From the IMG/VR virus record IMGVR_UViG_3300042691_036206, positions 1-64,000 of that record: a stretch of DNA of 64,000 bases, one strand, 5' to 3'. Shown here in pieces: positions 1 to 64,000 of the stretch (its first letter is position 1; each line of letters opens with the position of its first letter). The notes under the pieces were generated by a model. That model was given only the letters and a program-made list of their open reading frames with translations, was not told the origin of the DNA and made no database searches. Source of the stretch: a virus. The translations under genes were made by a program, and so were the position numbers.

Positions 1-371
1 TTCGCCTCCATCGCTTCCCTAGCTCTCTTCGCATTATGATGCGCATGACAAAGCGGCTGCAAATTCGAAAGGCTCGTCTTCGCTCCACCATCGGCGATTC
101 GCTTTATATGATCTACCATCTCCGCCAACCCCATCTTACCCTCTCGCCTGCATTCCCTGCACCATGGCTCCTTCCGCAGCACGTACTCCCGCGTCTTCTT
201 CCACACCGCCGAATCATAAAACTTCTTATCCCTTCTGTTCTCCTCACTCTGCATCCTCACCGCTGTCTTCTCCTTGAACTGCGCCTTCGTGTGGGTAGGG
301 CAGCGGCTTGAGGAGGTGACCAGCTCCGGGCAACCGGGGTGTGAGCATGGGCGAGGGGGCTTATTTGGCAT
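1..371 (-). CDS. HNH endonuclease, cut by the left edge
   Basis: Read on the minus strand from the ATG at 371; the gene runs off the window at base 1. The N-terminus has a zinc-knuckle-like part (PCSHPGC ... SRCPTH). The HNH core follows: WCRECRREGK, then DHIKRIADGG, then NLQPLCHAHHNAKRARE, so both CxxC pairs and the HNH histidines are present. HNH proteins of this type sit directly before small terminase in HK97-like phages and assist terminase in packaging. The order seen here (HNH leaving the left edge, portal entering from the right edge on the same strand) suggests terminase lies just outside. The start overlaps the end of a tiny upstream frame. Confidence 0.88.
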   Translation of the reverse strand, partial: MPNKPPRPCSHPGCPELVTSSSRCPTHTKAQFKEKTAVRMQSEENRRDKKFYDSAVWKKTREYVLRKEPWCRECRREGKMGLAEMVDHIKRIADGGAKTSLSNLQPLCHAHHNAKRAREAMEA

Positions 372-450
372 ACGTCTTTTTGGTAATCCGAAACGTAACT
401 TCCACTGTCAGTAACCTCGTCTTGCACTTGCTGCACCGCACTGCGGACAC
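361..450 (-). CDS. Tiny CxxC ORF before the HNH gene
   Basis: A GTG-started frame of 29 codons with a CSKC pair, ending TYAK-stop across the ATG of the HNH gene. The overlap (ATGCCAAATAA) mirrors the overlap at 602-612, where a real upstream gene ends over a duplicated HNH start, which argues that this frame is the translated one. A competing frame, 408-536 (42 codons, CPQC), overlaps it. Either could be the remnant of a small zinc protein. Function unknown. Confidence 0.25.
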   Translation of the reverse strand: MSAVRCSKCKTRLLTVEVTFRITKKTYAK

Positions 451-546
451 CAAGGAAGCGCCTCGGCCCAGTTGTTCTTGGCTCGTGATCGCGAAGGGGT
501 ATGCCGTTTCTTCTCTCTCTTTACTTTCATGCTCATTCCTTTAGTC

Positions 547-612
547 CTACTTCAGCTTCCCGCTTTCCTGGCATCCGGGGTGGGAGCAGGGGCGAGGGGG
601 CTTACGTGGCAT
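547..612 (-). pseudogene. Truncated duplicate of the HNH gene start
   Basis: Twenty-one codons from the ATG at 612. The first residues (MPRKPPRPCSHPGC) nearly match the start of the HNH gene at 371 (MPNKPPRPCSHPGC), then the frame changes sequence and stops. The overlap with the preceding gene's stop is also copied. This looks like a partial gene duplication left when small genes were inserted or lost here. Confidence 0.6.
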
Positions 613-829
613 CAGGCTCCGTCGGCATGCTATCTTTGAGCCACCAAAGTACGAGCGGCCGGGTCACTGGCAGCCAGTACAAGCCCCTGATTAGGAACAT
701 AAACCACGGGCGAATGTGCACGTTCACAAGTATCGCTTCTTTCGTTTGATCTTCGATGTCGACCGTATAGTACCAACCATCGAATTGCCTGTTTCGCTTC
801 TTCGCCCTCCGCTCAGCCTTGGTGGTCAT
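602..829 (-). CDS. Small hypothetical protein with hydrophobic C-terminal half
   Basis: About 75 residues from the ATG at 829 (an ATG at 838 is possible). A basic N-terminus (KAERRAKKRNRQ) is followed by a beta-like stretch and a hydrophobic segment (WFMFLIRGLYWLPV) that could lie in or on the membrane. The stop overlaps the start of the truncated HNH copy; the start lies inside the upstream gene, as is usual in this compact leftward cluster. I do not recognise the family. Confidence 0.55.
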   Translation of the reverse strand: MTTKAERRAKKRNRQFDGWYYTVDIEDQTKEAILVNVHIRPWFMFLIRGLYWLPVTRPLVLWWLKDSMPTEPDAT

Positions 830-1103
830 CTTCTTCATCCATCTCTTTGGCGGCTTCCTCAATTGCATCAAGGGTCGCCTTGATTCGATTCTCGACATCA
901 GGCGTAGTACCCGTCGCATCAATCTTAATCGTGACAGGGTCGGCCGACCTGTTCGGCGGGACGAAGAACGTCATGTTCACCTCGGGACAACTATCATAGG
1001 ATGCTCTCAACTGAACCTCTCGGACGTTCTCGATCCGATTGCCGTTCTCATCCTCAACCCAGATGCCTTTGTCCGTGCCGTCGCTCTTAACTCTCAGCTT
1101 CAT
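813..1103 (-). CDS. Hypothetical 96-aa acidic protein
   Basis: Starts at the ATG at 1103 and ends with an acidic, lysine-poor tail (EEAAKEMDEEDD). The centre contains VKSDGTDKGIWVEDENGNRI and VNMTFFVPPN, a beta-rich pattern common in small phage proteins. It overlaps the membrane protein upstream and the next gene downstream, fitting a translationally coupled leftward operon. No known function recognised. Confidence 0.65.
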   Translation of the reverse strand: MKLRVKSDGTDKGIWVEDENGNRIENVREVQLRASYDSCPEVNMTFFVPPNRSADPVTIKIDATGTTPDVENRIKATLDAIEEAAKEMDEEDDHQG

Positions 1104-1275
1104 GCTCCTCCGCACTCACCACGCACCTATACCAAGCAATCCCCTGAACCAGCACGCCGCCACTCTTCTGGCACGCTGCGTAGTCTTTGGCGAAGCCGAC
1201 GCAGTATGCGACGGACAACGCGACGAAGAGGGCGACGAGAACCACGGGGGTTATGGTTTCGAGTAGGTCATTCAT
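1087..1275 (-). CDS. Small single-span membrane protein
   Basis: Sixty-two residues. An N-terminal hydrophobic helix (ITPVVLVALFVALSVAYCVG) is followed by a short soluble tail with three cysteines. It overlaps both neighbours by a few bases. Phage operons often hold such unassigned membrane peptides; a role in superinfection exclusion or membrane attachment is possible but nothing in the sequence shows it. Confidence 0.6.
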   Translation of the reverse strand: MNDLLETITPVVLVALFVALSVAYCVGFAKDYAACQKSGGVLVQGIAWYRCVVSAEEHEAES

Positions 1276-1762
1276 GGGGCTCCTTGGGTGGGGGCTTAGC
1301 CAACTCCTCTGCCGTCAGTGTGCCGATGCTGGCACTTGGCGGGCCTTTCAGTTCCATGGCATCAATCTCTGAGAAGACGGCCTCCCAGTCGGTCGGAGTT
1401 TCTACCGGAGGCGGTTCAGGTAACGGCATCCAATGGGTGACATCGACCGCGTGCGTCTCCGGGTGCCTGAACACGGATAGACTCGCGTGCCAGAACCAAG
1501 TTCCCGCCTTGTCGATGGCCACCCTCGATGCGACTCGAATCCCGTGGTGCGCGGTCTGGACCAAACAGAGAACGCCGAACTCTGGCAGCACGGTTCCCAC
1601 CCGGACCCACCTCGGCACCTGGGCTTCAATATTGTCGAAGGCCACCATGATCTCTTCAGCGTCATCGAAGTCACCTTTGGCACGAGTCTCGTGACGATTG
1701 AGAATCCGATTGAGGGAGTTGAGTACTGCTGTCTTTATTTCCGTCGTTGTCTTTTCAATCAT
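1268..1762 (-). CDS. DUF551-type protein
   Basis: 164 residues. The C-terminal half has the DUF551 pattern: a tryptophan/leucine-proline opening (WVRVGTVLPEFG) and the closing VTHWMPLPEPP. DUF551 is frequent in phage early regions and its function is unknown. The N-terminal 50 residues look helical. Start and stop overlap neighbours by 8 bases each, consistent with coupled translation. Confidence 0.75.
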   Translation of the reverse strand: MIEKTTTEIKTAVLNSLNRILNRHETRAKGDFDDAEEIMVAFDNIEAQVPRWVRVGTVLPEFGVLCLVQTAHHGIRVASRVAIDKAGTWFWHASLSVFRHPETHAVDVTHWMPLPEPPPVETPTDWEAVFSEIDAMELKGPPSASIGTLTAEELAKPPPKEPHE

Positions 1763-1994
1763 GCACTCCGCTCCATACCAAACTGTGTATCTCGTCGTTC
1801 TTCTCTCGAAGTATCTCGTTCAGTTCTTTGACTTCGGTTTCAAGCTCGGTCAGGCGGGAACGGATAATGCCACGAAGCCGACCGGTCTCGACCTCGTCGA
1901 TATCTTCCTGGTACCAGTCCGCGCTTAGGTCTTTTGATGGTATCTTTACATAGAGTTCGTCAAGCGCCTTCTCTGCCTCTTCCTTCGTCGTCAT
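1755..1994 (-). CDS. Small coiled-coil protein
   Basis: Seventy-nine residues from the ATG at 1994, overlapping the upstream stop as ATGA. Residues about 40-70 (SRLTELETEVKELNEILREK) form a heptad pattern typical of a short coiled coil. It begins MTTKE, like the next gene upstream (VTTKE), so the two starts may share an origin. Function unknown. Confidence 0.65.
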   Translation of the reverse strand: MTTKEEAEKALDELYVKIPSKDLSADWYQEDIDEVETGRLRGIIRSRLTELETEVKELNEILREKNDEIHSLVWSGVHD

Positions 1995-2395
1995 GCCTTT
2001 ACTTCCTTTGCTCGACGCCAAATCTCTTTTCCTCTTCGATCCACGGTGCGGATTGAGCTAGTGGGTACTGCTTTTGTAAATCCACGACTATGGGCAACTA
2101 GAACGGTCAAATCGGACTGCTCGTCGATGACGAACCCGCGTTCAGCATCGGTAAAGACGCTTTGCTCGGATCCAGGCTTGTAGTCGAACTCTACACGGTC
2201 ACCTTTTTTTAAACGTGGCACCGAGCCGAAGGGGATCTTGCGGTAAACCAAGACAAAGCTGGACCGTGCGAACTCTATTACTTGCTTGTGGGCTTCCGCA
2301 TAAAGCGGTACCTCCTCCCAAAGCCCATCATGTTCGGGCAGAATGATACCGTTGACAGTCTCAGTTGCTTGAAGCACATCTTCCTTCGTCGTCAC
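1991..2395 (-). CDS. Hypothetical 134-aa protein
   Basis: Starts at a GTG at 2395 that overlaps the upstream stop (GTGA). The N-terminus VTTKEDVLQ parallels the downstream gene's MTTKEEAEK. The C-terminal part is strongly charged and beta-like (KKGDRVEFDYKPG, FVIDEQSDLTVLV), possibly an SH3-like barrel. No family assigned. Confidence 0.6.
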   Translation of the reverse strand: MTTKEDVLQATETVNGIILPEHDGLWEEVPLYAEAHKQVIEFARSSFVLVYRKIPFGSVPRLKKGDRVEFDYKPGSEQSVFTDAERGFVIDEQSDLTVLVAHSRGFTKAVPTSSIRTVDRRGKEIWRRAKEVKA

Positions 2396-2622
2396 TCGAC
2401 CTCCAAAGCTCTTATAAGTTCCCAATGCGGACCCGGTTCCTGAAGTCGAGAAAGGACTTCTGCTGCCTTTGGCCAGGATAGCTCACCGTCCATCGCTGCC
2501 TGAATGATGATGTCGTACATTCGCTCAAGAAGATCGGGCTCGGATGCGTATCCAGGGACGGTTGGAATGACCGTGACGGCCGACACCATAAGTACAGCCT
2601 TCAGAAACTCTCTTCTATTCAT
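2392..2622 (-). CDS. Small protein with Tat-like N-terminus
   Basis: Seventy-six residues. The N-terminus NRREFLKAV followed by a hydrophobic stretch (LMVSAVTVIPTV) resembles a twin-arginine signal, so export is possible; the mature part is a short helical domain. It overlaps the upstream HTH gene by ATGA. The signal may be a chance resemblance. Confidence 0.55.
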   Translation of the reverse strand: MNRREFLKAVLMVSAVTVIPTVPGYASEPDLLERMYDIIIQAAMDGELSWPKAAEVLSRLQEPGPHWELIRALEVE

Positions 2623-2861
2623 TCCCCCTCCGGCGCCGGAAACAGATCCGGCCTCGTGAGCCACCGCGGTATCCCGTAAATCTCTTCAAGCTTCAGGGCC
2701 AATCCCAGGCGACATTTTCGAAGGCCCGCGATGTAGTGCGAGACATCACCCTGGTAGATGCCGAGCTTGGCGGCCAGGGCGTCCTGAGAGCCGGCCATAG
2801 CGACGGCCTTTTTCCAGCCAGGGTGGGGTGTGTGAGGGATTTTTCGTTTCGGGGGCACCAT
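2619..2861 (-). CDS. Cro/YdaS-like helix-turn-helix protein
   Basis: Eighty residues from the ATG at 2861. Residues about 20-60 form an HTH: QDALAAKLGIYQGDVSHYIAGLRKCRL. The family normally binds operator DNA as a small repressor or Cro-like protein. Just upstream (2885-2895) is a palindrome, a plausible autoregulatory operator. It heads the leftward cluster that runs to the HNH gene. Confidence 0.7.
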   Translation of the reverse strand: MVPPKRKIPHTPHPGWKKAVAMAGSQDALAAKLGIYQGDVSHYIAGLRKCRLGLALKLEEIYGIPRWLTRPDLFPAPEGE

Positions 2862-2880
2862 ATCCCCGGAGCATGACACA

Positions 2881-2896
2881 TTGACGCATGATGCGC
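2881..2896 (-). promoter_or_regulatory. Palindromic operator upstream of the HTH gene
   Basis: CGCAT-G-ATGCG, a 5-bp inverted repeat with a one-base centre, lies about 25 bases before the HTH start. The half-site TGATGCGC and a nearby TTGACGC recur at the promoter near 38450, so one regulator may bind both. Confidence 0.4.
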
Positions 2897-2901
2897 AAGC
2901 G

Positions 2902-3243
2902 TTACTGTAGTTTGACCGTCCTCGGTCGAGGCCCTCTCCTGACAAGCTTCGCGTCGAGCTCATCACCGATGAAGCGCCGAATCCCTCGCTTGAAAGCCTC
3001 GGAGTCGTTTGAGAGGTACTCCGCGATTGACGAGAAGGAGTAGAGGTGGGCCCTGTCCTTGGCCTTATCGTCGAAGTATCGCCGCGACGTTCGCCTGTCC
3101 TCTTTGCTCGCCGCCCCAATCCTGTCGAATATGGCCCTTCCCAGCACCGCCCACATGAGCCGCCTTTCCGGCGTGTCGAGGATGACGGCGAATTCGTCCC
3201 AGTGGGTCGGGTCGATGGGGGAGTGTTTGGGGTCGCGGGTCAT
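2902..3243 (-). CDS. Hypothetical 113-aa protein
   Basis: Helix-rich and charged, with the stretch RRTSRRYFDDKAKDRAH and a C-terminus rich in basic residues. It overlaps the VRR-NUC gene by ATGA-type coupling. Its place between a nuclease and an HTH gene in the replication neighbourhood suggests a DNA-related accessory role, but I recognise no domain. Confidence 0.6.
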   Translation of the reverse strand: MTRDPKHSPIDPTHWDEFAVILDTPERRLMWAVLGRAIFDRIGAASKEDRRTSRRYFDDKAKDRAHLYSFSSIAEYLSNDSEAFKRGIRRFIGDELDAKLVRRGPRPRTVKLQ

Positions 3244-3671
3244 CGCTGGATGGTTACCTCAAAGCCAAGGTAGTCCGCCCACACCTGGAGGGCCGCTTCC
3301 GCCGACCTCACAACCTCGCACCGGTAGCCGAGCCGCTCCATCTCATCCATGAACTTCTCCTGCTCCTTCGTGAGCTCATTCCGCCCGACCTTGAATTCGA
3401 GCCAAAGGCCCGGAAAGGGATGCATGGGGAACGCCGTGAAAACATCGAGCACCCCAGCGCGTACGCCCTCTCGCCAGGCCCGAATCCGCATCGCCTTAGT
3501 TCGTAGGAAGCCGTTGGGGATCGCAAAGGTGCAAAGCACAGCGGGATGGTTCACGTGGGTCAGGTACGCGAAGAATCGGGATTGCTCGGCGTGCTCTGAG
3601 GACGGGCCAGTGGGCGGCATGGCGCCGCGACGTGGGGAGTTGGGTGGTGAGGAACGGCGACGAAAGGCCAT
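3240..3671 (-). CDS. VRR-NUC domain nuclease
   Basis: 143 residues (an internal ATG at residue 18 may be the true start). The core matches the VRR-NUC fold of the PD-(D/E)XK superfamily: SEHAEQSRFFAYL, AIPNGF, then GVLDVF and the catalytic LWLEFKVGRNELTKEQ (E-x-K). These phage nucleases act on branched or single-stranded DNA during replication and recombination. It is the first gene leftward from the presumed origin. Confidence 0.82.
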   Translation of the reverse strand: MAFRRRSSPPNSPRRGAMPPTGPSSEHAEQSRFFAYLTHVNHPAVLCTFAIPNGFLRTKAMRIRAWREGVRAGVLDVFTAFPMHPFPGLWLEFKVGRNELTKEQEKFMDEMERLGYRCEVVRSAEAALQVWADYLGFEVTIQR

Positions 3672-3727
3672 CTCTCGCGGAGTGTAGAGCAGGCTCAGGA
3701 ATGGCGGAAGGGGGTAAAGTGCTCTCT

Positions 3728-4013
3728 GCGATTAAGCCCCTTAATCGCAAAAGGCATGTCGATTAAGGGTCGAGAGAAAATTGAATAAAATGAAAGATAT
3801 ATATATTAAGTAATACCTTAATATACATAATCTACTTAATAGCAGTGGGTCATACCCTAGAAACAACAATGCGCTCCAGGAGGATGCCCTTGCGATTAAG
3901 TTGATTATGTCGATTAAGGGGGTTAAGACCCCGAGATGCTTGAAGAAGTCGTTTTGCGATTAAGGGTGCGATTAAGTCGATTAAGTCGATTAAGGGTCTG
4001 CATGGCGATTAAG
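3728..4013. repeat. Iteron-like repeats and AT-rich tract, probable replication origin
   Basis: The 318 bases between the VRR-NUC and primase genes hold no gene. GATTAAG, usually as CGATTAAGGG or CGATTAAGT, occurs on the plus strand at 3730, 3761, 3894, 3912, 3958, 3970, 3979, 3988 and 4007, with an inverted copy at 3740. The first pair makes a perfect palindrome, GCGATTAAG-CCC-CTTAATCGC. Between clusters lies a very AT-rich tract (3776-3850). Iterons plus an AT-rich unwinding region beside a primase-helicase gene are the usual layout of a plasmid or phage origin. The last copies lie inside the 3' end of the primase gene. Confidence 0.65.
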
Positions 4014-6188
4014 GGTGCCCACATAGCGATAGAGCACCTGCGCTCGACCATTCGTTTCCTTGACGACGCTTTCAATTGTTCCTTCTTCCTTGAGTTGGTC
4101 GAGATGCTCTTGCCGTTTGAACTTCGCCATCCCCCGAGTCTTCTTGTAGATGTCACTTTTTGATACCCAGTCAGGCTGGGCCTCTCGAATGACCCGAAGG
4201 ACCACGTTCAGTTCGGCGTGAATTTGATTATCTGCTATCTGCTCTCTGGCAGCAACGATCATCTTCCGGCAAAGCTGCGTCACGAGTTCCACCGCCCAAG
4301 ACGCTGATTCCTTGCCGATCTCCGGGCCATCTTCCACCGTAAGTGCCACTTTCGTCGCCTGTTCGTAAGCCCGGCCCCAGATGCTCTCTTCCGCCTGCCG
4401 CTTCCCTTTGATGGCCCTGTTCTTGAGCGTCTCGAACTTTCGACCAGCTTCCTTGAGAATGACTCGCGCCTCGGGGGAATAGGGAACGACCACCGCATTC
4501 GGGACCACAAGCGCCCCTGACAGATTGCCGCCCGTCTTGGGAACATCATCCCCCGACATCTCACGAACCTTCTGAACCAAGTCAGCCGGTGCGGAGGATG
4601 GCCTTACCGACTGCCGCTCCGCAAAGTAGTCGTGCGTCTCGAAAATAAGCAGCCGAGCGGCGAAGCCGTTCACTGCCTCCACGCTGGAGAAGGCCCCGAA
4701 GATGCCCTCCTGTGTCGTTGTCCCGTAGAGGCAAAGGCACGGCTGATGAAGGTCCACTCTCGGCGTCTTCCCGTCAGCGTTTGCGTACTGCATGCCAAGG
4801 ACGGTTTCATCGGCCATGCTGTAGAGCTTCAGGATGAGTCGAACTATCCCCGCTCGCCAGTTGGGTGCCCCTTGCTGGAGAATCCCTTTGAACGCGAGCC
4901 CGATTTCGTCCCACGGGATAAACGCTTTATGACCGGCCTCAATGAGCCCCTTCACCATTCCCTGCTCTGACGTTGGCTCACCGCAGAGGTATTTCGACAA
5001 CTCTGCCTGCCGGGCGAGGGCCTGGATGCGTTTCAGCGGCCCCGTCTTCCCCGATGTCGATGGCCCTACGGCGATGGTCAAGAGATTCGTCCTACCACCT
5101 TCTGGCGTCTGCACCCGATGCCCTTTGAGCATCCCCACGAACGCCAAGGCCGCGGCGAGCGAATACGACGGTTGCCAGTAAAAGTTCGATTCTGTCAGCC
5201 AGTTCGCGATCTCCCCCGTGAGGCCCGGTGCGGAGATGAGAAGCTCAATAGGCAGGGCGAGAGAGCCGCTTCCTTCGCTGGGTGCCTCTGGGGATGGTTC
5301 TTCCACCTGGGCCGCGACAACTTCCTCCCCTTTCTTCACCAACGCCGCCATATCGTCCACGGGAGCCACTTCCCGCATTGCGAACTTCACCATGTCGGTG
5401 ATTTCTTTCAGTGGCTTCGGCGACGAACAGTAGGTGTGATTGATGCCCTGCACGAAGGCGAGCACCTCGGCCTCGCTATAGCCGGAGGCTGCGTACCTGA
5501 TCGCAAACCCGACGAGCATTGCATGACGATTGCCCTCCGTGATGGACCCCGGCGCCAGGCCGTTCAAGTCGGGGAGCGTTCGCTGATTCTCCACTCGGAC
5601 TTGAGCTTCCAGTGGAGCAAGGTCGAGAGCGTCGACGAGGTGTGCCAGGGGGACGGGCATGCTGGCTTCAAGCTTCACTGTCCGCACCCTGAAGGGCTCA
5701 TCGGTCTTGCGATGAAAGAACCCAGGGATTCTCATGACGCGGGCGAGATCCTGAACGCTGGAATCGCCCCCGAAACGCTTGGCAAGTGCGATTTGAAGGC
5801 CCCGGAATCGCTCTGTTGGGCAGTCGTCAACGAGCCAGTATGCCTGAAACTTTCCCGGAGAAGATTCCACGATCACATGCGGCTCGATGGGGCAGGCTCG
5901 CACTGGTTCTAGCGGAGCACCGTCGAGGTCGAGGAAGAGGGCCCGAACTTTCGTGACGTTCTCCGCGCTTCTTCCGGCTCCATCGCCCCAATTGACCATG
6001 AAGTAGATGCCGCCACGGGCCTCATTTCGCAGGCAGAGGACCTTCTGAAAGTCGCTCAGGTGTCCGCAGAAATGACCGGCAGAACCGCCCTTCTTCGAGT
6101 CATCGAAGTATTGGAACGCATGCGGCTCTCCCTCACCGAAGAGATCGAGAAACCGCCCGGCTTCTGCCAAGTCGAAATTCAGGGCCAT
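3990..6188 (-). CDS. PrimPol-type primase fused to DUF3987-like helicase
   Basis: 732 residues. Residues about 1-190 look like an archaeo-eukaryotic (RepB/PrimPol) primase: the metal motif FLDLDGAPL, the HVIVESSPGKFQAYW strand, and LARVMRIPGFFH. A linker leads to an ATPase part from about residue 340 with Walker A GPSTSGKT, downstream IPWDEIG, and an arginine-rich C-terminal region, as in DUF3987 helicase-like proteins. The combination is a one-protein initiator primase plus helicase of phages and plasmids. Its 3' end overlaps several GATTAAG iterons, which are read as repeated LNR codons. No DNA polymerase was seen, so elongation is probably by the host. Confidence 0.82.
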   Translation of the reverse strand: MALNFDLAEAGRFLDLFGEGEPHAFQYFDDSKKGGSAGHFCGHLSDFQKVLCLRNEARGGIYFMVNWGDGAGRSAENVTKVRALFLDLDGAPLEPVRACPIEPHVIVESSPGKFQAYWLVDDCPTERFRGLQIALAKRFGGDSSVQDLARVMRIPGFFHRKTDEPFRVRTVKLEASMPVPLAHLVDALDLAPLEAQVRVENQRTLPDLNGLAPGSITEGNRHAMLVGFAIRYAASGYSEAEVLAFVQGINHTYCSSPKPLKEITDMVKFAMREVAPVDDMAALVKKGEEVVAAQVEEPSPEAPSEGSGSLALPIELLISAPGLTGEIANWLTESNFYWQPSYSLAAALAFVGMLKGHRVQTPEGGRTNLLTIAVGPSTSGKTGPLKRIQALARQAELSKYLCGEPTSEQGMVKGLIEAGHKAFIPWDEIGLAFKGILQQGAPNWRAGIVRLILKLYSMADETVLGMQYANADGKTPRVDLHQPCLCLYGTTTQEGIFGAFSSVEAVNGFAARLLIFETHDYFAERQSVRPSSAPADLVQKVREMSGDDVPKTGGNLSGALVVPNAVVVPYSPEARVILKEAGRKFETLKNRAIKGKRQAEESIWGRAYEQATKVALTVEDGPEIGKESASWAVELVTQLCRKMIVAAREQIADNQIHAELNVVLRVIREAQPDWVSKSDIYKKTRGMAKFKRQEHLDQLKEEGTIESVVKETNGRAQVLYRYVGTLNRHADP

Positions 6189-6196
6189 ACGCCCCC

Positions 6197-6415
6197 TTAC
6201 TGATTGATAGCCCTGTCGTGAACGGCTTTGATGAAGGGAATTGTGATCCCGTACTCTTTCCCCAGTGCTTCAAGGTTTGGCCAGTACTTCTCTGGAATCC
6301 CCGTCTTGTTCTTTGGCCAGCGCTTCACCGTGGCTGGGTCCACGTTAACGTGAGTCGCCACACGACGGGCCCCGCCCAAAATCTTGATGATGTCTATGAT
6401 TTCGCTTGTAGTCAT
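6197..6415 (-). CDS. Small HTH regulator (Cro/YdaS-like)
   Basis: Seventy-two residues with an HTH at about 15-40 (GARRVATHVNVDPATVKRW) followed by KNKTGIPEKYWPNLEALG, typical of small repressors that count codons in phage switches. It is divergent from the ATPase gene at 6507 and lies just before the primase gene. Its predicted promoter puts transcription start only a few bases before the ATG, so the mRNA may be leaderless. Confidence 0.7.
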   Translation of the reverse strand: MTTSEIIDIIKILGGARRVATHVNVDPATVKRWPKNKTGIPEKYWPNLEALGKEYGITIPFIKAVHDRAINQ

Positions 6416-6417
6416 GA

Positions 6418-6453
6418 TTGACAGTTGTAAGCGATTTCAAGTATGTTTGTCAA
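6418..6453. promoter_or_regulatory. Overlapping face-to-face divergent promoters
   Basis: TTGACA at 6418-6423 (plus) with TATGTT at 6442-6447 (18-bp spacing), and TTGACA read on the minus strand at 6453-6448 with TTACAA at 6430-6425 (17-bp spacing). Each -10 box lies close to the other promoter's -35 box, so one bound repressor could shut both. Confidence 0.55.
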
Positions 6454-6506
6454 CGATATGATGAGTAACAGGTTGCAGAGGATGCAATCAGCACTTTTGG
6501 AGGGAT

Positions 6507-7358
6507 ATGGGTTTCACGTTAGATAGCATTATCACAGGCAAGGAAAAGAAGCCGCCAATCATTTTGTTCTATGCCCCGCAAGGCGTCGGAAAAACGACGT
6601 GGGCATCTCAAGCCCCAAAGCCCATCTTTATTCCATGCGAAGACGGCATCGGCGAACTCAAATATGACCGTTTCTCGAAACCGAGAACATTCGAGGACGT
6701 GCTCAGTTGTATCACCGAGGTCGGGAGCAAGCAGCACGACTTCAAGACGCTGGTAATCGACACCATCAGCGCGATGGAGAAGATCATCCACTCCGACATT
6801 CGGAAGCTGAAAGGAGACAACATCTTCGCGAGCTTTGGAAAGGGGCACACTCTAGCCGAGAGCTATTTCGACAACCTCACCACCTACCTTACTCGCTTGC
6901 GGGATGCGAAGGGCATGATGATTGTGCTCTTGGCCCACTGCGACATCGCAACGTTCTCTCCGCCAGGCAGTGACCCGTACGACACGTACACCATTCGCTG
7001 TCACAAGAAGATTCAGCCGAAGCTCTACGACTGGGCGGACATCGTGCTTTTTGGAAATTACAAAGACACCGTCGTGACCGAAGACGGAGAGTACGGCCGC
7101 AAGCGAAGTACTGCCGTGGGGGACGAGACGCGAGCGATCTACACCCGCCGCCGTCCAGCCTTTCTCGCAAAGAACCGTTACGAACTTCCGTTTGAAATGC
7201 CGCTTGAAAGACAGTTCGACTGGAAGGGATTTCTCAAACTCATCTACCGAAATCTTTCCGACGCGGTAGCGCCAGAGGAATTCGGCAGTAATGAGTTTGC
7301 GACGGTGGGACCACAGCAACCGACGCAGGAGCAAGAAGAAGAGCAAGCTAACGAATAG
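6507..7358 (+). CDS. RecA-like AAA ATPase (AAA_24, phage nucleotide-binding type)
   Basis: 283 residues. Walker A YAPQGVGKT (23-31), Walker B FKTLVIDTISAME, and the AAA_24 pattern around IIVLLAHCDIATF and YDWADIVLF. Such proteins sit next to DUF669 and helicase genes in many siphophages and act as single-strand annealing or recombination-mediator ATPases (Sak4-like). The acidic glutamate-rich C-terminus is usual. It begins the rightward replication operon, with the DUF669 gene 10 bases downstream. Confidence 0.82.
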   Translation: MGFTLDSIITGKEKKPPIILFYAPQGVGKTTWASQAPKPIFIPCEDGIGELKYDRFSKPRTFEDVLSCITEVGSKQHDFKTLVIDTISAMEKIIHSDIRKLKGDNIFASFGKGHTLAESYFDNLTTYLTRLRDAKGMMIVLLAHCDIATFSPPGSDPYDTYTIRCHKKIQPKLYDWADIVLFGNYKDTVVTEDGEYGRKRSTAVGDETRAIYTRRRPAFLAKNRYELPFEMPLERQFDWKGFLKLIYRNLSDAVAPEEFGSNEFATVGPQQPTQEQEEEQANE

Positions 7359-7368
7359 TGGAGGACAT

Positions 7369-7830
7369 ATGGGAAACTTAGGACAGACAATTGATTCTGA
7401 AGAGACACCGCCAAGCACATACGGGCAACCGATGCCGCGAGGCAGTTACTTGGTGCAAATCATCGAGAGCGAGGTGAAGGCAACGAATGGAAAGGGCGGA
7501 CCTGGCTCTCAAGTCGTCATGAAAGTGCAGGTTGTGGACGGACCGTATAAGGGCCGAACAGCCCGTGGACGATTCACTCTCACCAATACGAGCGAAAAGG
7601 CCGCCAAGATTGGCAAGGCGGATCTATCGGGCATCGGCGTCGCTTGCGGAAAACCGCATTACGACGACACTCGGTTAGTTCACAACATCACCTTCGAGGC
7701 GTTCATCGATGTCGAGGGGGAGTGGAACGTCTTCAAGCGAGCCAACTGGAGGAAAACGGCGGGAGCAGCCCCGGCGCCAGCAGCGGCCTCCAAGGGCGTT
7801 CCGCTCTCAGACGATGATATCCCGTTCTAG
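7369..7830 (+). CDS. DUF669 protein, probably a single-strand DNA binding protein
   Basis: 153 residues from the ATG at 7369, preceded by a GGAGG site. The body (PRGSYLVQIIESEVKATNGK, VVDGPYKGRTARGRF) is the DUF669 beta domain. The tail ends DDDIPF, the acidic tip by which SSBs recruit partner enzymes. DUF669 proteins are linked with AAA_24 ATPases and helicases in phage replication modules, exactly as here. I infer ssDNA binding from tail and context. Confidence 0.78.
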   Translation: MGNLGQTIDSEETPPSTYGQPMPRGSYLVQIIESEVKATNGKGGPGSQVVMKVQVVDGPYKGRTARGRFTLTNTSEKAAKIGKADLSGIGVACGKPHYDDTRLVHNITFEAFIDVEGEWNVFKRANWRKTAGAAPAPAAASKGVPLSDDDIPF

Positions 7831-7839
7831 TCGAGGGTT

Positions 7840-9540
7840 GTGGAGTTACGCGGTTATCAAAGAGAGAGCGTTTTAGCCTCCTGGGATTGGTTCCGAAAGA
7901 ACCCCCAGGGGGCACCTTTGATTGTCCTGCCGACAGGTGCGGGCAAAAGCCTGGTCGCTGCCGAGCTGGCAAAGCAGGTCGCGAGCAAGGGCGGCGACAG
8001 GCGGGTTCTCATCCTCGCCCACAGGCGTGAGCTGCTCTCGCAGAATTACGAGAAGCTCTCCCTTCTCATGCCTTGGGGCCGACTCGGGCTCTATTCTGCT
8101 GGGTTGAATCGTCGGGATACCGCGGCACAGATCGTCGTCGGAGGTGTTCAGTCCGTCTACAAGAGGGCCGCCGAACTCGGTGCCTTCTCCCTGGTTCTCA
8201 TCGACGAAGTGCACCTCGTTCCGCCGGATGGGGAAGGCCGGTATCGGACCCTCATCGATGGCCTGAGAGCAGTTAATCCCGCCGTCCGCTTCCTGGGCAT
8301 GACGGCGACGCCTTACCGTTTGGGCAGCGGCCTTCTTACAGCGACGGGAGACATCTGGACCGACGTCGCCTATGAGGCGAATATTCGCGACCTCATCGAC
8401 CAGGGGTATCTTGCCCCGCTGGTCTCAAAGAGCGGTCGTTCCAAGGCGAACCTATCCACTGTTGCCATCAGGGCCGGCGAGTACGTCGCGGCCGACATGG
8501 AGCGGGCATTCAACCGCCTTGACCTCGTCGAAGCCGCACTTGAAGAGGTAGTCAAGCACGGAGTCGACAGAAGAAGTTGGCTCCTTTTCGCCTCGGGTGT
8601 TGCCCATGCAGAGACCATCGCCGCGGTTCTGAACAGGGTTGGTGTTCCATGCGGCGTTGTCACGGGCGAGACGCCACCGCTATTGCGGCAGCAGGTGTTA
8701 GATGATTTTAAGGACGGGCGATTACGGGCCCTGGTCAACGTGGATGTCCTTTCCGTCGGCTTCGACCATCCCGCCATCGACCTGATCGCCGTTCTTCGGG
8801 CCACGCAGAGCACGGCCCTCTGGGTGCAGATCTGTGGGCGAGGCTGCCGACTATCTCCCGGCAAGGTGGATTGCCTTGTATTGGATTTTGGAGGGAATGC
8901 ACTTCGCTTCGGACCGATCGACCGCATCAAGATCGCTTACCGCAAGAACCCCATTACCGGGAAGGATGAGAGCACCGTCTCGACCGCCCCTGTGAAGGAG
9001 TGCCCTGAGTGCCGGAGCGTCATTCCGTTGTCCTCGAAGGATTGCCCAGACTGCGGACACCATTTTCCTGAGGTCATGAGGCTGAACCACGAGGCCGAGG
9101 CGTCTTCCGCTCCCATGCTCTCCGTCCCGGAGCCGCCTCTTGAAATTGAGGTCTACAAAACGAACTACGACCGGCACAAGAGGGCCGACAAGCCGATACC
9201 GACGCTTCGGGTGGACTACTCGATCGTGATGATCGACGGCCAGGACGTGAAGAAGGTGTCCGAATGGGTCTGCCTGGAGCACGAGGGATTCGCTTACAAG
9301 AAGGCCGCCGATTGGTGGCGAGTGAGAGCCGGCGACGAAGACGCGGTAGCGCCCGAGACCATCGAGGAGGCCCTTACCCGAGTTGCTGAGCTTCGCAACC
9401 CCAAGCGTCTTCGCATTCAACGCGACGGCAAATTCTGGCGGGTCCTGAAAGTCCTGGAGTACCACGTCGACGGCGAGGGAGGCGACAACGCCGCCCAGGA
9501 GGAAGAGGAGTTGATGGCTCTCACGGGCGTGAATATCTAA
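7840..9540 (+). CDS. DEAD/DEAH-box DNA helicase
   Basis: 566 residues from a GTG. Motif I LPTGAGKS (30-37), motif II LIDEVHL, motif III GMTATPYR, and the second RecA domain with VDVLSVGFDHP and QICGRGCRLSPGK. A four-cysteine zinc ribbon (CPEC ... CPDC) sits at about 385-405, followed by a C-terminal domain unlike standard helicases. This SSL2/RadD-like architecture is common in phage replication blocks. Its stop is within 5 bases of the convergent HTH gene. Confidence 0.85.
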   Translation: MELRGYQRESVLASWDWFRKNPQGAPLIVLPTGAGKSLVAAELAKQVASKGGDRRVLILAHRRELLSQNYEKLSLLMPWGRLGLYSAGLNRRDTAAQIVVGGVQSVYKRAAELGAFSLVLIDEVHLVPPDGEGRYRTLIDGLRAVNPAVRFLGMTATPYRLGSGLLTATGDIWTDVAYEANIRDLIDQGYLAPLVSKSGRSKANLSTVAIRAGEYVAADMERAFNRLDLVEAALEEVVKHGVDRRSWLLFASGVAHAETIAAVLNRVGVPCGVVTGETPPLLRQQVLDDFKDGRLRALVNVDVLSVGFDHPAIDLIAVLRATQSTALWVQICGRGCRLSPGKVDCLVLDFGGNALRFGPIDRIKIAYRKNPITGKDESTVSTAPVKECPECRSVIPLSSKDCPDCGHHFPEVMRLNHEAEASSAPMLSVPEPPLEIEVYKTNYDRHKRADKPIPTLRVDYSIVMIDGQDVKKVSEWVCLEHEGFAYKKAADWWRVRAGDEDAVAPETIEEALTRVAELRNPKRLRIQRDGKFWRVLKVLEYHVDGEGGDNAAQEEEELMALTGVNI

Positions 9541-9773
9541 ATCTTCCCACTCGCCTCTAGCACATCCTCCACGCTCTTCCCCGTCATCTCTGCGATCGCC
9601 GGCGTGCAGGCATCAGAGACGCCTCGCATTCTCCAGTTGTAGACGGCCCGCAGGGTGAGAGTGATTCCGTATTCTTCGTCGAGGCGGGAGACAATGTTTG
9701 ACGCTGGCATGAGTGGAGCTAAGAGGGTGTTGATTGCTTTCCAGCGTTTGTTGTGAGGGGCCTTTTTCTTCAT
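9537..9773 (-). CDS. Small HTH regulator facing the early operon
   Basis: Seventy-eight residues from the ATG at 9773. The HTH region is IVSRLDEEYGITLTLRAVYNW followed by MRGVSDACTPAIAEMTGKSV, a YdaS/Cro-like layout. It is divergent from the small-gene operon starting at 9859. A -10-like CATAAA sits 5 bases before the ATG, so a leaderless mRNA is likely. It may be the lysogeny or early-gene repressor for the four shared operators downstream. Confidence 0.65.
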   Translation of the reverse strand: MKKKAPHNKRWKAINTLLAPLMPASNIVSRLDEEYGITLTLRAVYNWRMRGVSDACTPAIAEMTGKSVEDVLEASGKI

Positions 9774-9781
9774 TGGTTTAT

Positions 9782-9812
9782 GTTGACACGAAAACGAATG
9801 ATGTGCAACTAT
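9782..9812 (+). promoter_or_regulatory. Early promoter P1 with internal operator
   Basis: TTGACA at 9783-9788 and AACTAT at 9807-9812. The spacer CACGAAAACGAATGATGTG is a version of a sequence repeated in three other promoters. A minus-strand -35 (TTGCAC, 9808-9803) for the HTH gene overlaps its -10 box. Confidence 0.55.
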
Positions 9813-9858
9813 CGGGATGCTGGGTTGTATGACGCGGTCCAGGTATAGCAGGAGGCAA

Positions 9859-10059
9859 ATGAACGAGAGTGAATTCAGAGCAGAACAAGAAGCCGAGCAG
9901 CGAAAGTTCATGCGGGCAATCATCGCGGGGATGATGATGACGAAGCTGTCGCTCGAAGGACATACCTACTTTACTGAGGCAGCATCCGACGCAGTCAAAG
10001 CCGCCGACGCCCTGCTGGCCGAGTTGGAGCGGACGGAGAAGGAGGCCCATGACATTTAG
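9859..10059 (+). CDS. Hypothetical 66-aa helical protein
   Basis: Start at 9859 is chosen because AGGAGG lies 6-11 bases upstream (the same AGGAGGCAAATG site precedes the peptide at 11647). Glutamate-rich N-terminus, then a helical alanine-rich body (SDAVKAADALLAELERTEK). First gene of the early rightward operon; overlaps the next by 11 bases. Function unknown. Confidence 0.6.
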   Translation: MNESEFRAEQEAEQRKFMRAIIAGMMMTKLSLEGHTYFTEAASDAVKAADALLAELERTEKEAHDI

Positions 10060-10243
10060 CGACGATCTGGAATACTACCTGCAATTACGCGATGCCATGC
10101 GGTTCGAGAGCGGCAAGTCGATACCCTCGCAGAGAGAATTAGCCAGTCTTCAGAAACAAATAACCCGGTTCGCCCTGGTCCTGAATGAGTATTTCCCAGA
10201 GAGGGAGATGACAGAGCGGACGGAGGAAGAAAATGGAGACTGA
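10049..10243 (+). CDS. Hypothetical 64-aa protein
   Basis: Helical, with a basic centre and an acidic tail (REMTERTEEENGD). It overlaps both neighbours by 11 bases, so translation is probably coupled. No family recognised. Confidence 0.55.
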   Translation: MTFSDDLEYYLQLRDAMRFESGKSIPSQRELASLQKQITRFALVLNEYFPEREMTERTEEENGD

Positions 10244-10694
10244 AGAAGTAAAAGCGCGACTCTGCCTAAACTCGCTCTACGAGTTCGCACTTCAGGCCGG
10301 AAAACAGCCTGAGGTTGCCGCCGAGGAGTTTTGCATCGTGCAGGACTTCATCAACCGCCTAACGCGACGCAGGGACAGAATTAACTGGCGACATCCGTTG
10401 GAGCACCTGCCCGAGAATCGGCAAAAGGTCTTCTACATCGACTGGCACTGGAAGCGCTACGTGCCTGGTAGCTATCAGATTATTGGCGGCACGTTCTACA
10501 AGGCCACGCCAGAGATGCTCGCCAAGGGTCTCTACCACCGTGTCGAAGAGGACGACGAGCACGGCGGAGGGAGTTATTCGTACAACTGGCCCACCGACGA
10601 GTGGCAGAGCCGGGATTCTAATTTCATCGGTGCCTGGGTCCCAGCGGAGGAAATTGATTTGCCGGAGTGGCTAACGACGAGGGAGGGCCGATGA
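10233..10694 (+). CDS. Hypothetical 153-aa tryptophan-rich protein
   Basis: N-terminal helices, then WRHPLEHLPENRQKVFYIDW, whose layout (Trp, Leu-Pro, then a beta strand) recalls DUF551-like proteins such as that at 1268, though it lacks the closing WMPLP motif. The C-terminus has FIGAWVPAEEIDLPEW. A distant relative of that group is possible. Overlaps the next gene by four bases. Confidence 0.6.
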   Translation: METEEVKARLCLNSLYEFALQAGKQPEVAAEEFCIVQDFINRLTRRRDRINWRHPLEHLPENRQKVFYIDWHWKRYVPGSYQIIGGTFYKATPEMLAKGLYHRVEEDDEHGGGSYSYNWPTDEWQSRDSNFIGAWVPAEEIDLPEWLTTREGR

Positions 10695-10867
10695 CCTGGA
10701 CCATCATCGGCCCCGACGGCCAACCCAGAGCGAGAGCGGCGACGGAGGGACAGGCGTGGATGGGTATGTTATCCCCGTGGGGTTGCTGCCGTGGATTCCG
10801 ACTGTTTATTGCGTGTGTGGAGTACGCGAAGTTGAACGGCTATAGAGCGATTCAGGAGATCTCATGA
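10691..10867 (+). CDS. Hypothetical 58-aa protein
   Basis: The ATG at 10691 overlaps the upstream stop (ATGA). Sequence TWTIIGPDGQPRARAATEGQ is beta-like, then a cysteine-containing helix. Small phage protein of unknown function. Confidence 0.5.
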   Translation: MTWTIIGPDGQPRARAATEGQAWMGMLSPWGCCRGFRLFIACVEYAKLNGYRAIQEIS

Positions 10868-11070
10868 CCCCCACCTACGAAAGCAGACAAAGAACCCTCC
10901 GGGCCGAAGCCCTTCGATTGAAAGCGACCGCCTCCCAAACCCCCACCGCGGAATGGGTCGACCAGCTTCTTGCAATCGTGGAGCGGGAGAGAGCGTTCGC
11001 GGAAGAGCGAACGAAGGAGCGATGTTTCCCTGGGAAGATCTTGGGGTGCAAGGCCGTGGAGGTGCGATAG
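10864..11070 (+). CDS. Hypothetical 68-aa helical protein
   Basis: ATGA overlap with the upstream gene. Strongly helical and charged (WVDQLLAIVERERAFAEERTKER). No domain recognised. Confidence 0.55.
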   Translation: MTPTYESRQRTLRAEALRLKATASQTPTAEWVDQLLAIVERERAFAEERTKERCFPGKILGCKAVEVR

Positions 11071-11076
11071 CTCTCC

Positions 11077-11313
11077 GTGGCCCAACTACTCATCCTCCCC
11101 ATCGCCAACCACTGGCCGCCGAGACCCTCCCCGAAGAACGGCCCGGCGAAGATCATCTGCCTTTCGGAGCATGAAGTCCGCCTTGGGCCGTACTGGCACC
11201 AAGGAGTGAAGGTGCTCGTGTGTCGGCGATGTGGGATGCAATGGGGGCCGGACGGATTGCTGGATGAGGGGGTGGCGGTGGATGCTGTCGGAGTTTGGAA
11301 CAAATTGTTTTGA
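11077..11313 (+). CDS. Small protein with CxxC zinc-knuckle
   Basis: Seventy-eight residues from a GTG at 11077. A single VLVCRRCGMQWGPDG motif suggests a zinc-binding knuckle or redox pair. It ends just before promoter P2, so it is the last gene of the first early block. Confidence 0.55.
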   Translation: MAQLLILPIANHWPPRPSPKNGPAKIICLSEHEVRLGPYWHQGVKVLVCRRCGMQWGPDGLLDEGVAVDAVGVWNKLF

Positions 11314-11319
11314 AAGTTG

Positions 11320-11350
11320 TTGACACGGAAACGCATGTCGTGAGATGGTG
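11320..11350 (+). promoter_or_regulatory. Early promoter P2 with internal operator
   Basis: TTGACA at 11320-11325 followed by CACGGAAACGCATGTCGTG, the same operator-like spacer as at 9789, 17636 and 18724. The -10 region (AGATGG) is poor. It sits 7 bases after the upstream stop. Confidence 0.5.
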
Positions 11351-11646
11351 CGGATGCGGGGAGTGACGAGAGAATATCGTAGTGGCGAGTTTTGAACCTC
11401 ACCCCACAAGGCCGGGGTAATGTCCGGTCTCCCCGCTCTTATGGCCCCCTCGCAGACGGGACCTCTCGCAGTGCCCTTCACGGAGGGCAGTTCGAGCGGC
11501 GGAAGCGGCGTGGAAGGACACGCAGAGGTCGAGGGTGGGGCACCCGAGCCTCCCTGTACGGCACTGAAGTCGGGACCAAAGCCCCCAAAGCGCAGATAGC
11601 CGGTATCAAGCCCGGCCTTCCGCCGCTCAATGACAACAGGAGGCAA
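11351..11646 (+). other. Leader between promoter P2 and the next small gene
   Basis: About 300 bases without a convincing gene. An open frame runs through from 11392 but is arginine-rich and shadow-like. The leader is GC-rich with short complementary runs (for example CGGGGTAATGTCCGG), and ends at an AGGAGG site. A structured leader or attenuator is possible; no known riboswitch recognised. Confidence 0.35.
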
Positions 11647-11730
11647 ATGGATCCACAGATAGCACTGGTAATCACACTTTTCGTCGCATTCGTTTTTTGG
11701 GCCATCACTATCTGGCTAGCGGCACGATAG
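11647..11730 (+). CDS. 27-aa membrane peptide
   Basis: ATG at 11647 after a perfect AGGAGG. After DPQIA almost the whole peptide is one hydrophobic helix (LVITLFVAFVFWAITIWLAA). The strong ribosome site argues it is real. Unknown function; small phage membrane peptides may modulate host membrane proteins. Confidence 0.6.
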   Translation: MDPQIALVITLFVAFVFWAITIWLAAR

Positions 11731-11738
11731 CAGGACAC

Positions 11739-11954
11739 ATGCACGACAGAAGAACCGCCCGCACTTCCAAAGCCCCTGATGACCTCCCGCCCGGCGTCAC
11801 CCTCTTCGCCGAGGCCGTCGAGAGCGTCATCGAGAGATTGCGAACAAGGATGATCTCTCCAGAGGACGCCAAGGGCGCCATTATCAAACGGCACGTCGAA
11901 GAGATTTCGAGGTATGAGGCCATCGCAATGGGATTTAGCAAGGAGGAAGCGTGA
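11739..11954 (+). CDS. Hypothetical 71-aa helical protein
   Basis: Start at 11739. Basic N-terminus, then amphipathic helices (FAEAVESVIERLRTRM, EEISRYEAIAMGFSKEEA). Its end overlaps the next GTG. Unknown function. Confidence 0.55.
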   Translation: MHDRRTARTSKAPDDLPPGVTLFAEAVESVIERLRTRMISPEDAKGAIIKRHVEEISRYEAIAMGFSKEEA

Positions 11955-12118
11955 ATAGGAACATTCTAATCATACACCTCCAAAACGCTATCGACGATTG
12001 CGAGTGTGAGTTCAAAGCGGAATGCCTCGACTTTGACGACGACACCGTGATCTCGGTCGAAGTCACGATAGGCGAGGCACGAGAGATAATCGACGCATTA
12101 CGCAAGGAGGAACCATGA
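11951..12118 (+). CDS. Hypothetical 55-aa acidic protein
   Basis: GTG at 11951, overlapping the upstream stop and preceded by AGGAGG. Sequence NRNILIIHLQNAIDDCECEF is followed by an acidic stretch (CLDFDDDTVISVEVTIG). The acidic beta character could suit a DNA-mimic or inhibitor, but this is a guess. ATGA overlap with the next gene. Confidence 0.55.
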   Translation: MNRNILIIHLQNAIDDCECEFKAECLDFDDDTVISVEVTIGEAREIIDALRKEEP

Positions 12119-12327
12119 GAACTGCAATGACAGCAACATCACTTCTACCGGAGCCGCCCGCGGCCCTGGAAACACTTCTGACGCCGTCGAGGGCCGTTTG
12201 GTCGGTGTACCTCATGACAGAGATTGAAGCCTTACTGGAACGCCCCCTCAGCAACATCGAGAAGGCCGGAGAGCTTTGCAAGATTGTCGAGCGAGAGCAG
12301 CGGCGACCCGTCGCCGAGGAGAGGTGA
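12115..12327 (+). CDS. Hypothetical 70-aa protein
   Basis: Proline-rich N-terminus (LLPEPPAALETLLTPS) then helix. Overlaps upstream by ATGA and downstream by TGATG. Function unknown. Confidence 0.55.
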   Translation: MRTAMTATSLLPEPPAALETLLTPSRAVWSVYLMTEIEALLERPLSNIEKAGELCKIVEREQRRPVAEER

Positions 12328-12590
12328 TGGGCATGAGTGACGAAGAAGCACCGTTTAGAGCAGATTACGACGAGGCTACATCGCAACCGACAGAAGCCGA
12401 GTTACGGGCAATAGCGGAAGTGAGGTTACAAGACCTATTCGACAGTGGGGCAATCAACGCCGTGGATGATGTCCGCAGATACATCGCCCAACTTGAGCGA
12501 GAATTGAGCACCGCGAGGGCCGTCGAACGCGACCGATGGGAGAACGCCGGTCGTGCATTTAGACGCGAGTGGCCACGGAGGGTATCGTGA
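12327..12590 (+). CDS. Hypothetical 87-aa acidic helical protein
   Basis: Start at the ATG at 12327 (overlap TGATG). Glutamate-rich, with a possible coiled coil near the C-terminus (IAQLERELSTARAVERD). Unknown function. Confidence 0.55.
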   Translation: MGMSDEEAPFRADYDEATSQPTEAELRAIAEVRLQDLFDSGAINAVDDVRRYIAQLERELSTARAVERDRWENAGRAFRREWPRRVS

Positions 12591-12802
12591 TTAGTGAGGA
12601 GAAGCGACGAAAGGTATGGATGAAGTTGTCCCCTGGCGAGCGCCGAGGCGTTTTATGCGGGGTGATTGATTCCCTCATTAACGTCGAAGGCATTAGCTTG
12701 GAGCAGTCGATTCAGCGGTGCATCGACACCTTTGTTTGTGAGCACCAGGAGGTAATTGAGGCGCTGAAGGAATTGGGCGAGCGACAGGAGGTGGCGGTAT
12801 GA
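12587..12802 (+). CDS. Hypothetical 71-aa protein
   Basis: I chose the GTG at 12587, which overlaps the upstream stop and follows a CGGAGGG site; an upstream GTG at 12569 is possible. Helical, with two cysteines (RCIDTFVCEHQEVIEALKEL). Unknown function. Confidence 0.55.
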   Translation: MISEEKRRKVWMKLSPGERRGVLCGVIDSLINVEGISLEQSIQRCIDTFVCEHQEVIEALKELGERQEVAV

Positions 12803-13101
12803 CATCATCGTTAGGATTACGAGTATTTCGATGGCAAGCAGAAGATCCACCCCCGAATCCCGAGCAATGCGGTCAGTACTACGGCGGCTTTTGCTTCGAA
12901 TGTGATCTAGCGGCAGAGGCTCACCCTGCGGCGACAACTGAAGAGGGGACGTGGTTGACCAAGCGTGAGTTTGACGACTTGCTCTGGCAATGTGAGCAGT
13001 ACAAGAAGGCCGCCGAGGGATGGGAACGTGAATGCGACATACTCAAGGCCAAGTACGAGCCGGGAGTGCTTGAGTTGAGCGATGCGGCGGGGAAGATATG
13101 A
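12799..13101 (+). CDS. Hypothetical 100-aa protein
   Basis: Begins with an ATGA overlap. Contains a proline/cysteine patch (PPPNPEQCGQYYGGFCFECD) that could bind metal, then a coiled-coil-like stretch (LLWQCEQYKKAAEGWERECD). It ends DAAGKI; the next gene and the one at 15002 end AGKA, and the DNA GCGGGGAAGR-ATGA around these junctions is repeated. Confidence 0.55.
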   Translation: MTSSLGLRVFRWQAEDPPPNPEQCGQYYGGFCFECDLAAEAHPAATTEEGTWLTKREFDDLLWQCEQYKKAAEGWERECDILKAKYEPGVLELSDAAGKI

Positions 13102-13412
13102 ACAAGAAAGCAAAGGCAGCAAGGTTCGACGCAATCGGTGGGCGGTCCGGGATATCGGCACGAGTCCTCGAAATAGCTCGCGAGATCGTCGCAGAAGGTT
13201 CCTACAAACGAGCCATCATAGGGGCCGGGCAGATCAGAGCACTCGCAGAGGTTTCCGAAGCGGACACCTATTGGGACGAGAAGTGCGATTACGGCTATCA
13301 GACTGAGCAGCGGATATTGAACGGCGCTCGAAAAGTCTCGTTCACTTCGGAAGGGTCGATGATCTTCGAGGAGCCTATCCCGGTTGAACCAGACGCAGCG
13401 GGGAAGGCATGA
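13098..13412 (+). CDS. Hypothetical 104-aa protein
   Basis: A basic N-terminus and helix (GISARVLEIAREIVAEGSYK) is followed by a tyrosine/acid-rich centre. Ends PDAAGKA with the repeated junction GCAGCGGGGAAGGCATGAGC, which also closes the gene at 15002. Unknown function. Confidence 0.55.
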   Translation: MNKKAKAARFDAIGGRSGISARVLEIAREIVAEGSYKRAIIGAGQIRALAEVSEADTYWDEKCDYGYQTEQRILNGARKVSFTSEGSMIFEEPIPVEPDAAGKA

Positions 13413-13591
13413 GCAGCGACGAAAAAGACCGCGAAGTGTATTGGGATGAGAATGAGGGGAAGTGGTACTACACAGCGGCACTGCATATCAGAGGTGCCGT
13501 CATGAGTTTTTACCCCGCCGTATCCTTTGGCCCTTACGACACGGAAGAACAGGCGACGGAAGCTATGAGATTGCATGGTCTTGAGGAGTAG
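13409..13591 (+). CDS. Hypothetical 60-aa protein
   Basis: Contains YWDENEGKWYYTAAL and a closing FGPYDTEEQATEAMR, the pattern of small phage proteins of about 60 residues that end with a tyrosine-aspartate helix. No function known. Confidence 0.6.
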   Translation: MSSDEKDREVYWDENEGKWYYTAALHIRGAVMSFYPAVSFGPYDTEEQATEAMRLHGLEE

Positions 13592-13593
13592 GC

Positions 13594-13860
13594 ATGAGCG
13601 AGAAGAGTGAGAAGAGTGAGAAGATGCTGAGAGCGAAAGTCACATACAACCTGAATCAAATGTTGGGTGGCTTAGCGTTCCCGAGCGACCTAACAGCCTA
13701 TCGAGATGCGGTTGATGAACTCATCACCTTCCTGGATGCGAAGTGCGAGCGAGCGTTTGAGGCGGGGAGGCTTGAAGGTGTTCTTCAACAACACTTCGCT
13801 GAAAAAAGCATGCCTAGAACGGACATGACCTACGCCGATTGGAACAAGGAGCAGGGATGA
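13594..13860 (+). CDS. Hypothetical 88-aa protein, paralog of the gene at 15247
   Basis: Starts ATGAGCGAGAAGAGTGAG. The stretch YRDAVDELITFLDAKCERAF matches IHDAAFALVTYLDAKCGRLE of the 68-aa protein at 15247, and both start MSEKSE. They are diverged copies of one small helical protein in the same operon. Function unknown. Confidence 0.6.
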   Translation: MSEKSEKSEKMLRAKVTYNLNQMLGGLAFPSDLTAYRDAVDELITFLDAKCERAFEAGRLEGVLQQHFAEKSMPRTDMTYADWNKEQG

Positions 13861-14195
13861 CGCAGGAAGCATTTGAAGACAGCCTAGCGCGATTAGTGTG
13901 TGAGGGTATGAGTATGCGCGAGGCCGAGAGGCATTCTGACATTATTTACGCCCACGTCGAGGCGAAGGATAAGCGCATCGCAGAGTTGGAGAAGGAGATC
14001 GCTTTGTGGAAACGACTCCGTGATGAAGAAAAGGCGCAGGCGATCGTCCTCCGTGCTCGCATCGAGGGGGCAGAGAAGGTGCATCTGGGATTCAATGGCC
14101 AGTGGAGCACTAACGCTGGTGAACTCTTTAGCACTAGTTACAAAACAGTCTACGCGGTGCCGGTTGAGGTTGAGACGTTTGGGGGCGAGGGATGA
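13857..14195 (+). CDS. Hypothetical 112-aa coiled-coil protein
   Basis: Start at 13857 (ATGA overlap). Residues about 35-65 (AKDKRIAELEKEIALWKRL) form a coiled coil. The C-terminus is beta-like. Ends in the first copy of the 142-bp repeat. Confidence 0.6.
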   Translation: MTQEAFEDSLARLVCEGMSMREAERHSDIIYAHVEAKDKRIAELEKEIALWKRLRDEEKAQAIVLRARIEGAEKVHLGFNGQWSTNAGELFSTSYKTVYAVPVEVETFGGEG

Positions 14196-14329
14196 GCAGC
14201 GCTAAATTCTTTTTTCGTGTCGAGCTGTCCTCTAAGGCGGAGGACGACGTACGAGTGGAAACCTGGTACCACGGTATCGATATATCTGGGCCTTCAACAC
14301 GAAGCATATCTGATTGGGTTAGGGATTCG
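14188..14329 (+). repeat. 142-bp perfect direct repeat, left copy
   Basis: Identical to 15517-15658. It covers the end of an upstream gene's ribosome site, the ATG and the first 46 codons of the MSSAKFFF gene. Complete identity, including third codon positions, implies a recent duplication. Confidence 0.9.
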
Positions 14330-14461
14330 CAAACAAGCCACCCCCACCGCGCAGGGCGAAGAGACAGAATAACCACAGTAGAAGTAGTTAACTTTAATAG
14401 AAAAAAAGCAGACATATGCCGACCAAAAAGAAAGCAACAAAATCGAAGGGTAAGTACGTAA
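14192..14461 (+). pseudogene. Truncated copy of the gene at 15521
   Basis: The first 46 codons are base-for-base the same as the gene at 15521 (MSSAKFFFRVELSSK ... WVRDS). At 14330 the sequence changes and the frame continues with unrelated, basic residues. The break point is followed within 11 bases by a 23-bp repeat that recurs at 14974. It is most simply a gene cut by insertion of the DUF6948/GY-repeat cassette. Confidence 0.7.
14341..14363 (+). repeat. 23-bp direct repeat, left copy
   Basis: CCCCCACCGCGCAGGGCGAAGAG, identical to 14974-14996 (quoted in two parts: CCCCCACCGCGC and AGGGCGAAGAG). The pair brackets the DUF6948-like and GY-repeat genes. Confidence 0.85.
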
Positions 14462-14730
14462 TCGTTAGAACTTATAGCGCTGGTGTCTTTGCAGGGACAA
14501 TCGCTGCGCGCAAAGGCCAAGAGGTAGTGCTGAAAAATGCACGGCGCATCTGGAAATGGGCAGGCGCGGCAAGCTTGTCGCAGCTTGCGCAGCAAGGAAC
14601 AAGCGCACCGGGAGAGTGTATGTTCCCCTGTGCGGTAGACCGGGTAGAGCTTTTACAAGCAATCGAAATCTTGGACGTAACGCCGATAGCTCGTAAGTCG
14701 ATCGAAGGAGTTCCGGTATGGCAAAAATAG
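14416..14730 (+). CDS. DUF6948-like protein
   Basis: 104 residues. A lysine-rich start (PTKKKATKSKGK) leads into VRTYSAGVFAGTIAARKGQ, VLKNARRIWKWAGAASLSQL and FPCAVDRVELLQAIEI, the pattern I know as DUF6948, found in phage and plasmid accessory regions and of unknown function. The last codons overlap the ATG of the Gly-Tyr repeat gene. The two look like a fixed pair, bracketed by 23-bp direct repeats. Confidence 0.7.
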   Translation: MPTKKKATKSKGKYVIVRTYSAGVFAGTIAARKGQEVVLKNARRIWKWAGAASLSQLAQQGTSAPGECMFPCAVDRVELLQAIEILDVTPIARKSIEGVPVWQK

Positions 14731-15005
14731 GCTACGGCTACGGCGACGGCGACGGCTACGGCGACGGCGACGGCTACGGCTACGGCGACGGCTACGGCTC
14801 CGGCTCCGGCGACGGCTACGGCTACGGCTACGGCTCCGGCTACGGCGACGGCTACGGCTACGGCTACGGCTCCGGCTACGGCTACGGCGACGGCGACGGC
14901 TCCGGCTCCGGCTCCGGCTACGGCTCCGGCTCCGGCTACGGCTACGGCGACGGCGACGGCGACGGCTTTAACGCCCCCACCGCGCAGGGCGAAGAGGAGA
15001 TATGA
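14718..15005 (+). CDS. Gly-Tyr/Gly-Asp/Gly-Ser dipeptide repeat protein
   Basis: Ninety-five residues. After MAKI the chain alternates glycine with Tyr, Asp or Ser for about 80 residues, then ends FNAPTAQGEEEI. The DNA is a run of GGCTAC, GGCGAC and GGCTCC hexamers, which can slip during replication. The tyrosine-spaced glycine chain is intrinsically disordered and resembles low-complexity stretches that self-associate. It is coupled to the DUF6948-like gene. The opposite strand is also open over this tract but only as Ala-Val repeats, clearly a shadow. Confidence 0.7.
   Translation: MAKIGYGYGDGDGYGDGDGYGYGDGYGSGSGDGYGYGYGSGYGDGYGYGYGSGYGYGDGDGSGSGSGYGSGSGYGYGDGDGDGFNAPTAQGEEEI
14974..14996 (+). 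repeat. 23-bp direct repeat, right copy
   Basis: Identical to 14341-14363; here it encodes the end of the GY-repeat protein (APTAQGEE). The distance between copies is 633 bases. Confidence 0.85.
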
Positions 15006-15250
15006 GCGAGCAGTTCGAGAAGTGGAACGGTGACTATGAGAAGCGACCATACGAGGTGAAGGTTTGGCCTGGTGACATTGTCACTTGCTATCCCAATGCA
15101 GGACGCATGATTGACCTGAAGACGGGGCGTTCGTATGGGCCAGAGGACGTAGAGGGAATCAGGCCGATTACGTGGGATGAGTATTGGAAGAATACCGAGG
15201 GAATTACGAGCCCCACAGACGACAAGCAGTTAGCAGCGGGGAAGGCATGA
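15002..15250 (+). CDS. Hypothetical 82-aa protein
   Basis: ATGA overlap with the GY-repeat gene. Contains KVWPGDIVTCYPNAGRMIDL and WDEYWKNTEG, acidic and aromatic. Ends LAAGKA with the same junction sequence as the gene at 13098. Unknown function. Confidence 0.55.
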   Translation: MSEQFEKWNGDYEKRPYEVKVWPGDIVTCYPNAGRMIDLKTGRSYGPEDVEGIRPITWDEYWKNTEGITSPTDDKQLAAGKA

Positions 15251-15453
15251 GCGAGAAGAGTGAGAGCGAGTTGAGACAAGGGTTCATGTCAGCAATGCGC
15301 CTGTTATCGTGGAACACGAACCACACAGACAAACAGCTTACAGAGATTCATGATGCTGCATTTGCTCTTGTCACCTACCTTGATGCCAAGTGCGGGCGAT
15401 TAGAGACGAAGGCTAGACAAGCGTTCAAGCGTGGGGGTGAGGGATGGACCTAG
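15247..15453 (+). CDS. Hypothetical 68-aa protein, paralog of the gene at 13594
   Basis: Start at 15247 (ATGA overlap). Begins MSEKSE and shares the LVTYLDAKC helix with the 88-aa protein at 13594. The paralogs sit at like positions before the two copies of the 142-bp repeat, so a segment containing both was probably duplicated and then diverged, except for the 142-bp part. Confidence 0.6.
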   Translation: MSEKSESELRQGFMSAMRLLSWNTNHTDKQLTEIHDAAFALVTYLDAKCGRLETKARQAFKRGGEGWT

Positions 15454-15524
15454 GGTTTGCCATGTTCGGATTGTTGGTGATTGGGTACGTGTGCCTTCTT
15501 TTTATAGCAGTGGGGAAGGGATGA
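15444..15524 (+). CDS. 26-aa membrane peptide
   Basis: ATG at 15444 after GGGTGAGGG, overlapping the upstream stop. Nearly all hydrophobic (LGFAMFGLLVIGYVCLLFIA), a single membrane helix. The stop overlaps the next ATG (ATGA). Function unknown. Confidence 0.5.
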   Translation: MDLGFAMFGLLVIGYVCLLFIAVGKG

Positions 15525-15658
15525 GCAGCGCTAAATTCTTTTTTCGTGTCGAGCTGTCCTCTAAGGCGGAGGACGACGTACGAGTGGAAACCTGGTACCA
15601 CGGTATCGATATATCTGGGCCTTCAACACGAAGCATATCTGATTGGGTTAGGGATTCG
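15517..15658 (+). repeat. 142-bp perfect direct repeat, right copy
   Basis: Identical to 14188-14329, offset 1329 bases. Homologous recombination between the copies would delete the DUF6948-like gene, the GY-repeat gene and three more, leaving one intact MSSAKFFF gene. Confidence 0.9.
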
Positions 15659-15841
15659 TTTTCCGAACTACCTCAGTATCCTGACGATTGGTGGGAAGTA
15701 TTTGAACTCGACCCAAATAAAAATTGGCAGATTGTAGGACAAGCAAAAATACAAGGACATACCAATTATTGGGGCGAATATGACGAGCATATCGATATTT
15801 TGGAATGCGAAAAAGCTGAAGTAGTAGAGGTGAAACCATGA
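15521..15841 (+). CDS. Hypothetical 106-aa protein, intact copy
   Basis: Begins with the repeated 46 codons and continues with WWEVFELDPNKNWQIVGQAK and a C-terminal acidic strand (HIDILECEKAEVVEVKP). Beta-rich. The codon use and AT content look different from the GC-rich neighbours, which suggests a recent arrival. Family not recognised. Confidence 0.65.
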   Translation: MSSAKFFFRVELSSKAEDDVRVETWYHGIDISGPSTRSISDWVRDSFSELPQYPDDWWEVFELDPNKNWQIVGQAKIQGHTNYWGEYDEHIDILECEKAEVVEVKP

Positions 15842-16092
15842 CCGAGCAAGAGCCCGAGTTGAAGGCGTGCCCGTGGTGCGGTTTGTCCATGCAGATTTAT
15901 TACGTGGACGATGAAGAGTGCTATCACGTCGCTCATGCAGAGCCGTTTACCTGTCCGATACAGGTGAAAGTTCACTCGGGTTACCGGCTCACGTCGGAAG
16001 CTCAACGAGACAAGGTGATTCGCCAGTTCATCAAAGAGCTTCGAGAACAGCTCGATAAGGTTGACCAGTTGAAAACGAAGAAGGCTGCATAA
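15838..16092 (+). CDS. Lar-like small zinc protein
   Basis: Eighty-four residues. ELKACPWCG, then a second C near position 40, is the opening of Lar-type restriction-alleviation proteins and related phage zinc ribbons; the helical lysine-rich tail is less typical. In phages these proteins modulate host restriction. Assignment rests on the CPWCG motif and size only. Confidence 0.5.
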   Translation: MTEQEPELKACPWCGLSMQIYYVDDEECYHVAHAEPFTCPIQVKVHSGYRLTSEAQRDKVIRQFIKELREQLDKVDQLKTKKAA

Positions 16093-16094
16093 AC

Positions 16095-16370
16095 ATGACC
16101 GACCTACTCACCATCCTCCAACAACGTGGCAGCCGCTACGGTTCCTTCGCCGACAATGCTCGGATCTCTCAGAGGTTGGAGGCCGTGTGCGTCAGTGAGC
16201 CGGGCTGGGAGCGTCTGTCCGACGTGCAGAGAGAGGCCATTAAACTGATATTCATGAAGCTCTCGCGTGCTTTGAGCGGCGACCCGACCTACCCCGACAA
16301 TTTCCACGATGTCGCTGGATTTGCTCAGTTGGTGGTAAACGACTTAACGACACGGCAAAAGGCCCCATGA
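16095..16370 (+). CDS. DUF6378-like phage protein
   Basis: Ninety-one residues. Opens ILQQRGSRYGSFADNARI and has AIKLIFMKLSRALSGDPTYP and FHDVAGFAQLV, a pattern of small phage proteins I know as DUF6378. It is an all-helical domain of unknown function, common beside methylase and nucleotide genes. Confidence 0.65.
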   Translation: MTDLLTILQQRGSRYGSFADNARISQRLEAVCVSEPGWERLSDVQREAIKLIFMKLSRALSGDPTYPDNFHDVAGFAQLVVNDLTTRQKAP

Positions 16371-16927
16371 TCTCCGACCGACGCTCTCCCTTCCCTAACC
16401 ACCTTCCGCCCGTCCACTACGTCGGCTTCCGCTTGCCCCAGCACGACGACGCCGCCATTGTGGTGAAGGTGATGGATGCCTTGACCGTACCGAAGTACCT
16501 CAACCCTCGGTACGACATCATGGAGTTCTCGGACCTGGGGTTCTCTTGGGGCCCGGCCGGCGATGATAAGCTCATCGCACAGACGGCCCTGGCGATCACC
16601 ACCGACGTTCTGGGCGACGCCCACGGCGTGGAGACCTACGTCGATTTCAAGCTCGACGTGATTCGGCGGATGCCGTACGAAGGCTGGCGAATATCCTCAT
16701 TTGCAATCGACGAGTGGGCCGAGAAGCTGGCGAGGACGGGGCTGTCGTTCGCCGACGCACTCATCCTTGGCGAGTTCAATTTTCTGAAGACGCCCCCGGA
16801 CTGGATGGAGTTCATGCCGAGCGATCCACCGCCGACGAAGTGGCTGCGGAAAGGGAAGAAGACAGAGGGTGATGAAAGCGACGGGAGGGTGAGACATGAG
16901 GAGGGACGTGGACGAGAAGGAGCTTGA
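16367..16927 (+). CDS. Hypothetical 186-aa protein
   Basis: ATGA overlap upstream. Mixed alpha/beta; SDLGFSWGPAGDDKLIAQTA and WAEKLARTGLSFADALILGE are the clearest blocks. C-terminus is charged and disordered. No family recognised. Confidence 0.55.
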   Translation: MISDRRSPFPNHLPPVHYVGFRLPQHDDAAIVVKVMDALTVPKYLNPRYDIMEFSDLGFSWGPAGDDKLIAQTALAITTDVLGDAHGVETYVDFKLDVIRRMPYEGWRISSFAIDEWAEKLARTGLSFADALILGEFNFLKTPPDWMEFMPSDPPPTKWLRKGKKTEGDESDGRVRHEEGRGREGA

Positions 16928-17519
16928 AGAATTGAACAATCTCAGGGCAGAGAATGCCAGGCTGCGGACGGACTACCAGGTCATGAAGGCCGCTCTCATC
17001 CGTTGCCAAAACGAAATCCTCTCCAAGGCGCCGTCAGGCCCGCTGATTCCGGCCCAACCATCGGGCGTGAATTTCCGCGACCGCTTCGGCAAGCGTTCTG
17101 CCACGGCCCGAGAGAACGTCTCTTTCTGCAGTGTCGTAGATCTGCACGAGCCACCACGCCTTCGGGATCCGAAGGCCATCGAAGTGGATGCAGATTTGCC
17201 GCCCGTTTTCGAGGGCGAAGGCGTGGAGGTTGCTCAGGCGGTCGGCGGTTTGCACGTCGAAGAGGCGAGCGTTCATAATTCTGATTGTCGCACGGATGGA
17301 GGGAGCGTGGAGAGAGCGGAAGTGGAGAAGATGCTGGATGAGGAATATGTTGTCGTCATTTTTGAGATCGAGACCCTCGTGCGCGGTGAAGTCGAGAAGA
17401 ACAACACGGAACTCGTGCGGATGATGGCGGCCAGTAAACAGGCGTGGATGATCGAAGCGGCGTTGGGCCTTCGGAATCGCCTCCTTGCCCGCCTCTCAAA
17501 AGATTTCTCGCAGAAATAA
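16896..17519 (+). CDS. Hypothetical rightward reading frame with an antisense gene inside
   Basis: The 207-codon frame has a convincing N-terminus with a coiled coil (EKELEELNNLRAENARLR) and a convincing C-terminus (from GTG at 17307, VERAEVEKMLDEEYVVVIFE). The middle (about residues 47-137) looks like the shadow of the minus-strand gene at 17034-17276. Two small rightward genes separated by an antisense gene is as likely as one long protein. Confidence 0.4.
   Translation: MRRDVDEKELEELNNLRAENARLRTDYQVMKAALIRCQNEILSKAPSGPLIPAQPSGVNFRDRFGKRSATARENVSFCSVVDLHEPPRLRDPKAIEVDADLPPVFEGEGVEVAQAVGGLHVEEASVHNSDCRTDGGSVERAEVEKMLDEEYVVVIFEIETLVRGEVEKNNTELVRMMAASKQAWMIEAALGLRNRLLARLSKDFSQK
17034..17276 (-). 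CDS. Antisense 80-aa gene inside the early operon
   Basis: A minus-strand frame of 80 codons with protein-like composition: LHAFALENGRQICIHFDGLR, AWWLVQIYDTAERDVLSGRG, TLAEAVAEIHARWL. The helix TLAEAVAE after a GRG turn is a frequent small-phage-protein ending. It would be the only leftward gene between 9.8 and 21.8 kb. Confidence 0.45.
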   Translation of the reverse strand: MNARLFDVQTADRLSNLHAFALENGRQICIHFDGLRIPKAWWLVQIYDTAERDVLSGRGRTLAEAVAEIHARWLGRNQRA

Positions 17520-17566
17520 GCCTCCTGCGAAAAGGCGGTGTGTCGGGCTCCCGTCGTCAAGAAAGC

Positions 17567-17590
17567 CCGGCCCCTTTCGGGGGTGTTTTC
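17567..17590 (+). terminator. Possible terminator after the early operon
   Basis: CCCC-TTTC-GGGG hairpin (17571-17582) followed by GTGTTTTC. Short stem and imperfect T run, but well placed 50 bases after the last stop and before promoter P3. Confidence 0.35.
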
Positions 17591-17629
17591 AGGGGGTTAG
17601 CGAGGGGTTAAAAAAGACGCTGCTTTTTG

Positions 17630-17661
17630 TTGACACACGAACGCATATCGTGCCATTATCC
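17630..17661 (+). promoter_or_regulatory. Promoter P3 with palindromic operator in the spacer
   Basis: TTGACA at 17630-17635, then CACGAACGCATATCGTG, in which CACGA and TCGTG form an inverted repeat, then CATTAT as -10. The leader (17662-17712) has CAACGAGGC, a GC hairpin and AGAGGCTTATG, all of which recur after promoter P4. Confidence 0.65.
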
Positions 17662-17712
17662 CCAGACAACGAGGCGGCGGGGTGACACCCACTGCCCCAT
17701 CCACAGAGGCTT

Positions 17713-18672
17713 ATGGATTCCGAAACGATTCGCCGTCAGGCAGAGCACGCAGCAAAACAGGCTGAAGAAGCCGCCCGCAATTCTGAATATCCGAGGTTCG
17801 GCAAGGCCGTTTACACGGACCTCTCTCAAGCACTTGCAAATCTCGCTGATACCGTTGACGCCCCGTCCACCGCACCACGGGCAGATAACGCCTTCGAGCA
17901 GCGAAGGGCCGCACGTATCGACCGCATGAAGGCGAGAGCGGCACGTTTTCGCGTGGAGGCAGCACGGGCCGATTGTCGTTCACATGACATCGGGCGGGTC
18001 ATTCCTTTCGGTCAGCCGATTCTCGTGGGGCACCACTCCGAGCGTGGACACCGAAACGCCATTAGAAAAATGCGTTCGGCGTCGGACAGAGCGGCGAAAC
18101 TCCGACAACTCGCAGCACGGGCCGAGGCATCTGTGGAGGCAGCCCAGACGAATCGCACCATTTCGTCCGACGACCCCCAGGCTATCGCGAAGCTCCGCGA
18201 GAAACTTACCGCCATGGAGCACGAACGCGACACGATGAAGGCAGCGACGAAGCTCGCCGCGAAGGATGACGCCGAAGGTTTGAAGGCCTTGGGATACCGT
18301 GACGAGCAGGTTTACAGGCTTCTCAACCCCCGCGAGACCTACCAGCGGAAGGGACATCAGGCGTGGGAAATCACGAACCTCTCCGGCAACATTCGCCGGG
18401 TCAAGGACCGTATTGCCGAGCTTGAGCAGAACGCCACACGGCCCGCCGAGGCTCGCCTCGACCTCACCGGCGAAGGCTTCAAGGTGTTCGAAGACGCTGA
18501 AGACAATCGAATCTGTTTCGAGTTTACCGGGAAGCCTTCGGAAGCGGTAAGGAAGGAACTGAAATCGAGAGGATTCAAATGGTCGCCGACTCGCGGGCTT
18601 TGGGTTCGGCAGTTGAACGAGGCGGCACGCTGGGCAGCTCGGCATGCGGTTGAGGCGATCGGTAAACCCTGA
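17713..18672 (+). CDS. DUF3560 protein
   Basis: 319 residues. The centre has the DUF3560 signature: arginine/alanine-rich helices, then RVIPFGQPILVGHHSERGHR, and paired coiled coils. The C-terminal region (FEFTGKPSEAVRKELKSRGF, KWSPTRGLWVRQL) is a small domain often attached to it. DUF3560 occurs on plasmids and phages, often near DNA-modifying genes; its role is unknown. It is transcribed alone from P3 and followed by a strong terminator. Confidence 0.82.
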   Translation: MDSETIRRQAEHAAKQAEEAARNSEYPRFGKAVYTDLSQALANLADTVDAPSTAPRADNAFEQRRAARIDRMKARAARFRVEAARADCRSHDIGRVIPFGQPILVGHHSERGHRNAIRKMRSASDRAAKLRQLAARAEASVEAAQTNRTISSDDPQAIAKLREKLTAMEHERDTMKAATKLAAKDDAEGLKALGYRDEQVYRLLNPRETYQRKGHQAWEITNLSGNIRRVKDRIAELEQNATRPAEARLDLTGEGFKVFEDAEDNRICFEFTGKPSEAVRKELKSRGFKWSPTRGLWVRQLNEAARWAARHAVEAIGKP

Positions 18673-18683
18673 CCCGAAAACAC

Positions 18684-18706
18684 GGGGCCTTCAGCCCCTT
18701 TTTTCT
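18684..18706 (+). terminator. Rho-independent terminator after the DUF3560 gene
   Basis: GGGGC-CTTCA-GCCCC followed by TTTTTTC, 12 bases after the stop codon. Confidence 0.85.
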
Positions 18707-18717
18707 TCTCCTGTCTG

Positions 18718-18750
18718 TTGACACGCGAACGCATACCGCGCTATTCTCTC
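18718..18750 (+). promoter_or_regulatory. Promoter P4 with shared operator spacer
   Basis: TTGACA at 18718-18723, then CGCGAACGCATACCGCG (CGCG ... CGCG inverted repeat), then TATTCT. The leader carries CAACGAGGCCGGAAG ... CTTCCGGCC, an 8-bp hairpin, and then AGAGGCTTATG, matching the P3 leader design. Confidence 0.6.
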
Positions 18751-18803
18751 CCTACAACGAGGCCGGAAGCCTGACAACTTCCGGCCCTATTTCAAAGAGG
18801 CTT

Positions 18804-18983
18804 ATGAACGAACTCGAAATCAAAAACTACCTCTCCCGAAACGACTGGGACGGCATCGCCAGGACCGCCGACTACCTCGCTTTCCACCACCACATGAGCT
18901 TCGACCAGATCCTGGGCCTCTTCGAGCGGCTCGGCGGGGACCGCTCGCTCATCGCTCAAGAGTTTTTCTCGGTGGAGGCGTAA
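18804..18983 (+). CDS. Hypothetical 59-aa protein
   Basis: First gene after promoter P4; ATG in the shared context AGAGGCTTATG. Sequence MNELEIKNYLSRNDWDGIAR then LAFHHHMSFDQILGLFERLG, all helical. Not recognised. Confidence 0.6.
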   Translation: MNELEIKNYLSRNDWDGIARTADYLAFHHHMSFDQILGLFERLGGDRSLIAQEFFSVEA

Positions 18984-18988
18984 ACATC

Positions 18989-19240
18989 ATGGGAGGCATG
19001 TTTGAATGCAGAATGTGCGGCGGATTCAAGCACTCGGACGACGGCTACCGCGTAGCCTACGAGCCGGGGAAGTCTAAATGGTCCGACGCCTTCGAGTATT
19101 GCGAGGCTTGCGAGGTTGACGTGCTCGAAGCAGTCCACAACGGCAAGCTCGAACTCGCGGTAATCGACGGCAAGGACATGAAGGATCATTTCATCGACGA
19201 GGACCTGGAGATCCGAAAGATCCCGCAGCCGAAGGACTGA
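18989..19240 (+). CDS. Small zinc-ribbon protein
   Basis: Eighty-three residues. Two cysteine pairs (FECRMCGGF and YCEACEVD) suggest a zinc ribbon of 30-odd residues, followed by an acidic tail. It lies six bases after the previous stop. Possibly a partner of the helicase-methyltransferase downstream. Confidence 0.6.
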   Translation: MGGMFECRMCGGFKHSDDGYRVAYEPGKSKWSDAFEYCEACEVDVLEAVHNGKLELAVIDGKDMKDHFIDEDLEIRKIPQPKD

Positions 19241-19361
19241 AAACAAAAGCCTGGGTCCGAAAGGGCCTGGGCTGTAAATCGATGAACGCTCTTCGCACTC
19301 GCGTTTTTCGCGGGAGCGTGGTACGCGAAGCTGAAAACCGAATACTTGACTTACGAGGCTT

Positions 19362-21620
19362 GTGACTGACGAAAACACATCTGAATACACTTCATTTCTG
19401 GCTGCAAAAACCCATCGGGCACCAGCCACAGGGCTGACCGAAATCCCCGAGTTAAACGATAAGCTTTTCCCGTTCCAACGAGACATTGTCGAGTGGGCCT
19501 TGAAGAAGGGCCGAGCCGCGGTCTTCGCCGATTGCGGCATGGGAAAGACCGCCATGCAACTCGAATGGGCGAGGCATGTTCCCGGCCGCGTCTTGGTTCT
19601 AACCCCGCTTGCCGTCGCACGTCAGACCGTCGCGGAAGGCGTGAAGTTCGGCATCCCTTGTGAGTACTCCCGCGGAACGTTCTCGCCCGATTCAAAGATC
19701 GTCATCGCTAATTACGAGATGCTCGAAAACTTCGAGCTCTCGCAGTTTACTGGCGTCGTGCTCGATGAATCCAGCATCTTGAAGAGCTACGACGGGAAAT
19801 TCCGCACGCTCATCATCGATTCCTTCAAGCAATACCGATGGAAGCTCGCATGTTCGGCAACCCCCGCCCCGAACGACTTCATGGAGCTCGGCAACCACTC
19901 CGAGTTCTTGAACGTCATGTCCCGGACGGAAATGCTGTCGATGTACTTCGTTCACGATGGCGGTGAGACGCAAAAATGGAGACTCAAAGGACACGCAGAG
20001 GATACCTTCTGGAAGTGGATGTGCTCATGGGCGGTAAACGTTCGATCGCCCTCCGACCTCGGATACGACAACGGAAAGTTTACGCTTCCGCCTTTGCGAC
20101 TTCAGCAAGTATCCGTTCAGTCAACCCATCGCCTTGACGGCTTCCTTTTCCCGGTTCAAGCGGCCACGTTGCAAGAGCGGCTCGATGCTCGCCGGAAAAC
20201 CATCAAGGAAAGGACCGAGAAGGCGGCAGATATAATCCGTTCTCGCCCCGACGAACAGTGGATCGTTTGGTGCAACCTAAACGCCGAAGCATCCGCCGTG
20301 TGCGAGCTTGTCGAGGACGCTGTAAACGTCGAGGGCAGCGACACGCCAGAGTTTAAGAGCAGCACTATGCTCGCGTTTTCCGAAGGCAAGGTTCGCATCA
20401 TCGTGACGAAACCATCGATCGCTGGTTTCGGCATGAACTGGCAGAACTGCCACAACGTCGTCTTCCTTGGGCTTTCTGACTCTTACGAGGAGTTTTATCA
20501 GGCTGTCAGGCGATGCTGGCGATTCGGCCAGGATAGCCCCGTTGATGTTTACTGCGTCACGTCAGACCTTGAGGGCGCCGTCGTCAAGAACATAGAGAGG
20601 AAGGAAACGGACTCGCGGACGATGTCCGACAAAATGGCCGAGCACATGTGCGAGTACCTGAGAAGAGAGATTAAAGGAACGACCAGGGAGATTATGGAAT
20701 ACAAGCAGAAGAAAGAGACCGGAAACGGATGGGAGATGTATCTCGGAGATTGCGTCGAGACGGTAAAGGCCATGGAGAGCGAGAGCGTTCACTTTTCAGT
20801 CTTCAGCCCACCATTCGCATCGCTCTACACCTACTCGAACTCTGAACGGGACATGGGCAACTGCACCGACTACGACGAGTTCGTGACGCACTTTCGCTTT
20901 CTTGTTCACGAGCTTTTCAGAGTCTTGAAGCCCGGACGACTCGTGAGCTTTCACTGCATGAACCTTCCCACGTCGAAGACCCATCACGGCTACATCGGCG
21001 TTCAGGACTTTCGCGGTGACCTCATCCGGCTCTTTCGAGAATGCGGATTCATTTACCACTCCGAGGTCTGCATCTGGAAAGACCCCGTTACCGCCATGCA
21101 GCGAACGAAAGCCCTCGGACTTCTTTACAAGCAGCTTCGAAAGGATTCGTGCATGTCGCGACAGGGTATCCCTGATTACCTCGTGACCATGCGTAAACCC
21201 GGCGAGAACCCCGAGCCCGTTAGCCACGATCCCCAAGACTTCCCGGTCCATGTTTGGCAACGGTACGCTTCGCCAGTCTGGATGGACATCAACCCATCCG
21301 ACACTTTGCAGTATCGGTCAGCCCGCGAGGAAAAGGACGAGAAGCACATCTGCCCGCTTCAGCTCACCGTCATTCGACGGGCGCTTGAGATGTGGAGCAA
21401 CCCCGGCGACGTTGTACTATCCCCGTTCGGCGGCATCGCGAGCGAGGGGTACGTGGCCTTAAAGATGGGCCGAAAGTTCATCGGCGTCGAGCTCAAAGAG
21501 AGTTATTGGCGGCAGGCTTGCGGTAATCTTCGAGTGGCTCACCAGGAAAATCAGGACATGTTTACTGCTGCCGACGAGTCTCAAGTTGAGGATGATGCTG
21601 ATGTCGCTGAGTACGTCTGA
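19362..21620 (+). CDS. SNF2-type helicase fused to an amino-group DNA methyltransferase
   Basis: 752 residues from a GTG. Residues about 25-430 form a two-lobe helicase: CGMGKTAMQ (motif I), VLDESSIL (II), CSATPAPND (III), and RRCWRFGQDSPVDVY (VI). From about 455 a beta-class methyltransferase follows: LGDCVETVKAM, catalytic FSPPF, and near the end VVLSPFGGIASEG, the AdoMet-binding motif I. The target base is adenine N6 or cytosine N4. Helicase-methylase fusions occur in phages and in some defence systems. A 94-codon gene overlaps its 3' end. Confidence 0.88.
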   Translation: MTDENTSEYTSFLAAKTHRAPATGLTEIPELNDKLFPFQRDIVEWALKKGRAAVFADCGMGKTAMQLEWARHVPGRVLVLTPLAVARQTVAEGVKFGIPCEYSRGTFSPDSKIVIANYEMLENFELSQFTGVVLDESSILKSYDGKFRTLIIDSFKQYRWKLACSATPAPNDFMELGNHSEFLNVMSRTEMLSMYFVHDGGETQKWRLKGHAEDTFWKWMCSWAVNVRSPSDLGYDNGKFTLPPLRLQQVSVQSTHRLDGFLFPVQAATLQERLDARRKTIKERTEKAADIIRSRPDEQWIVWCNLNAEASAVCELVEDAVNVEGSDTPEFKSSTMLAFSEGKVRIIVTKPSIAGFGMNWQNCHNVVFLGLSDSYEEFYQAVRRCWRFGQDSPVDVYCVTSDLEGAVVKNIERKETDSRTMSDKMAEHMCEYLRREIKGTTREIMEYKQKKETGNGWEMYLGDCVETVKAMESESVHFSVFSPPFASLYTYSNSERDMGNCTDYDEFVTHFRFLVHELFRVLKPGRLVSFHCMNLPTSKTHHGYIGVQDFRGDLIRLFRECGFIYHSEVCIWKDPVTAMQRTKALGLLYKQLRKDSCMSRQGIPDYLVTMRKPGENPEPVSHDPQDFPVHVWQRYASPVWMDINPSDTLQYRSAREEKDEKHICPLQLTVIRRALEMWSNPGDVVLSPFGGIASEGYVALKMGRKFIGVELKESYWRQACGNLRVAHQENQDMFTAADESQVEDDADVAEYV

Positions 21621-21870
21621 TATCATTCCCTACCCTCGCCCAGCAAAGGACATTAGTGGGCGAGGGGTCGGCGCCTTGCGAGTGCTCGGCTTTCTCGGTC
21701 ACGACGGCCACTTCACGGAATGGTGGCTCTGTCGTTGCGGGGTGTGCCTTGAGCTAGTTCCGCAGCGGGGCAATCATCTTCGGGCGGAAGAGGTTCGAAC
21801 GTGCGGCGGTGTCGGATGCCGGGGGCTTGGCCGCAAGCGGGCGTTTACTGCCAACGCTACTGAGCCCTGA
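21601..21870 (+). CDS. Hypothetical protein with CxC zinc-like motif
   Basis: About 89 residues (upstream in-frame starts at 21586-21595 also possible). It starts inside the methyltransferase gene and contains WWLCRCGVCLELV and TCGGVGCRG, four to five cysteines that could hold one zinc. Its end overlaps the convergent phosphoesterase gene by 14 bases. Confidence 0.5.
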   Translation: MSLSTSDIIPYPRPAKDISGRGVGALRVLGFLGHDGHFTEWWLCRCGVCLELVPQRGNHLRAEEVRTCGGVGCRGLGRKRAFTANATEP

Positions 21871-22804
21871 TCACCTCGAAAAGCACCGAACTTCGCTCCC
21901 GGCTCCAGTAGAACCGGAGCCACCAGGCCCCGAGCGTTTTCGGCTTGAACCCCTTCTCGTTCGCCCAGCCAGAGCTTCCATCGCCCGTGTCGTCCTTGTA
22001 GCCGGGGCAGCCGAGGTGCGTCTGGGTATCCTGGTAAACAGTTCCACCACGACCGAACCGCTGCCGACCGACGAACTCGCACCAGAAATTATGTGCATGC
22101 CCGGTGATGAGCACGTCGGTGTCGGGGAGGAAGGCCGCACGCTTTTCGTGCGAGAGAATATTCGATGTCGTTTTCCCGCTGCTTGATCCGTGGTGATAAT
22201 TCGCCACCACGGTGGAGGTCCGCCCCCTACCTCCCTCAGCGAGTGTCTGGAACGCGAACTCTAGCCACCCCGAATATCCGCCGTTGTAAATGCGAGATCG
22301 CGTCTTTGAGTTGAGCAGCGTCACCAAGCGTTCGATCGGATTGAACTCATGGCGGTTCGTCATCGCCGTCTCATGATTCCCCTGGGCCAGCACGAAAAAG
22401 TTCTGGGCGTACGGCGTAAACCATTCCGCGGCGTCTTCCACGACGGCGTCGAAATAGTGCGGCACGTTGTGCTCCGACCGAATGCCGCTCTTCACGGCCC
22501 GAGGGTCGTACCGCCCGCCCATGAGGTCGAGCATGTCGCCGTTGCTGAAGATGATCGCCTCGCGTTCGAGCGCCTGATCGAGATGCTGCTTGAGGAGTTT
22601 ACGGTTGCAATGCGGGTTGTCCCAGTGAATATCCGAGGTGATGAGAGCCCATTGCTCCCAGGAGGCACCTTGCTGGAAGGGCACGCTGACGCGGAAAACG
22701 TTTCGACCCAGCTGCGAGGCCGTCCACGGAATGACACGCGATCGCCGGGCCGTCTTCGCCCGTTGTTTACCTTGAGGAACCCGTTGCTTTTTCGCTTTCG
22801 GCAC
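21857..22804 (-). CDS. Calcineurin-like metallophosphoesterase
   Basis: 315 residues. Metal motifs in order: SDIHWDN, NGDMLDL, GNHETA, a later histidine in VVANYHHG, and ITGHAHN. A basic N-terminal tail (KKQRVPQGKQRAKTARR) precedes the fold. Phage relatives act as nucleases or nucleotide phosphatases; the substrate is not evident. It is leftward between two rightward methyltransferase genes and lies beside the restriction-modification pair. Confidence 0.85.
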   Translation of the reverse strand: MPKAKKQRVPQGKQRAKTARRSRVIPWTASQLGRNVFRVSVPFQQGASWEQWALITSDIHWDNPHCNRKLLKQHLDQALEREAIIFSNGDMLDLMGGRYDPRAVKSGIRSEHNVPHYFDAVVEDAAEWFTPYAQNFFVLAQGNHETAMTNRHEFNPIERLVTLLNSKTRSRIYNGGYSGWLEFAFQTLAEGGRGRTSTVVANYHHGSSSGKTTSNILSHEKRAAFLPDTDVLITGHAHNFWCEFVGRQRFGRGGTVYQDTQTHLGCPGYKDDTGDGSSGWANEKGFKPKTLGAWWLRFYWSRERSSVLFEVIRAQ

Positions 22805-22861
22805 TCGCCCTCGCCTGCGGCCAGTTTGCCATGGGCGGGCGTTTACGGGCTAGGGGCGAAT

Positions 22862-22951
22862 GTGGCGGGGGGCACCATCTTGCTGATGCTGCTGGTTCTG
22901 AAAATCGCTAAAACTCCGGTGTTCGATCCCTGCCAACAGGAGAGCACTTGA
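22862..22951 (+). CDS. Possible 29-aa membrane peptide before the methyltransferase
   Basis: A GTG-started frame of 29 codons with one hydrophobic stretch (AGGTILLMLLVLKIAK). Its TGA overlaps the TTG start of the methyltransferase, so it could couple translation. Low confidence because of its size. Confidence 0.3.
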   Translation: MAGGTILLMLLVLKIAKTPVFDPCQQEST

Positions 22952-23940
22952 GCAAGTCGACGAAGAAATCAGGCGGCGTCGTACACCCTCTGGACGATTT
23001 CCTACCCGCTGGTCTGGGCGACCTGTCCGACAACCAGCGAGCCATTCCGCGGATCGCGAAAAATGAGAAGCTGACGGACCTCATCACCGCGACCCTTCCC
23101 CAGATTCCGACCACCCACCAGCTCCGCCTGGGCGATGCCCGCGTGATGCCTGAACTGAAGGACAACAGCGTTCACCTGATCGTCACCTCGCCACCGTATT
23201 GGACCTTGAAGGAGTACAACAAGTCGCCGAATCAGATGGGTGCCATCGTCGCTTACGAGAAGTTTCTCGATGAACTCGACCGCGTGTGGCGTCGGTGTTA
23301 CGACGCACTCGTTCCGGGCGGTCGCGTTGTCTGCGTCGTTGGCGATGTTTGCCTCTCCCGAAGGAAGAACAACGGACGGCACACGGTGGTCCCGCTTCAC
23401 TCCTCCATCCAGGAGCGATGCCGGGCCATCGGATACGACAACCTGGCTCCCATCATCTGGCACAAGATTTCAAACGCGAAATTTGAAGCGGAAGGGAACG
23501 GCTCCCCGTTCCTCGGGAAACCCTATGAGCCGAACTCGGTCATCAAGAACGACATCGAGTTTCTTCTGATGGAACGCAAATCCGGTGGCTATCGAGGGCC
23601 AAGCCTCACCACGAGAATCCTGAGCATCATCCCGGCGAAGTGCCACGGAGAATGGTTCCAACAGATCTGGTTCGGCCTGACCGGGGCCTCCACGAAACAT
23701 CACCCGGCACCGTACCCGCTAGAACTGGCTACGCGGCTCATCAGGATGTTTTCTTTCGTGGGGGACACCGTGCTCGATCCGTTCCTCGGGACGGGCACCA
23801 CGACCCTTGCCGCCGCCAACTGTGGTCGTTCCAGCATCGGCTACGAGATCGACCGCGAGTACTTGAAGCTCGCGGAGAAACGGCTCACTAGTGGCACCAG
23901 CGACTTGTTCGCTGCGGCTGAGGTCACGGTGACCCGGTAG
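22948..23940 (+). CDS. Type II-like DNA methyltransferase (N4-cytosine/N6-adenine)
   Basis: 330 residues from a TTG preceded by CAGGAGAG. TSPPYWTLKEY is the catalytic motif IV, and VLDPFLGTGTTTLAA near the C-terminus is motif I, the beta-class order. TSPPYW is most usual in N4-cytosine enzymes. It converges with and overlaps by 17 bases the gene at 23924, which looks like its restriction partner. Confidence 0.85.
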   Translation: MSKSTKKSGGVVHPLDDFLPAGLGDLSDNQRAIPRIAKNEKLTDLITATLPQIPTTHQLRLGDARVMPELKDNSVHLIVTSPPYWTLKEYNKSPNQMGAIVAYEKFLDELDRVWRRCYDALVPGGRVVCVVGDVCLSRRKNNGRHTVVPLHSSIQERCRAIGYDNLAPIIWHKISNAKFEAEGNGSPFLGKPYEPNSVIKNDIEFLLMERKSGGYRGPSLTTRILSIIPAKCHGEWFQQIWFGLTGASTKHHPAPYPLELATRLIRMFSFVGDTVLDPFLGTGTTTLAAANCGRSSIGYEIDREYLKLAEKRLTSGTSDLFAAAEVTVTR

Positions 23941-24769
23941 GGGGAACGGGAGTCGCGACTCCCATCATCTCAAGCAGTGCCCGTACCTCTGCTTCGATCA
24001 CCAGGTCGTCATCGTTGGCGAACACCAGACCGTCGATGTTCGCGGAGAGAGCTCTCGCCCTGAAGTCCGCTTGGTCGTCCGGGAACGGGTAGTAAATCAC
24101 GACGCCGAATCTTCCAGCCGGAAAAGCCGTCTTGAATTTGAACGCCTTGTTCACGATCTCGTCGATCCGCTTGTGCTTATCCCGCTTTGCCTCACACCGC
24201 TTCACGTCAATCCCCACTTCGATCGCCGTCGGAATTCCCGCCGCAGCGTCCAGCTCATACGAGTCCACCCCGCAGGTGAATTTTCCCTTCTTGTATTTTT
24301 TCGGAGCCCCGTGCTTGTTCGCGGCAAGACAGATGGCCTTCTCCCAACCTCCCTTGTCCTTACGAACCTCTTTGTCGATGAAGGCGATTCTGTCCAGCAG
24401 CGTCAGTGCAGGCAGCGGTAGCTTGTCGGGCAGGAAGAGCTTCAAGAACTCCGCCAGCTTCAGCGCTTGCCCTTGGGAGAAGCGAGGGTTGTACGTGTCG
24501 AAATTCTTGATACCGAGATCTCGCTCGATTGCCCGTCCGGCGACGTTACAAGCAGAGAGAACCGCTTTCACGATCGATGGGTGCTTTTCAAGAATGTCGG
24601 CCAGCTGGTTGGCATCGAGCACGAGGAGATCAATCACCTCAACTTCTTCCTTCTCCGTCGCTGACGCGAAGGCCTTCCGAAGCTCGGCCTCGATCCTCCC
24701 GGAACGGGTCTCGGCGGCGGCTTCCACTTTCGCCATGTAGTCCCGGTGCGAGCTGAATTGCTCGGACAT
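23924..24769 (-). CDS. Probable type II restriction endonuclease
   Basis: 281 residues. The region AIEVGIDVKRCEAKRDKHKR carries a D-x-K of the PD-(D/E)XK type, followed by KAFPAGRFGVVIYYPF-like strands. The N-terminal 150 residues are helical with no known domain. Convergent overlap with a methyltransferase is a standard restriction-modification layout. Cleavage specificity cannot be read from the sequence. Confidence 0.65.
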   Translation of the reverse strand: MSEQFSSHRDYMAKVEAAAETRSGRIEAELRKAFASATEKEEVEVIDLLVLDANQLADILEKHPSIVKAVLSACNVAGRAIERDLGIKNFDTYNPRFSQGQALKLAEFLKLFLPDKLPLPALTLLDRIAFIDKEVRKDKGGWEKAICLAANKHGAPKKYKKGKFTCGVDSYELDAAAGIPTAIEVGIDVKRCEAKRDKHKRIDEIVNKAFKFKTAFPAGRFGVVIYYPFPDDQADFRARALSANIDGLVFANDDDLVIEAEVRALLEMMGVATPVPPTGSP

Positions 24770-24901
24770 GAGCTGCCGCCTTTCGCCTCAACAGCGGGGC
24801 ATTCCCACTGGGCCTTAAAAATCTGATAAAGGTATGATCGGGCGCGAGGGGGTGAGCGGCCAGGGGCTTGTGTCGTTCGCTGAGTCTGCTATTCTGCGGC
24901 C

Positions 24902-25114
24902 GTGAAAAAGACAGTGACCACGGACCACATTCTTCTCTACCTCGAAACCCTCGTTCGAACTTCCACTCTTAGAGCGGCGGCAGCCAAAATCGGCATCTCG
25001 ACGGCCTACCTCCACGATGTCATCAATCGACGACGGCACGTAAGCGAGCCACTCGCCGCGAAGCTCGGGTACGAGCAAGAAATCCGTTGGAAGCGAATCG
25101 GCGAGGGTAAGTGA
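24902..25114 (+). CDS. Small HTH protein, possible controller
   Basis: Seventy residues from a GTG. TLRAAAAKIGISTAYLHDVINRRR is a clear HTH, and PLAAKLGYEQEIRWK a typical end. It lies divergent to the restriction gene, the place of a controller (C) protein, but could also belong to the downstream genes. Confidence 0.6.
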   Translation: MKKTVTTDHILLYLETLVRTSTLRAAAAKIGISTAYLHDVINRRRHVSEPLAAKLGYEQEIRWKRIGEGK

Positions 25115-25623
25115 AAATCAGGTACTACGACATTCCAGGCAAGTGGACGAAGAGGATTCAGCCCCACCTTGGCGACGAACACCTCAATCAGATTATCATC
25201 CGCGACTTCAACAAGTACACGTATGGGAGATGGCGTCGGAAGTTCATGCCGGGCATGTTCCCCGCCGACTTCGAGAGTTGCCTTTGGGACATTTCTCACC
25301 GAGGTCGCAAGCCGCGATACTGGCGATACGTAAAGCATGCCGCCTGCCACTGGCTCGTGAATTTCAACCTCCGATTAGCCCAACTCGCGGAGCCGTCGCA
25401 TCCGTGGCGCATCTTGACGAGTCAGGATCACTCCACTGTTTGGGACGGCGACGCGATCCTCTTTGACATGAATTTTCTCGCGCTCGGCGTCGCTCCTGAC
25501 GAAGCATTCACTCTTGCCAGCGAGAAAGAACTTCCGATCGGGAAGCAGCTGCGGACCTATTTCGCTGAACACTTTTCGGTTGATGTGAAGCGACTCGCGG
25601 AGGAACGTGCTGGCGGAGGGTAA
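25111..25623 (+). CDS. Hypothetical 170-aa protein
   Basis: GTGA overlap with the HTH gene. Basic and aromatic; CLWDISHRGRKPRYWRYVKH and NLRLAQLAEPSHPWRILTSQ are the best blocks, then VWDGDAILFDMNFLALG. Function unknown; I see it as an accessory phage protein of about 170 residues that may be widespread. Confidence 0.6.
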   Translation: MKIRYYDIPGKWTKRIQPHLGDEHLNQIIIRDFNKYTYGRWRRKFMPGMFPADFESCLWDISHRGRKPRYWRYVKHAACHWLVNFNLRLAQLAEPSHPWRILTSQDHSTVWDGDAILFDMNFLALGVAPDEAFTLASEKELPIGKQLRTYFAEHFSVDVKRLAEERAGGG

Positions 25624-26167
25624 GAACGAGGCGAGGCTGGTCATTGTCGAAGGCAAGCAGGTAGTGGAAGTAATCCTCACCCAGGGGAAAGTGACCATCA
25701 TTGATCTGGACGATTGGGAATTGATCCGTGCTCGAACGTGGGGCACTGCCTACAGTAGACAATCTCGAACGCCCTACGCTCTCACGAGCGTACCCCTCCG
25801 TGATGGGCGTTGGACGAAGATCTATCTTCACCGCTTTCTACTCAAGCCCAAACCGGGCGTTCGGGTCGATCACAAGAATCACGACGGGCTAGACAACCGC
25901 CGCTCCAATCTTCGATTCGCCACGGCAGCCGAAAGTGCCCGGAATACCCGGTCCCGAGAGGGAAGCTCCTCAAAATATAAAGGAGTGACGTGGGACAAGA
26001 ACCGGAAGAAGTGGAACGCATGTATCAAGCTCGGCCCGACGACCTACATGCTCGGTCGCTTCGACTCCGAAACGAAGGCAGCGCTCGCTTATAACAAGAG
26101 GGCTCGCGAAGAATACGGCGAATTCGCTTACCTGAATTCAATCGAAGAAGCCGTTGATGCCCCCTGA
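25607..26167 (+). CDS. HNH endonuclease with AP2 DNA-binding domain
   Basis: 186 residues. An HNH core lies at about 75-105 (HRFLL ... VDHKNHDGLDNRRSNLR) and an AP2 domain at 115-170 (SSKYKGVTWDKNRKKW, AALAYNKRAREEYGEFAY). HNH-AP2 proteins are free-standing homing endonucleases of phages. Several in-frame starts exist. It is probably selfish DNA inside the accessory block. Confidence 0.85.
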   Translation: MLAEGKNEARLVIVEGKQVVEVILTQGKVTIIDLDDWELIRARTWGTAYSRQSRTPYALTSVPLRDGRWTKIYLHRFLLKPKPGVRVDHKNHDGLDNRRSNLRFATAAESARNTRSREGSSSKYKGVTWDKNRKKWNACIKLGPTTYMLGRFDSETKAALAYNKRAREEYGEFAYLNSIEEAVDAP

Positions 26168-26214
26168 AGATCTCGCAAACCCGTATAAAAGACAGAAGGA
26201 AACGCGGGACCGCT

Positions 26215-26237
26215 CGGGTACTCTGCCGTGTACTCTC
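26215..26237 (+). repeat. GTACTCT direct repeats upstream of the integrase
   Basis: CGGGTACTCTG and CGTGTACTCTC, 12 bases apart. They resemble the pair CGGGTACTTTG at 26618 and 26631. Such repeated sites around an integrase gene are likely arm-type binding sites near attP. Confidence 0.4.
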
Positions 26238-26320
26238 AGCGTGGAAAGTGTGCCGAATCGTGCCATCTATAGAAATTGTGCTCGTTCCGCAAAATCATGA
26301 GGTCAAAGATTTTACGGCAA

Positions 26321-26608
26321 ATGGCCATTGAAGAACGGTACTGGCACGGTAACTGCCATCGCCGTGAACCTGACGCCTCGAACGCAAAGTATTGGTTCCG
26401 CCGAGTCGGTGACCATCCCGTCTTTTCTTCCCTTCGAGAACAAGCTCCTCCACTTGGCTACGATTACACGAATCCCTTTGATTTTGTGGACTTTTGCGAG
26501 CGTCATCGAGGTACTGGCTCGCCCGAAGAAATGATCGCTCGCAAGGTTCAGCAGCTTGAATGGCAGCTCCTTTTCGACCACTGCTACCGCCTCGCCGTGA
26601 CGGGATAA
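26321..26608 (+). CDS. Hypothetical 95-aa protein
   Basis: ATG at 26321 (an upstream GTG at 26276 would add 15 residues). Aromatic and charged: ERYWHGNCHRREPDASNAKYW then TNPFDFVDFCERHRG. It precedes the integrase promoter region. Unknown function. Confidence 0.45.
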   Translation: MAIEERYWHGNCHRREPDASNAKYWFRRVGDHPVFSSLREQAPPLGYDYTNPFDFVDFCERHRGTGSPEEMIARKVQQLEWQLLFDHCYRLAVTG

Positions 26609-26617
26609 TTCGCTCTT

Positions 26618-26652
26618 CGGGTACTTTGATCGGGTACTTTGCCCGCTATAAT
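26618..26652 (+). promoter_or_regulatory. Integrase promoter with CGGGTACTTTG repeats
   Basis: Two exact copies of CGGGTACTTTG (26618 and 26631, 13-base spacing) run into a consensus -10 TATAAT at 26647-26652. The repeats probably bind the integrase or a repressor; the -10 is the best in the window. Confidence 0.55.
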
Positions 26653-26692
26653 GCACTCGTGCCCTTTTCCCGTCGCACGAGGAGCGTCCGCC

Positions 26693-27793
26693 ATGCGAGC
26701 CAACAAAGTCTGGAAGCGAAAAGACACCGGCTGGTTCTACACGAAGATCGACCGCAAGCGAATTCGCCTCTCGAAGAATCGGGGCGAAGCCGAGCAGATG
26801 ATGCACGAGCTTCTTTCCGAGCGGAAAAAGAAGGCGGAGGACGAGTCTCTCGGGACGAAGGCGTTTCCGTCTTTCCGAAAAATCGCCGATCTCTTTCTTG
26901 AAAACTCCGTCACGGAGAACAAGCCGACCACGTACCGTGCTCACAGGATGTTCCTGCAATCCGCCTGCGACTCCTTTGGGAAGAAGAGAATTAACGACCT
27001 CAAGGTTCATCACGTCACCGCCTGGCTCAAGGAGGAGCGAAAGGCTCAACCTCGCGAGCCGAAACTCGACGAGAAGGGCAACGTCAAGAAGCAGGCGACC
27101 GCTCGAAAAGGGAAAAAGGGCCCGTGGGGAGCGAGCACGGAATGCTCCGCGAAAGGCACCATCTTGGCGGCGTTGAATTGGGCCGTCGATCAGGGCTACA
27201 TCTCGTCGCACCCGCTGAAGAAACTGAAGCGTGGCACCCACAAGAGACGCGAACGTGTCTTCACCGCCGATGAGTTGAAGAAAATCCAGGACTTCGTGAA
27301 ACCCGACTTCCGGGATTTCCTTCGGGCCTTGGAACTGACCGGCGCCAGGCCATTCTCGGAACTCGCCACCCTGACCGCAGAGATGATCCACTGGGACGCC
27401 GAAATCATTCCATTCGATGAACATAAGAACGAGGCGAAGGGGAAATCACGCACGATCTACATTGTGCCGGAGCTGATGGAAATTCTGAAGCGGCTGGCAG
27501 CGAAGCATCCAAAGGGGCTTCTCTTTCGCAACTCTCGAAATAAGATCTGGACCTCTCACGACGCCACTCGCCGACTGCACTACGCGACCCGGAAACTCGG
27601 GATCCCGAAGGGGACGATCTATGCGGTGAGGCACAAATTTATATCTGATGGCCTAGAAAAAGGGCTGAACGCGAATGTCATTGCGGAGCTATGCGGCAAC
27701 AGCAGCATCACGATCGCAAGGCACTATGATCACGTATCGAAGCGAAAAGCCGCCATGCTGGAGGCGGCCAGGAAGGTCGTCGCGGTGAGCTAG
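26693..27793 (+). CDS. int: Tyrosine recombinase (phage integrase)
   Basis: 366 residues from the ATG at 26693. An N-terminal arm (WKRKDTGWFYTKIDRKRIRL), a SAM-like core-binding domain (ITENKPTTYR area to WLKEERKAQP), then the catalytic domain: ELTGARPFSEL (first Arg), YAVRHKF (second Arg), and IARHYDHVSKRK with the nucleophilic Tyr. The usual histidine of the LGH motif is replaced by Asn (LCGNSS), an allowed variant. It would catalyse integration of the circular phage DNA. Confidence 0.9.
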   Translation: MRANKVWKRKDTGWFYTKIDRKRIRLSKNRGEAEQMMHELLSERKKKAEDESLGTKAFPSFRKIADLFLENSVTENKPTTYRAHRMFLQSACDSFGKKRINDLKVHHVTAWLKEERKAQPREPKLDEKGNVKKQATARKGKKGPWGASTECSAKGTILAALNWAVDQGYISSHPLKKLKRGTHKRRERVFTADELKKIQDFVKPDFRDFLRALELTGARPFSELATLTAEMIHWDAEIIPFDEHKNEAKGKSRTIYIVPELMEILKRLAAKHPKGLLFRNSRNKIWTSHDATRRLHYATRKLGIPKGTIYAVRHKFISDGLEKGLNANVIAELCGNSSITIARHYDHVSKRKAAMLEAARKVVAVS

Positions 27794-28017
27794 AACGGAA
27801 TCGGCTCGTCCCATCCATAGACGTTCATTCGAGGCTTGTCGGGCCCCACGTCGGTCACGTAGATGTCGACCTGGCATCGAGGCATGACCACCTCAGCGCC
27901 TTCGTTCCCGAAGTGAAGCTCCACGCCTTGAGCGGTGATGAAAACCTCGGTTCGACCGTTAGCCTTCCGCATGTCGATCGTGACCCTCGGCGTCTTTCTG
28001 AAAAACCATCCCCACAT
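27790..28017 (-). CDS. Hypothetical 75-aa protein next to the integrase
   Basis: Beta-rich small protein (RVTIDMRKANGRTEVFITAQ, MPRCQVDIYVTDVG). It converges with the integrase with a four-base overlap. It is the last gene of the long leftward mobilisation transcript. Unknown function. Confidence 0.6.
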   Translation of the reverse strand: MWGWFFRKTPRVTIDMRKANGRTEVFITAQGVELHFGNEGAEVVMPRCQVDIYVTDVGPDKPRMNVYGWDEPIPF

Positions 28018-28029
28018 TTCGCACCTCCT

Positions 28030-28245
28030 TTACCGGATATGTTTCAACGGTCCGTCATCCACACCACAAGGATCCTCCACGCGGCACGACGCCAGCATCA
28101 CCGTGATATCCTCATCCTTGAGGAGAATCTTCCCCTTACCATGCACGCCGACGCGGTAGTACGGCAGTTTTCCTATTCGACACAGCTCGTAGAGCAGCGA
28201 CTTTGAGAGCGGGTACTTCTTTGCGGCGTCGGCAATGGTCATCAT
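28030..28245 (-). CDS. Excisionase-like HTH protein
   Basis: Seventy-one residues from the ATG at 28245 after GGAGAGGTG. TIADAAKKYPLSKSLLYELC followed by IGKLPYYRVGVHGKGKIL is the MerR-like winged helix of phage excisionases (HTH_17). Its place two genes from the integrase supports a directionality role. Confidence 0.72.
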   Translation of the reverse strand: MMTIADAAKKYPLSKSLLYELCRIGKLPYYRVGVHGKGKILLKDEDITVMLASCRVEDPCGVDDGPLKHIR

Positions 28246-28280
28246 CTGGCACCTCTCCTTCTTCTCTGGGCCGACATCCC

Positions 28281-29033
28281 TCACGCCACCACCAACTCCA
28301 GCCGCCGTGGCCTCGGGAACTCCTGCACCACCGCCCCGTCAAGCATCGGCTCCTCGCAAGGAACGCCCTTATCGTCTAGGTACGCCTGCTTGAAGAAGTG
28401 CGTCTTCCCAGCTTCCTTGCACTGGTTGTCGATGTCACGAACCCAGTCCATGTCCATGATGCGTCGGGTGCCTTTCGCCGCACGCTCGCAGCCCGTGATG
28501 ACCCAATCGATCCATGAAAGGTGTTCGCGGAAGTCCATGCGTTCAATGAGTGGTTCGGCCGAGACGAACTTCACCGCTGCCGGGACCGCCTTCAGGAGCG
28601 GCAAGCGATACAGCGACTTCGAGCAACCACAGGTGACGCCGAGCCATACGTTCGGATAGCCTTCGACCCAATCTGCCGGTAGGCGGTCGGGGATGAGATG
28701 TGGACGCTTCGTGAGGATGAGCCAATCGAGGTTCTGGCAGTCCTTGATGATCTTCCAGACGTCGGGCCGCCAGGCATCGGCGCCTTGATGGAAGAAGTCG
28801 GACATGCTGCACGTGAAGACGCGATGACGCTCGCCGAGTTTCGCGGCCTCACGATCCCAGGCATAAGGAGCACGCCAGGTTTTTGTCTTCATCGGGCCAT
28901 TGAAGGGCTCGTACCCTCCACGGCGCATGATGCTGTCGATGTAACAATGGTCGCATTCTGGGGTGACTTTGTTACAGCCCCACCAAGCGTTGAAAGAATG
29001 ATGCGTCCAACCGATCTTCGAATTCTTTGGCAT
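28281..29033 (-). CDS. DUF5131 (phage Gp37/Gp68) family protein
   Basis: 250 residues from the ATG at 29033. Cysteine-rich opening (IGWTHHSFNAWWGCNKVTPE, CDHCY), then HRVFTCSMSDFFHQGAD, LDWLILTKRP and VSAEPLIERMDF, which are diagnostic blocks. The family has a radical-SAM-like fold; CxxxxxxxCDHCY-type cysteines could bind an Fe-S cluster. Its reaction is unknown. Frequent in phages and plasmids. Confidence 0.88.
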   Translation of the reverse strand: MPKNSKIGWTHHSFNAWWGCNKVTPECDHCYIDSIMRRGGYEPFNGPMKTKTWRAPYAWDREAAKLGERHRVFTCSMSDFFHQGADAWRPDVWKIIKDCQNLDWLILTKRPHLIPDRLPADWVEGYPNVWLGVTCGCSKSLYRLPLLKAVPAAVKFVSAEPLIERMDFREHLSWIDWVITGCERAAKGTRRIMDMDWVRDIDNQCKEAGKTHFFKQAYLDDKGVPCEEPMLDGAVVQEFPRPRRLELVVA

Positions 29034-29106
29034 GGTAGTTCTCCTGTATGGTGGCTTAGATTCTGGTACTTCTAGTCCCGTCTGTAAACGCCTCAACTGC
29101 CTCCAT

Positions 29107-29304
29107 TCAATTCTCCGACGGTCGACACAGCCGCTGATTTTCCAACGCTCGCAGTTCCTTCCACTTCTCGATCGCGTCGACGATCACGTGGTAGAAGAGA
29201 TCGACCGCATCGTCGAATTCCCCTCCACGCTTCCTCAAGGCACGGGCCAAGGCATGAGCGGTGCCCCAGGCGATGTCGTGGGTCAATCGCGTGTCATTGT
29301 TCAT
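29107..29304 (-). CDS. Hypothetical 65-aa helical protein
   Basis: Start at 29304. Helical throughout (IAWGTAHALARALRKRGGEF, VIVDAIEKWKELRALENQ). Part of the mobilisation transcript. No family recognised. Confidence 0.5.
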   Translation of the reverse strand: MNNDTRLTHDIAWGTAHALARALRKRGGEFDDAVDLFYHVIVDAIEKWKELRALENQRLCRPSEN

Positions 29305-29320
29305 GGCGCCCCTCCCTTTC

Positions 29321-29617
29321 TTACCCACGGTGTTCGTCGAGGTACTTCTCAAGCCAAGCAGTTGACCTTTCACCGAATCGATCCATGCCCCGTTCAAAAG
29401 CCTTGCCCAGCACCTTGATCGTGTGGGCCAATATCGCCGCCGCGATAAACACCGCCAGGGCGAAGAATGGAGAACTTCCATCGCTGGATTTTTCAGTCGC
29501 AATTCGAATGCTTCCGGTGAACACCACCATCAGCACGATCCAGCAGTCGATGACCACCAGGGTCGTAAACCCCTTGTCGTAAGCGTTTTTGAGAAACTGT
29601 TTGATGCTCTGCCACAT
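29321..29617 (-). CDS. Small membrane protein in the mobilisation operon
   Basis: Ninety-eight residues from the ATG at 29617. Two hydrophobic segments (FTTLVVIDCWIVLMVVFTG and FFALAVFIAAAILAHTIKVL), then a charged C-terminus. It directly follows the coupling-protein-like ATPase, so it may help anchor the transfer machinery. That role is an inference from position. Confidence 0.6.
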   Translation of the reverse strand: MWQSIKQFLKNAYDKGFTTLVVIDCWIVLMVVFTGSIRIATEKSSDGSSPFFALAVFIAAAILAHTIKVLGKAFERGMDRFGERSTAWLEKYLDEHRG

Positions 29618-29653
29618 GACAAACTCCTTGGAAAAGGGATGCAAAAAAACCAC

Positions 29654-31042
29654 CTATTCGCGACTCGCTCTCACCACTTCAGCGGGGAAATTCAAACGAG
29701 TCGTCCATTCACGATCTTCGATGTCTTCGAGTACTTCCCACTCTGGCGGGACGGGCTTGCCCTCCGACGCCGGGGGGACACCGTCGTAAACGTGGAGGAA
29801 GGGGATCGAGAACTTGAAAGGGCCATCTGGGAAGTCGGCATAGCCCTCAATGAAGTCCTTGCCCTTCTCAGGGCAAGCGCGACTGAGCCGCATCAATTCA
29901 TCTGGCGACACGTTGGCCCAGTTTTTCACCGTGGTGTTTGCCTTGTCTGTCCTGGGTGCCGTCCAGGCCATGCCGGTGTAGACAGGATTCACGACCTCCA
30001 GCACATCGCAGCTTCCGAGGTACGCCGAGGCCCACTTCGCCATGTCCGGAGATCCGCACTTCATGAACGCCTTGAAGGCGAGAAGCGCTGCGATTTCTTC
30101 GGCAACGTTTTTTCCGTACTGCTCAGCGAGACCGAGGATTTCGTGCAACGTGACCACAGGGCACATTCCACTTTTCCTCCCACGACGGCAAATTTTCAAA
30201 AGACCTTCCAGCGGCACCATCGATGCGATTTCGTCGCAGCCGAACCAATGTCGTGTCTGCGTGACGCGGGAGAGCCCGTAATCGGCGATGGTGTCGAGAG
30301 CAAAAGAGAACAGGCCCGATTGCACGCTGGCGTAGCGGTCGACCCAGCGGAAGACGTTCCAACCCTTGCCCGTGAGAAGGGGCTCCAGGAAGCTCGCCTT
30401 TTTTGGGGCTTTCTCTGACAGGGCGGCGTATACGGACAACTGCATCAGTTTGGTCGCGACCGTTGCCTGTACGTCCCTGCTGGTATCGCCAGCGTGGCCC
30501 AGAGGGGCGTAAACATCGCCCACGCCTGGAACCAACTTCCCCGCCTCCGAAATTAAACGATGGTCCTTTGCCAACCGCACAACATCCGCCAGGCGCCACT
30601 TCTTCGGAGCGAAGTGATGGAGGATATGAAGTGCCGCGATGAGGATGATCTGGGCCCAAGCATCGAAGAAGTTGTTCTTTCCGCGATTCTCCTGCGGGGC
30701 CATCTTTTGGGCGAAGCGGACTCGCTCGGTCTGCGTCGTAATGTCCGCCGCCAGGTCCATTGCCGTCCCACCCTCACAGTGAACTTGGAACTCATTTACC
30801 TCGACTCCGTTAGCCTTCAGCAGCGGCGTGAGACTTCCGTCGGCATCCACGGCAGAGCCGGAGTCGCCATTTCTCGCAGCCGCTCTGAAGAGCATTGCGG
30901 CCAGCGAGCTTTTGCCGCAGCCGGGAGCGCCGGTGAGGAGGAAGCCCAGCGACTGCAAGGCGCTGATGACCCACCGGCCGCAGAACGGAACGGATAGCGG
31001 TGGAACTTCCAGAGGCCTTTCGCGAAAAATATTTCTAAACAT
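29654..31042 (-). CDS. VirD4/TraG-like conjugative coupling ATPase
   Basis: 462 residues. Walker A LTGAPGCGKSSLAAM (37-51), Walker B WFGCDEIAS, then RRGRKSGMCPVVTLHEI, where the arginine-rich loop and sensor strand of FtsK/VirD4-type ATPases lie. It has no transmembrane segment; the 105-aa membrane protein encoded just upstream with an 8-base overlap probably supplies it. Coupling proteins deliver relaxase-bound DNA to a type IV secretion system. No secretion system genes are in the window. Confidence 0.78.
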   Translation of the reverse strand: MFRNIFRERPLEVPPLSVPFCGRWVISALQSLGFLLTGAPGCGKSSLAAMLFRAAARNGDSGSAVDADGSLTPLLKANGVEVNEFQVHCEGGTAMDLAADITTQTERVRFAQKMAPQENRGKNNFFDAWAQIILIAALHILHHFAPKKWRLADVVRLAKDHRLISEAGKLVPGVGDVYAPLGHAGDTSRDVQATVATKLMQLSVYAALSEKAPKKASFLEPLLTGKGWNVFRWVDRYASVQSGLFSFALDTIADYGLSRVTQTRHWFGCDEIASMVPLEGLLKICRRGRKSGMCPVVTLHEILGLAEQYGKNVAEEIAALLAFKAFMKCGSPDMAKWASAYLGSCDVLEVVNPVYTGMAWTAPRTDKANTTVKNWANVSPDELMRLSRACPEKGKDFIEGYADFPDGPFKFSIPFLHVYDGVPPASEGKPVPPEWEVLEDIEDREWTTRLNFPAEVVRASRE

Positions 31043-31352
31043 TGGAGTCTCCTTTCTTCAGCCCATCGCCGCGAATGACGATCTGTCCGACGCCGTGAGG
31101 CTTCGGTCGGCTCCACTCCGTGATGGCCTGTAAGATCGAAATCAAAACGAATTCAAAAAACACCACGCTTGCGATGACGATCGCCCCCATCACAAACGGA
31201 TGCCTTTGAATGAACGTGGGGTCGATGGCCCTACTGATTGCCAGCGGCGCCACGATCGCCACAGCGAGAGTGACCCACACTGACAACTCCAGAACGACTC
31301 TGAAGAAGAACCACTTCAGCGGCCTGAGAAAAATCACCCGGAGAATCTCCAT
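31035..31352 (-). CDS. Membrane protein, probable anchor of the coupling ATPase
   Basis: 105 residues with two or three hydrophobic helices (FFRVVLELSVWVTLAVAIVA, FVMGAIVIASVVFFEFVLIS) and a short cytoplasmic tail. It lies between the relaxase and ATPase genes, overlapping the latter. In VirD4 proteins the N-terminal membrane domain is fused to the ATPase; here the two parts appear separate. Confidence 0.65.
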   Translation of the reverse strand: MEILRVIFLRPLKWFFFRVVLELSVWVTLAVAIVAPLAISRAIDPTFIQRHPFVMGAIVIASVVFFEFVLISILQAITEWSRPKPHGVGQIVIRGDGLKKGDSNV

Positions 31353-31372
31353 GACGCACCTTCCCTTTCTGG

Positions 31373-32812
31373 TTAATGGCGATTTCTGCGTTCTTGCCTG
31401 CGACTCTGAATCAAGGGCTCATCCTGTCCCTTCACGTAAACAGCGACGTTATGCTTCTCCGCTGCGATGCGGAGCTTCTGAAGTTCTTTCGAGGTCATCG
31501 CGGTCGCGGCGGCTTTCGAGAGGACGACACGATCGCCGCTTTTGAGCTTGATATGGGGCTCTCTCGCTCGCTGATACGCATACTCGGCGCGTAGCAGGGC
31601 TTCTCTGAGGGTGTGAAACGGATTGCCTTGGTACAGCGATCGGATCGCGGCTCTGTGAGCTTCTGGGCGCGATCGCTTCTTGATGTCATCCAGAAAAGCG
31701 GGAACGCTCTTCACCCGGTAATCACGTGAAGCTCCGAGGTTGACGACCTTGACCGCCGCACCGATGACTCGCAACGGAAGCACGACAAACTCATCAAGGA
31801 GCCTTTGCAACCGACCGGGTGTCTTGAATTCTTTTTCTGGTTGGCTTTTTGCCGCGACCGTTGCCGCTGTCTTTCTAAACGAAGGTTTCTGCGCACCCTT
31901 CGCGGCATCCTCTTTTGCGGAAGGCTCGTCTTTGATCCAGCCCTGGCTCCGCCCATGTTGCAACAGAGCTTGTCCCGCGAGCGGCTTCCACGTCTCGACC
32001 AGTTCCGCACGTGTATACGCAACGGGCGGGCACGTGCGAGTGTTCAATGCGGCGTAGGCTTTCGCCTGCGGTGTCGGCTCGATGCCCTTGCTCTCCAGGT
32101 AGTTCTTGATTTGTTCGCTGCGTTTACCGACCAACGCCATCAGCTCAGGGGGCACGCCTTGCACCACAGCCACGCCGCGATTGAAGCCGATGTTCCACTT
32201 AAATTCCTGGGCGAGTTCTTTACCGAGGGCCGCTTGGAACGCCATCTGATACAGCTTGTCGATGCGGTAGTACTGGCGGAGGTCGCCAAGCTTCAACGTC
32301 TTGCCGGTTGCGGTAACGCCGTACCGTGAGAGCCGACGGTGAATGTGCCAATGAATCCCGCCACCGTTGTCGGTCGCGTGGATGACGCGGCGGACCACTG
32401 GAATCGCAGGAACGATTTTCTTTCCCTGGGCGCCAGAGCGTACGTGCCAACCCTTCGCCATCACTACCTTGAAGGCCACGTCATCCGCTCGCTTCAAGCA
32501 GTCCGCCATCTTCTGGAACGCCGCGGGGCCTTCCATTACCAGGACCACGAGGAACATTGCGTTTACTGACTTGTCCGTGCCGCTGACCATCTCGAAGGGG
32601 CGCGTGTCTTTGCGGTTCTTCTGAACGCGGATGGCCGGACTTCCGTCTCCCCGCTTCTCCTGAGCGTGAAGGCGGTTTTGCTCTGGATCGTTGGCGTCGG
32701 TGAAGCCAATCAGAGCGGCCGGGCCCATGAAGTCGGCCCCACCACCATGCTCGATTGCGTCCTGGTTGTACTTCTCAGAGAGGGAGTACTTCTTCGTCGT
32801 GCGAGTTATCAC
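31373..32812 (-). CDS. MobF-type (TrwC-like) relaxase
   Basis: 479 residues. Candidate catalytic tyrosines lie at the N-terminus (Y9 and Y15 in KYSLSEKY). KSVNAMF matches the motif after the first strands, and H145 with H154, H156 and H158 (IHWHIH) form the three-histidine metal site. QYYRIDKLYQMAFQAAL and GVPPEL complete the TrwC relaxase domain. The C-terminus is short: the helicase domain of TrwC/TraI is absent, so only nicking and transfer of the cut strand are encoded. Upstream accessory gene overlaps by four bases. Confidence 0.85.
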   Translation of the reverse strand: MITRTTKKYSLSEKYNQDAIEHGGGADFMGPAALIGFTDANDPEQNRLHAQEKRGDGSPAIRVQKNRKDTRPFEMVSGTDKSVNAMFLVVLVMEGPAAFQKMADCLKRADDVAFKVVMAKGWHVRSGAQGKKIVPAIPVVRRVIHATDNGGGIHWHIHRRLSRYGVTATGKTLKLGDLRQYYRIDKLYQMAFQAALGKELAQEFKWNIGFNRGVAVVQGVPPELMALVGKRSEQIKNYLESKGIEPTPQAKAYAALNTRTCPPVAYTRAELVETWKPLAGQALLQHGRSQGWIKDEPSAKEDAAKGAQKPSFRKTAATVAAKSQPEKEFKTPGRLQRLLDEFVVLPLRVIGAAVKVVNLGASRDYRVKSVPAFLDDIKKRSRPEAHRAAIRSLYQGNPFHTLREALLRAEYAYQRAREPHIKLKSGDRVVLSKAAATAMTSKELQKLRIAAEKHNVAVYVKGQDEPLIQSRRQERRNRH

Positions 32813-33219
32813 GGTTGCACCGCCTTCTCCTCCGCCATGAACTTCGCAATGTCGCCTGAGAGATAGACCTCATTCACGAGCGCCACCGCCGTAGCGGTGT
32901 CGAGAGATTCCCCGCGACGTTGTTGTGTCGAGAGCAGGAGCACGGCCAGCTCGGCCAACAGGGCTTTCATCTCTGCGGGCTGAATCCCCACGTGAGGCGG
33001 CGGCAGTGGCGCGTTTCCGTCCGGCAAGCAGCGGTGTTCGAGGGCCCACGAAATGAGATCGTGGCCGAGCGTGCTCTCGGTGGTCTCAAGTTCCTTCGCC
33101 AACGCTCGAAATGCTGCCTTCATCTTGAGCGGCACTCGCACGCTGATAGTCGTTGTCGGCTCACTGTTGCCGATGATGGTTTCACGCGGGTCAGGCTTGA
33201 TGGTGTCATCACTGTCCAT
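32809..33219 (-). CDS. Ribbon-helix-helix-like relaxosome accessory protein
   Basis: 136 residues. TTISVRVPLKMKAAFRALAK is a beta strand plus helix typical of RHH/Arc-like DNA-binding proteins; the rest is helical with an acidic end. Located immediately before the relaxase, it is a likely nic-site binding partner (MobC/TrwA type role). Confidence 0.6.
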   Translation of the reverse strand: MDSDDTIKPDPRETIIGNSEPTTTISVRVPLKMKAAFRALAKELETTESTLGHDLISWALEHRCLPDGNAPLPPPHVGIQPAEMKALLAELAVLLLSTQQRRGESLDTATAVALVNEVYLSGDIAKFMAEEKAVQP

Positions 33220-33430
33220 GGTCGCTACTCCGAAAGCGGTTGAGGAAGCGGGTGAAGATTGTCGGCGAGGACTGCGGGGCGGGCGACGAGGACCAAAGAA
33301 AGTCTTCGAGGCGCTTGTGAGCTTCGATCTCTTCCGGCGTCCGGCGAGCGTCGAAGAACGCCTGGATGGGATCGTCGGGCTCGTAGGGAGCCTGGTAGCC
33401 CTCGAAAAAGTCCCTGATGGGATCTGACAT
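33209..33430 (-). CDS. Hypothetical 73-aa protein heading the relaxase operon
   Basis: Start at 33430. Repeated PIRDFFEGYQ and PIQAFFDARR suggest an internal duplication of a short helix. It overlaps the accessory gene by 11 bases. Unknown function. Confidence 0.5.
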   Translation of the reverse strand: MSDPIRDFFEGYQAPYEPDDPIQAFFDARRTPEEIEAHKRLEDFLWSSSPAPQSSPTIFTRFLNRFRSSDHGQ

Positions 33431-33628
33431 GGGTGTTTGCCTTTCAGTTTGCGTAAACCTGTGGCAGCTTTCGACCGGCCGAATTCTTACCACCGAATGC
33501 AAGAAAGCCAAGTTTTGGAGTGAGCAGTTTTGAGCGCAACTCTAGGCGCATCATCGAGATAATTTTCTTGAGATTTATTTCTGTAACTCTAAGAGGGCCA
33601 ATGGCTTAAAGGGCATTCGGTTGGCCGG

Positions 33629-33732
33629 GCGAGGACATCAAGATTAGCGTTTCGGCCTGTGGAATGTGTTGCCCCGGCGAGGACATTAAGAACAGCGTTC
33701 GCCCGCCTCGGCGAGGACATGAAGATCGATGG
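33629..33732. repeat. Three direct repeats in the 400-bp gap before the relaxase operon, oriT candidate
   Basis: GGCGAGGACAT-(C/T/G)-AAGA recurs with GCGAGGACAT beginning at 33629, 33677 and 33711; the first two extend to AGCGTTTCG/AGCGTTCGC. The 400 bases from 33431 to 33830 hold no convincing gene, and 33541-33600 is AT-rich. Repeats plus an AT-rich part immediately upstream of an RHH protein and relaxase are where oriT usually lies. Confidence 0.5.
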
Positions 33733-33830
33733 GTGGAGAGGTGGTCATCTGTCAATGAACCTTTTTGAAAACCTCTCCTGAACTGTCGTGTGCCAATCCT
33801 GGCATCCCATCCGTGGGCATCCATTCTGGA

Positions 33831-34196
33831 CTAGAAGCGATCGCCGACGTCGTTGCCGTCGTCACTTCCACTTTCGCCACCGCCGCCGACGTTGGTTCCG
33901 TTCTGCTGAGCGAGCCAGATCCACGCCATGCGTGAACACTCAGCGACAACGAGCAAATCGTCCCGACCGAAAGTTGTCGCCGACTTCCACTGTCCTTGGC
34001 CGTCCTTGTAGTTCCGCGTCATCGTGACGCTGTACCACACGCCTTCCTTGCTCTCGTTCTCCCAGATTGTCGCCTTGATGCGACCGCATCGGATCTCGTG
34101 AGCGGGAGGTCGACGACCATTCCCTTGATCGCGGTTCTGCTGCTGCTGCGGGGCGTCGTTGCGACCGACCGTCTGCGTTCTCTTTTGAGGAGCCAT
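33831..34196 (-). CDS. Hypothetical 121-aa protein of planctomycete type
   Basis: Start at 34196. A glutamine/asparagine-rich head is followed by EIRCGRIKATIWENESKEGV, VTMTRNYKDGQGQWK and DDLLVVAECSRMAWIWL, an ssDNA-binding-protein-like small beta/helix domain. I recall near-identical layouts in planctomycete genomes and plasmids. The C-terminus is Gly/Asp-rich. Function unknown. Confidence 0.7.
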   Translation of the reverse strand: MAPQKRTQTVGRNDAPQQQQNRDQGNGRRPPAHEIRCGRIKATIWENESKEGVWYSVTMTRNYKDGQGQWKSATTFGRDDLLVVAECSRMAWIWLAQQNGTNVGGGGESGSDDGNDVGDRF

Positions 34197-34335
34197 GACG
34201 GCACCTCTCCTTTCTTGAAAGTTCGTGACATGGAGATGTTCCAGACACAAGGAAAAGAAAAACAGCGGCCTCGCTCCGAGCGAAATGCCGCTGAGAAATC
34301 CACGGCCCGGCATCCGTTCCGGGGGTTGTGCGTTG

Positions 34336-35079
34336 CTACACCGCGAGGGAGCGATCCGGCAGCATGAGACCATTCAGGCGAATGGTTTGCGAGACGAACA
34401 CTTGCGGCGCCGTGATGGCACGTTCCTTCAGAACTTCCGTGAAGGCATTGAAAAGGCCCCAGCCTGTGCGGGCCCGGAACTCTTCATGTGGCGGATTCTC
34501 CCACTGCTCGCAGACCTTGGGAATCTGAAGCGTCGAGATGATTCCGCGGTGAAAGGCCTGAAGGATGATGTGACTTGCCGCCTCCGGCGTGAGTTCCATC
34601 TCCATCATTCGCTTGATGCGGTGTTCCTCGGCATCCTTGAACGACGCAAGCGACGTGACTGCGGTACCGATCGCCGTGCCGAAGGCCCGCATGCCATTGA
34701 TCGTGTGTTTTCTGCGGACGAGCAACTCGGCTCGGAATGCCAAATTGTCACAGCAAAAAACTCTTGATCCAGCCGCGAAGCCGAGCGGAAAGGACTTGTC
34801 GGTACTGTTGCGGATCCCGACCGAAAGACTGACGCCCTGAGCGAGCGGAGTTGTCAGGTCGAGAACGCCGAAGAAGCGTGCTCCATCACGAGCGAGCGCG
34901 AGCTTTTGACTCGCGATCTGGTATCCCGCTCCTGAGAGCGTTTCACGAACAGTCGCTAGCACTGTCGTGTGGGCCGTAGGATGCCACCGCCCTTCGGGCG
35001 GTGGAGTCCTGCAAGCCTTCAGCTCGTCGAGCGTGACGAGCCGCCCGCCCGCGTGAAGCACGAGCGCTCCTTGAGACAT
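34336..35079 (-). CDS. DUF932 phage/plasmid-like protein
   Basis: 247 residues. DUF932 blocks visible: GYQIASQKLALARDGARFFG, LSVGIRNSTDKSFPLGFAAG, and VFCCDNLAFRAE. The family is common on plasmids and phages next to replication or transfer genes; its function is unknown. It belongs to the leftward cluster that leads to the relaxase genes. Confidence 0.85.
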   Translation of the reverse strand: MSQGALVLHAGGRLVTLDELKACRTPPPEGRWHPTAHTTVLATVRETLSGAGYQIASQKLALARDGARFFGVLDLTTPLAQGVSLSVGIRNSTDKSFPLGFAAGSRVFCCDNLAFRAELLVRRKHTINGMRAFGTAIGTAVTSLASFKDAEEHRIKRMMEMELTPEAASHIILQAFHRGIISTLQIPKVCEQWENPPHEEFRARTGWGLFNAFTEVLKERAITAPQVFVSQTIRLNGLMLPDRSLAV

Positions 35080-35245
35080 TGCAATCCCTCTTGGGTGAGG
35101 GGCTGGCGCACTTCTGAAAACCTTCAGTGCTGATGACCAACCTCTCTCCCGGTCGGGGACAGAGGTCGCGTGATGTGTCTTCTACCCAACAAGCTCAACG
35201 TTGACACAGGTTGCAATGACAGGCAAGGGGAGGCATAAGCCGGAT

Positions 35246-35428
35246 GTGGTGAGCGCGGGACGGTCACCGACAAAAGTGGAATGGAGCGGCTGCTTGCAAG
35301 AAGAACCTTTGGAACTCCCAGCCGCGAGAGCTAAGTACCATAAGAAAAACTGCCGTGAAAGAAGGGCATTCCTCCCTCCACGGCACTCAGGGCTCACCGC
35401 CACCGGACGCCGGTATTCCTTGGATTAG
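35246..35428 (+). CDS. Possible small zinc-finger-like protein
   Basis: A rightward frame between two leftward genes; a GTG at 35246 follows GGGGAGG. ARAKYHKKNCRERRAFLPPR resembles the C-terminal half of small cysteine-rich phage zinc proteins, with some zinc ligands replaced by His. Otherwise the 385 bases from 35080 to 35464 show nothing. Could be non-coding. Confidence 0.35.
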   Translation: MVSAGRSPTKVEWSGCLQEEPLELPAARAKYHKKNCRERRAFLPPRHSGLTATGRRYSLD

Positions 35429-35464
35429 TCATTCTAATCCTCCGCTTCCCGGCGCCCTGAGAAA

Positions 35465-36127
35465 CTACCTCCGCCCAGCCTCATACCGCAAGAGGTCCGC
35501 AATCTCTTTCGGCGTCTCGATGAAGACCGGCTCCGGCGTAAACTTCTTCCGCACACATCGTTTCCAATCGACCGGGGCTTTCTTCAGCAGGCGGCGGCAT
35601 TCATTTAGGTGTCGGATGAGCGAGAAGAGGCCGTCCCTAACGCCGGCGAACGGCAAAAATGGAAACTCCCGCACCGTGGTTTCGCAGGCGCTAAGAGTTT
35701 CCTTTGCTAACTCGGTAAACTCCCTTTTCAACCGTCGCTGGGCCTCGGGATGGAGCCTCACGGAGACCTTCTCCGTCTGGCGATTGACGCTGATGGAATA
35801 GCCTTCGAGATGGAGCGGGGCTTCTCGAATATCCTTCCAAGCTTCGCGGTTGAAGAAGGACGAGCGGCCTTTGGTTGCGATGATGATGCAGAGTTGCCCG
35901 CAGCGGAGGTACTTCACCTTCGCGAACCCAGCCTTTGAACGGCGATACTGTTTTTCTTTGCTGAGATGCGCGTCGTACAGCATCAGCAACCTAGCGTCGA
36001 TTATGAGCGGATCCTTATTATCGGGAATCCATGACGTGCTGTAAAACACATACTTTTTCGTCAGTAAATTGCACGCCAGATAGCGAACCATCGCATCGGG
36101 TGATTTAATAATATACTGGACGGTCAT
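35465..36127 (-). CDS. Conserved hypothetical 220-aa protein of mobile elements
   Basis: Start at 36127. Blocks: KYVFYSTSWIPDNKDPLIID, LLMLYDAHLSKEKQYRRSKA, GFAKVKYLRCGQLCIIIATK and LEGYSISVNRQTEKVSVRLH. I recall this protein as recurrent near relaxase genes of planctomycete elements, function unknown. The mid part could be a nucleic-acid-binding beta domain and the C-terminal part is helical. Confidence 0.65.
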   Translation of the reverse strand: MTVQYIIKSPDAMVRYLACNLLTKKYVFYSTSWIPDNKDPLIIDARLLMLYDAHLSKEKQYRRSKAGFAKVKYLRCGQLCIIIATKGRSSFFNREAWKDIREAPLHLEGYSISVNRQTEKVSVRLHPEAQRRLKREFTELAKETLSACETTVREFPFLPFAGVRDGLFSLIRHLNECRRLLKKAPVDWKRCVRKKFTPEPVFIETPKEIADLLRYEAGRR

Positions 36128-36143
36128 AGAGGCATGATGACAT

Positions 36144-36167
36144 AAAAAAGGCGGGGTTGCCCCCGCC
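36144..36167 (-). terminator. Rho-independent terminator
   Basis: Read leftward: GGCGGGG, loop, CCCCGCC, then TTTTTT. It closes the leftward transcript arriving from the right and lies just before the 220-aa protein gene. Confidence 0.85.
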
Positions 36168-36168
36168 T

Positions 36169-36273
36169 CCATACCTTAGATTGTCCTGCCTTGCCATGGC
36201 TCACCGATCCGCATCCAACCTTAGCCCGCCAAGCCGAGCTAATCCGTACCTAACCTTGAGTCACCTTACCGCG
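36169..36273 (-). repeat. Pentamer-periodic tract (NNNGG)n
   Basis: Read on the minus strand, 105 bases divide into 21 five-base units in perfect register; 14 end in GG (such as CAAGG TTAGG TACGG). On the plus strand the units start CC. Nothing coding explains it. It directly precedes the terminator at 36144-36167. Confidence 0.7.
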
Positions 36274-36478
36274 ATCGGATAAATTCAGGCACCGGGGAGG
36301 TTGATTTTGGGCAGAGTGACTCAAAAGTTACGCGATCGCACAGATTCTCTGTTGGGGGGATTCTGTCTCTCGACAAGGCTCCCCCCAGGCCCACCGACAT
36401 AACCTTCTCCGCACGTGTTGGTGCTTTCCAACCCTTCCAGGTGACACCAACCCTACGGCCATCCTCCTCGGTGAGCAC
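36266..36478 (-). CDS. Hypothetical 70-aa protein, start uncertain
   Basis: GTG at 36478 after GGAAGA. VGVTWKGWKAPTRAEKVMSV is protein-like. The frame stays open and protein-like for another 28 or so codons upstream (YRLDGWQGSQFRRFRSGRTT) behind a good GGAGG, but no ATG, GTG or TTG starts it. It may be a decayed or rearranged gene. Family unknown. Confidence 0.4.
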   Translation of the reverse strand: MLTEEDGRRVGVTWKGWKAPTRAEKVMSVGLGGALSRDRIPPTENLCDRVTFESLCPKSTSPVPEFIRSR

Positions 36479-37204
36479 TGTCGTTCTTCCAGAGCGGAAA
36501 CGACGGAATTGACTGCCCTGCCATCCGTCGAGCCTATAAACCTCCTTTCTAAAACCTTGGGCCCCGCCTTTAGCCGGACAACCTCCTACAGAACTTTGCG
36601 CGTCCTACCCGTGCTCGCTCTCCCCTCTGCCAGAACCTTCTGTCCTTGAAGGGCAGAGGCTCCCGAATTGTCGACGGCTGTCATGTGGTGGTCACGTCGT
36701 CGAGCGGCGTATTCGACCGCACGGCGGGCGGGTGCTCCAGAAGTTCCCCGCTAGAACACTCACCCCTCGGTAGCCCGAGGGCTTTCACCCTTGGAACGCA
36801 CAAGACAGGGTTACCGCCCCGCCCGCGTTCTGAACTATTTGGCACCGTCTCCGTCCACACGTACTCGATTGCAGTTGCCTGCGTGACCCTTTGCGCTACT
36901 TGCCCGTCATCCCTCGCGGGTGACTGGTTCCAGGGTCGAGCGAGGTTGAGGCGACCACGTGGGTCATCCGCCCCCTCGGCGGCGCAATGTATATTTGGCT
37001 ATACAAGAACCACTGGTCTTGCATACTCCAGTAGACATTACGCCGCTTCAGCCGCCATCCCATCGTCGCACGCGAATCGGTATTGATTCTTCCCCACTGA
37101 ACAAGGGCCTCTCGACCCATTCAGCGAGCCCGATTTGGTGGTGAAGGGGCGTCGGTGTGCCCAGGATAGGCCGGGGCCGAGATATGGGAAACAGACGAAA
37201 CCGG
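36479..37204 (-). other. Weakly coding or non-coding stretch
   Basis: About 725 bases without a convincing gene. Short minus frames exist (one at 36896-37120 with WRLKRRNVYWSMQDQWFLYS). Notable structure: TGTATA-TTTGGC-TATACA near 36990, CCTCGG-TAGC-CCGAGG near 36766, and many G/C-rich arms. A structured RNA or a degraded gene are both possible; no known RNA family, tRNA or intron core was recognised. Confidence 0.35.
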
Positions 37205-37924
37205 TCAGGACTTTGCCTTGCTGACACGCTCGTAAAGGATTCCCGCAAGGCGACTCATTGCGTCATCAGCGTACTTATCGGCCTCCTCGCCGCCGCCGTT
37301 GTATCGCCGGAACACCTCGCGGATACGGACCGTTGGATCCTTAATCCCGTCGATCTCCTTGGACTTTTGCTGCACGATAAGAGCCGAGCACCGAGCGGCC
37401 GTCCACACGTCGTACAGACGGCTCCAGTGGAGGTTGCAATAGTCTTTTGCGGAATAGCCCATGACGTGAAAGACGCCGTGACTCGATGCGATCATTCGCA
37501 ATTCATTGGTGGAGGTCGTGCGGTATTTCTTATTGTTCCTCAATTCTTCGAACTTCTTCGCTTCAAATGCGTAAAGGCTATTCTGATCCCCGCCGCGGCT
37601 TTCCTTCTCCGCTAAGACCATCAGGATTAGAGGGTCTACATCGAACTCCTTCGCGGTCTTAACAATGATGTCCCCAAGCGTGGCATCATCCACTTCACGG
37701 TACTCCGTGATCGTCTTCACGACCGTGACTTTCTCCAGCAGCGCGTCCCTCGCTCGCATGGCATGCACCGATGCAACTTCAAAGGCAAGATCGACAAGAC
37801 GAGAAACGCAGAGGCAGATACACAAGAAGAAAGTAAGTTTTAGGCCGAAGATGATCAGCTTGAACTTTCGTGCGTGGCGTTGTGATTTGTTTTTTTCTGT
37901 GGCTTCCATGACGTGTTTTTCCAT
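37205..37924 (-). CDS. Membrane-anchored lytic transglycosylase-like protein
   Basis: 239 residues. A basic start, one membrane helix (FKLIIFGLKLTFFLCICLCV), then an SLT-type fold: LILMVLAEKESRGG with the catalytic Glu, GVFHVMGYSAK and EVFRRYNGGGEEADKYAD. It would cut peptidoglycan glycan strands. It could serve lysis, DNA entry or the transfer apparatus; conjugation modules commonly include such an enzyme. Confidence 0.78.
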   Translation of the reverse strand: MEKHVMEATEKNKSQRHARKFKLIIFGLKLTFFLCICLCVSRLVDLAFEVASVHAMRARDALLEKVTVVKTITEYREVDDATLGDIIVKTAKEFDVDPLILMVLAEKESRGGDQNSLYAFEAKKFEELRNNKKYRTTSTNELRMIASSHGVFHVMGYSAKDYCNLHWSRLYDVWTAARCSALIVQQKSKEIDGIKDPTVRIREVFRRYNGGGEEADKYADDAMSRLAGILYERVSKAKS

Positions 37925-37926
37925 AC

Positions 37927-37950
37927 GGCGGGCCCGAAGGCCCGCCTTTT
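37927..37950 (+). terminator. GC hairpin with T run between lipoprotein and transglycosylase genes
   Basis: GGCGGGCC-CGAA-GGCCCGCC followed by TTTT on the plus strand. On the minus (gene) strand the T run precedes the hairpin, so for the local genes it is a stable structure rather than a proper terminator; it may stop rightward read-through. Confidence 0.5.
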
Positions 37951-37955
37951 AGGCG

Positions 37956-38189
37956 TTAGTATTTTCGTCGGCTCGATGCAGGCACCATTCGCTCGTCCCC
38001 ATCTTCCGGGCCGTAGTCATTAGCAAGGCGCGTCTGAACCCGGTCGTCTCTACCTGTCCTGCCATGCCATCCCGTCTCGACCTTGAAACTGCACCCACTC
38101 ATCGCAAGCCCCACCAGGGCGAGCACCGCCCCGAGAAAACCATAACTAATCGTGGTCTTCTTCGCTGAATCGTTCCTGTATTCCTTCAT
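37956..38189 (-). CDS. Small lipoprotein
   Basis: Seventy-seven residues. A hydrophobic helix ends in LAMSGC, a lipobox, with Cys at about position 33. The mature chain is short, charged and unstructured. Size and place beside lysis genes fit an outer-membrane spanin subunit, but entry-exclusion lipoproteins look the same. Confidence 0.6.
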   Translation of the reverse strand: MKEYRNDSAKKTTISYGFLGAVLALVGLAMSGCSFKVETGWHGRTGRDDRVQTRLANDYGPEDGDERMVPASSRRKY

Positions 38190-38199
38190 AACCTTCCTT

Positions 38200-38427
38200 T
38201 TATTGCTTAACCTTAGTTGACATTTCTACGCGCCGATGCACGGTGAGAATCGTATCCGCGACCTTGAACGCTCTGAGGCCGGCCCGGTGCCAGCCCTCGA
38301 AATCGTAGTCCGGAAAGTCCTTCATCGTGAACCCGTCGATAGAGAGAAGCTCCTCGACTCGCTTTTTCCATTCCGGGTAGGTGATTCGGAAAAGCCGAAC
38401 CTTTGCTACCTCTGCACTGTTTCCCAT
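38200..38427 (-). CDS. Hypothetical 75-aa protein
   Basis: Contains IDGFTMKDFPDYDFEGWHRA, close to a pattern of small phage proteins (DUF5419-like, by recollection). It is the first gene behind the promoter/operator at 38451-38514. Function unknown. Confidence 0.5.
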   Translation of the reverse strand: MGNSAEVAKVRLFRITYPEWKKRVEELLSIDGFTMKDFPDYDFEGWHRAGLRAFKVADTILTVHRRVEMSTKVKQ

Positions 38428-38450
38428 GTTGCCTCCCTGCTGTTGTCAAT

Positions 38451-38514
38451 GATGCGCGTCAATACGCATCAGTCAGTCAGAGGTATGATTCGTCAGTATG
38501 CTATTTTGTGTCAA
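38451..38514 (-). promoter_or_regulatory. Leftward promoter with inverted-repeat operator
   Basis: Read leftward: TTGACA at 38514-38509, an AATCAT-like -10, then GATGCG ... CGCATC inverted repeat (38470-38451) across the transcript start. TGATGCGC here matches the operator at 2889-2896. Confidence 0.5.
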
Positions 38515-38578
38515 CGATTATTGACGAGATCGGCAAAGAAAGTTGTAAGCGTGCGGAATGACGCGAGAAAAAACGGCG

Positions 38579-38869
38579 TTATTTCGCGTCTGGGAGCTTG
38601 GCCTTGACGTACTTACGGGCCAGGCCGACCGTCAGGAAGCCATAACCGAGAGATTCCAACGCGCCTTTCACGCTATCGAGCCCCTGCGAGATCGCATCAC
38701 GAGCGGCGATGATGGTGACCTGATACTCAGGAAAGAGCGGCGCGATGAGATTCAGGAAGTCAGCGAAGTAGGCGATGGCGAGAAGAACGCCACCAATCAA
38801 ACTTTTGTAGCCATCTAAAAACGCTCCCAGCCGCGTCATCGAAAGTAGGTAGTGAAGTGCTTTTGCCAT
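38579..38869 (-). CDS. Holin-like membrane protein
   Basis: Ninety-six residues with hydrophobic helices (YKSLIGGVLLAIAYFADFLN and ALESLGYGFLTVGLA) and a basic tail (RKYVKAKLPDAK). Size and features fit a holin, which would release the lysozyme made from 41270. A second candidate is the protein at 41762. Confidence 0.55.
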   Translation of the reverse strand: MAKALHYLLSMTRLGAFLDGYKSLIGGVLLAIAYFADFLNLIAPLFPEYQVTIIAARDAISQGLDSVKGALESLGYGFLTVGLARKYVKAKLPDAK

Positions 38870-38920
38870 GCGCCGAGTCTATCACGCTGACGAAGTAGGC
38901 CGCTATAAGGCAGTTGTTGT

Positions 38921-38939
38921 GTATCTCATTGTGAGATAC
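38921..38939. promoter_or_regulatory. Perfect palindromic operator before the RHH gene
   Basis: GTATCTCA-TTG-TGAGATAC: 8-base arms, 3-base centre, 10 bases before the ATG at 38950 and just ahead of its GGAGG. Placement suggests autorepression by the ribbon-helix-helix protein. Confidence 0.65.
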
Positions 38940-38949
38940 CATCGGAGGC

Positions 38950-39156
38950 ATGAAAAAAAAGTGGATGAGTTTTCGAGTGAGTAGTCGCGGGGTTGAATGC
39001 CTTGACGATCTGTCGCACTCACTAGGGTTATCAAAAACTAGCGTGTTAGAACTCGCACTTCGGCAACTTTGGAAAACTAATGGCATCGAAACACAAGGAC
39101 TTACTCGGGAAAAGATTCGGCCGACTTGTAGTGACAACAAAAGAGCCAATTCGTAA
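38950..39156 (+). CDS. Ribbon-helix-helix DNA-binding protein
   Basis: Sixty-eight residues. KWMSFRVSSRGVECLDDLSH followed by LGLSKTSVLELALRQLW is the RHH (MetJ/Arc) pattern. Its end overlaps the HNH gene by 77 bases in another frame; the tail beyond residue 45 has no RHH counterpart. Likely an autoregulator that controls the endonuclease. Confidence 0.7.
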   Translation: MKKKWMSFRVSSRGVECLDDLSHSLGLSKTSVLELALRQLWKTNGIETQGLTREKIRPTCSDNKRANS

Positions 39157-39901
39157 GTGGAGATCGTACCTCTGGGGCTGTACGTGCGACTGCGGGACAA
39201 CGAAATTCGTTTATGCCTCCACGTTAATTCAAGGAACAACTCGATCCTGCGGATGTCTTCGAAGGGTAGTGGCAGGAAGGAAACGCCTTGATCTTCGCGG
39301 ACATCGCTTCGGAAAACTGTTCGTCGTGGAGGTTACCGACATTCGTAGGGGTTCGGCAGTCGTATGGAAATGCAAATGCGATTGCGGACGCGAGACCCTT
39401 GTCGGGGCTGGGCAACTAACGCTTGGCTTAACAAAATCATGCGGATGTTATCGTAGGGACAAAGCTCGGGAAAAAGCCATTCATGGAATGGCAGACACTC
39501 CCGAATACCGTGCCTGGATTGCAATGCGTCGAAGATGTCAGATTCCAACAGAGCAAAATTACGGCAATTACGGGGGAAGGGGGATAACTGTTTGCGATGA
39601 ATGGTCGAAGTCTTTTGTGGACTTCTATGCCCACGTAGGCTCTCGCCCCTCCCCAGAACACTCGCTCCACCGGATTAATAACGATGGCAACTACGAACCG
39701 GGAAATGTGAAATGGGGTACATCTCAGGAGCAACAGAACGCCCGCCGATGTACTATTTATCTCACCTTAGACGGGCAACGGCGCACTGCGATGGAATGGT
39801 CTCGTCACCTTGGGGTGTCGCACCATGTAATTACAAACCGGGCGTGGCGATATACGACAACAGCAGAGTTCTTAAAATCGTGCAGGAAGCGTATAGCGTA
39901 A
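39080..39901 (+). CDS. HNH homing-type endonuclease with tandem zinc modules
   Basis: 273 residues. Two copies of a DNA-binding module (GKRFGRLVV ... CTCDCG ... SCGC and GHRFGKLFV ... CKCDCG ... SCGC) precede an HNH-like region (HGMADTPEYRAWIAMRRRC, SRPSPEHSLHRINNDGNYEP, GNVKWGTSQEQQNARR). The C-terminal helix-turn-helix (AMEWSRHLGVSHHVITNRAW) gives specificity. Free-standing mobile endonuclease, opposite in direction to the surrounding lysis genes. Confidence 0.8.
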   Translation: MASKHKDLLGKRFGRLVVTTKEPIRKWRSYLWGCTCDCGTTKFVYASTLIQGTTRSCGCLRRVVAGRKRLDLRGHRFGKLFVVEVTDIRRGSAVVWKCKCDCGRETLVGAGQLTLGLTKSCGCYRRDKAREKAIHGMADTPEYRAWIAMRRRCQIPTEQNYGNYGGRGITVCDEWSKSFVDFYAHVGSRPSPEHSLHRINNDGNYEPGNVKWGTSQEQQNARRCTIYLTLDGQRRTAMEWSRHLGVSHHVITNRAWRYTTTAEFLKSCRKRIA

Positions 39902-39902
39902 A

Positions 39903-40097
39903 TCAAAACACCCACGTCGACCAAAGAAGCACACCCTTACCGTCCCGGCAAAAGCCTCGCTCCCAGTATCCGTTCCCGTAGTCTTCAGCTTCTCGGCATT
40001 CGCCCGGCTTATGGTCCCAGGCCCAGAACGAAACAGACGCCCCGCACCCCGCCAGGAGCGCCAAGACGGGCACCAGTAGCCTAACGAAACGAACCAT
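39903..40097 (-). CDS. Small lipoprotein
   Basis: Sixty-four residues from the ATG at 40097. VRLLVPVLALLAGC ends in a lipobox. The mature part contains three cysteines and an aromatic end. Overlaps the upstream gene by 17 bases. It may be the outer spanin partner in this lysis block. Confidence 0.6.
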   Translation of the reverse strand: MVRFVRLLVPVLALLAGCGASVSFWAWDHKPGECREAEDYGNGYWERGFCRDGKGVLLWSTWVF

Positions 40098-41277
40098 GAC
40101 GATACGCCGGATGGAAGGGGCCGAAGCACCTACCGCCTTCCTTGAGGACGACGTAGGGCGAGCCAGACAGCTTTTCAGCTTTCTCTGCCATCTCGATCCC
40201 GTAGAGGTTGACGCCGAGTCCGGAATAGTACCGGAACGTGCCGCCCTCAAAAGGCCCATAGTATTCCAAGGCCCCAATCGGCAGAGCTCCGACCGCCGTG
40301 AAGGCGTTGACGGCTTCCCCGTGAAATGGCGTGATCCAAAGCGGCTTGTTCGCCCGAATATCCCCCGTGCCCTTGTCCTCGGCACTCGTTTTAAAAAGCC
40401 TCGGTGGAAGTATGCCACCCGTGCAGCCATCGATCAGTGGCGAGTACGGCAGCGGCTCTGCGTATCTTAAAAGCGTCCTGAGCTGCTCAGTAGTCGCCAC
40501 CCGCTTGCGTTTACGAGGGTCGATGAACGGCCCATCGCCGAGACGCAGATTGTAAACCAGGCCCCAGATGTAATGTCGGCACTCACCATTGCTCGCCAGG
40601 AAGGCGGGAATGTTCGAGTCGAAAGCATCGTTACCGTCCAGCGACACACTGCACGGCGCTTTCAGTCCCCGAACTGCCGTGCCGTGACGCTCGATCTTAA
40701 AAGCCCCCGAGCTTCGAACACCGCCGACAGGATTCTCGACAATGACCGCCCGAGGGCAGTGCTGGGCAATGACCGCCGCTTGTTTGCGAAACGCACGGGA
40801 ACTGAGGTTGTGCTCTAACGTTGGCGAGAACTCGATCGCCACATTGGGATAATTCGCGAAGAAGTCGCAGTAGAGCCGCACGCGGTCCCGAAGATGGCGC
40901 CGGAGCTTGCCGCCGCCGCTTTCCCACATCGCGTTAAATGCTGCGATGGTCATACCGAAATACGGCTCGTAGCGACCGCAATTTCCCCCGCGAATGCATG
41001 GGCCGTTGAAGAAATCAACCTGCCAGTCCGTCACCTTCCCGGAATCAAGAATCTTCTTGAGATTGGTCAGCCGAGTCGCAAATGTCCAATCAAGATGACT
41101 GCCGCAGAATTTCTCTGGTAGGAGCGGAACAAGATCATCGACCGGGAACTTCTCGCTCAGGAGGCCAATGATGTCCTGGCAGACGGGAGGAGGTTCCTGC
41201 CCCTCGCTGGCCTTCGTGAATCCGAGGATGCAGCCAATTAGAAACGGTACCAGGAACCAGCGAAAGAAATCACGCAT
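40081..41277 (-). CDS. Secreted 398-aa protein of unknown function
   Basis: Start at 41277, overlapping the lysozyme stop by 8 bases. An N-terminal membrane or signal segment (FFRWFLVPFLIGCILGFTKA) precedes a large exported domain with many cysteines. VTDWQVDFFNGPCIRGGNCG, PNVAIEFSPTLEHN and CPRAVIVENPVGG spaced between alternating strands and helices suggest a TIM-barrel, glycosidase-like fold. The lysozyme gene before it points to an envelope role. I do not recognise the family. Confidence 0.6.
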   Translation of the reverse strand: MRDFFRWFLVPFLIGCILGFTKASEGQEPPPVCQDIIGLLSEKFPVDDLVPLLPEKFCGSHLDWTFATRLTNLKKILDSGKVTDWQVDFFNGPCIRGGNCGRYEPYFGMTIAAFNAMWESGGGKLRRHLRDRVRLYCDFFANYPNVAIEFSPTLEHNLSSRAFRKQAAVIAQHCPRAVIVENPVGGVRSSGAFKIERHGTAVRGLKAPCSVSLDGNDAFDSNIPAFLASNGECRHYIWGLVYNLRLGDGPFIDPRKRKRVATTEQLRTLLRYAEPLPYSPLIDGCTGGILPPRLFKTSAEDKGTGDIRANKPLWITPFHGEAVNAFTAVGALPIGALEYYGPFEGGTFRYYSGLGVNLYGIEMAEKAEKLSGSPYVVLKEGGRCFGPFHPAYRHGSFR

Positions 41278-41749
41278 AAGGCCACTCCTCTCGAACGATG
41301 AGAGACAAGACCCGCTCTGCCCGTGACCCAACCTGGCCGAACCATTTCGAGCCGCGAAGATGGGCCTCAACCGCGGGCCAGTTTTCGCGTTTCGCGAACT
41401 GCAAAGTGTTGTGAAAAGCGAGAAGCCTTGCCTTGCCGAGATTAAAGGCGAGGTTGCACCAGCCGAGTTGTCGATGGAGAGACCACCGGTTGAAGAGTGC
41501 GGCACCGAAGATCTCCTCACAGTCTTTGCGAGCCCTTCTGAAATCTTCCTCAAGCCATGCCATCGCCGTTTCGCGAGAGATGCCGACCGTTCGGTACCAG
41601 AGCAGCTTCGTTCCAGTAATACCCCTGGCGGAGAGGTTTCGACCAACGCCAATCGTCCAGAGACCGACCGAATCCTTGTAGGCTTTGAGGCGCAGCCCTT
41701 CGTCTCTTACGAGCATGACCTGATGTTTCATGGCAGGCGTCGGCGTCAT
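41270..41749 (-). CDS. GH24 lysozyme (endolysin)
   Basis: 159 residues. The T4-lysozyme catalytic triad motif is intact: RDEGLRLKAYKDSVGLWTIGVG (Glu, eight residues, Asp, five residues, Thr; read in two blocks DEGLRLKAYKD and SVGLWTIGVG). NLAFNLGKARLLAF is the second family motif. No signal peptide, so it depends on a holin. Degrades the glycan strands of peptidoglycan. Confidence 0.92.
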   Translation of the reverse strand: MTPTPAMKHQVMLVRDEGLRLKAYKDSVGLWTIGVGRNLSARGITGTKLLWYRTVGISRETAMAWLEEDFRRARKDCEEIFGAALFNRWSLHRQLGWCNLAFNLGKARLLAFHNTLQFAKRENWPAVEAHLRGSKWFGQVGSRAERVLSLIVREEWPYA

Positions 41750-41761
41750 TCTCCTCCGAAG

Positions 41762-42037
41762 TTAAGGACGGGCGTGTGTTTCTTGCAGTAGCCGGTCGAT
41801 CTTCTGCTCGATGCGCTCGAAGCGGCTGTCAACCCGGTCGAGGAGCTTGGTCTGCCCCTCGTCATGGGCCGTCAGGGCCGATTGCTGCTGGGAAAGGACC
41901 GTGACATCATGCCGCAGATCGTTGATGGAGCCCGTCAGAACGGAGAGCCAGAAGCCGCCGATAAGCGAGAACACACTGAAAACCGCACCGAGGATCCAAC
42001 GAAATGTATCCCCGTCGACTTTGCCCGCCATCATCAC
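41762..42037 (-). CDS. Holin-like / XhlA-type protein
   Basis: Ninety-one residues. One hydrophobic helix (WILGAVFSVFSLIGGFWLSV) followed by a coiled coil (LLDRVDSRFERIEQKIDRLL), the layout of XhlA/hemolysin-type phage proteins. It lies 12 bases before the lysozyme gene and probably controls its release. Confidence 0.7.
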   Translation of the reverse strand: MMMAGKVDGDTFRWILGAVFSVFSLIGGFWLSVLTGSINDLRHDVTVLSQQQSALTAHDEGQTKLLDRVDSRFERIEQKIDRLLQETHARP

Positions 42038-42120
42038 CGCCGCAATTCCCCCATGAGTCCGCTATACGGGACAAGGGTACCACGGAGGGTTTGGGGGGTG
42101 CATCGTAGAAAAGACCGGGG

Positions 42121-42453
42121 CTAGGCATCGACGACGTTCAAATTGCACTCGGCAATGAGCGTTTGTGCCGGGGAGGAGGTGGTGCTGCAAGAGACAGTAA
42201 TCTGATACGGCGTGCCCACCGTGCCGCTTGAAACACGGAATTGAACCGCTCGCCCCTCGGCGACCGAAACTCCGTTAATGGTCAATGCGCCTACATTTAC
42301 CTTTACGTTGTCGATCGTTAGGCCAGATGGTGCGGACGTGACAGTCGGCGTGCCCGTAAGCTCTTCGGCGACCTCAAGAAGATCGTCGAAAGAAACGGCA
42401 GCGTTTTGAGCCGCGAGCGGATGCTTTGAATGAACTTGCGGTGCTTTAGCCAT
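42121..42453 (-). CDS. Hypothetical 110-aa protein after the repeat protein
   Basis: Start at 42453, overlapping the previous gene by 8 bases. The second half is beta-rich (TIDNVKVNVGALTINGVSVA, VQFRVSSGTVGTPYQITVSC), similar to small immunoglobulin-like decoration or tail-fibre domains. Probably a structural accessory. Confidence 0.6.
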   Translation of the reverse strand: MAKAPQVHSKHPLAAQNAAVSFDDLLEVAEELTGTPTVTSAPSGLTIDNVKVNVGALTINGVSVAEGRAVQFRVSSGTVGTPYQITVSCSTTSSPAQTLIAECNLNVVDA

Positions 42454-45244
42454 TGCCCCTCGGGGTCCAGTGTAACCGATGTCCGGCCTTAAAGAGTAGA
42501 GGAGAACCGCCACGCGGTGCGTATTCGAGCCGGTTTCTGGTCTGATAGTGCAGCCAAAGCGGAAGCGGGGCCCAGTGGAGGAAGTTGCCGCCGAGCGGGG
42601 CCCAGTCAAGCGAGCTACTGCTGAGAGGAATCCCGACAAAGGAGGCGTAATCGTCGGCACCAGTCAATAACTCATCGAGCAAGCCCTCGAAGGTTGCCGA
42701 CACACTCGGCTGCTCGTCGCTTGCGATCTGGTCGTCAGCTATCGAGGCCACAAGCGTAGCTAGGGCCGTAAAGGCACCCGCAACCGTTCCCGCCTCAAGG
42801 ACAGCGAGAACCATGTGGCTTTGGCACGCGATGGACTCGCCCGCGCTGGCCGACTCCGAGCAGGTGCTCGACATGCTGTTTGCGGCCGTCTGTGCCGCAG
42901 CAATGGTGAGGGTTTCCGAAAGGGGAGCACTTGCAGTCATTGCGGCCGAGAGGCTTTCCGCAATCGTAGCGCCTTCCGACAATGCAGGTACTGCCGTCAA
43001 CGCCACCGCAAGGGCATCACCCACGGAGGCACTATCGGAATACGAGACGTTATAGACTTGAGCGCCGCCGTCTGTAACATCATCCGCCGCCGTCACGCTC
43101 TCGGTCAATGGAGCCGCAAAGGTCGCAACCGCTGCTAGTGTCTCTGCCCCAGATACGGCCCCGGAGACTGTCGCTGAAGCCGTGAGAGCCGCCGCGATAG
43201 ACTCGCCAGATGCGACGATTTCAGTCACTGCCCCAGATGTCGTAAACGCCGGGATAACTGATTCCGTTGCAGTGGTAGATTCCGAGTTGGTGACAACGCA
43301 ATTGGCGGCAACTGCCAGAGTGTCGGCACCGGTTAACGTGTAGGAAATCGGATCAATAAAGATCAAACCACTCGTGAACTGATCGCCAGAGGTTACAGCA
43401 TCGGAGAAGGTAGCCACGAACGTTGTAGCGTTGGCGACAGACTCGATTACAGTGACTGTTTCGGTCCCCGTGGCGTTGAATGTTACGGCTGCGGAAAGAT
43501 TCTCCGCCGCAGTGCCCGACTCGCTAAACGTGCTAGTGATTAAGAGGCCCGCCGATAACGACTCTGCCGCAGTCCCAGATTCCGAGAGTGTCGGGGCGAG
43601 CGTTGCTACTACCGCAAGGCTTTCAGCCCCTGCTACTGACTCCGAGAAAGTCGGAATAAACGTTGCCGTTGCTGCGAGGGATTCCGCACCTGTCACAGGC
43701 TCAGAGATCGTCAGGACGAGTGTCGCCGAAACTGAGAGGCTTTCCGCTACAGTGCCCGCCTCACTTATGATCACCGGCATCGTCAGTGCAGGCACCATGG
43801 ACTCCGCACCCGTGACCGAATCTGAGGATGTCGGGACGAACGTGGCAGAGGCGGCGAGGTTTTCAGCCCCTGTTACTGGCTCCGACAATGTCGTCACCGC
43901 CGTGACGACGGCCGCGAGCGACTCTGCACCCGTGAGGGGTTCCGTGACCGTCGACGAAAGGAGAAGTCCGCCGCTCGTGCTCTCCGCCGCCGTGACTGGC
44001 TCGCTCAGCGTCGTAACGAAAGTGGCAGCAGCCGCGTTGCTCTCGGCACCCGCTACCGACTCGCTACACGTAGGGGCAACCGTCGCCACAACAGCCTGAC
44101 TCTCAGCACCGGTAACGGATTCCGTCAGGGTATCGTTATAAACGTTTCCGGTTGACGGCACGTAATCCACGGACAGAATCATCGTCGTACACCGGACGGT
44201 CGTGATAGACGCGGTGTCGATCACTCCGGCCTCGATGCCATCTAGATCCGAAGTCGTCCAGGCAGAGGAATCAGCCGGGTCGGTACCGAGACACCGACCT
44301 TGCCATACATATGAAGTCGATCCGTTCCTGGTGCTACTATCAGAGTTCGTTGAGCCCGATCGAATTCTGACGCCCGACGCTGACGTGCTGTTCGAGCTTT
44401 CGCGAATGCGGGCCATGAACTTCACGGCGTTAATCGTGCCGCTGATTCCAGCTGAACTTGAACTCTCGAAAGCTACAAGATGCGTCTGCGAAGCGGCCGA
44501 TGACTTTTGAATGTAATCGGTGTCCGTGTTGGTCGGTATTTCATCGACATCGGTGTAGTCACCAGTTCCCGCACCTCCGGCACCCACGGTCCATTGGGCC
44601 GTGCTGCCTTCTCCGTTTGGCAGCATGACCTTGCATTCACCGATTCCCGGATATGCCGCATCATCGAGGTAGACATCGTCGAAGTAGTATTCGATGGCCC
44701 AGCCATCCGTATTGACCGCCTTCCCGATTCGGAGCTTCGCGTTGTTATTCGTGCCCAGATCGCCCGTACCAGAAACTTCCGACGTGCCGTCGATCTTGAG
44801 TTCGTAATTGGCCGACGCGCCCGTGCCGCAGCGGAACTCAATCCGATACCACGTGTTTGCTGTAAGTGTCGTACTTCCCGTCGCGAGAACTCCCGCCGCG
44901 TTTCTGTAGGTCAGCACGCCGGTTGAGGTAAGCGCGATAGCTCCTTTGACTGTGTTTCCGCTATCGAGAGATGCCGCGATGATCTCGGACCCCGAGCCGG
45001 CCTTAGTCGCGTATTGAAAATAGAAGCGATGGTAGACGGTGGCAACGCTGTAGACAGCGAACGTTCCATCAGCAGCATATCCGGTTAATTCACCGTAGGT
45101 GGCCGCGTTCGCGGTGGCCGAAAGAATTTTTAGGCCGTATCCGCCGGTTCGCTTTGTCGTGCTCTGAACCGTCGTGCCGCCAGCGGTGGCATTCAACTCA
45201 GAGGTATCGCCGTGCTCGAAGCCCGTAAAAGCAACTACAGCCAT
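42446..45244 (-). CDS. Large repetitive tail-fibre/adhesin-like protein
   Basis: 932 residues. Residues about 1-205 are a lectin/concanavalin-like domain (YGLKILSATANAATYGELTG, WYRIEFRCGTGASANYELKI, WAIEYYFDDVYLDDA). From about 370 to 860 there are roughly 24 imperfect 19-20-residue units built on LSEPVTGAESLAA. The C-terminus has four aromatic WAPLGG-like units. It sits in the tail-fibre region, downstream of J, so it likely forms a long fibre or surface adhesin. Confidence 0.7.
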   Translation of the reverse strand: MAVVAFTGFEHGDTSELNATAGGTTVQSTTKRTGGYGLKILSATANAATYGELTGYAADGTFAVYSVATVYHRFYFQYATKAGSGSEIIAASLDSGNTVKGAIALTSTGVLTYRNAAGVLATGSTTLTANTWYRIEFRCGTGASANYELKIDGTSEVSGTGDLGTNNNAKLRIGKAVNTDGWAIEYYFDDVYLDDAAYPGIGECKVMLPNGEGSTAQWTVGAGGAGTGDYTDVDEIPTNTDTDYIQKSSAASQTHLVAFESSSSAGISGTINAVKFMARIRESSNSTSASGVRIRSGSTNSDSSTRNGSTSYVWQGRCLGTDPADSSAWTTSDLDGIEAGVIDTASITTVRCTTMILSVDYVPSTGNVYNDTLTESVTGAESQAVVATVAPTCSESVAGAESNAAAATFVTTLSEPVTAAESTSGGLLLSSTVTEPLTGAESLAAVVTAVTTLSEPVTGAENLAASATFVPTSSDSVTGAESMVPALTMPVIISEAGTVAESLSVSATLVLTISEPVTGAESLAATATFIPTFSESVAGAESLAVVATLAPTLSESGTAAESLSAGLLITSTFSESGTAAENLSAAVTFNATGTETVTVIESVANATTFVATFSDAVTSGDQFTSGLIFIDPISYTLTGADTLAVAANCVVTNSESTTATESVIPAFTTSGAVTEIVASGESIAAALTASATVSGAVSGAETLAAVATFAAPLTESVTAADDVTDGGAQVYNVSYSDSASVGDALAVALTAVPALSEGATIAESLSAAMTASAPLSETLTIAAAQTAANSMSSTCSESASAGESIACQSHMVLAVLEAGTVAGAFTALATLVASIADDQIASDEQPSVSATFEGLLDELLTGADDYASFVGIPLSSSSLDWAPLGGNFLHWAPLPLWLHYQTRNRLEYAPRGGSPLLFKAGHRLHWTPRGNG

Positions 45245-45310
45245 AGAACCTCAGGCAACGGGAAAGGACTTTGATGGGATGCCCGAGGGAGGCTCATTTG
45301 CCTCCGCTTG

Positions 45311-45850
45311 TTAGCTCACGCTGAGAGTAGGGGTAACGTTCAAGGTATCGCCTGAAGCAACCGAGCGACTCGCCGCGAAATCTCCGGCAGAGTACAAAGT
45401 GCCCGACGTGCCGGTGTTAACCGAGGACACGAACGCACCTGCAACCGTCTGCGTGGCGTTGATGGAGATTGAAACGGCCGTTGCGGTGTTGGACCCGGAA
45501 GACGTTGTTCCCCAAGTGATTGCAGGCCGGTTACCGGCATATGGGGTAACTTCGGACCAGCCCGCGTGGGAAGCGAGGGTGTCGCCCACTGCCGCTGAAC
45601 CGGTGCCTTTGAGGCCAAGATACCACGCGGCGGTGTAAGCAGATCCCTTCAGGTACTTGTCGACAATATCGGTCTTTCCTGCCGTGGTGACGAGGTTGTG
45701 GAATTCCTCAGACCACTTCAAAACCCCGTCCGGGCCGACACAATCGACGCGGTAGGTAATGCTTGGGGCTTCAATGCCTTCGGGGGAGAGACCTGAAGAC
45801 GCGATCAACCCAGCATCAATTCGAGAGGATAAGGCAGCATTTTCATTCAT
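45311..45850 (-). CDS. Tail-fibre-region protein, 179 aa
   Basis: From the ATG at 45850 (a TTG at 45859 would add three residues). Beta-rich: ITYRVDCVGPDGVLKW, YTAAWYLGLKGTG, AVSISINATQTVAGAFV. I know this pattern from phage tail or fibre proteins of about 180 residues. Function likely virion-associated. Confidence 0.65.
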   Translation of the reverse strand: MNENAALSSRIDAGLIASSGLSPEGIEAPSITYRVDCVGPDGVLKWSEEFHNLVTTAGKTDIVDKYLKGSAYTAAWYLGLKGTGSAAVGDTLASHAGWSEVTPYAGNRPAITWGTTSSGSNTATAVSISINATQTVAGAFVSSVNTGTSGTLYSAGDFAASRSVASGDTLNVTPTLSVS

Positions 45851-45943
45851 ACGCTTCAAAGCAGGATAGAAATTATGCCGCCATCATAACCCCGCCCGAA
45901 GGCGGGACGCTATAGGGCAAGTTTAGGCTTCAATAACGACCAC

Positions 45944-46492
45944 CTATGCGGTAATGAAGAAGCCACTCACCCAGATGATGCGGCCGGTGCTCAAGGCGAA
46001 GTTACTACCATCGGCCTTCCTTACCCTGAATTTTGTTGTAGACGAAGATATGCACGCCCCTGGTGCAGCGGACCCACCATCGGCGTACCACGCTGTAAGA
46101 ACTTGTTGACTGACTTGGGTCAAAGGCGATGCAAACTCTATCTCATTCGATGCTGACCCGCTTGTCGTTCCGGTGTCTACAATGTGAAAGAAGCATAGCT
46201 TGCCCATGCGGATATAGTTCGCATAGCTGAGCGAAGTCGAGGTGAAAGTCATACCGCCGACTGCCGTATAGGTCGGAGTAAAGGAGGTGACTGCGGTCGG
46301 CAAGGCGTTCACCCAGGACGACCCGTTCCAAGAATCCAGAATCTTGTTCGTTGAGTCGTATCGCACGGTACCCGTCGGAATATTCGTATCCGAGGAGAAG
46401 TCCATCTTTGCACACGAGGAGATCTTGCCGTTCAACGCTGTCAGCACGGCGGTATAGAGAGATGAGTTTGTCGGGGTGTTAAAGTCAGTCAT
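45944..46492 (-). CDS. Tail-fibre-like protein, 182 aa
   Basis: Asn/Ser/Thr-rich, beta-strand pattern: GTVRYDSTNKILDSWNGSSW is a repeated motif of tail-fibre shafts, then ANYIRMGKLCFFHIV and RIIWVSGFFITA. Follows J with 12 bases between. Confidence 0.7.
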   Translation of the reverse strand: MTDFNTPTNSSLYTAVLTALNGKISSCAKMDFSSDTNIPTGTVRYDSTNKILDSWNGSSWVNALPTAVTSFTPTYTAVGGMTFTSTSLSYANYIRMGKLCFFHIVDTGTTSGSASNEIEFASPLTQVSQQVLTAWYADGGSAAPGACISSSTTKFRVRKADGSNFALSTGRIIWVSGFFITA

Positions 46493-46504
46493 ATTCCTCC
46501 AGTC

Positions 46505-49500
46505 TTATATCACGGCCTGCACTCCTCGTGCAGTCCACCGAACGTCAGCCGTGGCCCGAGAGCCAGCGGAGTTAAACAGCAGTACCTTGAAAGATGTCGG
46601 GTTGGCGATGTCGGTAAAGTCCACCACGGGTTTCAACTCCGTTGTTCCCTGCGGCGTGACGACGATTGCCGAAACGTCCAGGAAGCTCTTCGTGAAGGAG
46701 ATTGTCGTTCCTCCAGCATCTCCCGAATTCGCCGTCGTGGTTCCCGAGTCGGTGATTTCTTTCACGTTCACGGTACAGGAGACATCGGTCACCACGCACC
46801 AGTCTGTTTGCGTGCGGGGCGTTACGACGAGGGTGAGCTTCAGGTACCGGTAGTTATTGGGCGAGGCGTTCTTGTTGCCGGACTGCCCAGCGATCCACGG
46901 ATCTCCGACGAGCTTCTTCCACGAGACGGTCGGCACGGGCTGAAGGCCGGAGCCGAAGGCCACATAATCGAATTTGACCGTTGCCTGCGGGAGCACTTCA
47001 CCGAGGTCCACCGTGATGTCGATCTGCCCCGTGAGCATGTCGTTCGGCGTGAGCCAGTAAGAGAAACCCAGGTCAATGAGACCCTGAATGGTCGTGACGC
47101 CATTCTGCGTGAAGTGTTGGTCGAACGTCTCGGTCGTGTCGTAGGGTGCCCAGACCGAGCCGCCGGTCGTGGTGAACGTTGCCGTGCCCGTTCCGCCCGT
47201 GATGGGCTCGAGCCAGTAGGAATACCCCGCCGTGATGAAATCCTGGATCGTCGTTTTCGAGTTGCTCGTGAAATGCTGGTCAAACGTCTCCGCAGAGTTC
47301 GCCGCCGCTTGTACGCTGTAGGTCTCCGCAATGTAGGCGGCATTGGCGAGAGTTGCCCCTGAGAGAGTAATGCTGGGGCTTGCCCGAAACACGAAATCAG
47401 CAGGCGGATACACCGTGGTGGACACCTCAGCGACGGGGCCCTCGTTCCCGGCGACATCCACCGCGGAAACGCGGAACGTGTACGCTGACGAAACCAGTTC
47501 CACGTAGGTGAAGAACGTTCCCGTGACGGTTCCCAGGTCATCGGATCTCGTGGCGGTCTTTCGCGTCACCCTGTAATAGGCGACCGGGAAAGTCGTCGTT
47601 GTCGGCACTTCCCACCGGAGCATCACGTTGTTGTCGATGAGGTTAACCGAAAAGTTTTGCGGCACTCCGGGGGCCGACACCACTAGGTCGGCAGTGGCGT
47701 CATTTACGGAGTAGTTCCCCGTCGTATCAAGTGCCCGGACGATGAATCGCACTGTTCCGGCCGGAAGGGCCTGATAGGAATGGGTAGTCGATCGAACCCT
47801 GACCGCAGTCGCCGGAACGTCGTTGAAGCCTGTGAAGACCGTGCCGTACCGAATCTCGTACTCTCGCACATCGAGGTCCGTCACGGCGTTCCACGACACC
47901 TTCACCCGTTGCCCCTCGACGACGGCAACGACTCCCGTCACGTTGCTTGGTGCCGCCGTTTTGCCGATGACGGTGTGGCCCGTTGTGGTCACCCAGTTGC
48001 CCCGAGCGCCGAGGGCATTCACCGAGCGGATTCGAACATCGTACGACGAGCCATCCCGCACATCGAGTATGTAGTAGTTGGACGAGCTTCCGGGCACATC
48101 GCCCGCGTCCTGCCAGGTCGAACTGGAGGTGAGTTTGAATTGAAGCTCGTAATACCCACCATTCTGAACGAAAGCGTCGGAAGCCATTACCCAGGAAGCG
48201 TAAAGCCGCGAGAAGACCGTGCCGTCGCTTCGGATGTAGAGATAGTTCGTGCCTGACGCGAGCGTGAGCGACGTGGGATCGGCGACGATAAACGGGTTCG
48301 GCAGGTTGGTGTTCGGATTCGTGTCGTACGTCGTCTCCATCCCGGAGTTCCAGTCGTATACTGCCGCCGCGGTCTCCCGGAGCAACAGCCGCACGGTGAA
48401 CATCGGGGAGCCTTCCGGGCTGTCTTCGATCTGAAGAGCCGAGCGCACCACTTCGAACGTTTTCGCCGACCATCCAAACTCTGAGAATGTAACGTTCACC
48501 CATTCGCCTGGCTCTGCCTGGTACGCGGCCATGGTCGCTGTGAATTCGACGGTGATGCCCTGGCGGTTTTGCTCAAGCTCGATCTTGGCGAGCCGCTGGC
48601 ATCGCTGGTGCGACGTGACGAGGTTGTACGTGAGATCTTCGTAAATCGTCACGCCACTGTCGGCGGTGACATAGCTTGAATTCGTGACGACCGGGAAATC
48701 TGATTCCTCAAAGCCATTCGTCTCCGAGACGAACGTGCCCCGTACGCTGTTGAAGCTCTCCGCCCGAGGAGCCTTCGTCATCACCTGAATGTCCGAGAGG
48801 ATCATGTCTTCCGTGAGCGTCATGACCGCCGTGCGGGATTCGCCGACGTAGAGCGAGTACTTTCCTTCGGAATACACAAGCCTTCCGGCCATGCTGGCGA
48901 GCATGTCATCAATTAGAGAGCCGGGGGCCTCGTCCACCCCGGCGTGGAAGTCGAGCCAATAGCGTGGCTCTGTGCCGCCGCCCGCAAGGGAGACCGTCCC
49001 GCCAGCGGTGGTGACTGCCGCGTTCAATCGTGTCGAATTAAAATCCGAAAGCGAAAGGCCAAGGCCGTAGCGCGAGCTTCTCATGTAATCGAGCAGAACC
49101 ATTGCCGCGTTGCCGGAAACTTCCGTGCCTGTGGTTACGGGATTGTAAACATCGTACTTTCCCGTGAGCCGAAAGGTGATGTCGGGCGTGCCGTTCTTGA
49201 AAACCGTTTCATTCCATTTGAGCCGCAGGTACACGTGAGCGTGCCCACGTTGGCGATGGTTGCTGGTCCATTTCGTCGGCACATCGGCAACCAACTCTGA
49301 GAGAGCGGCCTGGGCATCGGTGCCGTAATTGATCTGCATCTTCACGTACCCGGCAAAGATGCCGGTCGCGTTCACCACTCCGGTCGGGCGGGTCAGAAGG
49401 TTCGTGTCCCACTGCACGTCATATCCGTCGAAGTAAACATTTCTGAGGTACGTGATTTCGTGGGCTGCGAGTGTGATGACCAGATGAAGATAAAGGTCCT

Positions 49501-49807
49501 TCATGTACGAGCCATCGGGCTGTACCGCCCCGTCGCTCGTGTGGATGAAGGTGACGGCACCGCCGACTTGAACGGTCCCGAACATGATCTGCCACGGGTT
49601 GGTCGGGTCAGTCGCGGCTTCCTCTTTCCCTTTGAGGTATCGCTTGATCTCGTTTCGCTTTCGGAGCTTGGCGATGTAATGCTTGCGGCTTTCTAGGTCG
49701 CTCGGCTTGTTATGTTTGCGTAGATACTTGAAGGCCTTGTCGGTCTCTGCCTTCGTGATCGGGCCTTGCCCCAACCAATATCGTTCACCGCTCGTGAGCT
49801 TCGTCAT
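46505..49807 (-). CDS. J-like tail tip / host specificity protein
   Basis: 1100 residues. The N-terminal third has the J pattern (PWQIMFGTVQVGGAVTFIHT, WTSNHRQRGHAHVYLRLKWN, TPDITFRLTGKYDVYN). Three or so fibronectin type III domains follow at about 570-860 (APSNVTGVVAVVEGQRVKVS, GTVRFIVRALDTTGNYSVND). The distal part differs between phages and probably contacts the receptor. Its start is directly after the hub gene at 49809. Confidence 0.88.
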   Translation of the reverse strand: MTKLTSGERYWLGQGPITKAETDKAFKYLRKHNKPSDLESRKHYIAKLRKRNEIKRYLKGKEEAATDPTNPWQIMFGTVQVGGAVTFIHTSDGAVQPDGSYMKDLYLHLVITLAAHEITYLRNVYFDGYDVQWDTNLLTRPTGVVNATGIFAGYVKMQINYGTDAQAALSELVADVPTKWTSNHRQRGHAHVYLRLKWNETVFKNGTPDITFRLTGKYDVYNPVTTGTEVSGNAAMVLLDYMRSSRYGLGLSLSDFNSTRLNAAVTTAGGTVSLAGGGTEPRYWLDFHAGVDEAPGSLIDDMLASMAGRLVYSEGKYSLYVGESRTAVMTLTEDMILSDIQVMTKAPRAESFNSVRGTFVSETNGFEESDFPVVTNSSYVTADSGVTIYEDLTYNLVTSHQRCQRLAKIELEQNRQGITVEFTATMAAYQAEPGEWVNVTFSEFGWSAKTFEVVRSALQIEDSPEGSPMFTVRLLLRETAAAVYDWNSGMETTYDTNPNTNLPNPFIVADPTSLTLASGTNYLYIRSDGTVFSRLYASWVMASDAFVQNGGYYELQFKLTSSSTWQDAGDVPGSSSNYYILDVRDGSSYDVRIRSVNALGARGNWVTTTGHTVIGKTAAPSNVTGVVAVVEGQRVKVSWNAVTDLDVREYEIRYGTVFTGFNDVPATAVRVRSTTHSYQALPAGTVRFIVRALDTTGNYSVNDATADLVVSAPGVPQNFSVNLIDNNVMLRWEVPTTTTFPVAYYRVTRKTATRSDDLGTVTGTFFTYVELVSSAYTFRVSAVDVAGNEGPVAEVSTTVYPPADFVFRASPSITLSGATLANAAYIAETYSVQAAANSAETFDQHFTSNSKTTIQDFITAGYSYWLEPITGGTGTATFTTTGGSVWAPYDTTETFDQHFTQNGVTTIQGLIDLGFSYWLTPNDMLTGQIDITVDLGEVLPQATVKFDYVAFGSGLQPVPTVSWKKLVGDPWIAGQSGNKNASPNNYRYLKLTLVVTPRTQTDWCVVTDVSCTVNVKEITDSGTTTANSGDAGGTTISFTKSFLDVSAIVVTPQGTTELKPVVDFTDIANPTSFKVLLFNSAGSRATADVRWTARGVQAVI

Positions 49808-49808
49808 A

Positions 49809-50438
49809 TCACCGATTCTTTTTTGGCGACCCTTTCGGCTTTCGTGTCGCCCGTCGATCTTCCTTGCTCAGCTTCTTCTTTTGCCCGCTCCAGGTTCCGT
49901 GCCAGTTTGCCGCGGCCTGAACGTACTGAAATCCCAAGTCACCGGCGAATAGCTTTGTCTGACAATCGTGCGTCCACCGCTGCTCCCGTGGTCGTTCCAT
50001 ATCCATTAGAGGAGAATCATACATGAGCCGCACTTGGGGCGCGTCAGGCGAATAGTCAAGTTCTGCGTGACTGTAGACGCCTTTCCACCAGAGGTATGGG
50101 TCGGCGATGACAGCACCCGAGGCATTTAGAAAGCCGATGTAAAGAGACCCCGCCGCCCCTTGCTTCTGATCGGAAAGGATGAGCGAGATGACTGCCGAGG
50201 GAACGGCGGATAGCACGATCGTCATGTCGACCGCTTCCACTTCCGTCGTCTCGTCGCCCCCTTCCATGCTCCGAAACCAGCCATTACCGAGCCATGTTTG
50301 TGCGTTCCACGTGAGATCTCCCCATCCGTTCCAGAGGCGGATGGTGGAGCTTGCGAAAACGCCTTCGAAAAGCACGATAGGACGGTTATTCGCGGCGATT
50401 GCCTCTGCAATGAACCCAGCGGTTAGGTTTCTCGCCAC
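49809..50438 (-). CDS. Tail hub protein (DUF2163-like)
   Basis: 209 residues from the GTG at 50438, next to the upstream stop. IRLWNGWGDLTWNAQTWLGN, VVEAVDMTIVLSAVPSAVIS-like strands and SPLMDMERPREQRWTHDCQT are diagnostic for this phage tail family. The C-terminus is strongly basic (KKKLSKEDRRATRKPKGSPK), unusual for a hub. Confidence 0.75.
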   Translation of the reverse strand: MARNLTAGFIAEAIAANNRPIVLFEGVFASSTIRLWNGWGDLTWNAQTWLGNGWFRSMEGGDETTEVEAVDMTIVLSAVPSAVISLILSDQKQGAAGSLYIGFLNASGAVIADPYLWWKGVYSHAELDYSPDAPQVRLMYDSPLMDMERPREQRWTHDCQTKLFAGDLGFQYVQAAANWHGTWSGQKKKLSKEDRRATRKPKGSPKKNR

Positions 50439-50439
50439 A

Positions 50440-51060
50440 CTAGATCGCCTCCACCGCAGTGAATGCAATGCTGTAGATTCTCTCGATGTCGAGATCGAAG
50501 AGCGGCACCTCGACAGAGTTCAGGCGGAAGAGCCCCTTGGGACTTGCCGTGATGATCGAGGTGTTGTTCGCCGGGCTTTCCCGCAGGCGTGGCCGGATTT
50601 CGAGCGTTGCGTTTCCGCTGCCGTCGGAGTTGGCGTCCTGCTTCACCTTGTAAAGCCGCTGGCCGATCTGGATGTAATCTCCCGCCTTCAGGATGCCCGT
50701 GATGTTGATTGTCCATCCTTTTGTGAGGAGGGTTTCTCCCGTTTGACTGCCGCCGTTCACGAGCGGTGTTCCGGTTGCCGTGCCACGAGGGTTCTTTCCC
50801 CACGGATCACCCATCAGAAACGTTCCGACCGGGCCCTTGAGCGATTCGAGAAAGCCGACCCACGGCTCTGCCTTTGCCCGTTGGCATGGGGCGATGGAGA
50901 CATCGCACGCCCAAAGCTGCCCAGTGTGCTCCTGTACCTGCGTGGCAAAGCTCCACGGGGAGCGAAGCATCGCGACTGACTCCATGAGCCGCAAGGAAAA
51001 CCCATCGATTCCCGACGCCGTTGGGGTTGTTGGAAGATTGAGGGGAAACGATACCGCCAT
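50440..51060 (-). CDS. Minor tail protein
   Basis: 206 residues. GDYIQIGQRLYKVKQDANSD and TLEIRPRLRESPANNTSIIT form the beta domain seen in the tail-tip gene after tape measure; the N-terminal LMESVAMLRSPWSFATQVQE is conserved in the same family. Order tape measure, this gene, hub, J matches lambda-like tails. Confidence 0.72.
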   Translation of the reverse strand: MAVSFPLNLPTTPTASGIDGFSLRLMESVAMLRSPWSFATQVQEHTGQLWACDVSIAPCQRAKAEPWVGFLESLKGPVGTFLMGDPWGKNPRGTATGTPLVNGGSQTGETLLTKGWTINITGILKAGDYIQIGQRLYKVKQDANSDGSGNATLEIRPRLRESPANNTSIITASPKGLFRLNSVEVPLFDLDIERIYSIAFTAVEAI

Positions 51061-51063
51061 GGC

Positions 51064-54000
51064 CTACACCGACCTCCTGCGTTGGCTGTTTATGCTTCGG
51101 AGTATTCCGCGGGAGACCCGTTCCTCCGATTCGCGAATCGCGGCACGAATGCGGCCCTCCACTCCAGGAGCGGCACCTCGGGCGTCGATGTTCACGACGT
51201 ACCCGCCGCCACCGCCATTGATGCCGTGCAGGGAAACGCCGAGCTTTCCGTTTCGCCGCGTGAGTGGGAGAATCGCCTCGGGGCCTGCCTCTCCCATGAG
51301 TGCCCGCGTGGGGCCTCTCACGATGCCGCCGCTTGCGAAAGCTTCTTCAGTGTCTTCGTCCGGTGATGCCGGAGGGGCCTTGCCGGCCATTGCGAAAAGA
51401 GCCCGTGTGTTCTCCATCGTGGCCGACGTGTTGCTCGACGTTGCAGAATTCAGGCTCCCCACGGCATCGGCCATCTTGTTACCCGTCTCCTGAAACTTCA
51501 CGCCTGCCGCTTGCATGTCGGCGACGAAGCCGCCTGCGGTTCTATCGTCGAGCTTCATGCCGGCTTCGATGCTTGTCACGCCACGCTGATTAGCCGCTGC
51601 GAAGAACGCATCCACGGTTTTTGGGTCGTAGGTCTTGAGCATCTCCTCGCGAAGCTGCGTCATGGTCTTGATGCCTTTCTCGCCTGCCTCAATGAAAATG
51701 TCCCGGACGCTTTGAATGGCTTCGAACCCTTTCGCGCCTGAGTTAAGCAGGTTTTGCATCGCCTGGTTCCAGTCGCCAACCGCCGTCAGCCCAGGCTTGA
51801 ACGCTTCAGCCGCCCCTTGAATTCCCGTCTCAATCTCAAGCCAGGTTTTTTCGCCGCGCTTGCCCATCTCGACGAGCTTGTCCTGAATCTCTTCGAACGA
51901 TAGGCCGAGCTGTTGCACCATGTGGCGGGCGTTGTCGACGTTATTCGCGAGGTTCTCACCAAGCATTGCCGCAATTTGCCCACCCACGTCCTCGGTAATG
52001 CCCAAGATCTCTTTGAGGCCCATGCCGAGCCCGCTGAAGGTGGCGGCACCGGGCTTTTTGTTGAACTCGTCCGCCCAGCCCGGCTTGTTGAACCTGCTCG
52101 AAGATCCCTCCATGAAATTCGTCATGCGGGAAAAGCTGCCGTCCTGCTGACGAACCTGGAAGCCGCCGATCTTCTTTAGCTGGTCCTCCATCCAATTCGC
52201 GAAGGTGTGGCGGGCTTGGGTCTCGGCGTTTTGCGGGCCCCATTTGAACATGCCGCCGATGGTCTTACCGAGAGCGCCACCGATTGCAGCGCCGAGAGGA
52301 GCCGCTAGACCGGCAGAGAGAGCACCGGCAATTGCAGCGCCACCCAAAGCCCCCGCCGCTTGGCCGGTTCCGCTGTTGTCCTTTCCAGCCTTGTCTTGCC
52401 CTCGTGCATTAAGAGCGTTTCCAATAACGGCAGTGGCACCCGAGATCCATCCGTCCCAGTTTTGCCCACCGTTGAATTGGCCGTTCTGCATTCCAGGGCC
52501 TTGAATGCCCGCCCCGTGAGCCTGATCGGTGGTCATTCCGTTGCCGAGCATCGACCCAACACCGGAGAAGATCGAGCCGAGACCGCCGCCCGATTGTGTC
52601 GTGCCGTCACCGAAGAGATAGTTCAGGCCATCACCGACACCGGCCGCGATCGTCTGTCCGAGGCCAAACAGACCGCCTTGATTCTCCTGCATTGAGGAGA
52701 ACATGCCCGCTGCAATCTGAGAGCCAAGGTTCGAGAGATTATTGGACACCTCGGGGTCAAGCCCGATCGAGGTGAACGCGAAGCCTAGAAGCCCTTCCCA
52801 GTCCTTGGCGCTCTTCTCCACTAGTGCTTTTTGGTCCTCGTACTGCTCTCGCATGAGGCGTCCGGCTTGCTCGGACTTTTCTTTCTCAATCTCCTGAAGG
52901 GCTTTAAGTTCTTCCTTTTTGCGATCATCGACGACTTCGCGTGTGATCTTCTTTTCTGCGGCAATGCGTGGTGCTGTTTGAATCACGCCCGTGGAGCTTG
53001 GAGCGACGATAGGCTTCGTCCCGCTCACCGCCTGGCCCATGAACGCATCCATTCCGTCCGCGTTCTTTAGGTTTTGAAGCGCTCGTTCCGTATCCTTGAT
53101 CTGCTGTCGAAGTTCTTCGGCTCGCTTATTGGCGGCCCCATCGAAAAGCCAATCGGCAAACTGGTTTTTCCCAGCCGCTTCAGACTTTGCAAGTTCGTTT
53201 TTAAGGTCCGCGAGTTTCTTGAGACCTTGCTCTGCGGGTGAGAGATTTCCAGTGAGGTATCTGAGACCAAGAGAAATGTTGTTGATTTCCCCCGCAACGG
53301 TCTTCAGTGATGGCAGAACGCTTGCAATGCTACTGACCATCGAAGCAATGTCTGAACCTACTTGCCTCCAATCAATTGAATTGACCGCCTGCTCAAGCTC
53401 GCGATAAACATTCTGGAGTTCTGCGCTCTCATTGATCCCGATGCCCATCGTCTTCCAGGCATCTTCCATCGCCGTTGAAAACGCCTTGTGAGCGTTGCTG
53501 ACGGAATCAGTGATGGGAGCCATTAGCTCCATCTTGACGCGGAACGCTTCAATTGCCGCAGCGGCATTGCCTGTCTTGCTGCCGGTATCGGCGATGGTGA
53601 TCCCGAAATCCTTTAAAGCCTTCGTCGAGCCCTTCCCAATAGCGTCCGTGATACCTTGAAGGACTTCAACGGTATCTCGGCCCGTAGCGTTGGCGAATCT
53701 TCCGGCGAAATCGGCGAGCATGCCGAAGCTGTCATTCAACTTGGGGATTCCACGAAGCATGCCCTCGTTGGCGATCTTCATGAGATCGAACGACGACACC
53801 ATTCCGAGCGTGGCTTTTCGAGCGGATTCGATTGCCGAGGAGCTTCCGCCAAGTTGCTTGAAACTGTCAGCGATTGAGCCGACTTCTTCCCCAGCGTCGG
53901 CGAGGTTTCCCAACAGCGTGGGCAACTGCCGAAGTTGCGTCATGAACTCGCGGGAAAGCCCTTGACCAAGCCCCTCGAAAAATCCACGGGTAACCGATCC

Positions 54001-54114
54001 CATTTTGCCGGTCGCCCGTGAGAGAATCCCCACGGCCTTGTCCATGTCCTGCTGGAGCTGAGCGGTGTTCGCTCGAAGGTCTACGAGAAGCGAGTAAAGT
54101 GCCTTATCAGCCAT
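51064..54114 (-). CDS. Tail tape measure protein
   Basis: 1016 residues. It has the expected length, long helices and coiled coils, an N-terminal ALYSLLVDLRANTAQLQQDM block, Gly/Ala-rich membrane-like stretches (GALGGAAIAGALSAGLAAPL), and a C-terminal GGIVRGPTRALMGEAGPEAI motif. Sets tail length; at about 1000 residues the tail would be roughly 150 nm by the usual relation. Overlaps the chaperone by 8 bases. Confidence 0.93.
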   Translation of the reverse strand: MADKALYSLLVDLRANTAQLQQDMDKAVGILSRATGKMGSVTRGFFEGLGQGLSREFMTQLRQLPTLLGNLADAGEEVGSIADSFKQLGGSSSAIESARKATLGMVSSFDLMKIANEGMLRGIPKLNDSFGMLADFAGRFANATGRDTVEVLQGITDAIGKGSTKALKDFGITIADTGSKTGNAAAAIEAFRVKMELMAPITDSVSNAHKAFSTAMEDAWKTMGIGINESAELQNVYRELEQAVNSIDWRQVGSDIASMVSSIASVLPSLKTVAGEINNISLGLRYLTGNLSPAEQGLKKLADLKNELAKSEAAGKNQFADWLFDGAANKRAEELRQQIKDTERALQNLKNADGMDAFMGQAVSGTKPIVAPSSTGVIQTAPRIAAEKKITREVVDDRKKEELKALQEIEKEKSEQAGRLMREQYEDQKALVEKSAKDWEGLLGFAFTSIGLDPEVSNNLSNLGSQIAAGMFSSMQENQGGLFGLGQTIAAGVGDGLNYLFGDGTTQSGGGLGSIFSGVGSMLGNGMTTDQAHGAGIQGPGMQNGQFNGGQNWDGWISGATAVIGNALNARGQDKAGKDNSGTGQAAGALGGAAIAGALSAGLAAPLGAAIGGALGKTIGGMFKWGPQNAETQARHTFANWMEDQLKKIGGFQVRQQDGSFSRMTNFMEGSSSRFNKPGWADEFNKKPGAATFSGLGMGLKEILGITEDVGGQIAAMLGENLANNVDNARHMVQQLGLSFEEIQDKLVEMGKRGEKTWLEIETGIQGAAEAFKPGLTAVGDWNQAMQNLLNSGAKGFEAIQSVRDIFIEAGEKGIKTMTQLREEMLKTYDPKTVDAFFAAANQRGVTSIEAGMKLDDRTAGGFVADMQAAGVKFQETGNKMADAVGSLNSATSSNTSATMENTRALFAMAGKAPPASPDEDTEEAFASGGIVRGPTRALMGEAGPEAILPLTRRNGKLGVSLHGINGGGGGYVVNIDARGAAPGVEGRIRAAIRESEERVSRGILRSINSQRRRSV

Positions 54115-54433
54115 GGTCCTCCTTTACTTCGCGTGGAGGAAATGCGGCCTTGAGGTAGGTGAGAATTGCATCGGGCGACATGTCGCCGGGAGTGGCTTGA
54201 GCCTCTTCTTCTGCCGCGTAGGACGGCATGAAGTCTTTGGGCGTGTAGGGCTTCGGTCGGGACTTCTCGTCCCGGTGGCAGTTGGCAATGATGGATGCGA
54301 CGTTGGCGGAATAGAACTCGTCCCGCTGGTTCCTGTCGTCGTGCCGGTCAGAGAGGGCAGCGAATTGCGGTGGAGTGAGGTCCCAGAACTGTTCGCTCGA
54401 AAGCCCAAAATCGTACACACCGATCGCCCACAA
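54107..54433 (-). CDS. Tail chaperone T domain, made by -1 frameshift
   Basis: 108 residues. The frame has no good start of its own and is entered by slippage from the gene at 54469. QFWDLTPPQFAALSDRHDD is typical of the GT-type C-terminal part. The frame stays open back through the slip site at 54484-54490. It helps load the tail tube subunits on the tape measure. Confidence 0.8.
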   Translation of the reverse strand: MWAIGVYDFGLSSEQFWDLTPPQFAALSDRHDDRNQRDEFYSANVASIIANCHRDEKSRPKPYTPKDFMPSYAAEEEAQATPGDMSPDAILTYLKAAFPPREVKEDHG

Positions 54434-54468
54434 CGTTAACCAACAAACCGAGTCTTCCTCGCCGCCGT

Positions 54469-54798
54469 CTACGCGGCTTCGTCTTTTTTTGCGGCCTCTG
54501 GCACCTGGGCCCGCTTGAACATGACCGCGAGAAGCTCTTGAACTGTGGAAAGGTCCTTTCCATCGACTTCCTCGGCCACGTCATCGATGCTTTTCCCGAG
54601 CTTCTCACCGCCGAGCGCTGCCCAGATGAAGGTCACCATGTCCAAGGCTGATGCCATGAGCCAAGTTGACTGTGCCATCGCGTTCTTTCCCGTCGCCTTT
54701 TCGAATCGGCAGAATGTGCCGAACGTTGGCGAGAGTTTGTGCGGTGCGCCAAAGACTTGAAGCGTAATTTCAGGGATCGCCTTATCTGCGTTGTCCAT
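54469..54798 (-). CDS. Tail assembly chaperone G
   Basis: 109 residues. FGTFCRFEKATGKNAMAQST and VTFIWAALGGEKLGKSIDDV are the family blocks. The 0-frame ends in KKDEAA-stop just after GCAAAAAAAGAC, the slippery heptamer A AAA AAA; a -1 slip continues into the gene at 54107. Lies between tube and tape measure genes as in lambda. Confidence 0.85.
   Translation of the reverse strand: MDNADKAIPEITLQVFGAPHKLSPTFGTFCRFEKATGKNAMAQSTWLMASALDMVTFIWAALGGEKLGKSIDDVAEEVDGKDLSTVQELLAVMFKRAQVPEAAKKDEAA
54484..54490 (-). promoter_or_regulatory. Programmed -1 ribosomal frameshift site
   Basis: Minus strand A AAA AAA in frame GCA AAA AAA GAC. Slipping one base back gives AGA CGA AGC and continues without a stop into WAIGVYDFG of the T domain. 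No checked downstream structure, but a GC-rich run follows. Confidence 0.85.
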
Positions 54799-54822
54799 AA
54801 ACCTCCATTACCCCAGAGAGCA

Positions 54823-55227
54823 CTATGCCCAGGTCGGCCATCCGGTGAGCTTGATGGTGACGTTTGCACCAACCGCCTGCTCAAGCTCTGCCGAGATCTC
54901 AAAGCCCGTCACGATACCGGTGAAGGACATCGAGATGGAGTTTGGAAAATCCAGCTTCCATGATTGATTAGTGCCGGAAAGCATGTCGCTCACGAGGAGC
55001 TGATGCGCCGTGCCGCCGGCGTTTGGAATGTAGTTGATGGAGAACGAGACTGTCCCGCCATCTTTCAAGGTCGAAAGAAACTCTCTGACATCGTTTGCCG
55101 AGTCAAAGCTTGTTGTCTCTGTCGTCGCTGCCTGAAGGCTTGGCCCCCTGACGCCTTTCACCTCGGCAATTGCCGTTGTGATTCGCTTTAATGTACATCC
55201 ACCGCCGAAAATTGCTCCTGAAGGCAT
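54823..55227 (-). CDS. Second tail tube-like protein
   Basis: 134 residues; homologous to the C-terminal 115 residues of the gene at 55252 (AEVKGVRGPSLQAATTET, FLSTLKDGGTVSFSINYIPN, ELEQAVGANVTIKLTGWPTW). It lacks the larger protein's N-terminal 140 residues. The major tail tube gene is normally single; this is a tandem duplicate. Confidence 0.8.
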   Translation of the reverse strand: MPSGAIFGGGCTLKRITTAIAEVKGVRGPSLQAATTETTSFDSANDVREFLSTLKDGGTVSFSINYIPNAGGTAHQLLVSDMLSGTNQSWKLDFPNSISMSFTGIVTGFEISAELEQAVGANVTIKLTGWPTWA

Positions 55228-55251
55228 ATTTTCTTATTGCACCCCCTTACG

Positions 55252-56019
55252 TTAATACCAAGTAGGCCAACCGCTGATCTTCAGCGATACGTTGGCCTGA
55301 ACTGCTTGTTCCAACTCTGCCGATACTTCGAAACCCGTCACCACCGCAGCAAACGACATCGTGGTTCTCTTCGTGTCATCGAACTGAAGCTCGAAATTCC
55401 TGACCGTCCCCGCGAGCATGTCCGCGACGAGGTACTGGTGCCCATTACTGGAGGCGTTGGGGATGTAGTTGATTGCGAAGGAGACCGTACCGCCATCCTT
55501 CAGCGTTGAAATGAATTCACGAATCTTATTCGAGTCGAAGCTCGTCACTTCCGACGTTGCTGCTTGAAGGCTTGGGCCTCTAACGCCTTTGACTTCAGCG
55601 ACCGCTGTGAACGTTTCGCCCGCGATACCACCGGAGAGGGAGGAAGAGCCTGCTGCCGCAATCGTGCCGGTACCGTCGCCGACGCCGAAGGAGGCATCCC
55701 AGTTGGCCCGAAAAACGCTGTCCGCGTAGAGCGCGTCTACGATTTGAGTGACTGTTGAGGTTGCGGACCCGCCGCCGTTGGTGGCCGAGTTGATTGTTAC
55801 CGCCGAGGTGGTAACGACCACGGAGAGTGCGGTGTTGAGACCCGAGACGACAATCGAGCATGTCTTCGAGTTGCCCGCCGTTCCGCCCGTTCCCCAGTAA
55901 ATGATGATCTGCGAATTGGTGGTGCCCATTGTACGGGAGGCACGAACTGCCGTAGTGCCGGAATCACCGTTACCCCTACGAAATGCACATCCTGCTCCCG
56001 CGCTTGCTGCCGACGCCAT
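55252..56019 (-). CDS. Major tail tube protein
   Basis: 255 residues. The conserved C-terminal domain is shared with the next gene. The N-terminal 140 residues are Ser/Thr/Gly-rich and beta-stranded (FRRGNGDSGTTAVRASRTMG, QIIIYWGTGGTAGNSKTCSI). One protein may be the tube and the other a surface or accessory subunit. Confidence 0.82.
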   Translation of the reverse strand: MASAASAGAGCAFRRGNGDSGTTAVRASRTMGTTNSQIIIYWGTGGTAGNSKTCSIVVSGLNTALSVVVTTSAVTINSATNGGGSATSTVTQIVDALYADSVFRANWDASFGVGDGTGTIAAAGSSSLSGGIAGETFTAVAEVKGVRGPSLQAATSEVTSFDSNKIREFISTLKDGGTVSFAINYIPNASSNGHQYLVADMLAGTVRNFELQFDDTKRTTMSFAAVVTGFEVSAELEQAVQANVSLKISGWPTWY

Positions 56020-56046
56020 TGGCCTCCGCTACTGATTAATTCAACA

Positions 56047-56427
56047 TCATGAATACCAGACCCTACACGAGCCCGCTACGTGGTAAATCTCGGTGTCATC
56101 GTCGTAAAGCGATGCTGTCGACCACTCAAGCACATTGGTGACGGTCACGTCGCTGTAGGTCCATGACGCTCCGATGAGAGCATCCCTCACGAGAAGGGCG
56201 AGAGCGTTCGCCGCTGCCGCAGATCTTGCCCACGAGTGAATACTCACGATGGGATTCGAAAGAGACGAGTACCCCGTGAAACTCTCGACCTGATCACCGA
56301 CCGATACCTCGAACGTGATTGCCGGAAGCGTTGGGTTTTCCGGCATTTTGAGCTGATAAATGCGAGTGCCTACGATAGCCGTAATCGCCGAAGTACTTGA
56401 AAGCTTGTTGTGAATCGCCTCTTCAAT
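56047..56427 (-). CDS. Tail completion/terminator protein with a likely AUU start
   Basis: The family (HK97 gp10-like neighbour, about 125 residues) begins with IEEAIHNKLSS and continues into YQLKMPENPTLPAITFE. The frame is open upstream of the first ATG (56346), and IEEAI begins with an ATT codon at 56427, 27 bases after the upstream stop. No ATG/GTG/TTG starts it. The ATT (or the ACG before it) is the likely initiation codon. Confidence 0.7.
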   Translation of the reverse strand: MEEAIHNKLSSTSAITAIVGTRIYQLKMPENPTLPAITFEVSVGDQVESFTGYSSLSNPIVSIHSWARSAAAANALALLVRDALIGASWTYSDVTVTNVLEWSTASLYDDDTEIYHVAGSCRVWYS

Positions 56428-56454
56428 CGTTGCCGTAAACCGTCCCTATCCTCT

Positions 56455-56940
56455 CTAAATTTTCGGCATTTTGCTTCGAAGCCGATCCAGCGCTTTCTTC
56501 ACGCCCTCGGCAAAGCCCCTCCGCATCTCTTCCAGTGCCGCTTCCTTGTTCGTTTCAAACGTCTGGCGAATAAATGGATTGGGCGGAACGTGCCCGATAA
56601 CCTCCCTGTCCATCTTCTTTCCATGACTCTTCAGCGTATGGCCTTCTTCAACCCACCTCGCATAAAAAGCTCCCGTGATACCCGCAGCCGCTTCCTGTCG
56701 TGTGCCTCTCCGGCGCTTTGCCTTGATGCTCTTTTTCAAAGTTCCCGGCAGATACTTCGCCATTCTCCCGCCCTTCGGCGGGTACCCCGAGGAGATGGGC
56801 GCCGCGTCTTTGATCTTGTCCCGAAGGAGCTGAGCCCCGCGAAATAGACCCGTCCTGAGAGACGTTTTCTCAATGTTGCCGGGTAGGTCTTTAAGCGCCG
56901 CTAAAAGATCGTCGAGCCCTTTAACGAAATCGTCTGCCAT
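56455..56940 (-). CDS. HK97 gp10-like head-tail protein
   Basis: 161 residues. LVKGLDDLLAALKDLPGNIE-like helix, then GFYARWVEEGHTLKSHGKK-like strands (seen as ITGAFYARWVEEGHTLKSHG) and PPNPFIRQTFETNKEAALEE. Forms the interface between connector and tail. Confidence 0.85.
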   Translation of the reverse strand: MADDFVKGLDDLLAALKDLPGNIEKTSLRTGLFRGAQLLRDKIKDAAPISSGYPPKGGRMAKYLPGTLKKSIKAKRRRGTRQEAAAGITGAFYARWVEEGHTLKSHGKKMDREVIGHVPPNPFIRQTFETNKEAALEEMRRGFAEGVKKALDRLRSKMPKI

Positions 56941-56944
56941 ACCG

Positions 56945-57265
56945 TCAGTAGACCACCTCCGCCGTCACATCGAGTTCGTCCTGGTAGCCCACCTCCGCGA
57001 TGCCCGTGATTCTCCACGTCTGGTTGTCCCAGACGATCACCATCGTCGGCGTGATGTCATCCCGCCAGTAGATCCGGAAGTTCCCTGTCCGGAGGGAGTG
57101 CTTCGCCGCGGATTGGTTTCGCTCGTCCATTCTCAGGGGCCGGAAATCAGCCCACACCCTCGCCACCGTGGCGTAAGTCTTGTCGAGACTGCCCGAGGTG
57201 TTCGTCTCCGTCACCGACTTCAGCGTGATGAGTCGGTTCTTTTTCCCAGGATCCCCACCCATCAC
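56945..57265 (-). CDS. Head-tail adaptor (head closure) protein
   Basis: 106 residues. KTYATVARVWADFRPLRMDE, GNFRIYWRDDITPTMVIVWD and WRITGIAEVG are characteristic of SPP1 gp16-type stoppers. Overlaps the gp6-like gene by 4 bases. Confidence 0.85.
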   Translation of the reverse strand: MMGGDPGKKNRLITLKSVTETNTSGSLDKTYATVARVWADFRPLRMDERNQSAAKHSLRTGNFRIYWRDDITPTMVIVWDNQTWRITGIAEVGYQDELDVTAEVVY

Positions 57266-57849
57266 GCCCTCCAGAGCTTGTAGGCGTCGATCACGTACTG
57301 GAGTGTTTTCGGAACATCAGTCATCGTGCCGTTCACAACCGGCGTTCTCGTCGTGTAGGCGTGGGCCGCAAGGAAGAAGACTCCCAGGCGGATGCCCTCG
57401 GGGATGTCCTCGTACGTGTCCCCGTACCCAGCGACAAAGGTGACCTGAACAGCGTTAGGCCTTCCCGTCTGCGTGGAGGGAAAAAGGTAATTCGGCGCGA
57501 CTGTCACCCTCGGGAAGTGGCTCGTGAGATCCATAATGTACTCCTCGTCGTCCCAAGTCTGAAGCACGCCCGCGGTGTCGAAGTATTTGATGTGGGTAAT
57601 CTCCTCCGCCGGGGCGAAGGGAAGCTCGATGCCGCAAGGGTCCGCCGACGCTGGAAACGCCGGGAGGTCGAGTCGAAAGCTCCGAGAAATGAGCCTCCGG
57701 TTCGTCTTGATCTCGAACAACTGGCCCGCAGCCTTGGCGTACAGCTCAATCGTGGCGTCTTCGTTGTTCGTCGTGACGCGAAGGTGTCCTTTCAACTCTT
57801 CAAGGTCGACCGGCGCCGCCGTGGGTGCCTCAAGCTCAATCCAAGACAT
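57262..57849 (-). CDS. HK97 gp6-like head-tail connector
   Basis: 195 residues. VDLEELKGHLRVTTNNEDAT and IELYAKAAGQLFEIKTNRRL then VQVTFVAGYGDTYEDIPEGI are the connector pattern. Forms the ring below the portal. Confidence 0.88.
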   Translation of the reverse strand: MSWIELEAPTAAPVDLEELKGHLRVTTNNEDATIELYAKAAGQLFEIKTNRRLISRSFRLDLPAFPASADPCGIELPFAPAEEITHIKYFDTAGVLQTWDDEEYIMDLTSHFPRVTVAPNYLFPSTQTGRPNAVQVTFVAGYGDTYEDIPEGIRLGVFFLAAHAYTTRTPVVNGTMTDVPKTLQYVIDAYKLWRA

Positions 57850-57919
57850 CGGCCTCCAAATGGAAAAATGGGCGACGGCACCCGAAGAGCACCGTCGCCG
57901 TTACTGCGAAACCCGTCGC

Positions 57920-58387
57920 TTAGATTGCGGCAGGTTGTGTCAAGCCGCCAAAGCGAGGACCTGACAAGAGCGCGATCACGCATCCGTTAACTGGGTCGTT
58001 CGCGGCCTCGGTGGCTTTGAGGTGCACCCACGGCTTGCCGTCGGGCAGCTCGGACGAGAGTACCTCGATCTCATAGATGCTGTCCTGGTTCGCGGTGGTG
58101 TCGAACCCGGTGTCGGCCACGGCTGTGACGGACCCGAGTGTGTCGCTCGTACCGGTCGTCATTTTGCGGTAGCGGAACGGGAGCGCCACGGCCCCCGTGC
58201 GGGCGTCGTCGCTCGACGCGAGCACCGTCACGGTCGCCTTACCGGTCGTCCCGCCTTCCTGGTACACCAGGAACGTGAGCCGGTTGTGGTTTTTCAGGTT
58301 GATGGAATCGGTGACGGGGTCCGTGTTCCATCGATCTGCTGCCGGAGCCAGTGCCTTGATGGGCTTTGCTGTAAATTCACTCAACAT
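57920..58387 (-). CDS. Capsid-associated structural protein
   Basis: 155 residues from the ATG at 58387. Beta-rich (DSINLKNHNRLTFLVYQEGG, GKATVTVLASSDDARTGAVA). It lies between the major capsid and connector genes, where many phages encode decoration or spacer proteins. Likely a head component. Confidence 0.65.
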   Translation of the reverse strand: MLSEFTAKPIKALAPAADRWNTDPVTDSINLKNHNRLTFLVYQEGGTTGKATVTVLASSDDARTGAVALPFRYRKMTTGTSDTLGSVTAVADTGFDTTANQDSIYEIEVLSSELPDGKPWVHLKATEAANDPVNGCVIALLSGPRFGGLTQPAAI

Positions 58388-58468
58388 ATTTCCTCTTAAA
58401 AATCTCCTTTCGTGTTCTCTGTACTGGCAGAGCGGGGGCAAAACATAACCCCCGATTCCGCCAATTCA

Positions 58469-59833
58469 CTAACTTCGGGTTGCAACTACGACATACGGGC
58501 TGAGCGTGGCCGACCCCTTAAACGGCGTCAGACCAACTCTCCACGATGGCTGTCCGTCCACGCGGTACGTGAACTTGAAACAGTTCTCGTCGTAGAGGAA
58601 CCGGACATGAACCGACTGAGCCGATTTGATTCCACCCTTGTCGATCGCAATGTATGACTGCGTATCGACGAGGATGATGTCGTTCACGGTCCCCAGCGCT
58701 GCACAGTGCTCACTGGCGAACGCAGGAATGCCGAGAATCGTGTTCACCGGAATGCCGCTGGCAACGTTCCCCGTGACCCCACCCTGAATCATTGCCGGGT
58801 AGCTGTTCGATCCGACCGTAATGGCGAGCGTCATGAGCTGCGCCTTACAAGCCTGGTTGTACAGCCAGACGCAGCCCGGAAGATTTGCTTCCGGTACGCG
58901 AGCCAGCATGTTTGCCAGGTTGTTAACGGTGATCGTAGCAGCCACTTGTGAGGTGTCCTTGGCCACCGACACGAGAGCGCCACTGTTTAGAACGCCTAAA
59001 GGCTTTCCGGAACCATCGCCGTTGATGAAGGCATCGTCGAGCTTAAACGCGAACTCACGCTGGAACGCCTGGGTAACCCACGAGCCGAGCACGCCAGCAT
59101 CCTGGAGCAACTCATCAGTGATGTACGCCGCACCAATGAGCTTCTTCAAGTTCAGCTCCATGAGCCCGAACTTGCCCTTGCTCGCCGTATAGGTTGCTGC
59201 TTCCTCTTCCCAGTACGCTTGAATGCCGCCCTGACGCGAACCGTCAGCCCGCGAAGACTCGTCCACGTACGGGATCTTGATGCCGTTGGCGCCACTGGTC
59301 AGGCCGTAACGCTTCACTCGGCTCGAAAACGGAGCCAAGAGGTATGCCTTGTCCAGAATCTCGGACGCGAAATCCGTGATGACCAATGCACCACCATCGG
59401 CAGCGACGGTCTCATTGTGACCAGAGGCCGCACGGGTTATCTTGTTTGCAAGATCAACACGCTTCCGCACCTCGGCAGTACTCGCGGAGTAGGGGTCTTT
59501 CGCAAGGGCCGCAACGTCGCGGAGCTGGGCTCCGAACGATGGGTAAACGATACACTTTCCGTCATCGTCGCAGCCTTCTTCACGAGTAACCTTGATCGAC
59601 GCTCCTGCGTTGACCGGCTCAGTCGTTGCCTTGCTGCGTTCCTCGCTCAGCTTCTCCAACCGCTCAGCCGCGGAGATTGAACGCTTAAGGTTCTCGACTT
59701 CCTTCTCAATGCCCTCAAACTTCGCAAGCTCATCTTCTGAAAGACCTCGATTCTCCTTCTTTGCTTCTGCCGCAATGTCATCCATCCGACCGATGGCGCC
59801 TGCGAGAAGTTTCCTAAGTTCCTGAATATCCAC
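58469..59833 (-). CDS. Major capsid protein, HK97 fold with delta domain
   Basis: 454 residues. Residues about 1-110 are a coiled-coil scaffold domain (KENRGLSEDELAKFEGIEKE) that is cut off after assembly. The mature HK97 fold begins around SGHNETVAADGGALVITDFA; EILDKAYLLAPFSSRVKRYG and GDGSGKPLGVLNSGALV are capsid hallmarks. No lysine-asparagine cross-link evidence can be drawn here. Confidence 0.94.
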   Translation of the reverse strand: MDIQELRKLLAGAIGRMDDIAAEAKKENRGLSEDELAKFEGIEKEVENLKRSISAAERLEKLSEERSKATTEPVNAGASIKVTREEGCDDDGKCIVYPSFGAQLRDVAALAKDPYSASTAEVRKRVDLANKITRAASGHNETVAADGGALVITDFASEILDKAYLLAPFSSRVKRYGLTSGANGIKIPYVDESSRADGSRQGGIQAYWEEEAATYTASKGKFGLMELNLKKLIGAAYITDELLQDAGVLGSWVTQAFQREFAFKLDDAFINGDGSGKPLGVLNSGALVSVAKDTSQVAATITVNNLANMLARVPEANLPGCVWLYNQACKAQLMTLAITVGSNSYPAMIQGGVTGNVASGIPVNTILGIPAFASEHCAALGTVNDIILVDTQSYIAIDKGGIKSAQSVHVRFLYDENCFKFTYRVDGQPSWRVGLTPFKGSATLSPYVVVATRS

Positions 59834-60015
59834 TTTTCCTCATTACATACACGAATAGACGTTTCCCTCCGTAGTCACGGGGGTTCTTTGGGTACAACTC
59901 TGCTAATGCGTTGGGTAACGTGAGACGGCCGTCGGGCCGTTGGTTGGTTACGTGCTGCGGTGCTGTGTTCGACGGAACACGCGGGGCCGCAGCGCCTAAA
60001 GTGATGGTGCCAGAG

Positions 60016-60672
60016 TTAGAGAGAGGCTCGCAAGGTGCGAACTTTCAAGAGATAGGGCTCAGGGGAAATGATGGTGATCGGCTCGGTGGGCCTGTTGCGA
60101 TCTTCCCACTCCTTCTTCGCGGCGAGGTACGCCGAAGCTGAAGGATCGTCTTTTTCTGATCGAACACCGACCGACGTCTCTTCGTAAGCAGGGAAAAGAA
60201 CCGGGCCGGCTTCAAACAGTTCGACTTCCATGATGACGCGCTTATCGAGTTCGCCCTTCTTCTCGGCGAACGTCCACTCCTCTCGCGTGATCGTGAACAT
60301 GAAGGACTGACCGACAACATCCCCGCGGCGAATGTACTCGACGACATCGCGACCGACTTGAGTATCGGGCGGCGTGACCTCGATCCAGAGGCCACGCTCG
60401 TCCTCTTTGAGCGTCATAGTCTGGCCTGACGTGCTCCCGAGAACGTAATTTACGTCGTGATTGAAGAGCGAAACGACCCGCTTTCCAGAATCGATACTGC
60501 TCTTAAATGCCCCACGGGCGATTGACTCCTTAAAGCTGCCGTACCACCCTCGGATTTCGGTCTCAGCATCGAAAAGAGCGGCGTATCCCTGGATCTTGGG
60601 AGAGGAATCATCCTCGCGAGTCTCAAGCTTTACCGGCTCAAGTAAGCTTCGTTTCTCACGCCGCACAACCAT
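60016..60672 (-). CDS. Prohead protease
   Basis: 218 residues from the ATG at 60672. VKLETREDDSSPKIQGYAAL, SLFNHDVNYVLGSTSG with catalytic His and VVGQSFMFTITREEWTF with catalytic Ser are the HK97 gp4-type signatures. Cuts the capsid delta domain during maturation. The stretch 59834-60015 shows nothing. Confidence 0.92.
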   Translation of the reverse strand: MVVRREKRSLLEPVKLETREDDSSPKIQGYAALFDAETEIRGWYGSFKESIARGAFKSSIDSGKRVVSLFNHDVNYVLGSTSGQTMTLKEDERGLWIEVTPPDTQVGRDVVEYIRRGDVVGQSFMFTITREEWTFAEKKGELDKRVIMEVELFEAGPVLFPAYEETSVGVRSEKDDPSASAYLAAKKEWEDRNRPTEPITIISPEPYLLKVRTLRASL

Positions 60673-60673
60673 A

Positions 60674-61315
60674 CTACGCAGCTCCCTTAATGATTCCCGC
60701 ACTGACAAGCGCTGTTCGGAGGCCATTGGCGAGCGTCTCGACCGCCTGTACTGCGGCAAGAACCGCGGCTGCGTCCACCGTATCCGATCCCGTGAGGTCC
60801 GTACTCGGCGTCACTGCGGCTTGAGCGGCACCTGCCGGTTGAACAACCGGCGTGGCGTCCCAGAATCCCAGTTTCTGATCGGTTCCGGTGCCAATCTTGC
60901 TGCCGGTCGTCGTGCCGAGTGAAAGATCTTCGGAATCTGCCAACGTGAGCGCAATCGACTCGGAATATTTGATGCGGCCTGCGCTGTCAATGCAATGAAA
61001 GCCTTGGCCAGCGACGTACTGGAGAGTCTCACCGGCAGCGAGGGTCCCGACCCAGAGTTTGCGAGTACTCGCACCATCCACGAAATTGATCGTCAGTGTG
61101 GCCGAAGCGTTATCAGCATTGTGAATCGACATGAGTTCTACAGAGAAAAACTCGCTCACTGGCGCAGGGACTATCGTCGCTGCGGTGTTAGATAGTGTCC
61201 CATTGCTCGCCCTGCGGTTCGGTCCCGAGCTGTACGCTGTCAGGTACGTTGGCGCTGGTGTTGCGACATCCGCTAGAACCGCTGTAATGGTCTGTGAGGA
61301 AGTTACTAGATACAT
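60674..61315 (-). CDS. Head-fibre/structural protein, 213 aa
   Basis: Beta-rich (SVELMSIHNADNASATLTIN, ALTLADSEDLSLGTTTGSKI), then KIGTGTDQKLGFWDATPVVQ and a helical end. The KIGTG...KLGFWGATPVVQP ending occurs in phage fibre/head proteins next to portal or capsid. It fills the gap between portal and protease. Confidence 0.65.
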   Translation of the reverse strand: MYLVTSSQTITAVLADVATPAPTYLTAYSSGPNRRASNGTLSNTAATIVPAPVSEFFSVELMSIHNADNASATLTINFVDGASTRKLWVGTLAAGETLQYVAGQGFHCIDSAGRIKYSESIALTLADSEDLSLGTTTGSKIGTGTDQKLGFWDATPVVQPAGAAQAAVTPSTDLTGSDTVDAAAVLAAVQAVETLANGLRTALVSAGIIKGAA

Positions 61316-61321
61316 ACGCTC

Positions 61322-64000
61322 CTATGCCGCTTCAATTAGATCGTTTCCACTGTACCCCAAAAGTCGCTCCGCCCAATAGATGGCAAGTTCGTCCTCACGG
61401 TGGTTGTACCCACTGGCCGGTTCTGCCTTCCATGCGTCTACGCGATCACGAATGCTCATACGATACTCATCAAGCATGACGGGAAGCACGAGATCGACAT
61501 CCAGGCCCCTGAGCGAGCAGTATGCACGCGCCATTTCTCGCAAGCATTCAGCGGAGTATGCACGATGGTCGGTGACAAACTCGTCGAACCACGGGTCAAA
61601 GTCGTCGCCCTTCTTCCGGGCCGCCGCCTTGACCGCATTTATCTCCTTTCTAACGACCCGCTGCCAGGTCTCCAGAAAAGCGCCTCGAAATGCGTCATTT
61701 ACACGAGATTTCTCGTCTTTTTCGGGCTTTTCTTCGGTTTTGGGGGCGTTTTGTGCCGGTTTTTGTGCCGGTTCCTGAGGGTCTTTTCCTTCCTCGCCAG
61801 CCGGAACCATGTTCATTGGAGACAGGTAAATGTCGCCTTCCGGACCGATCGGATTCATGTCTTCTAGCCCACGTACGTCATTCTTGCTGAGATAGCCCCA
61901 CTGAATGCCCTGGCTGTAGAACTGCGAACGGGCGGCAGAATCTCCTCTGAGGAGAGCGTTCGCCACATGCTTCACGAAGTACCGCTCATCGTCCCCATCG
62001 AGAAGATCCCGAACGATGGCCTGCTCCCATCGCTCCATCCAAGGGCGAAGGCAGTAGGTCAGGAACTCCTGAGACTGCGTTTCGATATTTGAGTTATGAA
62101 CGACCACACCGTTTGCAATAAATGAATGAGTCTCTTCAACTTCCAGGTCGTAAACCAGTTCAGGGGTTTCCGATTCCTCGATCTCTTGAATAAGATGGAT
62201 ACTCAGACCATCACCAATGTCGCTCTGCCGTTGCTCGCAAGGATCCATTGGATTCTCGCGCCAATGACGCTTCTTTAAAGCTCGTACTACTCGCCTTGTA
62301 TACTCAGGCGTATGGGTTCCAAGAAGTATCGCATCCGCCGGGCCGCTCAGCTGTAGAATATGCAGAATGTGCGTGTAAGCCTTGCCGTTGAAGGCGCTAT
62401 CAACTTCCGACTCAAAGATATTTGCCACGCCTAGTCCAACAGAGATCGCTAAATGGCGAATCTGAGACATCATGGACTTATTAACTGAGCAGAACCGCAC
62501 TCTTCCACTCGGCGAAACGGTACCATCTGCGTCGAGGTATCCTCTGAGAAACGCCAACTTCAGCTTACGGTTGAGCTTAAATACCCAAGCCGGTACGCGC
62601 TTGGTATGACTGGTGCCAATCATTCCAAGCTCTTCCAGCTCCCTATAAGCCAATCCAGACCAAAATGTTGTGGTGTTTTTGTCGCGTAGGGAATGAGTAA
62701 TCGGGGCAGTCTCCGCATACCGCTGCCCATACGGGCCGCAGTACTGCCGAAATTCCGCTTCGACTGCCCGGACGTAGTATGGCATATACGAAGCGTTCTC
62801 AGCATGCGAGATGCCGAAACCTCCAGGCCCCTTTTTGCTCTTGAAGAAGAAACCGTCACCGAGCAACATGCCCAGTACTTCCATGAACTGCTCTGTCACG
62901 ACCTCCCGAGTAGGGCAACTTGCAATATCCTCGTCGGGCAAACACTCCGCTCCTACGAGATAGTCCCCGGTTTCGATCTCACCTGCCGGGACGTATTCCA
63001 ACTCCCATCCCCGGCGATACTTCTTGCCTTCAATCGTGAGGTATTTGCCCTGCCCACCTTCATATTGCAAATGAACTTCGCGGCGTACGAGTAGACGATG
63101 CCGAGCGTTACATCTGACGGTTCGCCCGCGTGCGTGGAAAGTCAGTACCTTGTCTTCGCCTGAACACGCAGACCTCAATACTCGTGATTTCTTCCATCCG
63201 CCCTTTGGATCAAGGCTCCAAACCAGGTCCCCAGCCTTCACACTTGCAATCGATACCGGCCCGTTCTCGGTAAATACTTCCTGATCGGCTGGCAGGCAAA
63301 ACGTCGATCTCGTCAAATCCCCGAGCAGATGCGGCGGAACGCCGTAGATTCGCGCAATTTCTTCGACACTAAAGCGCCGTTGCTCAAGGAACTGGGCGTC
63401 CGCCTGCGGAATGCCCATCGGTTTCCACTTGACGTTAGCCTCAAGGACCGCGACCTTCTTACCGCGATTCTTTCCACCATGGAGCTTTTCCCAGCTAGTG
63501 CGAAGGTTTTCCCTCGCCTCGTCTGGCATCGCGCCTTCGTATTCCAGCACGCCGGTCGGGAACGCTCCACTTGAAAAGAAGTTGGTACCGAAGCTCTCTA
63601 GGGCCAGGCCCGCCTCGATGGCCTTACGGGCCGCAGCAATTACCGAAATGCCTTCCAGGCCGCCATCGCGAAAACCGCGAACATGAAGCACCTCGTCACC
63701 AGGCAGGATGACCGTCTCACCGTTGTCGGCCTTCACCTCGTACACGATCTCGCCGTTCTTCATCTTCGGCGTGACCCGTGAAGGGTGCATCGGAATAAGC
63801 TCCAGTGGATCACCCTCCATGTTTCTCAGGATCTGGGCGTAGCCGTTCCCCCAAAGAAGCATGTGCCCGGTCAGCATCTCCCGGAACTCGAAACTCGTCG
63901 TCTTTCGCTTGTTGGGCGTGGTCTTTAGAATCTTGTAGAGCGGGTGCCGTACCGCCTTATCCTTGCCACCGTCCTTCTGGCGCTTGTAGGTGATGAGTGG
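61322..64000 (-). CDS. Portal protein with intein, cut by the right edge
   Basis: The frame is open from 61322 to the window end; earlier codons (HPLYKILKTTPNKRKTTSFE) precede the internal Met at 63877, so the N-terminus lies outside. Exteins: MLLWGNGYAQILRNMEG, EIARIYGVPPHLLGDLTRST, then after the intein SNIETQSQEFLTYCLRPWME. The exteins join at the highly conserved TRSTF-SNIE motif. The C-terminal 250 residues are a charged tail. The portal is the DNA channel of the head. Confidence 0.93.
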   Translation of the reverse strand, partial: PLITYKRQKDGGKDKAVRHPLYKILKTTPNKRKTTSFEFREMLTGHMLLWGNGYAQILRNMEGDPLELIPMHPSRVTPKMKNGEIVYEVKADNGETVILPGDEVLHVRGFRDGGLEGISVIAAARKAIEAGLALESFGTNFFSSGAFPTGVLEYEGAMPDEARENLRTSWEKLHGGKNRGKKVAVLEANVKWKPMGIPQADAQFLEQRRFSVEEIARIYGVPPHLLGDLTRSTFCLPADQEVFTENGPVSIASVKAGDLVWSLDPKGGWKKSRVLRSACSGEDKVLTFHARGRTVRCNARHRLLVRREVHLQYEGGQGKYLTIEGKKYRRGWELEYVPAGEIETGDYLVGAECLPDEDIASCPTREVVTEQFMEVLGMLLGDGFFFKSKKGPGGFGISHAENASYMPYYVRAVEAEFRQYCGPYGQRYAETAPITHSLRDKNTTTFWSGLAYRELEELGMIGTSHTKRVPAWVFKLNRKLKLAFLRGYLDADGTVSPSGRVRFCSVNKSMMSQIRHLAISVGLGVANIFESEVDSAFNGKAYTHILHILQLSGPADAILLGTHTPEYTRRVVRALKKRHWRENPMDPCEQRQSDIGDGLSIHLIQEIEESETPELVYDLEVEETHSFIANGVVVHNSNIETQSQEFLTYCLRPWMERWEQAIVRDLLDGDDERYFVKHVANALLRGDSAARSQFYSQGIQWGYLSKNDVRGLEDMNPIGPEGDIYLSPMNMVPAGEEGKDPQEPAQKPAQNAPKTEEKPEKDEKSRVNDAFRGAFLETWQRVVRKEINAVKAAARKKGDDFDPWFDEFVTDHRAYSAECLREMARAYCSLRGLDVDLVLPVMLDEYRMSIRDRVDAWKAEPASGYNHREDELAIYWAERLLGYSGNDLIEAA
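62093..63298 (-). mobile_element. Intein with LAGLIDADG homing endonuclease inside portal
   Basis: 402 residues, first residue Cys (CLPADQEVFTENG), last residues VVVHN before extein Ser. Splicing block B is GRTVRCNARHRLLV; block F is LVYDLEVEETHSFIANG. The endonuclease carries two LAGLIDADG helices, MEVLGMLLGDGFF and LAFLRGYLDADGTVS. The insertion site is the most conserved portal motif, as usual for inteins. Confidence 0.92.

What the first reader, a model, noticed from the sequence alone, without database searches (positions are those of the whole stretch)
29321..33430. Conjugation-type mobilisation module inside a tailed phage genome
A MobF relaxase (metal histidines H145, H154, H156, H158; candidate tyrosines Y9/Y15), an RHH accessory protein, a membrane protein and a VirD4-like ATPase form one leftward operon inside a genome with a full HK97/lambda-like head and tail. 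The coupling protein is split: the membrane anchor (31035) and ATPase (29654) are separate, overlapping genes. The relaxase lacks the helicase half of TrwC/TraI. The DNA might move by conjugation as well as by virions, a mode rarely described. If the genome really is a phage-plasmid, this would be a mobilisable phage.
Basis: partly seen in the sequence, partly recalled or inferred. Interest (0 to 1): 0.92.

Follow-up and report, generated by a model that had tools for sequence, protein, structure and literature searches.

The report
Conjugation-type mobilisation genes in a phage
A complete tailed temperate phage, and a distant cousin of it from another sample, both carry a small gene cluster like the ones plasmids use to be handed from cell to cell, which suggests (but does not prove) that these phages could spread by mating bridges as well as by virus particles.

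Summary
The window is most of a 66,654-bp IMG/VR phage genome with an HK97-type head and a siphovirus tail. At 29.1-33.5 kb lies a leftward operon: RHH-like protein, MobF/TrwC-type relaxase (Pfam TrwC 45 bits, cut-off 25), 2-TM protein and TrwB/VirD4-type coupling ATPase (94 bits, cut-off 20.5).
It is not an assembly chimaera. The nearest kin phage (67,172 bp, another metagenome, 69% GC, TerL 73% identical) has the same cassette order in the same place, and the two contigs are opened at different points. The two ATPases are sisters in a small tree (100/98).
MobF hits in 50,697 phage records: two unverified faecal scaffolds. No PHROG family matches either protein.
Corrections: there is an integrase but no ParA, ParB or VirB4, so the best reading is an integrating, mobilisable prophage needing a helper secretion system, not a phage-plasmid. 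The metal triad is H145/H156/H158. In the kin phage the relaxase's catalytic half is unrecognisable and one metal His is missing, so activity is not assured across the lineage. Three 16-nt direct repeats just upstream are a candidate oriT or operator. Conjugation is inferred, not shown.

The parts
33512..33830 (.). 319-bp non-coding gap upstream of the operon; three copies of GGCGAGGACATNAAGA (33628-33643, 33676-33691, 33710-33725); candidate oriT or operator
   Evidence: 3 exact copies, 5 matches at <=2 mismatches in the window against 0.18 expected; no significant folding (z -1.07)
33209..33511 (-). 100-aa ORF, first of the leftward run, unknown
   Evidence: no Pfam or PHROG hit
32809..33219 (-). 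136-aa RHH-like putative relaxosome accessory / operon regulator
   Evidence: weak Pfam RHH_1 (E 0.18); same position as a 146-aa ORF in the kin phage, no significant pairwise similarity
31373..32812 (-). MobF/TrwC-type relaxase, 479 aa, no helicase domain; H145/H156/H158, candidate Y9/Y15
31035..31352 (-). 105-aa protein with two predicted TM segments (14-44, 51-79), putative membrane anchor of the coupling ATPase
   Evidence: hydropathy; overlaps the ATPase gene by 8 bp; a membrane protein of similar size lies at the same position in the kin phage
29654..31042 (-). TrwB/VirD4-type coupling ATPase, 462 aa, Walker A GAPGCGKS, Walker B-like WFGCDE, no TM segment
29321..29653 (-). 110-aa membrane protein with two predicted TM segments
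   Evidence: no confident family
29107..29322 (-). about 65-72-aa ORF; homologue follows the ATPase in the kin phage (both end in PSEN)
   Evidence: z 5.9, 0 of 300 shuffles
28281..29096 (-). DUF5131 protein, present here but not in the kin phage's cassette
   Evidence: 187 bits (cut-off 28.9)
28030..28284 (-). HTH_17 (excisionase/AlpA-like) protein, 60% identical in the kin phage
26639..27793 (+). tyrosine integrase; 55% identical in the kin phage by tblastn
33831..34373 (-). conserved 180-aa protein flanking the cassette (41% in kin)
34336..35079 (-). DUF932 protein flanking the cassette; DUF932-like ORF at the same position in kin

Best explanation
This is a temperate, integrating siphovirus that carries a mobilisation cassette of the plasmid/IME type, kept in at least one other phage of its lineage. 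Proposed working: after excision (integrase plus HTH_17 protein) or during replication, the RHH protein and the MobF-type relaxase bind a site near the operon (candidate: the repeat-bearing gap 33512-33830) and the relaxase nicks it. The 2-TM protein and the VirD4-type ATPase couple the relaxase-DNA complex to a type IV secretion channel supplied by a co-resident conjugative element. The phage genome can then enter a neighbouring cell as single-stranded DNA, besides moving in virions. Shown: gene identities, operon order, intact ATPase motifs, metal triad in the window protein, conservation of the cassette's order and place in a second phage, absence of VirB4. Inferred: nicking, oriT position, docking to a helper channel, actual transfer.
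For: TrwC and TrwB families over their Pfam cut-offs. HHalign of the window relaxase with plasmid MobF: probability 97.7% over residues 139-316. H145/H156/H158 spacing identical to plasmid MobF. Same order RHH position - relaxase - membrane protein - ATPase - ~70 aa - HTH_17 - integrase in kin phage G001. ATPases of the two phages are sisters, 100/98; 126 bits to each other against 102 and 59 bits for the best plasmid hits. Direct repeats in the gap just upstream. Mobilisable elements often encode their own relaxase and coupling protein to use a helper's secretion system (PMC11389934).
Against: No oriT proven. The catalytic N-terminal stretch of the relaxase is not covered by any profile match, and the kin protein shows no significant similarity there and lacks the first metal His. 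No mating-pair genes (VirB4 absent), so transfer needs an unidentified helper. The host is unknown. The ATPase lacks its own TM helices in the window. AlphaFold models were useless (pLDDT 30 and 38).
Confidence: 0.5

Rival explanations
1. The cassette interferes with conjugative plasmids: the coupling-protein mimic, the 2-TM protein and a relaxase mimic occupy the host's type IV channel or bind rival relaxosomes, giving the lysogen fertility inhibition or plasmid exclusion, without moving phage DNA.
For: The catalytic half of the relaxase is not conserved between the two phages while the ATPase and the distal relaxase part are. The cassette sits in the accessory region between lysis genes and integrase, where lysogenic-conversion genes are common. 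Fertility-inhibition proteins acting on coupling proteins exist on plasmids (title and abstract of PMC5696584).
Against: The window relaxase keeps the metal triad, and the ATPases keep Walker motifs; a decoy would not need a relaxase, an RHH protein and an upstream repeat region together. No PADLOC match beyond a weak P-loop similarity to mad8.
Confidence: 0.2
2. The relaxase and ATPase serve phage DNA replication, segregation or ejection inside the cell (relaxase as rolling-circle initiator, ATPase as an FtsK-like DNA mover), not intercellular transfer.
For: HUH relaxases and rolling-circle initiators are related (established knowledge). The genome has primase and helicases but no recognised initiator.
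Against: The ATPase belongs to the TrwB coupling family and carries the TraG-D_C region, and the gene order is that of a mobilisation operon. The phage has its own terminase, primase and helicases.
Confidence: 0.15
3. A captured integrative mobilisable element that is now decaying: once functional, no longer active in the phage.
For: The kin relaxase lost the first metal His and has no recognisable catalytic half. The cassette diverged much faster than the core phage genes (ATPase 26% against TerL 73%).
Against: All frames are open, with good ribosome-binding sites in the window. The ATPase and order survived a divergence from 57 to 69% GC.
Confidence: 0.12
4. Assembly or binning chimaera of a phage with a plasmid or ICE fragment.
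For: The reads could not be examined. An exact-match scan for a 38-nt piece of the cassette found no further contig.
Against: An independent contig from another metagenome has the cassette in the same place with homologous flanks on both sides. The two contigs are permuted relative to each other and each spans the other's ends. No jump in GC across the cassette.
Confidence: 0.03

Closest known systems
MobF/TrwC-TrwB mobilisation units of conjugative and mobilisable plasmids (R388 TrwC/TrwB, F TraI/TraD, Cereibacter and Novosphingobium MobF plasmids)
   Same: Relaxase domain of the TrwC family with H-x10-H-x-H; TrwB/TraD-type ATPase in the same operon
   Different: Relaxase without helicase half; ATPase about 460 aa against 612-802 aa for the bacterial T4CPs found, TM part on a separate protein; no mating-pair genes; located inside a phage genome
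Integrative and mobilisable elements (IMEs) that carry their own relaxase and coupling protein
   Same: Tyrosine integrase next to a relaxase + coupling-protein cassette, no T4SS of its own
   Different: The element also has a complete head, tail, packaging and lysis set
P1-like plasmids that gained mob/oriT (Pfeifer and Rocha 2024, PMC10879196)
   Same: Phage-derived element with conjugation functions
   Different: [quoted passage not shown] here the virion gene set is full and the element appears to integrate
Streptococcal 'conjugative prophage' Phi1207.3 (PMC4260502) and prophage-ICE composites such as phi-SgaBSJ31_rum (MN270259)
   Same: Prophage reported or expected to move by conjugation
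   Different: The Phi1207.3 paper does not mention a relaxase and leaves the mechanism open; phi-SgaBSJ31_rum carries Tn5252/TrsE-type ICE genes
Planctopirus limnophila phage-plasmid pPLIM01 (NC_014149)
   Same: Best plasmid match of both integrases by bit score; TerS, TerL, portal and connector homologues at 31-36% identity
   Different: No relaxase or coupling protein annotated; has a ParB-family protein

Membership tests
MobF (TrwC) relaxase | Significant match to the TrwC relaxase domain | tested here: met
   Pfam PF08751 45.2 bits, cut-off 25; NCBIfam MobF 47.7 bits, below its equivalog cut-off of 100
MobF (TrwC) relaxase | Three-His metal site with H-x10-H-x-H spacing | tested here: met
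   H145, H156, H158 align with plasmid MobF; in the kin protein only the HxH pair remains
MobF (TrwC) relaxase | N-terminal catalytic tyrosine pair(s) | tested here: inconclusive
   Y9-x5-Y15 matches the spacing in Cereibacter and Novosphingobium MobF, but the stretch is outside every profile match; MAFFT pairs Y9 with the second Tyr
MobF (TrwC) relaxase | Fold (palm with HUH site) | tested here: inconclusive
   AlphaFold models too poor (mean pLDDT 30.4 and 38.1)
MobF (TrwC) relaxase | Site-specific nicking of oriT | not testable with these tools
   needs a nicking assay
Type IV coupling protein (VirD4/TrwB) | TrwB_AAD_bind domain over the cut-off | tested here: met
   94.5 bits, cut-off 20.5, residues 32-388; kin 48.1 bits
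Type IV coupling protein (VirD4/TrwB) | Walker A and Walker B motifs | tested here: met
   GAPGCGKS and WFGCDE; kin GVKRSGKT and WFNADE
Type IV coupling protein (VirD4/TrwB) | N-terminal TM anchor in the same chain | tested here: not met
   No TM segment in the window ATPase; a separate 2-TM protein precedes it; the kin ATPase has one N-terminal hydrophobic segment. VirD4 proteins without a TM anchor are known from established knowledge, so this makes it an atypical member; the family claim rests on the ATPase domain only
Conjugative (self-transmissible) element | Mating-pair apparatus including VirB4 | tested here: not met
   PF03135 absent from both phages
Phage-plasmid | Plasmid partition genes | tested here: not met
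   ParA (PF13614) and ParB (PF02195) absent from both phages; an integrase is present. Rep families were not tested
Tailed temperate phage (HK97-type head, siphovirus) | Terminase, portal, protease, major capsid, connector, tail tube, tape measure, lysis, integrase | tested here: met
Integrative mobilisable element with oriT | oriT adjacent to the relaxase operon | tested here: inconclusive
   Repeat-bearing non-coding gap upstream, no significant fold, no known oriT compared

The most novel reading that the evidence does not exclude
A lineage of complete temperate tailed phages has two working routes between cells: packaging into virions, and conjugative mobilisation of the excised genome by its own MobF relaxase and coupling ATPase through a borrowed type IV secretion channel.
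Probability: 0.4. Interest if true: 0.88.

Novelty: new variant of a known kind. Interest (0 to 1): 0.7.

Why it matters
Phages and conjugative elements are normally separated by how they travel. Elements derived from phages that gained conjugation genes have so far been described mainly after losing their virion genes. A phage lineage that keeps a full virion set and a mobilisation cassette across large divergence would make 'one element, two transfer routes' directly testable. It could also explain transfer beyond the receptor-limited host range and give a natural system for studying how small a relaxase and coupling protein can be.

Tried and rejected
Chimaera or mis-binning: rejected on an independent syntenic kin genome. 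Phage-plasmid: rejected on integrase present and ParA/ParB absent. Self-transmissible element: VirB4 absent. Known defence system: only a weak P-loop match to mad8. oriT by folding: no signal in either phage. AlphaFold models of both relaxase domains: too poor to search, so no fold search was run. Wider search for cassette relatives: no further cassette in IMG/VR by relaxase or ATPase patterns; none among the other related phage records checked for the ATPase by profile, many of them fragments; none in INPHARED. Host: integrase scan of genome contigs gave nothing and TerL gave only 36-42% relatives in Alphaproteobacteria; a hint of Planctomycetota rests on the integrases' best plasmid hit by bit score. 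Planctomycetota genomes could not be searched. In 399 Pseudomonadota genomes the ATPase found only 8 distant matches, best 67 bits at 25% identity. RHH, 2-TM protein, relaxase N-half and C-terminal part: position-matched in kin, but pairwise similarity is not above shuffles. One search was a mistyped pattern and carries no information.
Full report
WHAT THE WINDOW IS. The window is bases 1-64,000 of a 66,654-bp IMG/VR virus record. It encodes TerS, TerL, portal, protease, major capsid, head-tail adaptor, tail tube, tape measure and a lambda J-like tail protein, a phage lysozyme (41270-41749), primase, helicases, a Sak4-like annealing protein and methyltransferase-like proteins, and a tyrosine integrase. 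The record has no terminal repeat. In the kin phage G001 (67,172 bp, IMGVR_UViG_3300045454_000119) the region matching window 106-371 (an HNH-like gene) lies directly upstream of TerS, while in the window these are the two contig ends; conversely G001 is opened at its integrase, a region the window spans. Both records therefore look like near-complete, circularly permuted genomes. Near-identical fragments of the window phage occur in three other IMG samples: L042 (100%, 4.3 kb), L045 (99.95%, 4.4 kb) and L080 (99.99%, 8.5 kb); none covers the cassette.

THE CASSETTE. On the minus strand, in order: 100-aa ORF (33511-33209), RHH-like (33219-32809), relaxase (32812-31373), 2-TM protein (31352-31035), ATPase (31042-29654), 110-aa membrane protein (29653-29321), a ~70-aa ORF, DUF5131, HTH_17, then the divergent integrase. 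Start codons mostly overlap the previous gene or follow a good ribosome-binding site. The relaxase matches Pfam TrwC (45.2 bits, cut-off 25) and the ATPase TrwB_AAD_bind (94.5 bits, cut-off 20.5). NCBIfam's MobF equivalog is aligned over residues 37-277 but below its cut-off, as expected for a distant member. H145, H156 and H158 align with the metal histidines of plasmid MobF proteins; Y9 and Y15 have the spacing of the MobF tyrosines but lie outside the profile matches. The ATPase has intact Walker motifs and its sequence reaches TrwB in the PDB.

IS IT REAL AND CONSERVED? G001 (57% against 69% GC; core proteins mostly 45-73% identical) carries, at the same place between a DUF932-like/180-aa pair and HTH_17-integrase, an ORF at the RHH position, a relaxase-like protein, a small membrane protein, a TrwB-family ATPase (48.1 bits) and a ~70-aa protein. 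G001 also has a divergent HTH gene in this stretch (L052:10155-10937) that the window lacks. Pairwise tests against shuffles: ATPase z 63, distal relaxase part z 15, ~70-aa protein z 5.9 with no shuffle reaching; relaxase N-half z 1.9, and RHH, TM and C-terminal parts not above chance. In a small tree the two phage ATPases are sisters (100/98), with a Calothrix plasmid protein nearest outside and six Pseudomonadota T4CPs and two Cereibacter TraD proteins elsewhere; the kin ATPase is a long branch, so its place is less sure than the support suggests. The ATPase was probably present in a common ancestor or exchanged within this phage lineage, while the relaxase's catalytic half diverged beyond recognition in G001, where the first metal His is gone.

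HOW UNUSUAL. A plasmid MobF domain used as query finds two of 50,697 phage records and a TraD query finds six; the listed records do not overlap, and those hits are faecal scaffolds (the two I opened are marked unverified) or two streptococcal records of the prophage-ICE type (the annotation of one of the two, MN270259, was read). The sensitivity of single-sequence tblastn is limited, so this shows rarity, not absence. No PHROG family matches either protein. In the literature held, P1-like phage-plasmids lack mob/oriT in all but two cases, and the P1-like plasmids that have them are described as no longer phages (PMC10879196). Phi1207.3 is called a conjugative prophage without a known mechanism (PMC4260502).

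MECHANISM. Most likely the prophage is mobilisable in trans: relaxase + RHH at a site near the operon, ATPase + 2-TM protein to dock on a helper's type IV channel. The 319-bp gap upstream holds three exact copies of a 16-nt repeat (5 matches at up to 2 mismatches against 0.18 expected), which would suit an oriT or an operator; G001's 275-bp gap has other, weaker repeats. Neither gap folds better than shuffles. VirB4, ParA and ParB are absent from both phages, so it is neither self-transmissible nor, on this evidence, a phage-plasmid. Interference with conjugative plasmids, an intracellular DNA role, or decay of a captured element remain open.

LIMITS. Reads, host and function could not be tested. 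Only two members of the lineage with the cassette are known here. Both structure predictions failed. Host phylum is unresolved; a Planctomycetota hint rests on weak integrase and packaging-gene similarity to pPLIM01.

Noticed in passing
window 61322-64000 (portal gene, runs on to 64195 of the record): The portal protein is interrupted by an intein with a LAGLIDADG endonuclease domain (Pfam Intein_splicing 41.9 bits, LAGLIDADG_3 31.1 bits); the kin phage's portal lacks it (the flanking parts match contiguously).
   Followed up: partly
window 14183-14329 and 15512-15658: A 147-bp direct repeat, 99% identical, 1,329 bp apart; the contig L080 of the same phage ends inside it, as an assembly break at a repeat would.
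   Followed up: partly
window 14688-15020: Tandem array with 12/18-bp spacing inside a short ORF region: repetitive sequence of unknown role.
   Followed up: no
window 36381-36568 and L052:6942-7130: A largely non-coding stretch upstream of the 235-aa gene is 70% identical between the two phages, unusual for their overall divergence; possible regulatory site or origin.
   Followed up: no
window 11527-11620: A stretch of 96 aligned bases 85% identical to the kin phage, the highest DNA identity between the two genomes in the parts compared.
   Followed up: no
window 28281-29096: DUF5131 protein within the cassette region, matching candidate defence families PDC-M41B and PDC-M30B in PADLOC (145 and 141 bits); absent from the kin phage's cassette.
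   Followed up: no
L074 (NC_014149.1, Planctopirus limnophila pPLIM01): This 37-kb plasmid is annotated with terminase, portal, protease, capsid, tail genes and a ParB-family protein, so it looks like a phage-plasmid of Planctomycetota.
   Followed up: no
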